From contig JADFKM010000006.1 in assembly GCA_022564935.1 (NCBI GenBank), forward strand, positions 29,502-51,874: a stretch of DNA of 22,373 bases, read 5' to 3'. The notes beneath the pieces are model-generated. The model saw nothing but the letters and a program-made list of their open reading frames with translations, searched no databases and was not told the origin of the DNA. Of this stretch, positions 1-22,373 are shown one piece after another. How positions within the stretch are numbered: the first letter of the stretch is position 1; the number at the start of each line of letters is the position of its first letter. A program made the translations under genes and the position numbers. This DNA comes from Candidatus Dadabacteria bacterium (GTDB lineage Bacteria > Desulfobacterota_D > UBA1144 > Nemesobacterales > JADFKM01).

Positions 1-836
1 GAATAGAGGAGTCCTCGGCCAGAAACCAGGCACGCATCGCCTCCGAGAAGGACATTATCGTAGGGGTCAACATTAACCGCCTTGAGAACGAAGACCCCAT
101 CGACATCCTAGAGGTGGACAACACCGCGGTAAGGCGCGCTCAGATAGAGAGGCTAAAGAAGCTCAAAAAGCAAAGAAACAGTGACGAAGTCGAAAAGGCG
201 CTCCTAGCCATCACGAAATGCGCAGAAGCGGGCGAGGGCAACCTGCTCGAGCTGGCTACGGAAGCGGCGCGAAGGCGCGCAACACTCGGAGAAATATCTT
301 ATGCTTGTGAAAAGGTTTTTGGGAGATACAAAGCCGTGATAAGGTCGATATCACAGGTTTATTCTTCGGAAATAGGAGACGACATGAACTTTGAGAAAGC
401 AAGGCTGCTGGCCGATGAGTTCGCAGAACTCGAAGGCCGAAGGCCGAGGATAATGATCGCAAAGATGGGGCAGGACGGCCACGACAGGGGCTCCAAGGTT
501 ATTTCCACCAGCTTTGCCGACATCGGTTTCGATGTGGACATAGGGCCGCTGTTCCAAACCCCCAAAGAGGTCGCCCTCCAGGCCGTAGAAAACGACATCC
601 ATATACTGGGCGTCTCCACACTGGCGGGAGGACATAAAACACTCGTCCCTCAGGTCATCGAGGAGCTCAAGGCTCTGGGGCGCGAAGATATTATCGTGGT
701 AGTAGGGGGTGTTATACCTCCCCAGGACTACGACTTCCTCTATAATGCCGGAGTCACCGGAATATTCGGCCCCGGCACAGCTGTGTCCGAGGCAGCCTCC
801 AATATTCTCCAACGCATGATAGAGCAGAAAAGATAA
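1..836 (+). CDS. scpA: Methylmalonyl-CoA mutase, C-terminal part with B12-binding domain (5' end outside window)
   Basis: The reading frame is open from base 3 and enters from upstream, so only the last 277 residues are present; the GTG at 114 is internal. The first visible residues (IIVGVN, near base 54) match the end of the mutase TIM-barrel region, followed by a Lys/Arg-rich linker. From about base 435 comes a cobalamin-binding Rossmann domain with the DxHxxG signature as DGHDRG (bases 474-491; the His at 480-482 would be the lower axial ligand of cobalt), then GVSTLAGGH and VVVGGVIPPQDY, all typical of this family. The enzyme interconverts methylmalonyl-CoA and succinyl-CoA with adenosylcobalamin. 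meaB starts 7 bases after the stop, as expected for its dedicated GTPase partner. Because the substrate-binding N-terminal part is missing, a related acyl-CoA mutase (ethylmalonyl- or isobutyryl-CoA type) cannot be excluded, and the symbol is tentative. Confidence 0.93.
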   Translation, partial: IEESSARNQARIASEKDIIVGVNINRLENEDPIDILEVDNTAVRRAQIERLKKLKKQRNSDEVEKALLAITKCAEAGEGNLLELATEAARRRATLGEISYACEKVFGRYKAVIRSISQVYSSEIGDDMNFEKARLLADEFAELEGRRPRIMIAKMGQDGHDRGSKVISTSFADIGFDVDIGPLFQTPKEVALQAVENDIHILGVSTLAGGHKTLVPQVIEELKALGREDIIVVVGGVIPPQDYDFLYNAGVTGIFGPGTAVSEAASNILQRMIEQKR

Positions 837-843
837 CAGGGTA

Positions 844-1929
844 ATGACCTCCTCAAAGGCAAATAAGGAAACCTCTTTACAAATCAACCCCGGAACACGC
901 AGTCCCAAAAACCGGATGCGCAAATCCAAGAACAAACGCAGGCCGCAGCTTTCGGCTTCCGAGTATGTCGAGGGGATACTAAAGGGAAACAGGGTAGTGC
1001 TGAGCCGGGCTATCACCCTTATCGAAAGCACTCTCTCAGAGCACGGTGCCCTGAGTCTCGAGATAATCGAAAAATGCCTCCCGCATACCGGCAATTCGAT
1101 AAGGGTCGGCATAACGGGAGTCCCTGGAGTGGGCAAAAGCACATTCATCGAATCCCTCGGGAAGCATCTGACCGAAAGGGAAGACCGCAAAGTGGCCGTG
1201 CTCGCCATAGACCCAACAAGCATAATCTCGAGGGGAAGCATACTGGGGGACAAGACCCGCATGGAGAGGCTGTCAACCGACCCGCGGGCATTTATCCGCC
1301 CATCCCCCACGGCGGGCTCGCTCGGAGGCGTGACGAAAAAAACCCGCGAAACAATACTGCTCTGCGAGGCCGCCGGTTTCAACGTAATAATCGTGGAGAC
1401 AGTCGGGGTCGGACAGTCCGAGACCGCCGTGTCATCGATGGTCGATTTCTTCCTGCTCCTGATGCTTGCCGGAGCGGGGGACGAGCTTCAGGGCATAAAG
1501 CGGGGAATAATGGAGATGGCCGACGCAATAGCCATCACCAAAGCCGACGGTGAGAACGAAAAAAACGCCGAGCGCGCACGCAAAGAATTCCAGGGCGCCC
1601 TCAACCTCTTCCCGCGGGGGGAGATGGAATGGGAGCGCGTAGTACTGACGTGCTCGGCCCTCACAGGCCGTGGTATCGAAGAGATATGGGGAACGGTGAA
1701 GAATCACAATGAAATCCTGGATGAAACCGGCCTTCTTCAGAAAAAAAGAAAGGAGCAGGAAAGGAGCTGGCTCTACGACAACATACGCTCGGAGCTCGAA
1801 GAGCGCTTTTACAGCAAAAAGGAGATCGCAAAAGCCCTGAAGGCGGTGGAGGGCGACGTGCTGAGCGGGAAAATAAGCCCCTTTTCCGGCGCCCGGAAGC
1901 TACTTGAGATGTATTTCAAGAAGAATTAA
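844..1929 (+). CDS. meaB: MeaB/ArgK-type GTPase, methylmalonyl-CoA mutase-associated G-protein chaperone
   Basis: This 361-residue G3E-family GTPase protects and reloads adenosylcobalamin-dependent mutases. The P-loop is GVPGVGKST at residues 92-100. The segment VLAIDPTS follows, then the MeaB switch signature ETVGVGQSE at residues 185-193, and a base-recognition motif ITKAD. The C-terminal part is helical and charged, as in the family dimerisation arm. It lies 7 bases after the mutase stop, so the two are almost certainly one operon. Homologues usually begin close to the ASEYVEGIL segment. Here about 38 extra residues rich in Lys/Arg and Ser precede it, if the ATG at 844 is used. An in-frame ATG at 916 would remove 24 of these. 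No strong Shine-Dalgarno sequence separates the options, so the start is uncertain although the identity is not. Confidence 0.95.
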   Translation: MTSSKANKETSLQINPGTRSPKNRMRKSKNKRRPQLSASEYVEGILKGNRVVLSRAITLIESTLSEHGALSLEIIEKCLPHTGNSIRVGITGVPGVGKSTFIESLGKHLTEREDRKVAVLAIDPTSIISRGSILGDKTRMERLSTDPRAFIRPSPTAGSLGGVTKKTRETILLCEAAGFNVIIVETVGVGQSETAVSSMVDFFLLLMLAGAGDELQGIKRGIMEMADAIAITKADGENEKNAERARKEFQGALNLFPRGEMEWERVVLTCSALTGRGIEEIWGTVKNHNEILDETGLLQKKRKEQERSWLYDNIRSELEERFYSKKEIAKALKAVEGDVLSGKISPFSGARKLLEMYFKKN

Positions 1930-2026
1930 CGCCCTCGCGGACTTTTCCCCTGTAACCCGTCGCGCGGATTATTAAAAACTGACGGCGTTAGGCACCCCTA
2001 TAGATTTCCCATAACACCCCACTCAT

Positions 2027-2055
2027 TTGCCCGCGCGCAAAACCGATAGTAAAAT
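2027..2055 (+). promoter_or_regulatory. Predicted promoter of rimI, leaderless type
   Basis: TTGCCC (2027-2032) and TAAAAT (2050-2055) are separated by 17 bases. The -10 ends 10 bases before the ATG at 2066, so transcription would begin within a few bases of the start codon. The upstream in-frame TTG at 2027 coincides with the -35 element, which argues against it as the start codon. No Shine-Dalgarno sequence precedes either candidate start. Confidence 0.5.
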
Positions 2056-2065
2056 TAATCCCGAT

Positions 2066-2521
2066 ATGAGCGTGCAGCCGAAAATCGAGCTCGAAGCGAT
2101 GCAGCTCGAAGACCTCGACGAGGTGATGGACATTGAGGAACGGTGCTTTCCCAACCCGTGGCCGCGGAGGATCTTCGAAATGGAAACCCTCTCGCCCAGG
2201 GCCCTGAACCTAGTGGCAAGAATAAACGGGGTCTTGGGGGGCTACATAATCTCCTGGTTCATTTACGACGAGATACACATACTCAACATAGCCGTTGACC
2301 CGGAGTTCAGGAATATGGGAGTCGGAAAAACTCTCATGAGGACGTGTCTAGATCATTTTATAGAGCGCGGCGCCAAGCACGCAATACTCGAAGTGCGCAC
2401 ATCAAACACACCAGCCCAGAAAATGTACGAAAAGTTCGGATTCTCGCGTATCGGGGTGAGAAAACACTACTACAGCGACAACGGCGAAGACGCCATTATC
2501 ATGATGCTCACCCTTTGCTGA
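2066..2521 (+). CDS. rimI: RimI-type protein N-alpha-acetyltransferase (GNAT fold)
   Basis: A 151-residue GNAT acetyltransferase that would acetylate the N-terminal alanine of ribosomal protein S18 or similar N-termini using acetyl-CoA. The N-terminal ERCFPNPWPRRIF segment is the RimI signature. The acetyl-CoA pyrophosphate-binding loop is RNMGVGK (residues 82-88). LEVRTSN and KMYEKFGF supply Glu109 and Tyr121, which match in spacing the catalytic pair of E. coli RimI (Glu103, Tyr115). YYSDNGEDAIIM closes the domain. The ATG at 2066 is preferred over a TTG at 2027, because the latter overlaps a -35 box and a -10 box lies 10 bases before 2066. There is no Shine-Dalgarno sequence at either. It ends 59 bases before the convergent ispB stop. 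In many bacteria rimI sits next to tsaB; that gene is not visible here. Confidence 0.93.
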   Translation: MSVQPKIELEAMQLEDLDEVMDIEERCFPNPWPRRIFEMETLSPRALNLVARINGVLGGYIISWFIYDEIHILNIAVDPEFRNMGVGKTLMRTCLDHFIERGAKHAILEVRTSNTPAQKMYEKFGFSRIGVRKHYYSDNGEDAIIMMLTLC

Positions 2522-2580
2522 GAGAAGCTCTTTTTGGGGGGGAGGGGATTGCCGAGAAATAATTTTTGTCTGAAGCCCGC

Positions 2581-3561
2581 TTAACACCTTCTTTCTTTAA
2601 TGAAATCGGCAAGTCGAATAAGCGAATCTTTATAGTCGTTGGCCGGAAGAGCTGAGATTGCGTCCTTTGCCCTGTCGACATACTTCCCGGCAACATCGTT
2701 TGACTTCTCGACGCCATTATAACATTCGACGAGATCGAAAATATAACCGCTATTCTCATCCCCGAGCTCTTCGGTTTCCAGGATCTCAAAAACCCTCGTT
2801 TTCTCGCTTTCCGTAGCCTTGGAGAGGGAATAAACGAGAGGAAGGGTCATTTTCCCCTCCATTAAATCCTGACCGATCTTCTTTCCAAACTCATCTTCGG
2901 TTGCGCCGTAGTCAAGCGCGTCGTCAGTCGCCTGAAAGGCTATGCCCAAATTATGGCCGTAAACACCCAAAGCTCTAACATCCTCTCCAGGCGCCTGGGC
3001 AAGTATAGCGCCTACCTGTCCGCAGCACTCGATAAAGGAGGCTGTTTTATGCTTGATTATGTCCATACAAACCCCTTCGGTGAACTCGATCAGTTTTGTT
3101 GAGCTCATCACTTCCAGCACCTGGCCTTCGGCAAGCTTTGCGGCTGCAAGAGTGATGGAGTTGAAGATCTCCAGATCCCCGCAGGAGTAAATGAGATTGA
3201 GCGCTTTAGCAAGTATGAAATCCCCTACGAGCACACTTGCCTGGTTACCCCAGCGTAGGTTTGACGACGGGTTTCCCCTTCGAAGCTCAGCATCGTCGAC
3301 CACATCGTCATGAAGGAGCGTAGCAGTGTGAATCAGCTCAATCGCCGCGGCAGACGCAATGCGCTTATGTTCTGTGCTCAGGCCGCATGCACCGTTTGAG
3401 AGCAGCAACACACACGGTCTTATCCTCTTGCCCCCGCTTCCGAGAATGTACTTCGAGATGTCGTAAACCAGGGGGATCTCAGACTTGATATTATCTTCGA
3501 TCTCCCTCTCAACTTCGTCCAGATCAGTGGACACAATTTCAATGATTTCTGAAAGTTCCAT
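2581..3561 (-). CDS. ispB: Long-chain polyprenyl diphosphate synthase (octaprenyl-type)
   Basis: This trans-isoprenyl diphosphate synthase (326 residues) extends farnesyl diphosphate with isopentenyl diphosphate to make the side chain of respiratory quinones. The two Asp-rich Mg-binding motifs are DDVVD (residues 85-89) and DDALD (213-217). GGKRIRP near residue 43 binds pyrophosphate. The residue five positions before the first Asp motif is Ala80, small, in the same IHTATLLHDD context as E. coli IspB, which supports a long product. The frame extends upstream to a start at 3630, but those 23 residues look non-conserved and overlap a strong promoter match. The ATG at 3561 starts 7 bases after the -10 box. 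It is transcribed divergently from sbcC. The exact chain length cannot be read from the sequence. Confidence 0.92.
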   Translation of the reverse strand: MELSEIIEIVSTDLDEVEREIEDNIKSEIPLVYDISKYILGSGGKRIRPCVLLLSNGACGLSTEHKRIASAAAIELIHTATLLHDDVVDDAELRRGNPSSNLRWGNQASVLVGDFILAKALNLIYSCGDLEIFNSITLAAAKLAEGQVLEVMSSTKLIEFTEGVCMDIIKHKTASFIECCGQVGAILAQAPGEDVRALGVYGHNLGIAFQATDDALDYGATEDEFGKKIGQDLMEGKMTLPLVYSLSKATESEKTRVFEILETEELGDENSGYIFDLVECYNGVEKSNDVAGKYVDRAKDAISALPANDYKDSLIRLADFIKERRC

Positions 3562-3568
3562 CAATTTA

Positions 3569-3597
3569 AAATTATCTGAATAGCCGGGGTTAGTCAA
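3569..3597 (-). promoter_or_regulatory. Predicted promoter of ispB, leaderless type
   Basis: On the minus strand TTGACT (3597-3592) is followed after 17 bases by TAATTT (3574-3569), which ends 7 bases before the ATG at 3561. An alternative -10 reading, GATAAT, sits two bases upstream with 15-base spacing. No ribosome-binding site lies between promoter and start, so the mRNA would be leaderless. Confidence 0.6.
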
Positions 3598-3687
3598 AAT
3601 GACCCAAGCCCTATTCGCACAGGTGTGCACTACAAATCCCGTCCCCCATGATGTATCCTAATGAATCACGAAATCGCTCACTATGCC

Positions 3688-6600
3688 ATGGTTCCCATAA
3701 GACTCTCTTTAAAAAATTTTTTAAGCTACGGAAGCCAAACATCAACCCTTGACTTCAGCGAATTCTCTATAGCGTGCTTGACCGGCAGGAACGGACACGG
3801 CAAATCGGCCATTCTCGACGCCCTCACCTGGGCCCTGTGGGGAAAGTGCAGAGTTACGAGCAACGTGGAGGTGATAAAACGCGGTGAGAGTGAGGCGACC
3901 GTAGAATTTGAGTTCGAGGTCGAAGGGAACAGGTACAGGATACTGAGGCAGATAAAGAGGAGAAAGGGCACCGAGACCTCTACGACGCTACACTTGCAGT
4001 ACTTCAATACCGCAAAGAGCGCCTTTGAGGCGCTGGAGCAAGGAGCCAAGACCCAAAAAACCATAGAGGATATCCTCAAAATAGACTACGACTCATTCAT
4101 CTGTTCTTCCTTTATCCTTCAAGGAAGGGCAGACGAGTTCATGAAAAAGAAGCCTGCCGAGAGGAAAGCGGTGCTTTCAAAGATCCTTGACCTGGAGAAA
4201 TACGACACCCTCATGAGAAAGGCCCGGGACGCCGCATCCCATATCAATTCAGAAGCAGAAGCTACAGGGAGGCAGCTCGAGCAAATAACCGACGAGATGG
4301 AAAGAACAAAAAACCTCAGTGACGAGCTCAAAGAAAAAAAACAGGTTCTCGACAACATCACAACAGAGCTTGGGGCTCTTGAGAGATCCCGTGATGAGCT
4401 GGTAAGAAAATCCGAATCCCTTAAGGCTAAGCGGCAAAAATACAACGAGCTGACAAGCCAAATTGAGGGGGCAAAAGGAAACTCCACTCAGCTGAGGGAC
4501 CAACTGGGCGAGCTTGGAGGTACTATAAATGCGGACTCTCAAATAGTGTCGAGAGAGAAGGAAATAAACAGGGAATACAAGAGCTACCTGAGAGCCAAGG
4601 AGCAAGAAAGAGCATACTCGGAGAAGATGCTGCGTCATACAAAGCTCGGCGAGGAGCTCGAGAAAATAACTGCATCCATCAGGGATGAGCAAAACGAGAT
4701 CGAAAAACAACTGAGCCTTCTGGAAGGAAGACGAAGAGAGTTGAATAAAACAATTGCTCAAAAAGATGAGATAATCGTACGTCAATCTGAGATCGAATCG
4801 GGACTGAAGGAATACTTTTTCACTCTCGATACAGAAACTGAGCTGGAAGAGAGGGGAAAGCAGACCGCCGCACTAGATGCCGACCGCAGGGGGCTGCAAA
4901 TAAAACTGGAAGAAGAGAGATTAAAAATCGAAGTTCATGCAGCAAGAATTGGAGATGAAATAGAGCAGCGCAAAAAGAAGGTCGAATATATAAGCGCTAT
5001 TGAGCAAGAGGTAGAGGAACTTGAGAAAAAGATTGAAGAGCATAAAACACTACTAAGGGAATATGAAGCGCTCGAGCTTAAGTTAAAAATCACATCGGAG
5101 AATAAAAAAGCTGCCGAAGCAAGGATAGAGGAGTTGAAAATCAGGCTGGCCGAAGATGAAGACAAGCTCTCGCACCTCACATCGGAAATCGAGGAGCCAC
5201 ACTGCCCCCTGTGTGAATCTGCCCTCACAATAGAAGCCGCCGAATCCCTGATAGAAAAGCTTGAGGGCGCCATGGCCCGTCACGCTTCGGTGCTGGAAGA
5301 ACAGCGCTCCGAACTGGATTCCTTAGAAGCCCGCGTGGTCTCTCTCTCTGAAAAGATAAAAGGTCATCAAAACGACCTTGAGCAGCTTGCCGAGCTAAAC
5401 ACCAAGCTGGGGGAGAAGAAAAATTCTCACTTCGAGCTCGTGGTCGCTCGAGGTGAGCTGGAGCTGCTGCAAACTGAGCTGTCGGCCATCAACAAACGCC
5501 TGGACACAAAGGACTACGGGGCCGAGCTGCAACCCGAGATAACCCTTCTCGAAAAACAGATAAAGGAGCTGGACTACGATCAGACCCGGCATGAGGAGAT
5601 TAAAAATAAAGCGGAGGAGTTAAGGAGGTTTCGAAGCGAAAAAGAGGCCCTCGACAAAGCCCATGCGGAAAAATCGACCGCCGGGGACGAGCTGCGCAGC
5701 GTAGAGGGGGAAAAGAAACGTCTTTTAACCATCCTTAACGAAGAGGGTTTTGCCGAAGAACCGCGCGCAGGCGCAAGGGCGCTCGAGGATGAGATAAAGA
5801 AAGTGGGTTACAGTGTGGATGAGTACACGAGGATAAAGGACAGCGTCTCTTTCTTAGAGCGCTTCTCACGCGACAAAGAGGAGCTTGAAAGGGCAAAACT
5901 CAGCCTCGCCTACAGAAAAAGAGAGCAGCAAAGAATCAATAAAACACTGGTTGAAGTGGAAGACACGCTGAGGAGGCTTGGGACAGAAATTGAGGAGTAT
6001 GAAAATATCATCCCTCAAACCAAAGAAATTGAAGATAAAAGGCAAAGCGCTGAAACGCAGATTAATAAATTAAGAACCATCAGGGACGGGTGTTTATCGG
6101 ATATTTCCACAATGAAGAGTGAAATCGATAGAGTGAAGAAAATGCGTGAAAAGAAAGCCGAGCTACGCTCTAAACTCCACACTCTCAAAGGCGAGGTGGC
6201 AATATACAAGCAGCTTCAGAGGGCATTCGGAAAGAACGGCATCCAGGCGCTCATAATAGAGAACACGGTGCCTGAAATCGAGCAAGAGGCCAACAACTTG
6301 CTAAGGAAACTCTCAGAGGGCACCATGACGCTGAGCCTGGAGCTCGTGCAGCCTACACAAAAGGGAGGCGAGAAAGAAACCCTTCAGGTAAAGATAGCCG
6401 ACTCAGTCGGCACAAGAAGCTACGAAACCTATTCGGGGGGCGAGGCCTTCAGAATCGATTTTGCGCTGCGCGTGGCAATATCGAAGTTTATAGCAAACCG
6501 CTCGGGAGCGGAGCTCAGAACCCTGGTAATAGACGAAGGGTTCGGCACACAGGACAAGGACGGCCTCTCGCATTTCGTGGATGTAATTAACGCAGTAAAG

Positions 6601-6723
6601 GACGATTTCGACAAAATTCTGATAATAACACATGTGGATGAGCTAAAGGACAAATTCCCCGTAAGAATAGAGGTAACAAAAGAGTATGGGAAAGGCTCTA
6701 CGTTTGAGACAATATACAATTAA
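3688..6723 (+). CDS. sbcC: SbcC/Rad50-type SMC-like nuclease ATPase subunit with zinc hook
   Basis: A 1011-residue Rad50/SbcC homologue that with an SbcD/Mre11 nuclease processes DNA ends and hairpins. Counting from 3688, the Walker A is GRNGHGKS (residues 33-40) and is followed by a Q-loop region (ILQGRADEF). Two long charged coiled-coil arms flank a central zinc-hook CPLC (residues 506-509). The ABC signature YSGGEAF lies near 915-921 and Walker B is LVIDEGFGTQD with Asp949/Glu950. All ATPase elements are intact. An upstream in-frame ATG at 3661 would add nine residues. The start at 3688 gives MVPIRLSLKNF, which fits the family N-terminus better; neither has a Shine-Dalgarno sequence. No sbcD lies in the window, which is unusual because the pair is commonly adjacent. 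The stop TAA directly touches the ATG of the next gene. Confidence 0.95.
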   Translation: MVPIRLSLKNFLSYGSQTSTLDFSEFSIACLTGRNGHGKSAILDALTWALWGKCRVTSNVEVIKRGESEATVEFEFEVEGNRYRILRQIKRRKGTETSTTLHLQYFNTAKSAFEALEQGAKTQKTIEDILKIDYDSFICSSFILQGRADEFMKKKPAERKAVLSKILDLEKYDTLMRKARDAASHINSEAEATGRQLEQITDEMERTKNLSDELKEKKQVLDNITTELGALERSRDELVRKSESLKAKRQKYNELTSQIEGAKGNSTQLRDQLGELGGTINADSQIVSREKEINREYKSYLRAKEQERAYSEKMLRHTKLGEELEKITASIRDEQNEIEKQLSLLEGRRRELNKTIAQKDEIIVRQSEIESGLKEYFFTLDTETELEERGKQTAALDADRRGLQIKLEEERLKIEVHAARIGDEIEQRKKKVEYISAIEQEVEELEKKIEEHKTLLREYEALELKLKITSENKKAAEARIEELKIRLAEDEDKLSHLTSEIEEPHCPLCESALTIEAAESLIEKLEGAMARHASVLEEQRSELDSLEARVVSLSEKIKGHQNDLEQLAELNTKLGEKKNSHFELVVARGELELLQTELSAINKRLDTKDYGAELQPEITLLEKQIKELDYDQTRHEEIKNKAEELRRFRSEKEALDKAHAEKSTAGDELRSVEGEKKRLLTILNEEGFAEEPRAGARALEDEIKKVGYSVDEYTRIKDSVSFLERFSRDKEELERAKLSLAYRKREQQRINKTLVEVEDTLRRLGTEIEEYENIIPQTKEIEDKRQSAETQINKLRTIRDGCLSDISTMKSEIDRVKKMREKKAELRSKLHTLKGEVAIYKQLQRAFGKNGIQALIIENTVPEIEQEANNLLRKLSEGTMTLSLELVQPTQKGGEKETLQVKIADSVGTRSYETYSGGEAFRIDFALRVAISKFIANRSGAELRTLVIDEGFGTQDKDGLSHFVDVINAVKDDFDKILIITHVDELKDKFPVRIEVTKEYGKGSTFETIYN

Positions 6724-7344
6724 ATGGCACTTAACTGGCTTGATATAATACTGCTTTCAATAACTTCCCTATCAATAATCTTCGGGTTTACAAAAGGGTT
6801 TATTGTTAGGATTTTTTCAATTGTTGCCTTAATAGGGTCTGTGACGGCAGCAATACTTTTCTACGACCTTGTAGGGGAGCTTTTTATAAAGCACAACCTG
6901 ATTCAACAAAAGCCACTGGCTCAGATCAGCAGTTTTATCGCCATAATGCTTGGCACATTCATACTGCTAAAGGTCCTGGGTTGGGGCATGAGAAAAGCTA
7001 TAGAAGGTCTTGAGCTCAAATGGGCGGACAAGGCGGCAGGCGCTTTCCTGGGACTGATTTTGGGAATAATGACCTCCACTCTGCTCATTTCCCTTCTAAC
7101 TTTTATTCTGCCTCCTACCAACCGATCTTTGAGCAATTCGGTAGTAATTCCATACGTAAAAAAGAGTTATTCAACCCTGAAGGATTCTGTGCCGAGGAGT
7201 ACTAAAAAGAAGCTGCAAGAATCCAAAGACTCTCTTAAAAAAGCAGCCGGAGAACTGAAAGAAACCGTAAAATCTTACTCCCCTCAAACTGAAACTCAGG
7301 TGGAAGAGGAAAAGACTGACTCAAGCGGCTCACACAGTCCGTGA
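6724..7344 (+). CDS. CvpA family inner-membrane protein
   Basis: This 206-residue protein has four hydrophobic segments near residues 7-25, 29-48, 67-87 and 104-127, then a hydrophilic Lys/Glu/Ser-rich tail. The opening WLDIILLSI and the FTKGF(I)VRI turn, together with the DKAAGAFLGLILG segment, match the CvpA family (named for colicin V production; linked to envelope functions and purF regulation in enterics). Biochemical function is not established for most members. The ATG follows the sbcC stop with no gap, so translation is probably coupled and the two form one transcript. The tail (about 145-206) is longer than in minimal CvpA proteins and probably cytoplasmic. A perfect hairpin covers the stop codon. 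Confidence 0.85.
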   Translation: MALNWLDIILLSITSLSIIFGFTKGFIVRIFSIVALIGSVTAAILFYDLVGELFIKHNLIQQKPLAQISSFIAIMLGTFILLKVLGWGMRKAIEGLELKWADKAAGAFLGLILGIMTSTLLISLLTFILPPTNRSLSNSVVIPYVKKSYSTLKDSVPRSTKKKLQESKDSLKKAAGELKETVKSYSPQTETQVEEEKTDSSGSHSP

Positions 7345-7353
7345 GCCGCTTGA
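7321..7353 (+). repeat. Perfect 13-bp inverted repeat over the cvpA stop codon (hairpin)
   Basis: The arms TCAAGCGGCTCAC (7321-7333) and GTGAGCCGCTTGA (7341-7353) are exact reverse complements around a 7-base loop. The TGA stop of cvpA (7342-7344) lies inside the 3' arm. No T-run follows, so this is not a classical intrinsic terminator. It could stabilise the mRNA 3' end, aid termination without a U-tract, or bind a dimeric protein. Confidence 0.75.
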
Positions 7354-7401
7354 TCCGCTCTCTAAACTAGCCATTCCCTAAATTTCCGCCGAGTTTGGAT
7401 A

Positions 7402-7428
7402 TTGTAATTTCTAAATAATAAGTAAAAT
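7402..7428 (+). promoter_or_regulatory. Predicted promoter of fbp, leaderless type
   Basis: TAAAAT at 7423-7428 matches the -10 consensus at five of six positions and ends 8 bases before the fbp ATG. TTGTAA at 7402-7407 is a possible -35 with a short 15-base spacer. The whole stretch is AT-rich and has no Shine-Dalgarno sequence. The -10 is the convincing part. Confidence 0.4.
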
Positions 7429-7436
7429 AGATTTAG

Positions 7437-8444
7437 ATGATAAAAGTAACGGCCCTTCCCGAGTTCATCATACAGCGGGAGGAAGAACACACGGAGCTCA
7501 CAGCCCCCCTGTCCACCCTCTTAAGGGACATCAGTCTATCGGCAAAAATAGTTAACCGCGAGGTCAACAAGGCCGGCCTTGTAGACATTCTCGGCAGCGC
7601 AGGAACCACCAACGTACAGGGAGAAATGGTGCAGAAACTGGATAAATTTGCGAACGAAAGGTTCATCGCCGCATTCCAAACCGGGGGTGAGTGCTGCGGG
7701 ATTGCTTCTGAGGAATACGAAGATTTCCTCTGTTTCGAAGACCATCTCGGCATGCATCCAAAATACCTGGTCACAATGGACCCTCTGGACGGCTCTTCCA
7801 ACATAGACGTCAACGTCTCGGTCGGGACTATCTTTTCCATATACTCCAGGCTGTCTGAATCAGGACTATGCACGCCGGAGGACTTCCTGCAGCCGGGCAC
7901 CGAGCAGGTAGCGGCGGGCTACGTCATCTACGGCTCCTCCACTATGCTCGTCTACACTACGGGTCATGGGGTAAACGGATTCACGCTCGACCCGTCAATC
8001 GGCGAGTTCTGCCTCTCGCATCCCGACATAAAAATACCAAAGACGGGGAAAATATACTCCGTCAATCAGGGCAACTACGACCTTTTCGAAGAAGGGGTAA
8101 AAAGATACATCGATTACTGTCATGAATCTGACCCGGAAACCAACCGACCTTATTCCCACAGATATATCGGCTCGATGGTGGCCGACATACACAGGAGCTT
8201 AATCAAAGGGGGCATTTTCTTCTATCCCGCTACAAAGGTCTCCCCCAGGGGAAAGCTGAGGCTCGTGTACGAATGCAACCCCATGGCCTTCATAGTCGAA
8301 CAGGCAGGAGGGAGGGCAACGGACGGCAAGAACCGGATAGTAGAGCTCAAACCAAATGGGCTTCATGACAGGGTTCCCATTTTCATAGGCTCCCCCGATA
8401 TGGTTCTGAAGGCCGAAGAGTTAGTTCAAAAGCACAAACCTTAA
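7437..8444 (+). CDS. fbp: Fructose-1,6-bisphosphatase, class I
   Basis: This 335-residue cytosolic enzyme hydrolyses fructose 1,6-bisphosphate to fructose 6-phosphate, the committed step of gluconeogenesis. The metal-binding signature DPLDGSSN is at residues 115-122. The active-site segment [14 protein letters not shown], including Lys273, and the trailing [10 protein letters not shown] are intact. Length is normal for class I. It faces the gap-pgk-fba operon tail to tail, so genes for most of the lower gluconeogenic route are gathered within 4.5 kb. The ATG at 7437 has no Shine-Dalgarno sequence but has a -10 box 8 bases upstream, suggesting a leaderless transcript. A very similar fold is shared by sedoheptulose-1,7-bisphosphatases; bifunctional activity is possible but cannot be judged from these residues. 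Confidence 0.96.
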
Positions 8445-8539
8445 TTTTTCCACACACCCATTCTTATCCGATAGGTTTTAACGACCGGCCCGTGTAGTCC
8501 TCCAAGACGCTGAAGCACTGAGAGCATCATGCTTTAGCC

Positions 8540-8553
8540 AACACTCATGAGTT
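8540..8553. repeat. Intergenic 14-bp repeat, copy 1 of 2
   Basis: AACACTCATGAGTT occurs here, between the convergent fbp and aldolase ends, and again at 13044-13057 between bdhA and argC. Its core ACTCATGAGT is a perfect palindrome. An exact 14-mer pair in a window of this size is near chance expectation, so the main support is that both copies fall in intergenic DNA. Confidence 0.3.
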
Positions 8554-8588
8554 CCCAGACAATTAGTCTAAATCAACGTGCATTGTCT

Positions 8589-9647
8589 TCAGGCGACTGT
8601 AATATCTTCATCCAGGTAAACGTCCTGTATAGCGTTAAACAGGGCGACTCCTTCGCTCATCGGCTTCTGAAAAGCCTTCCTGCCTGTGATAAGCCCCATA
8701 CCTCCGGCTCTCTTGTTTATAACTGCGGTTCGTACGCCTTGGGCCAGGTCGTTTTCTCCTGAAGCCCCCCCGGAGTTGATAAGGCCCGAGCGGCCCATGT
8801 AGCAGTTGACGACCTGGTACCTGGTAAGGTCGATCGGGTGATCGGACGTGAGAAGGGAATAGACCTTATCGTGTGTCATTCCGAACTCTAGAGCGGTAAA
8901 ACCGCCGTTGTTCTCAGGTTGCTTTTGTTTCACTATATCCGCTTGTATTGTAACGCTCAGGTGATTGGCCTGGCCCGTGAGGTCGGCCGAGACGTGGTAA
9001 TCCGTGCCGTCCTCCCCTTTAAAGGCCGGGTTCCTCAGGTATGCCCAGAGAACTGTAACCAGACCCAGGCTGTGGGCGTAGCTGAAGGCTTGAGATACTT
9101 CCTGGAGCTGCCTGTTGCTCTCTGGGGAGCCGAAATATATTGTCGCCCCGACCGCAACCGCTCCCATCTCGAAAGCCTGGTCTACCGAGGCGAAAAGTAT
9201 CTGGTCGTATTCATTGGGATAAGTAAGGAGCTGGTTGTGGTTTATCTTCGTTATGAAAGGGATTTTGTGGGCGTATTTTCTGGCCACGGAGCCCAGAACC
9301 CCCACCGTGGACGCAACGGCGTTGCAGCCTCCCTCTATGGCCAGCTTCACAATATTCTCGGGGTCAAAATATATCGGGTTCGGCGCAAAGGAGGCTCCTG
9401 CGGAATGCTCCACTCCCTGGTCTACGGGAAGGATGGACAGGTAGCCGGTGCCCCCAAGCCTACCGTGATTAAAAAGCGTATTCAGGTTCCTTAGAACAGG
9501 GGTGGGTCGGTCGGAATTTATCAATATTTCATCGACAAACGACGGGCCGGGAAGGTGCAGTTCCTTTTTAGGCACAGTAGCGCATTTGTGCTTAAGCAGA
9601 TACGCGGCCTCTTCCTTGCCGAGTAACTCAACTACTTTACTCTGCAT
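8589..9647 (-). CDS. fbaB: Fructose-bisphosphate aldolase, class I, DhnA/FbaB type
   Basis: A 352-residue Schiff-base aldolase that joins or splits dihydroxyacetone phosphate and glyceraldehyde 3-phosphate versus fructose 1,6-bisphosphate. [16 protein letters not shown] (about residues 72-87) is the hallmark of the FbaB/DhnA group. Lys240 in [15 protein letters not shown] is the expected imine-forming lysine. The C-terminal [16 protein letters not shown] and [12 protein letters not shown] complete the phosphate-binding loops. Length agrees with E. coli FbaB (350). It is the last gene of gap-pgk-fba, 64 bases after pgk. Upstream of the ATG are a purine run AAGGAA, very close to the start, and GGGGG about nine bases farther, so ribosome loading may not be typical. 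No class II zinc aldolase is present in the window. Confidence 0.94.
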
Positions 9648-9711
9648 TTCCTTAGTACCCCCAGTAATTCAAACACTTAAGTTTATTGAAATTCCCGATT
9701 TAAAATTCTAT

Positions 9712-10920
9712 CTAAACCTCCGATTCGTTGAGAATGGAAATCCCCGGAAGCTCCTCACCGTTGAGAAAGACAAGCAGAGAGCCTCCCCCGGTGGATATGT
9801 GGGATATTTCGGAATCAAGCACCTCGGCCTTCCGTAGAGCGGCGACAGTTTCCCCCCCGCCAACTACAGTCGTCGCCCCCCTCAGGGTTGCCAGGGCCAC
9901 TGCGCGCGCTATGTGCGTGGTGCCTGAGGAAAAAGCATCCAGCTCAAACACCCCCATCGGGCCGTTCCAGAAAATGTTCCCCTCTCCCTTTATCTGAGAT
10001 ATGTACCGCGCAACTGTTTTGGGGCCGATGTCAAATCCCCTGTATTCATCGGGAATCTCATCATCCACAATCATACACATTGAATTTTTGCCGCCCTGCA
10101 TGCTCTCGGCCACCACATGGTCAATAGGAAGATATATCTTATGTCTATAACTCTTAAGAGCCTCTGCGGCCCATTCGACCATACCGTCGTCTTCGATTAT
10201 GGATGTCCCTACATTCACCCCTTTTGCCTTCAGGAAAGTGTACGCGACCCCTCCTCCGAGAAGCACTTTATCGGCTATCTCGAGAAAGTTTTTAACTGCG
10301 TTTATCTTATCCCTTATCTTGGAGCCTCCGACTATTACAATATACGGTCGCTCAGGACTCTCACGCACCTTCGCGAATGTATTGAGCTCCCAATTGACAA
10401 GAAAACCGGCCAGCCTCAGTTCAAAGTACTTCGCCATGCCGTAAGTTGAGGCGTGGGAGCGGTGAGATGTGCCGAAGGCGTCGTTTACATAAATATCGGC
10501 AAGAGATGCAAGCTCTTTTGAAAACTCAGGGGTGTTTTCCCTCTCTTCGAGGTGAAACCTCAAATTCTCGAGAAGCATTACCTCGCCGTTTTGAAGCTCC
10601 GCAACACTGCGTTTGACATCTTCCCCAATTGTTTTGCCCAAGAACTTCACAGACTTTCCCAGAAGCTCTGAAAGCCTATTTGCAACGGGCCCTACCGAAA
10701 GACTGGCTACTCTTCTGCCCATTGGCCTCCCAAGGTGAGTCGCAATTATTAACCTGGCGCCCCTCTCAACCAGATAGTCAATGGTCGGGATCGTTCTACG
10801 TATCCTGTAATCCTCTCTTATTTGCCCATCGAGTATAGGAACATTAAAATCAACCCGTACGAATACCCTCTTGCCAACGTACTCTGGGTCGGGCACATCG
10901 GATATGACCATTTTAGCCAT
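9712..10920 (-). CDS. pgk: Phosphoglycerate kinase
   Basis: This 402-residue cytosolic kinase transfers phosphate between 1,3-bisphosphoglycerate and ADP (reversible). The N-terminal KRVFVRVDFNVP, IATHLGRP and NDAFGTSHRSHAS segments bind 3-phosphoglycerate. IVGGSKIRDKI, FWNGPMGVFE and VVGGGETVAAL form the nucleotide side. Near the C-terminus the usual GGGASLEFLEG stretch reads GGGSLLVFLNG, a modest departure in a normally well-kept loop; I do not expect it to abolish activity. The ATG lies 5 bases after the gap stop, so the two genes are cotranscribed and probably translationally linked. An in-frame ATG three codons later is an alternative start. No good Shine-Dalgarno sequence is visible for either. 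Confidence 0.97.
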   Translation of the reverse strand: MAKMVISDVPDPEYVGKRVFVRVDFNVPILDGQIREDYRIRRTIPTIDYLVERGARLIIATHLGRPMGRRVASLSVGPVANRLSELLGKSVKFLGKTIGEDVKRSVAELQNGEVMLLENLRFHLEERENTPEFSKELASLADIYVNDAFGTSHRSHASTYGMAKYFELRLAGFLVNWELNTFAKVRESPERPYIVIVGGSKIRDKINAVKNFLEIADKVLLGGGVAYTFLKAKGVNVGTSIIEDDGMVEWAAEALKSYRHKIYLPIDHVVAESMQGGKNSMCMIVDDEIPDEYRGFDIGPKTVARYISQIKGEGNIFWNGPMGVFELDAFSSGTTHIARAVALATLRGATTVVGGGETVAALRKAEVLDSEISHISTGGGSLLVFLNGEELPGISILNESEV

Positions 10921-10925
10921 TTAAA

Positions 10926-11927
10926 TTAATTACCCACCAATTCGATTAAATCTACCAACCGGGAAGAGTAGCCGAATTCATTATCGTACCATGCAAGGAT
11001 CTTAACCAAAGTGCCCTGGACAACGGAGGTAAGCTGTGAATCAAAAATAGCAGAATGGGGGTCTCCAATGAAATCCGAGGACACGAGCTCCTCATCGACA
11101 TAGCGCAAATACCCTTTTAGCTCACCCTCGGAGGCCTTCCTAAAGGCATGGTTTATTTCCTCTACGGTGGCCGGCTTAACGATCTCACAGGTGAAATCAC
11201 ACACCGACACATCGGGCACCGGCACCCTCATTGCAACGGCGCTCAGCGCCCCTTTCAACTCCGGAAATATCAGCTCTATAGCGCCTGCCGCCCCGGTACT
11301 GGTGGGAATAATCGAGAGCCCCGCAGCCCGGGCCCTTCTCAAATCGCTGTGAGGGGCGTCCTGAAGCCTCTGGTCGCTGGTATATGCGTGTACGGTGGAC
11401 ATCTGCCCACATTTTATCTTGAACCCCTCGTGCAGTACTTTCACCATCAAAGCAAAACAGTTAGTGGTGCAGGACGCGTTAGACAGAACGTGATGGATGT
11501 CGCTATCGTAGAGGGCTTCATTAACGCCCATAACGGTCGTCATATCAACGTCTCCTTTCGCAGGTGCGCTGATAATTACCTTTTTAACGGTGTCCCCGAA
11601 ATGCTTTGAGGCCCCCTCTTTACTCCTGAAAAGCCCTGTGGAATCTATAACGACCTGAGCGTTAACTTCACCCCAGGGTATTTCTTCGGGGTTCCTTACG
11701 CTGAAAACCTTTATCGGTTTCCCGTTTACAACTATATGTTCGTTTTCTGAGGTGACCTTGCCCCCGAAAGGGCCGAATATAGAGTCGTATTTAAAGAGAT
11801 GGGCTAGTGTTTTCGCATCGGTAATATCATTGATCCCGACTACTTCGATCCCATCCCTACCCAGCCCGATACGCAGCACATTTCTCCCGATTCTTCCGAA
11901 TCCGTTGATGCCTACCTTGACCGACAT
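10926..11927 (-). CDS. gapA: Glyceraldehyde-3-phosphate dehydrogenase, type I
   Basis: This 333-residue homotetrameric enzyme interconverts glyceraldehyde 3-phosphate and 1,3-bisphosphoglycerate. The dinucleotide-binding start is VGINGFGRIGR. Asp34 in VGINDITD is the acidic residue typical of NAD-preferring forms. The catalytic Cys153 lies in SNASCTTNC, and TVHAYTSDQ holds the activating His region. WYDNEFGYSSRLVDL ends the catalytic domain. It is the first gene of gap-pgk-fba. A clear GGAGG (11938-11934) sits 6 bases before the ATG, and a promoter is found about 45-75 bases upstream, so this operon has a normal 5' leader unlike many neighbours. Confidence 0.98.
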   Translation of the reverse strand: MSVKVGINGFGRIGRNVLRIGLGRDGIEVVGINDITDAKTLAHLFKYDSIFGPFGGKVTSENEHIVVNGKPIKVFSVRNPEEIPWGEVNAQVVIDSTGLFRSKEGASKHFGDTVKKVIISAPAKGDVDMTTVMGVNEALYDSDIHHVLSNASCTTNCFALMVKVLHEGFKIKCGQMSTVHAYTSDQRLQDAPHSDLRRARAAGLSIIPTSTGAAGAIELIFPELKGALSAVAMRVPVPDVSVCDFTCEIVKPATVEEINHAFRKASEGELKGYLRYVDEELVSSDFIGDPHSAIFDSQLTSVVQGTLVKILAWYDNEFGYSSRLVDLIELVGN

Positions 11928-11972
11928 AACAGTCCTCCGGGAAGGATATTCACTATGTGCAGAACAATGAAA

Positions 11973-12002
11973 ATATTACCTTATGTACCCGATGCTAGTC
12001 AA
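11973..12002 (-). promoter_or_regulatory. Predicted promoter of gap-pgk-fba operon
   Basis: On the minus strand TTGACT (12002-11997) is followed after 18 bases by TAATAT (11978-11973). Transcription would start near 11966, giving a leader of about 39 bases that contains the GGAGG of gapA. An inverted repeat at 12021-12052 lies 18 bases upstream of the -35. Confidence 0.5.
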
Positions 12003-12020
12003 GTACATTCGTGGCTAATC

Positions 12021-12052
12021 ACCTAAAACCATTGGTTAATTTCGCTTTAGGT
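12021..12052. repeat. Nested inverted repeat upstream of gap promoter, possible operator
   Basis: Outer arms ACCTAAA (12021-12027) and TTTAGGT (12046-12052) enclose a smaller dyad AACC-ATT-GGTT (12027-12037). It lies between the bdhA stop and the predicted gap promoter. The arms are AT-rich and no T-run follows on either strand, so a protein-binding site is more likely than a terminator. Confidence 0.35.
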
Positions 12053-12164
12053 AATAAAGGCTCACTCGTTGCAGCTCATTGATTAACCTACATAAATCAA
12101 CCTTGAACCGACACTCTCCTCTGTCCTTCTCTACCTGTATGTTAATCTCCTGTCCCCGTAATTA

Positions 12165-12947
12165 TTATTGCGCGGTCCAGCCGCCGTCAATTGGTATAAT
12201 TGCGCCGGTTATGTTTGCTGCCGACTCACTGCACAAAAAAGTTGTAAGCACCCCTATATCTTCAACCTTTGTAAATTTCTTCGTCGGTTGAGCGGCCAAG
12301 AGAACGTCGCTTACTACTTGTTCTTCGGTAATGCCTCTTGCCTTTGCGGTATCGGTTATCTGGTTCTCTACAAGGGGGGTAAGCACATAGCCGGGGCAGA
12401 TTGCATTGCACGTAATATGTAGTTGAGCGACCTCAAGGGCGACAGTTTTTGTCAGACCCGCCAACCCGTGTTTCGCAGAAACGTAGGCAGTTTTATACGG
12501 TGAAGCTACAAGAGCGTGGGCCGCAGCGATATTTATTATCCTTCCCCATCCCTGCCCCTTCATGATAGGAATGGCGTTGCAGGTCGTGTGAAAGGCTGCG
12601 GACAGGTGTATAGCGATTATAGCGTTCCATTTGTCGACAGGAAACTCTTCTATAGGGGCGACATGTTGTATGCCGGCATTATTTACCAGGATATCGACGC
12701 TTCCGAAGGTATTTCGTGTCTGATTAATCATGTCCTGGATCTGAGCAGGCTTAGCCATATCGGCGCCAATATAAAGCGCCTCGACGCCAAATTCATCGGT
12801 AAGCGCCGCCCGGTTTTTTTCAATCTCGCCGGAATCTCCAAACCCGTTCAGCACGACATTACAGCCTGCTTTTGCAAGCTCGTGGGCAATGCCTTTTCCA
12901 ATCCCGCTTGTAGAGCCAGTGATGACAGCTGTTTTTCCTTTAAGCAT
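12165..12947 (-). CDS. bdhA: 3-hydroxybutyrate dehydrogenase-like short-chain dehydrogenase with altered catalytic tetrad
   Basis: A 260-residue classical SDR. The NAD-binding TGSTSGIGKGIA (residues 10-21) and NNAG (89-92) are normal. Overall sequence matches bacterial D-3-hydroxybutyrate dehydrogenase, which oxidises 3-hydroxybutyrate to acetoacetate. Numbering coincides with the Pseudomonas fragi enzyme. The substrate-binding residues Gln94, His144, Lys152 and Gln196 are all present, as are catalytic Tyr155 and Lys159. However, tetrad residue Asn114 is His here (codon CAC) and catalytic Ser142 is Ala (codon GCG). Each is one base change from the usual residue. Activity may therefore be reduced or altered. 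A strong purine tract GGAGAGG (12958-12952) precedes the ATG. It is transcribed divergently from argC and lies upstream of gap on the same strand, with 237 bases between. Confidence 0.85.
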   Translation of the reverse strand: MLKGKTAVITGSTSGIGKGIAHELAKAGCNVVLNGFGDSGEIEKNRAALTDEFGVEALYIGADMAKPAQIQDMINQTRNTFGSVDILVNNAGIQHVAPIEEFPVDKWNAIIAIHLSAAFHTTCNAIPIMKGQGWGRIINIAAAHALVASPYKTAYVSAKHGLAGLTKTVALEVAQLHITCNAICPGYVLTPLVENQITDTAKARGITEEQVVSDVLLAAQPTKKFTKVEDIGVLTTFLCSESAANITGAIIPIDGGWTAQ

Positions 12948-12984
12948 TTAACCTCTCCTTTTATTCTAAGGTCTAGATAACTTT

Positions 12985-13011
12985 AGCATACTTGTAAGCC
13001 TGCGTAGTCAA
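12985..13011 (-). promoter_or_regulatory. Possible promoter of bdhA
   Basis: On the minus strand TTGACT (13011-13006) and TATGCT (12990-12985) are separated by a short 15-base spacer. A start near 12978 would leave a leader of about 30 bases with the purine-rich ribosome-binding site. The short spacer lowers confidence. Confidence 0.35.
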
Positions 13012-13043
13012 CCGTACTATGGGACATCTCTGACTGACGGTCT

Positions 13044-13057
13044 AACACTCATGAGTT
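13044..13057. repeat. Intergenic 14-bp repeat, copy 2 of 2
   Basis: This is identical to 8540-8553 (AACACTCATGAGTT). Its right flank (TAGGAT, then GGTTCT) resembles that of a looser match near 16771-16787 upstream of the TIR gene, where ATGAGTCAGGAT is followed by GGTTCT. It may be a diverged short intergenic element. Confidence 0.3.
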
Positions 13058-13136
13058 AGGATGGGTTCTAAACAAAGAACTTAATAGCTCTGCTTATATA
13101 AATAAAAAGCAAGCCCGGCAATTACCCCTAAGCAAC

Positions 13137-13165
13137 TTGCGCTAGCGGGTTTTCCCTGCTATTTT
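13137..13165 (+). promoter_or_regulatory. Possible promoter of argC, leaderless type
   Basis: TTGCGC (13137-13142) and TATTTT (13160-13165) are 17 bases apart. The -10 is preceded by TGC, as in an extended -10. It ends 11 bases before the argC ATG, and there is no Shine-Dalgarno sequence. The -10 match is moderate. Confidence 0.4.
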
Positions 13166-13176
13166 TTTCACTCATT

Positions 13177-14220
13177 ATGAGACATACGAAGGCCGCCGTT
13201 CTAGGGGCTAGCGGATATACGGGCAGTGAGCTTATAAGACTTCTGCTCAAGCACTCGAACGTCGAGGTTACTCATGTCACGGCGGACAAGCATGCCGGGA
13301 GAAAAATTCAAGACGTCCTCCCTCATTTCCAAGGCTTAATCGATCTGGAGCTGAAACCACTGGAGCTGGGATTGATACCCGAAGACGTCGATATAGTGTT
13401 TGCGGCGCTTCCCCACGGCAAATCCTCTGAAATAGTAAAAACCCTCGTCAAAGAAAGAGGTAAAAAGGTAGTTGACCTCGGCGCGGATTTCAGGCTCTCT
13501 CACCCGCTTTATGTCGAGTGGTACGGGGAGCACCCGTGCCCGGAGCTTATTACTGAAGCAGCATACGGCTTAAGCGAGCTGTTTGAAGAGGAAATAAAAC
13601 GAAGCAGCATCGTCGCCAACCCCGGATGTTATCCCGAATCTTCTATCCTGGCGTTAGCTCCCCTGCTTATAGAGCACTTGATAGAGGAGGATAACATAAT
13701 CATCGATGCAAAATCCGGGGTGTCGGGCGCAGGCCGCTCCTCGGCGCTCGCCAACAATTTCTGTGAGGTCAACGAAGCAGTTATAGCCTACAAAATAGGG
13801 GAGCACCGCCACAAGCCTGAGATAGAGGAAGCCCTGTCAAAGCTTTCGGGTCTTAACGTCAAGGTCACTTTCACGCCCCACCTGATTCCAATGGACAGAG
13901 GTATTCTATCGACAATTTACGTCAGGTTAAAAAAAGAGCTCGTCACAGGGGAGCTGCTCGAAATCTACAGGGTCTTTTATAAGAATAAGCAGTTCGTGCG
14001 AATCTGTCCCGAAAATACTTTTCCTTCCACCTCGAACGTGAGGGGATCAAATTTTGCCGACATAGGACTGAGAGTAAACCCCCATAGCGGAACAGCAATC
14101 ATCGTATCGGTAATCGACAACCTCGTTAAGGGAGCCTCCGGTCAGGCCGTACAAAATATGAACCTGATGTTGGGCTTCCCTGAGAATGAAGGACTCCAAA
14201 CGGCGCCCGTATTCCCCTGA
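13177..14220 (+). CDS. argC: N-acetyl-gamma-glutamyl-phosphate reductase
   Basis: This 347-residue NADPH-dependent enzyme makes N-acetylglutamate 5-semialdehyde, the third step of arginine synthesis. The dinucleotide-binding loop VLGASGYTGSELIRLL opens the protein. AALPHGKS and VVDLGADFRL follow, then the catalytic Cys151 in VANPGCYPE. KSGVSGAGRS and GEHRHKPEIE, with the active-site His, are also intact. No other arginine gene is nearby, so it is not in an arg cluster here. The ATG at 13177 lacks a Shine-Dalgarno sequence and has a -10-like box 11 bases upstream. Downstream, 150 bases without an obvious terminator separate it from the convergent TIR gene. Confidence 0.96.
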   Translation: MRHTKAAVLGASGYTGSELIRLLLKHSNVEVTHVTADKHAGRKIQDVLPHFQGLIDLELKPLELGLIPEDVDIVFAALPHGKSSEIVKTLVKERGKKVVDLGADFRLSHPLYVEWYGEHPCPELITEAAYGLSELFEEEIKRSSIVANPGCYPESSILALAPLLIEHLIEEDNIIIDAKSGVSGAGRSSALANNFCEVNEAVIAYKIGEHRHKPEIEEALSKLSGLNVKVTFTPHLIPMDRGILSTIYVRLKKELVTGELLEIYRVFYKNKQFVRICPENTFPSTSNVRGSNFADIGLRVNPHSGTAIIVSVIDNLVKGASGQAVQNMNLMLGFPENEGLQTAPVFP

Positions 14221-14370
14221 GTGATCGACACTTCCATTACCGCTGGACAATTTATCAAAAAAACGGGTGTGATAACACAGCACGAGCAGCTCAAACACAC
14301 TCCTAGCGCTAAGGCATCAGAAAGCCGAAACAGTTCCTACATTCAGGATTAATCAAATACTTTTCTCAAC

Positions 14371-16728
14371 TTACTTACGATTCTCAACTAACTGTGCAAC
14401 CTGATCACGAACGTATTGCTGGTCTGCGCTTAGATTCACAGGGTCTTCATTAAGGAGCCACCTGATGTCGTTTTGAAGTACCCTCTTGGCTGAATCCATA
14501 TCCTTTAATTCACTGTGTAAAAGAAAGAGATTCCAGGCAGATATTGTTGTATCAGTATGCCTTTCACCAAGCACTCGTTTATGAGTCTCCAGTACTTTCT
14601 CCTGAAGTTCTCTTGCTCCCTTAAGGTCTCCCTGTGCTCTCAGTGTCCCAGCCAGGTTATTCATAGAGGTGAGAGTATCCGGGTGTTCTTCACCAAGCAC
14701 TCGTTTTGCAATCTCCAGTACTTTCTCCTGAAGTTCTCTTGCTCCATTCAGGTCTCCTTGTGCTCCGAGTGTCCCAGCCAGGTTGTTCATAGAGGTGAGA
14801 GTATCCGGGTGTTCTTCACCAAGCACTCGTTTACGAGTCTCCAGTACTTTCTCCTGAAGTTCTCTTGCTCTCTTCAGGTCTCCTTGCGCACCGAGTGTCC
14901 CAGCCAGGTTGTTCATAGAGGCGAGAGTATCCGGGTGTTCTTCACCAAGCACTCGTTTACGAGTCTCCAGTACTTTCTCCTCAAATTCTCTTGCAGACTT
15001 GTAATCTCCTCTTTCGTAATCATATCTACCTACCCAACCAGCAAGATGAGCCTTTTCTAGTGTGTTTACATGTTTTACAAGATCCCCTGCCAGGATCACT
15101 TCATGTGTAATTTGCTTGTGTAGACGGATGTCGCCTATTGCCTTAGATAATATGTACGACAACACTCTTATGACTGCATCTAATAGTTCAGAGCGCCTTG
15201 CTTCAGCTTCATCTCCTTTGTCATGAAACCGCATCGTACGTGATACGAGTGTGTGTACTTCCCAAGCCTCTCCTTCAACGGTGGTTGCAAGAGAGTGGGA
15301 ATTGACCTGTTTAAGGGAAAGCAGTACCTTCTTACGAGCCTCAGATTCAATCAATTCGTCCAATATGGCAAACACCCCCTCAACCAGCTTAGTAGGAATG
15401 AGTGCAACAGATAGGATGGATGCCAGTCTAAGAAAGTCTGTTCCTTCATCTTCAAGCTTCTTGATGCTTCGAAGAAGTGTTGAAGCGATGCTAGGCTCGT
15501 GACCATTTGGCAACTGCTCCGATAATTCTGCGGTAAGTTCAAGCTCGTCTTCCGCCGGGTTCTTAAGCGCTTTCAAAAAATCCGAAAACCCTTGGTATTG
15601 TAGTGCGGAAGCCGTCACATCCACCGCAAGAGCATGGTAGCCAAGCATCTCTATTATCTTCCACGCAGCATTTTCCTCATCATCATTTGTCGGCTTTTTC
15701 CTGTTTGTGATAAGCTGGTAAGCGTCATTTTTCTCAAGCATGCCCAAATCAACCGGTTTTGCCACTGTGTACTCAGTACTTCTTGTTGTAAGCAGAGTGT
15801 GTGCGTTTCCGTGAGGGGCAAACCAGAGCCTGAGCTTCTCGTTATCCATACCGACTGGTACGTCATCCACTATCCAAAGGGATGGTGACTCCATGTTCTC
15901 TATATGTCTTCCCAAATTTCCTCTAATCTGAAGAAGACCATCGTCTTTTTCGATGTTGATTCCAATTTCTAAAGCAAGGTCTCTCAACTTACGCTCTAGT
16001 TCTCTTTCCGGGTTCTTGGGATCGGCTCCAGTTGCACTGATCCAGTAGATACCGCCCGGATACCCCGCTCCATAACGCATTGCGTATTCCTCTACAAGAA
16101 GGGATTTCCCTCCGCCCCCAATGCCCCGCATCTGCGCTTTACCTCCAGTAACAAGCGTAGCTCTAAAGGAGTTGAGCTTGGAGTGAACATCCCACATTTC
16201 TTTTAGCCGTCCAACGAAATCAGAGTAGAAGATTCCCGTTCTGCCCTTCCATGGTGGCTTATCAAAAGTGATAATCCGACCTAGTGGAGTGTTGATACCC
16301 GAGATGCGCCTCTCGATGCTCTCCACAAGCTCCACCATTGCGTCGGGGTCATTTTTTTCGGGTGCATGTTTGAACAGCGCTCCCTGAAGCTCAACAGGCA
16401 TTATATGGTCATAGTTGTCCTTATTAGGGTTTATAACCATGATGCGGGATATGGGATCGCCTTGTCGTTGACCCGCAAGGAAGGCTGAGGTGAGCTCCCA
16501 CTGACAGTACCGACTTTTGGGATATTGCGTTGAGTAGTAGGCAACTAGAGCCTTAGAGTTGGAAAGTCCCTCGGTTATGTTTTCCATTATTCCTTCATAG
16601 TTTCCGATTCTGTTCTCATCGAGCCATACGCTAAGCCCCTTTGCTCGAAGAGATTTCACAATACTGTGTGCTTCGTCTTTTTCTGCGTGAACATAACTGA
16701 AAAAAACGTCGTATGTTGTTTCTGGCAT
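14371..16728 (-). CDS. TIR domain / NB-ARC-type STAND NTPase / TPR protein, candidate NLR-like immune receptor
   Basis: The protein has 785 residues. Residues 1-120 form a TIR domain: YDVFFSY strand A, a GLSVWLDENRI BB-loop, and SRYCQWEL with Glu78 at the position of the catalytic glutamate of NAD-cleaving TIRs. FVGR (about 170-173) opens a STAND ATPase with Walker A GIGGGGKS (202-209), Walker B LWIVDD (284-289), LLTTRS (312-317), a GYHALAV motif (363-369, GxP/GLPL-like) and VHTLV (491-495, MHD-like). A helical region leads to four 42-residue kinesin-light-chain-type TPRs (574-741). All key motifs look intact. Established families with this layout sense phage components through the repeats, oligomerise through the ATPase and deplete NAD through TIR. 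That role here is inference. It stands alone between housekeeping genes and appears leaderless. A signalling function unrelated to phage is the alternative. Confidence 0.9.
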   Translation of the reverse strand: MPETTYDVFFSYVHAEKDEAHSIVKSLRAKGLSVWLDENRIGNYEGIMENITEGLSNSKALVAYYSTQYPKSRYCQWELTSAFLAGQRQGDPISRIMVINPNKDNYDHIMPVELQGALFKHAPEKNDPDAMVELVESIERRISGINTPLGRIITFDKPPWKGRTGIFYSDFVGRLKEMWDVHSKLNSFRATLVTGGKAQMRGIGGGGKSLLVEEYAMRYGAGYPGGIYWISATGADPKNPERELERKLRDLALEIGINIEKDDGLLQIRGNLGRHIENMESPSLWIVDDVPVGMDNEKLRLWFAPHGNAHTLLTTRSTEYTVAKPVDLGMLEKNDAYQLITNRKKPTNDDEENAAWKIIEMLGYHALAVDVTASALQYQGFSDFLKALKNPAEDELELTAELSEQLPNGHEPSIASTLLRSIKKLEDEGTDFLRLASILSVALIPTKLVEGVFAILDELIESEARKKVLLSLKQVNSHSLATTVEGEAWEVHTLVSRTMRFHDKGDEAEARRSELLDAVIRVLSYILSKAIGDIRLHKQITHEVILAGDLVKHVNTLEKAHLAGWVGRYDYERGDYKSAREFEEKVLETRKRVLGEEHPDTLASMNNLAGTLGAQGDLKRARELQEKVLETRKRVLGEEHPDTLTSMNNLAGTLGAQGDLNGARELQEKVLEIAKRVLGEEHPDTLTSMNNLAGTLRAQGDLKGARELQEKVLETHKRVLGERHTDTTISAWNLFLLHSELKDMDSAKRVLQNDIRWLLNEDPVNLSADQQYVRDQVAQLVENRK
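14506..15009 (-). repeat. Four tandem 126-bp repeats encoding TPR units
   Basis: The units span 15009-14884, 14883-14758, 14757-14632 and 14631-14506, each encoding 42 residues with the core RVLGEEHPDTL and SMNNLAGTL. The second and third units agree at roughly 90% of bases by eye, and shared blocks extend over most of the first. The fourth has diverged at its end (ERHTDT, then ISAWNL). The near-identity at silent positions points to recent tandem duplication. Confidence 0.9.
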
Positions 16729-16734
16729 GGTTCT

Positions 16735-16763
16735 ACCGTATCATGATGCTTAGAGATGGTCAA
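16735..16763 (-). promoter_or_regulatory. Predicted promoter of the TIR-STAND gene, leaderless type
   Basis: On the minus strand TTGACC (16763-16758) is followed after 17 bases by TACGGT (16740-16735), which ends 6 bases before the ATG at 16728. There is no Shine-Dalgarno sequence. The remaining DNA back to the iscS-like stop (to 16978) shows no gene I can support. Confidence 0.5.
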
Positions 16764-16978
16764 AGCGCCTATGAGTCAGGATTCTGGTTCTTAATTAGGT
16801 ATAACTAGAACTTGAAACTTAAGGTTTAATAATTAAATAAGTGTCATGACTAGAACAGAGGTTTATTTCTAAAGAATTTGAGCATAATTTTATACCCATT
16901 TCATTCAACGGATATTTCACAAAGCCGAACCGGGAATTAGGAAACCGCCAGGTGTTAGACCCTTTACTGAGAAAAAAC

Positions 16979-18160
16979 TTATTTTGAACCAATTTCCATT
17001 TCGGCTCCGACACTTCTGATCCTCTCTACAACCCCGGGGAGAACGCCCAGCACCCTACTTATATCCCCTCTGGTAGTAAACCTGCCCAGGCTGAACCGGA
17101 CGCTGGAGAGCGCCTCCTCCTCGGATAGACCCATCGCGAGCAGGACGTGGGACGGGTCAACATTTCCTTCGGAACAGGCCGACCCCGTGGATACGGCTAT
17201 CCCTTCAAGGTCGAGGCTCATCACGGCGGCTTCCCCGCTTACCCCCTTAAAGCCGACATTAAGGGTGTTGTAGAGCCTTTGCGCAGGGTGGCCGTTTACT
17301 CGTGCATTAGGGATGGTACTCATTATTACGCCCTCGAGCTCGTCTCTGAGCGCTTCTATCCTTTCCTTATCCGCCCTCCATTGCTCTCTGAGAATTTCAG
17401 CGGATTTTCCAAACCCCGCGACTCCGGGGACATTCTCAGTACCAGACCTCTTGCCCCTTTCCTGGCCGCCCCCGTGAATTAGGGGCGCGATCTTGAGCCC
17501 CACGCGCACAACCAAGGCCCCCACACCTTTCGGCCCGTATATCTTATGTGACGACATCGACATGAGGTCGCATTCGGAGTTTTGAAAATCGATATCTACG
17601 CGTCCTACGGCCTGTACGGCATCTGTATGAAACACCGCACCCCGCTCCTTTACAATTTCGGCTATTTCCCGAATCGGCATGACAACGCCGGTCTCGTTAT
17701 TTACATGCATAACGGATACGAGCACGGTTTTGGGGGTAATGCTGCTTCTAAGCTCATCAAGGTCGATAAGGCCGGCTCTATCCACGCTGAGATAAGTGGC
17801 GCTGAATCCCCCTCTCTCGAGAAACCTGAACGCTTCCAGCACCGAGGCGTGCTCAACACGGGTTGTGATGATGTGAGTTCCCTTGTTTCGCAGCTCGTAA
17901 GCGGCCCCTACGATAGCGAAGTTGTTGCTCTCGGTGCCTCCGCTAGTAAAAACAATTTCACCCGGTTTGGCTCCGACAAGACCGGCGATACGCGCTCTGG
18001 CCTCATCGAGAAGTGCTTTTCCCTCCATCCCAAAGGAGTGTATGCTCGACGGGTTGCCGAACTGCCCCGTCAAGACCGGCTCCATTGCTTCAAGCGCCGC
18101 GGGGTCAACGGGGGTTGTGGCGTTGTAGTCCAGGTAGGTCCTTGTTATTTCCATGCTCAT
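16979..18160 (-). CDS. iscS: Cysteine desulfurase, NifS/IscS type
   Basis: This 393-residue PLP enzyme removes sulfur from cysteine to form a persulfide for Fe-S cluster and other thio-cofactor assembly. TYLDYNATTPVDP opens the fold. TSGGTESNN binds the PLP phosphate, His104 (VEHASV) stacks on the ring, and Lys206 in SSHKIYGPKG forms the internal aldimine. The mobile catalytic loop STGSACSEGNVDPSH carries Cys329. These are group I (NifS/IscS) features, not SufS. No iscU, iscR or nifU gene is adjacent, so it is not a standard isc operon, and the symbol is by family only. cysE, which supplies O-acetylserine for cysteine, lies upstream on the same strand but 447 bases away. Two ATGs two codons apart (18160, 18154) are possible starts, with no clear ribosome-binding site. 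Confidence 0.93.
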   Translation of the reverse strand: MSMEITRTYLDYNATTPVDPAALEAMEPVLTGQFGNPSSIHSFGMEGKALLDEARARIAGLVGAKPGEIVFTSGGTESNNFAIVGAAYELRNKGTHIITTRVEHASVLEAFRFLERGGFSATYLSVDRAGLIDLDELRSSITPKTVLVSVMHVNNETGVVMPIREIAEIVKERGAVFHTDAVQAVGRVDIDFQNSECDLMSMSSHKIYGPKGVGALVVRVGLKIAPLIHGGGQERGKRSGTENVPGVAGFGKSAEILREQWRADKERIEALRDELEGVIMSTIPNARVNGHPAQRLYNTLNVGFKGVSGEAAVMSLDLEGIAVSTGSACSEGNVDPSHVLLAMGLSEEEALSSVRFSLGRFTTRGDISRVLGVLPGVVERIRSVGAEMEIGSK

Positions 18161-18607
18161 TTCTGGGTTTGTATGCTCCGTTATCGAGATATGTCTCTAA
18201 TTATTTTACCTTCCCCAACTGATTCACATAATTTCAATTAATTGGACTTACAGTCTATCCATGCCTCTTAAACCCTAACGCTTGAAAAACCTGGATTTGA
18301 TAAAGTATTGATTACCTTCCTTAGAAAGTGAGATGTTAACGGAGCTAAGAAGCTTTTTCAGCTCCCGGAGAACGGCGGAATCCCCCTAGAGATACACTAG
18401 CCACTGCGGCAAGTTCACCTCAATTATGAAATATTACCACCATCGGGTTAAAAATGTTTAGGTAACCTACACAGTTTTAATTAAAGTGAATAAACTTAAC
18501 GGTGCTTGAAATAGTGACTGTCCTATTAGGAATGGTGCGCAAGAGGTAGCTCAGGCAGGCGGCTCTCAAGCCCTTGGTCTGCTGCTAACACCGCAAGACT
18601 ATCGAAA
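18161..18607. other. 447-base intergenic region between cysE and iscS
   Basis: No coding sequence is supported here on either strand; the longest open stretches are short and unlike known proteins. The upstream control region of iscS must lie at its left end. It contains one good hairpin: GGAGCT and AGCTCC at 18341-18365, with further A-T and G-T pairs after one mismatch. A stretch at 18546-18572 looks superficially like tRNA pieces but does not fold as one. It may include decayed gene remnants. Confidence 0.6.
18341..18365. repeat. Hairpin in the cysE-iscS intergenic region
   Basis: The arms GGAGCT (18341-18346) and AGCTCC (18360-18365) pair perfectly. After one mismatch four more pairs form, leaving a 3-base loop. 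The minus-strand transcript has no T-run after it, so it is not a standard terminator for cysE. It might be part of the iscS leader. Confidence 0.45.
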
Positions 18608-19312
18608 TTAACTTCCCTTTGCGACGCGGACCGGGGTTTCCCGAGCCCCCTTCTTTCCGCTCTTTTTTTTCGCGGTCTTTAGAGAATTGATCTTGCTCTC
18701 CAGCTCACCTACGCGCTCCAGCAGGGCCTGGATGACGCGCTCTTCGGGGTCGGGTATCTTGTTGTGCTCTAGCCCAGGATAAACGGGGAATTCCTCCTTA
18801 AGCACTATCTTGCCCGGAATTCCTACTACCGTGGAATTTGGAGGGACATCGACAATTACCACCGAATTTGCCCCGATTTTGCTATTGTGCCCGATTGTTA
18901 GAGGCCCCAGAACCTTGGCCCCCGCCCCCACTATCACGTCGTCGCCTATAGTGGGATGGCGCTTGCCCCTGGAGTGGCTGGTGCCACCGAGGGTAACGCC
19001 GTGGTAGATAGTAACGTTGTCGCCGATCTCGGAAGTTTCGCCTATAACGACGCCCATACCGTGGTCGATGAAGAAGTTCCTTCCGATGCTCGCTCCCGGA
19101 TGGATCTCGATGCCGGTTAAGAACCTTGAGATATGGGAGACTATTCTCCCCAGGAGCTTCAGCCCCTTAACCCAAAACCAGTGTGCCACCCTGTGAAAAG
19201 CTATGGCGTGAAACCCCGGGTAGGTGAAGATCACCTCGAGGGTGCTTCTCGCGGCGGAATCCCTTTCAAAAACGGCTTCCAAGTCCGACTTTATCAGGCT
19301 GAAATATCTCAT
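18608..19312 (-). CDS. cysE: Serine O-acetyltransferase
   Basis: This 234-residue hexapeptide-repeat acyltransferase makes O-acetylserine from serine and acetyl-CoA, the entry to cysteine synthesis. The short helical N-terminal region leads to a left-handed beta helix. The catalytic Asp83-His84 is in [13 protein letters not shown], and [18 protein letters not shown] includes the second active-site His. Repeats of the [LIV]G-x4 type run to about residue 160. Length matches the short CysE class rather than the 273-residue enteric form. The tail from about residue 210 is rich in Lys, Arg and Ser and looks disordered; the usual Ile-terminated tail that docks into cysteine synthase is not seen. 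A TAGAAT box ends 8 bases before the ATG, suggesting a leaderless transcript. Confidence 0.95.
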
Positions 19313-19320
19313 CGCTTATA

Positions 19321-19347
19321 ATTCTAATGCATTAAACACAGATTCAA
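19321..19347 (-). promoter_or_regulatory. Predicted promoter of cysE, leaderless type
   Basis: On the minus strand TAGAAT (19326-19321) matches the -10 consensus at five of six positions and ends 8 bases before the ATG at 19312. TTGAAT (19347-19342) is the best -35, with a 15-base spacer. No Shine-Dalgarno sequence is present. Confidence 0.5.
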
Positions 19348-19376
19348 AGCACCCGGAGCTTCGTAATCCAGGCGCT

Positions 19377-20057
19377 TCAAAACATATCCGGCATGTCGGT
19401 GACTATGCCTCTCACACCCATGTCAAGCAGCTTCTGTGCCCTCCCGGGGCTGTTCACCGTCCATGCAAGCACCACCATATCATTTTCCTCGGCCTTGCGT
19501 ACGAGTCCGGGAGTAATGAAAAAATGGTACGGCCCGATTGCATCCGCCTCGCACTCCCTGCCCCTTGAGACCGCACCTATAGCCAGAGAGAGTACAAGAC
19601 CCGTCTTTATTTCGGGCTCGAGCTGTTTTATGGTTTTCAATAGGCCGCGCTTAAAAGATATTACGTACGATTTATCCACGCAGTCATATTTCCTTATCAA
19701 CTCAAGAACCGCTTTTTCCGTCCCCTCTTCCTTAAGCTCTATAACCAGTCCGGTTTTTCCGCTTGCGATATCCATCACTTCCTGGAGTGTCGGGATTTTC
19801 TCACCCCCTCCGGCATCAAGCTCTTTTAACTCTTCCAGGGTCTTTTGCCTCACATAACCATAGCCGTTTGTTGTTCTGTTGACCGTACTGTCATGCATTA
19901 TTATCAATCGGTCGTCCTTTGAGCGCCTCACATCAAGCTCCACCATATCGCAGCCCATCTCGATTGCCCTTTGGAAAGCCTTGACGGTGTTCTCCGGCTC
20001 ATAGGCGCTCGCGCCCCTGTGAGCTATGTTTAGAAAACTCCTGTTTGCCCCGCCCAT
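19377..20057 (-). CDS. Glycerophosphodiester phosphodiesterase
   Basis: A 226-residue TIM-barrel GDPD-family enzyme (UgpQ-like) that hydrolyses glycerophosphodiesters to an alcohol and glycerol 3-phosphate. Counted from 20057, the metal and catalytic residues are His13-Arg14 (IAHRGAS), Glu22-Asn23 (EPENT), Glu40 and Asp42 (VELDVRR) and His55 (MHDSTVNRTT). The C-terminal VLAWTVNS and GVRGIVTDMPD are typical barrel-closing segments. No signal peptide is visible, so it should be cytoplasmic. An upstream ATG at 20072 would add five residues, but a TATATT -10 box ends 6 bases before 20057, making the inner start more likely. It ends 64 bases before cysE on the same strand and is divergent from the UbiA-like gene. 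Substrate range cannot be read from sequence. Confidence 0.92.
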   Translation of the reverse strand: MGGANRSFLNIAHRGASAYEPENTVKAFQRAIEMGCDMVELDVRRSKDDRLIIMHDSTVNRTTNGYGYVRQKTLEELKELDAGGGEKIPTLQEVMDIASGKTGLVIELKEEGTEKAVLELIRKYDCVDKSYVISFKRGLLKTIKQLEPEIKTGLVLSLAIGAVSRGRECEADAIGPYHFFITPGLVRKAEENDMVVLAWTVNSPGRAQKLLDMGVRGIVTDMPDMF

Positions 20058-20063
20058 AAAACT

Positions 20064-20069
20064 AATATA
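20064..20069 (-). promoter_or_regulatory. Predicted -10 of the GDPD gene, leaderless type
   Basis: TATATT on the minus strand (20069-20064), preceded by TGTG, ends 6 bases before the ATG at 20057. No good -35 is seen, but the bases before the -10 are partly of extended -10 type. It lies back to back with the promoter of the UbiA-like gene. Confidence 0.45.
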
Positions 20070-20091
20070 CACAAGTAGTCCCTAAAACTCA

Positions 20092-20119
20092 TTGATATGG
20101 ATTTGAAAAGGGGTAGAAT
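20092..20119 (+). promoter_or_regulatory. Predicted promoter of the UbiA-like gene, leaderless type, decides the start
   Basis: TTGATA (20092-20097) and TAGAAT (20114-20119) are 16 bases apart, each matching consensus at five of six positions. The -10 ends 7 bases before an in-frame GTG at 20127. The upstream in-frame ATG at 20097 falls at the -35 and so would lie outside the transcript. Confidence 0.6.
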
Positions 20120-20126
20120 TTACGTA

Positions 20127-21008
20127 GTGGTCATATCCCCGAGCGATTTTGTACGCATAATCAGACCCCACCAATGGACAAAGAACCTGCTGATTTTGGC
20201 CCCTCCCTTTTTCGGAGCCGTCCTTTTCTTCGACAAACACCTCATCATTAATATGGCGGTAGCGTTTTTTGCTTTCTCTTTCGCATCTTCCTCCGGATAT
20301 ATGATCAATGACCTGTTCGACATAAAAACCGACCGCCTCCACCCACAAAAGAAACACCGCCCCATACCCTCGGGCAGGGTCGGCACGACCCACGTCCTCG
20401 TACTCGTTGCGCTCATGCTCTGCCTCTCCTTAGCCCTGTCGCTTACACTCGGTCTGCAGTTTATCCTGCTGATACTGCTGTACCTGTCGATATCCCTTCT
20501 CTACTCCCTTTACCTCCAGCATGTGCCTATACTCGACGCTTTCAGTATAAGCTCGGGCTTTGTAATTAGAATCGGCGCGGGCGGTAATGCATCTGGGATA
20601 GAGATCTCGAGCTGGCTTTATCTAACCACCTTCCTCCTCTCCCTTCTGCTCGCATTCGGCAAAAGACGCTATGAATTAAGCACGCTTGAAAACTCAGGGG
20701 ACTTCAGGAAAGTTCTCTCGGACTACTCCACGGGCTTCCTCGATTCGGCGACGGGAATCTTCGCCACAATATCCATTGTCACCTACTCCCTGTACACAGT
20801 GGACAGGGGGCCGAAGTCGTTTATCCTCACCGTGCCGTTTGCCTGCTACGGCGTGCTCAGGTATCTCTACCTCGTGCAGAGCCGACAAAGCGGCGACCCT
20901 ACGGAAGCCCTGCTCTCAGACAAATGGCTGTTTTTATGCGTGTTTTTATGGATAGTGTTAACGGCCCTTATCGTTTATTTTCCTGATTTCTTCCGCTTCT
21001 TCTTTTAG
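20127..21008 (+). CDS. UbiA-family membrane prenyltransferase, polyprenyl-phosphate phosphoribosyltransferase-like
   Basis: A 293-residue polytopic membrane protein with about eight or nine hydrophobic helices. Numbered from GTG 20127, the first Asp-rich motif is NDLFDIKTD (residues 61-69), followed by RLHPQKKHRPIPSG. The opening IIRPHQWTKN, the central YLQHVPILDAFSI and GFVIRIGAGG segments, and FGKRRYEL resemble decaprenyl-phosphate phosphoribosyltransferases (Rv3806c group) more than quinone-making UbiA. That enzyme transfers phosphoribose from PRPP to a lipid carrier, a step to decaprenylphosphoryl ribose or arabinose donors. The choice of GTG rests on the promoter position. Its last 51 bases overlap the tail of the convergent membrane TPR gene, a possible partner in glycoconjugate synthesis. 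The partner enzymes DprE1/DprE2 are not in the window, so the product remains uncertain. Confidence 0.85.
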   Translation: MVISPSDFVRIIRPHQWTKNLLILAPPFFGAVLFFDKHLIINMAVAFFAFSFASSSGYMINDLFDIKTDRLHPQKKHRPIPSGRVGTTHVLVLVALMLCLSLALSLTLGLQFILLILLYLSISLLYSLYLQHVPILDAFSISSGFVIRIGAGGNASGIEISSWLYLTTFLLSLLLAFGKRRYELSTLENSGDFRKVLSDYSTGFLDSATGIFATISIVTYSLYTVDRGPKSFILTVPFACYGVLRYLYLVQSRQSGDPTEALLSDKWLFLCVFLWIVLTALIVYFPDFFRFFF

Positions 21009-22373
21009 TTCGCCCACGAGTCCGCTCCGCAGGGCCTTCTCCGCGTGCTCCCGGGCTTTATCAAGCCTGCTGCTCTCGAGGTATGTTTTGGCAAGCAGCA
21101 GATGAGCCCTTCCGTAGCTCCTGCGACGCTTAAGAGACTCGAGCAAATAAAGGGCAGCCTGCCCGTAGTAGGCACGGTCGCCGGTTTGCTGCGCCCGGAT
21201 GAAGGAAATAAGCCCGAGATGGTAATAAGCCCGGCCGCTAAACGGGTCGTAGCCGAGCGCTTTTTGAAAATATTGCTCGGCCCTGCCGTAATTGCCCAAT
21301 TCTATATACACATTGCCGAGATTGATGGCGCTTATAGCCCTGCCCGTTTTAGTATCCGCGATGTCGGGATGCAGGGCAGCTTCAAACTCAAAAATCGCCT
21401 CTTTGTACCTGCCGCTTTTTTGAAGGGCGTACCCATAGTTTACGTGCGGGAGAGCGCTCGCAAAAGATTTCTTCGAGGTGTTTTCCCACAGTTCGAGATT
21501 GGTCTGCCAGTCAAACTGTCTCGCCACGGTAAACGTCGCAAATAAAATGGAAATCAGCCCGACGGCTACGGCCCCGGCTTTTGGGGTCGGCAGCTTCCTA
21601 CCCGTAAGGATATATGCCAGCAGCAGGCAGTACCCGGCTGAGGGAATATATAGATACCTCTCTGCAAGGGGTGTGGAGGCCAGGGCAAAAACTGCGATAA
21701 GGGCAGAGGGGCCCAGGGTGGCAAAAGTCCAGAACAAACCGAATGCGGCCGGTTTTTTCCCTTTTATCAGCCCGTAAAGCCCCGCTAGCAACACAACGGC
21801 TATAAAAAAACCGGAGGATATCACATACAGCGCGTCTCCGGGCACAGCGGCGATAAATGCGTTGAAATCAAATGGGAACAAAAGCTTGTATGAGTAGTAG
21901 AAATAAGTAGGCAGCAATGTCTTAACGGCTCCCAGGTAGACGGAGCCGGCCCCTGCCGCCGCAGACAGGTCACCCGAGGGGGAAAGCGCTACATTCACCT
22001 CCGGGACATTAACAAAGCCCCTGCCGCGAAGGTAGATGTAGCCGAAGGTAATAGCCGCATAAACAGCATAGGCCGCAAGGCTGCTGGGCAGACGAATCCT
22101 TCCCGTTATTATATCGTAGAAGATGACACAGAGCGGAAAAGCGACGGCCACTTCCTTTGACAGCAAGGAAAGGGAGTAACCCACGGCACCCAAGACCAGG
22201 AAAAGAACGAATCTGACGGGCGACTTCGTAGAAAGAAGGACGTGGAAGATAAACGCCAGAAAGAAGAACAGCCCTGCAAGAACGTCGGTCCTGCCGGAGA
22301 CCCACGCCACGGATTCTGTGTGCATGGGGTGGAGGGCAAACAGCAGCCCGGCAAAAAAAGCCGCTCTTTCTTT
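20958..22373 (-). CDS. Membrane protein with C-terminal TPRs, TMTC/DUF1736-like putative glycosyltransferase (5' end outside window)
   Basis: The frame stays open to the window edge: 16 further codons precede the ATG at 22325, reading KERAAFFAGLLFALHPMHTE, so this fragment is at least 471 residues. LFALHPMHTESVAWVSGRTDVLA is the family hallmark found in TMTC-type and related GT-C-fold membrane proteins with trailing TPRs. Several hydrophobic helices follow (to about base 21540). Then come soluble TPR units, for example VNYGYALQKSGRYKEAIFEF, INLGNVYIELGNYGRAEQYF and HLLLAKTYLESSRLDKAREH. Members are thought to use polyprenyl-linked sugars to glycosylate proteins or polysaccharide; function here is inferred. 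It overlaps the UbiA-like gene tail to tail by 51 bases. The donor-making role suspected for that neighbour would fit a shared pathway. Confidence 0.85.
   Translation of the reverse strand, partial: KERAAFFAGLLFALHPMHTESVAWVSGRTDVLAGLFFFLAFIFHVLLSTKSPVRFVLFLVLGAVGYSLSLLSKEVAVAFPLCVIFYDIITGRIRLPSSLAAYAVYAAITFGYIYLRGRGFVNVPEVNVALSPSGDLSAAAGAGSVYLGAVKTLLPTYFYYSYKLLFPFDFNAFIAAVPGDALYVISSGFFIAVVLLAGLYGLIKGKKPAAFGLFWTFATLGPSALIAVFALASTPLAERYLYIPSAGYCLLLAYILTGRKLPTPKAGAVAVGLISILFATFTVARQFDWQTNLELWENTSKKSFASALPHVNYGYALQKSGRYKEAIFEFEAALHPDIADTKTGRAISAINLGNVYIELGNYGRAEQYFQKALGYDPFSGRAYYHLGLISFIRAQQTGDRAYYGQAALYLLESLKRRRSYGRAHLLLAKTYLESSRLDKAREHAEKALRSGLVGELKEEAEEIRKINDKGR

Follow-up and report, generated by a model that had tools for sequence, protein, structure and literature searches.

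The analysed stretch of DNA (the window, 22,373 nt) belongs to a 1.99-Mb MAG of a Candidatus Dadabacteria bacterium. The ORF listing of the window includes a 785-aa ORF with an ATG start and no internal stop, on the minus strand at 14371-16728. Its left neighbour is argC (13177-14220, plus strand; identified from its ORF and a search of the genomes of the order) and its right neighbour an iscS-type cysteine desulfurase gene (16979-18160, minus strand; ORF and PADLOC). The two are convergent (tail to tail), and the 2.76-kb gap between them holds this gene only, where the preliminary description had placed it. Domain and homolog searches divide the encoded protein into an N-terminal TIR domain (residues 1-145; 16294-16728, minus strand), a predicted NB-ARC/AP-ATPase core with a following helical region (residues 157-540; 15109-16260, minus strand), and a set of four kinesin-light-chain-type 42-aa TPR units (residues 575-742; 14503-15006, minus strand). 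Within the TPR region, TRF reports a tandem DNA repeat of 126 bp in 3.4 copies with 93% matches (14563-14994), and a plus-strand ORF that overlaps the TPR repeats (14557-15060) is read as their shadow. Pfam reports no DNA-binding domain in the window protein. A promoter of its own had been predicted for the gene; a sigma-70 scan of that gene's strand gave no hit, which for this phylum is weak evidence either way.

The TIR domain is recognised by Pfam (TIR_2 at residues 8-99, E 4e-16), and a profile search ranks the CRISPR-associated Cat1 first among solved TIRs, followed by BtTir, AbTIR, PdTIR and the plant Roq1 and RUN1. Glu78, on helix C (codon 16495-16497, minus strand), is invariant across four homologs and aligns with the catalytic Glu of both Cat1 and AbTIR, so that the helix C Glu of catalytic TIRs (AbTIR E208, RUN1 E100, SARM1 E642) has its counterpart here. 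The initial description of an intact TIR with Glu78 at the NADase position is thus upheld, and the comparison with known TIR structures that it proposed agrees: the predicted TIR, of moderate confidence, matches RUN1 (Z 13.1 over 139 residues, 3.4 A) and the ligand-bound form of AbTIR (Z 12.7 over 130 residues, 3.3 A); SPARTA and SARM1 rank just below. In an alignment read by hand, S140, D167 and E208 of AbTIR, all three of which its NADase activity needs (PMC11374754), correspond to S11, D37 and E78 of the window protein, and W204 and R151 to Y74 and H21. The Trp of the WxxxE motif, usual in catalytic TIRs but not strictly defining, is therefore absent, with Tyr74 in its place and Phe, Pro or Ala in the homologs. 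It is required in AbTIR (W204) but dispensable in TcpC (PMC11374754), and has been tied to cADPR production by Manik et al., as cited in PMC11374754. Because this residue is missing, the window TIR might release linear ADPR instead of the cyclic form, as would fit a system of one gene without a second-messenger effector.

The middle of the protein was identified by conserved motifs and profiles. Pfam does not report NB-ARC for the window protein as a single sequence, but the closest ortholog (described below) clears the NB-ARC cut-off (3.5e-6, 26.9 bits vs 23.5), and a four-sequence profile recovers AfsR and APAF-1 among solved structures. The P-loop residues G202, G207 and K208, the stretch LWIVDD at 284-289, TTR at 314-316 and H492 are invariant in the four homologs, and position 209 is S or T; the window P-loop reads GIGGGGKS, against GMGGIGK[ST] in the others. 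These features identify the region as a predicted NB-ARC/AP-ATPase (STAND) core. The preliminary description had called this ATPase complete: its Walker A (202-209) and Walker B (284-289) motifs stand, conserved in all four homologs, while the MHD-like motif, VH-TL, keeps the conserved His without the Asp. AF2 was run with two sequences, and the whole models are poor (mean pLDDT 52 and 46), their confidence being low except in the TIR and TPR parts. The NB fold was therefore kept out of the evidence, except for a Foldseek ranking of the TIR+NB model, in which the best match is the tetramer of the plant TIR-NLR RPP1, followed by Apaf-1 and TIR domains.

The C-terminal TPRs had also been noted at the outset, and they are strongly supported by Pfam (TPR_10, E 1e-59; TPR_12, E 8e-55). 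They are modelled with a pLDDT of about 80-92, and their best PDB matches are the solved kinesin-light-chain-type repeats 4y6w/4y6c. The four window units share a mean of 72% aa identity with each other, and between central neighbours the DNA identity is 90-92%, with pS about 0.13. The seven units of the ortholog are diverged (pS 0.6-0.9), and the window units average just 41% aa identity to them. Since the window units are far more like each other than like those of the ortholog, despite 63% identity between the TIR+NB parts of the two proteins, the lineage of the window gene has amplified or homogenised its array in the recent past. Similar internal likeness is seen in homologs from Skermanella (six units) and Prosthecochloris (four units). 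Both of these homologs have 16, 36 and 39 among their most variable unit positions (overlap P about 0.011, uncorrected), and positions 16 and 39 are variable in the window array too. The TPRs of fungal NLRs have highly conserved repeats in which the selected positions lie on the concave face (PMC4986451); the variable-position pattern here, from a single window allele, may be of the same kind and offers a lead.

The site between argC and iscS was compared among relatives, as the preliminary description had proposed. It is essentially empty (<=100 bp between aligned ends) in 28 of the 35 in which both genes are readable and 0.2-4.5 kb long in the other seven. Relative to the empty sites, the window carries an insert of about 2.76 kb with one gene (14221-16978). 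The larger gaps examined hold an IS200-like transposase gene in two relatives and, in others, ORFs resembling exonucleases, glycosylases or peptidases, some of which were named by eye; with unrelated inserts in 7 of 35 relatives, the convergent gap is a permissive insertion spot. The ortholog lies at a different site, with a SnoaL-like gene on one side and cysH on the other; these two are convergent as well, and the ortholog is likewise the only gene of its insert. This site is ~30 bp long in three congeners with 84-96% identical flanking DNA. Because the two genes occupy different sites, each empty in relatives, these are two independent one-gene insertions. Strict conservation of the locus, which had been named as the finding that would speak against an immune role, is not what is seen. 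A second argC-like gene, 46% identical, lies elsewhere in the genome (contig C89:32150-33172) and is present in most relatives of the order.

A decayed IS1595-family (ISXO2-like) element has left one end at 16830-16894, with an inverted-repeat end at about 16842. Across 65 bp it is 91% identical to another copy, on contig C64, that carries an ORF with a match to DDE_Tnp_IS1595; the remnant could be either the carrier of the window gene or a bystander. An IS1595-family element of 736 bp (L065:1513-2248) has 14-nt inverted repeats and a transposase frame that looks broken. The possibility that the flanks are a repeated transposon was rejected, since the only part of them with a further copy in the genome is the 65-bp IS1595 end. 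A 19-bp motif, CAGGATNAATNAAATACTT, adjoins both inserts, at 14345-14363 in the window and upstream of the ortholog (L007, upstream of 8001), and exact copies are confined to these two places in the four genomes searched. It was rejected as a shared insertion end: it lies on opposite sides of the two genes, in opposite orientation, and the match is weak (E 0.009). The GC3 of the window gene (0.44) is below that of its neighbours (0.49-0.68). No defence island, phage or mobile element body was found around it; the earlier statement that it lacks defence neighbours essentially holds, since the neighbours give generic PADLOC matches (an SbcC-type ATPase, and IscS). The iscS gene matches the DndA and SspA models with E about 1e-152, but other Dnd and Ssp genes are absent nearby, and the match is likely a false defence call in automatic scans.

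The gene is rare. Its TIR-NB part is strongly matched in 2 of the 43 genomes of the order, a third having a weak TIR-sized match alone, and a gene of this type is found in 2 of 386 genomes overall (E 1e-15). The sole close ortholog (63% over TIR+NB) is in 'Candidatus Dadabacteria' RIFCSPHIGHO2_12_FULL_53_21, of the same order as the window MAG. A scan of genome contigs with two sequences returned this ortholog alone, so the wider distribution is under-sampled. Relatives spanning the whole TIR+NB part, at 38-40% identity, are found on Azospirillum and Skermanella plasmids. The Prosthecochloris plasmid pPAES01 has a 785-aa TIR-NB-ARC-TPR homolog annotated fxsT (L010 7001-9358), near genes for a recombinase, a restriction endonuclease and a diversity-generating retroelement (Avd, RT). 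A blastn search of E. coli genomes gave no DNA match to the TIR-NB part, which says little about protein homology. A pattern scan of viral contigs gave no relative of the TIR-NB part and Wolbachia phage records gave TPR matches only, and a phage-borne origin was rejected on these grounds. Between window gene and ortholog, pS is saturated (0.83-0.90) and pN is 0.23 in TIR and NB alike; this pattern excludes an ORF arising by chance and points to long-standing purifying selection in the lineage of the two genes. Its rarity and the empty argC-iscS sites reject a housekeeping role, and the window gene is accessory.

Taken together, the window gene is probably a single-gene bacterial TIR-NLR that acts by abortive infection, most likely against phages. 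The reading of a lone TIR-STAND-TPR receptor offered in the preliminary description fits all of these findings, and it is supported by a protein of the same architecture, the TIR-NLR of an E. coli P4 satellite, named Rst_TIR-NLR in DefenseFinder. That protein protects E. coli against phages (Rousset et al. 2022, PMC9122126); compared by architecture, it has, like the window protein, an N-terminal TIR, a central STAND NTPase and C-terminal TPRs. It is housed in a satellite hotspot, however, whereas the window gene is a chromosomal insert. TPR sensing, oligomerisation and NAD loss have been proposed for it, and the same course can be proposed here. The TPR solenoid would bind a molecule of a phage or other invader, freeing the NB-ARC switch, held in the ADP state, for nucleotide exchange and oligomerisation; the clustered TIR domains would then cleave NAD+ via Glu78, and the cell would stop growing or die ahead of the spread of the invader. 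Such a receptor would work as one gene, with no need of a partner, and could travel as an accessory insert; no partner adjoins the gene at either of the two sites. Counting against a TIR-NLR are the missing WxxxE Trp, the single-sequence Pfam result for NB-ARC, the low-confidence parts of the AF2 models, the lack of a defence or mobile context around the gene, and the want of any PADLOC model that covers the entire protein.

Other known systems are alike in part. A maize TIR-NBARC-TPR protein kills plant cells in a manner dependent on its TIR Glu and P-loop (PMC9806590), and the plant TNP/XTNX proteins share with the window protein the domain order and the P-loop, Walker B, TTR, GLPL-like and MHD-like His motifs, but plant TNP TIRs group apart from bacterial ones (PMC9806590) and the likeness rests on the NB domain. 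Fungal NLRs (PMC4986451; solved repeats 4y6w/4y6c) and the window gene have in common 42-aa kinesin-light-chain-type units of high internal identity and a repeat number that varies between homologs, although the window protein is bacterial, has a TIR effector and is known from one allele. Kinship with Avs (AVAST), suggested earlier, extends to the general principle of a STAND switch with a repeat sensor and an N-terminal effector; no Avs model was matched in PADLOC (E up to 1) or NCBIfam, the core is of NB-ARC/AP-ATPase type, and the closest kin are NB-ARC TIR-NLRs. The design is already known; what deserves to be retained from this case is the recently re-amplified sensor, together with the paired empty sites. 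With this gene, a TIR-NLR design tested elsewhere is seen in an uncultured lineage about which little is known, and a one-gene immune receptor has two clean pairs of occupied and empty insertion sites. Its near-identical repeats make it a concrete candidate for a bacterial NLR that may change specificity through amplification of repeats, a route that fungal NLRs seem to take. A broader scheme can be put forward tentatively, with clearly less than an even chance of being right: that the recognition repeats of this bacterial NLR are renewed through tandem amplification and homogenisation, in the manner of fungal incompatibility NLRs, rapidly changing phage specificity without a diversity-generating retroelement, and that the gene moves as a bare single-gene cassette into gaps between convergent genes.

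Different functions can be imagined for the same domains. AfsR is the best solved relative of the NB core, and the protein might, like AfsR-type NB-ARC-TPR proteins, be a STAND regulator or scaffold whose TPRs sense a host ligand and whose TIR assembles partners without cutting NAD; the missing WxxxE Trp is also in favour of this. The lack of a DNA-binding domain and the retention of Glu78 and of the Asp37/Ser11 pocket positions make this unlikely, and the patchy accessory distribution and recent sensor re-amplification suit conflict better than regulation. The TIR could instead be a signalling one, as in Thoeris, its cyclic ADPR isomer switching on an effector encoded elsewhere. Weak ThsB-like matches are in its favour, but the ThsB_TIR score (18.3 bits) is below the 21.2 cut-off, no ThsA or ThsA-like gene is found among the neighbours, and the Trp reported with cADPR production (PMC11374754, citing Manik et al.) is absent; such a role is very unlikely.

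A TIR-NLR with the same abortive mechanism could also be aimed at plasmids or further kinds of mobile element, or respond to a stress signal. The sequence itself gives no hint of the trigger, but the protein of like architecture that has been tested acts on phages (PMC9122126), and a non-phage target is considered quite unlikely. The least probable of the alternatives is that the protein is FxsT, the effector of an FxSxx-COOH peptide/VMAP-type conflict system. TIR-AP-ATPase-TPR genes do accompany FxSxx systems (PMC7159879), the TPR region and overall AP-ATPase-TPR layout are held in common, and against NF040586 (NCBIfam FxSxx_TPR, cut-off 300) the ortholog scores 315. The window protein itself reaches only 225.5 bits, its best stretch being the TPR region, its neighbours are housekeeping genes, and recognisable peptide or radical-SAM genes are missing next to both it and the ortholog. 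The Prosthecochloris homolog that bears the name adjoins recombinase and restriction genes, and there the name fxsT looks over-propagated.
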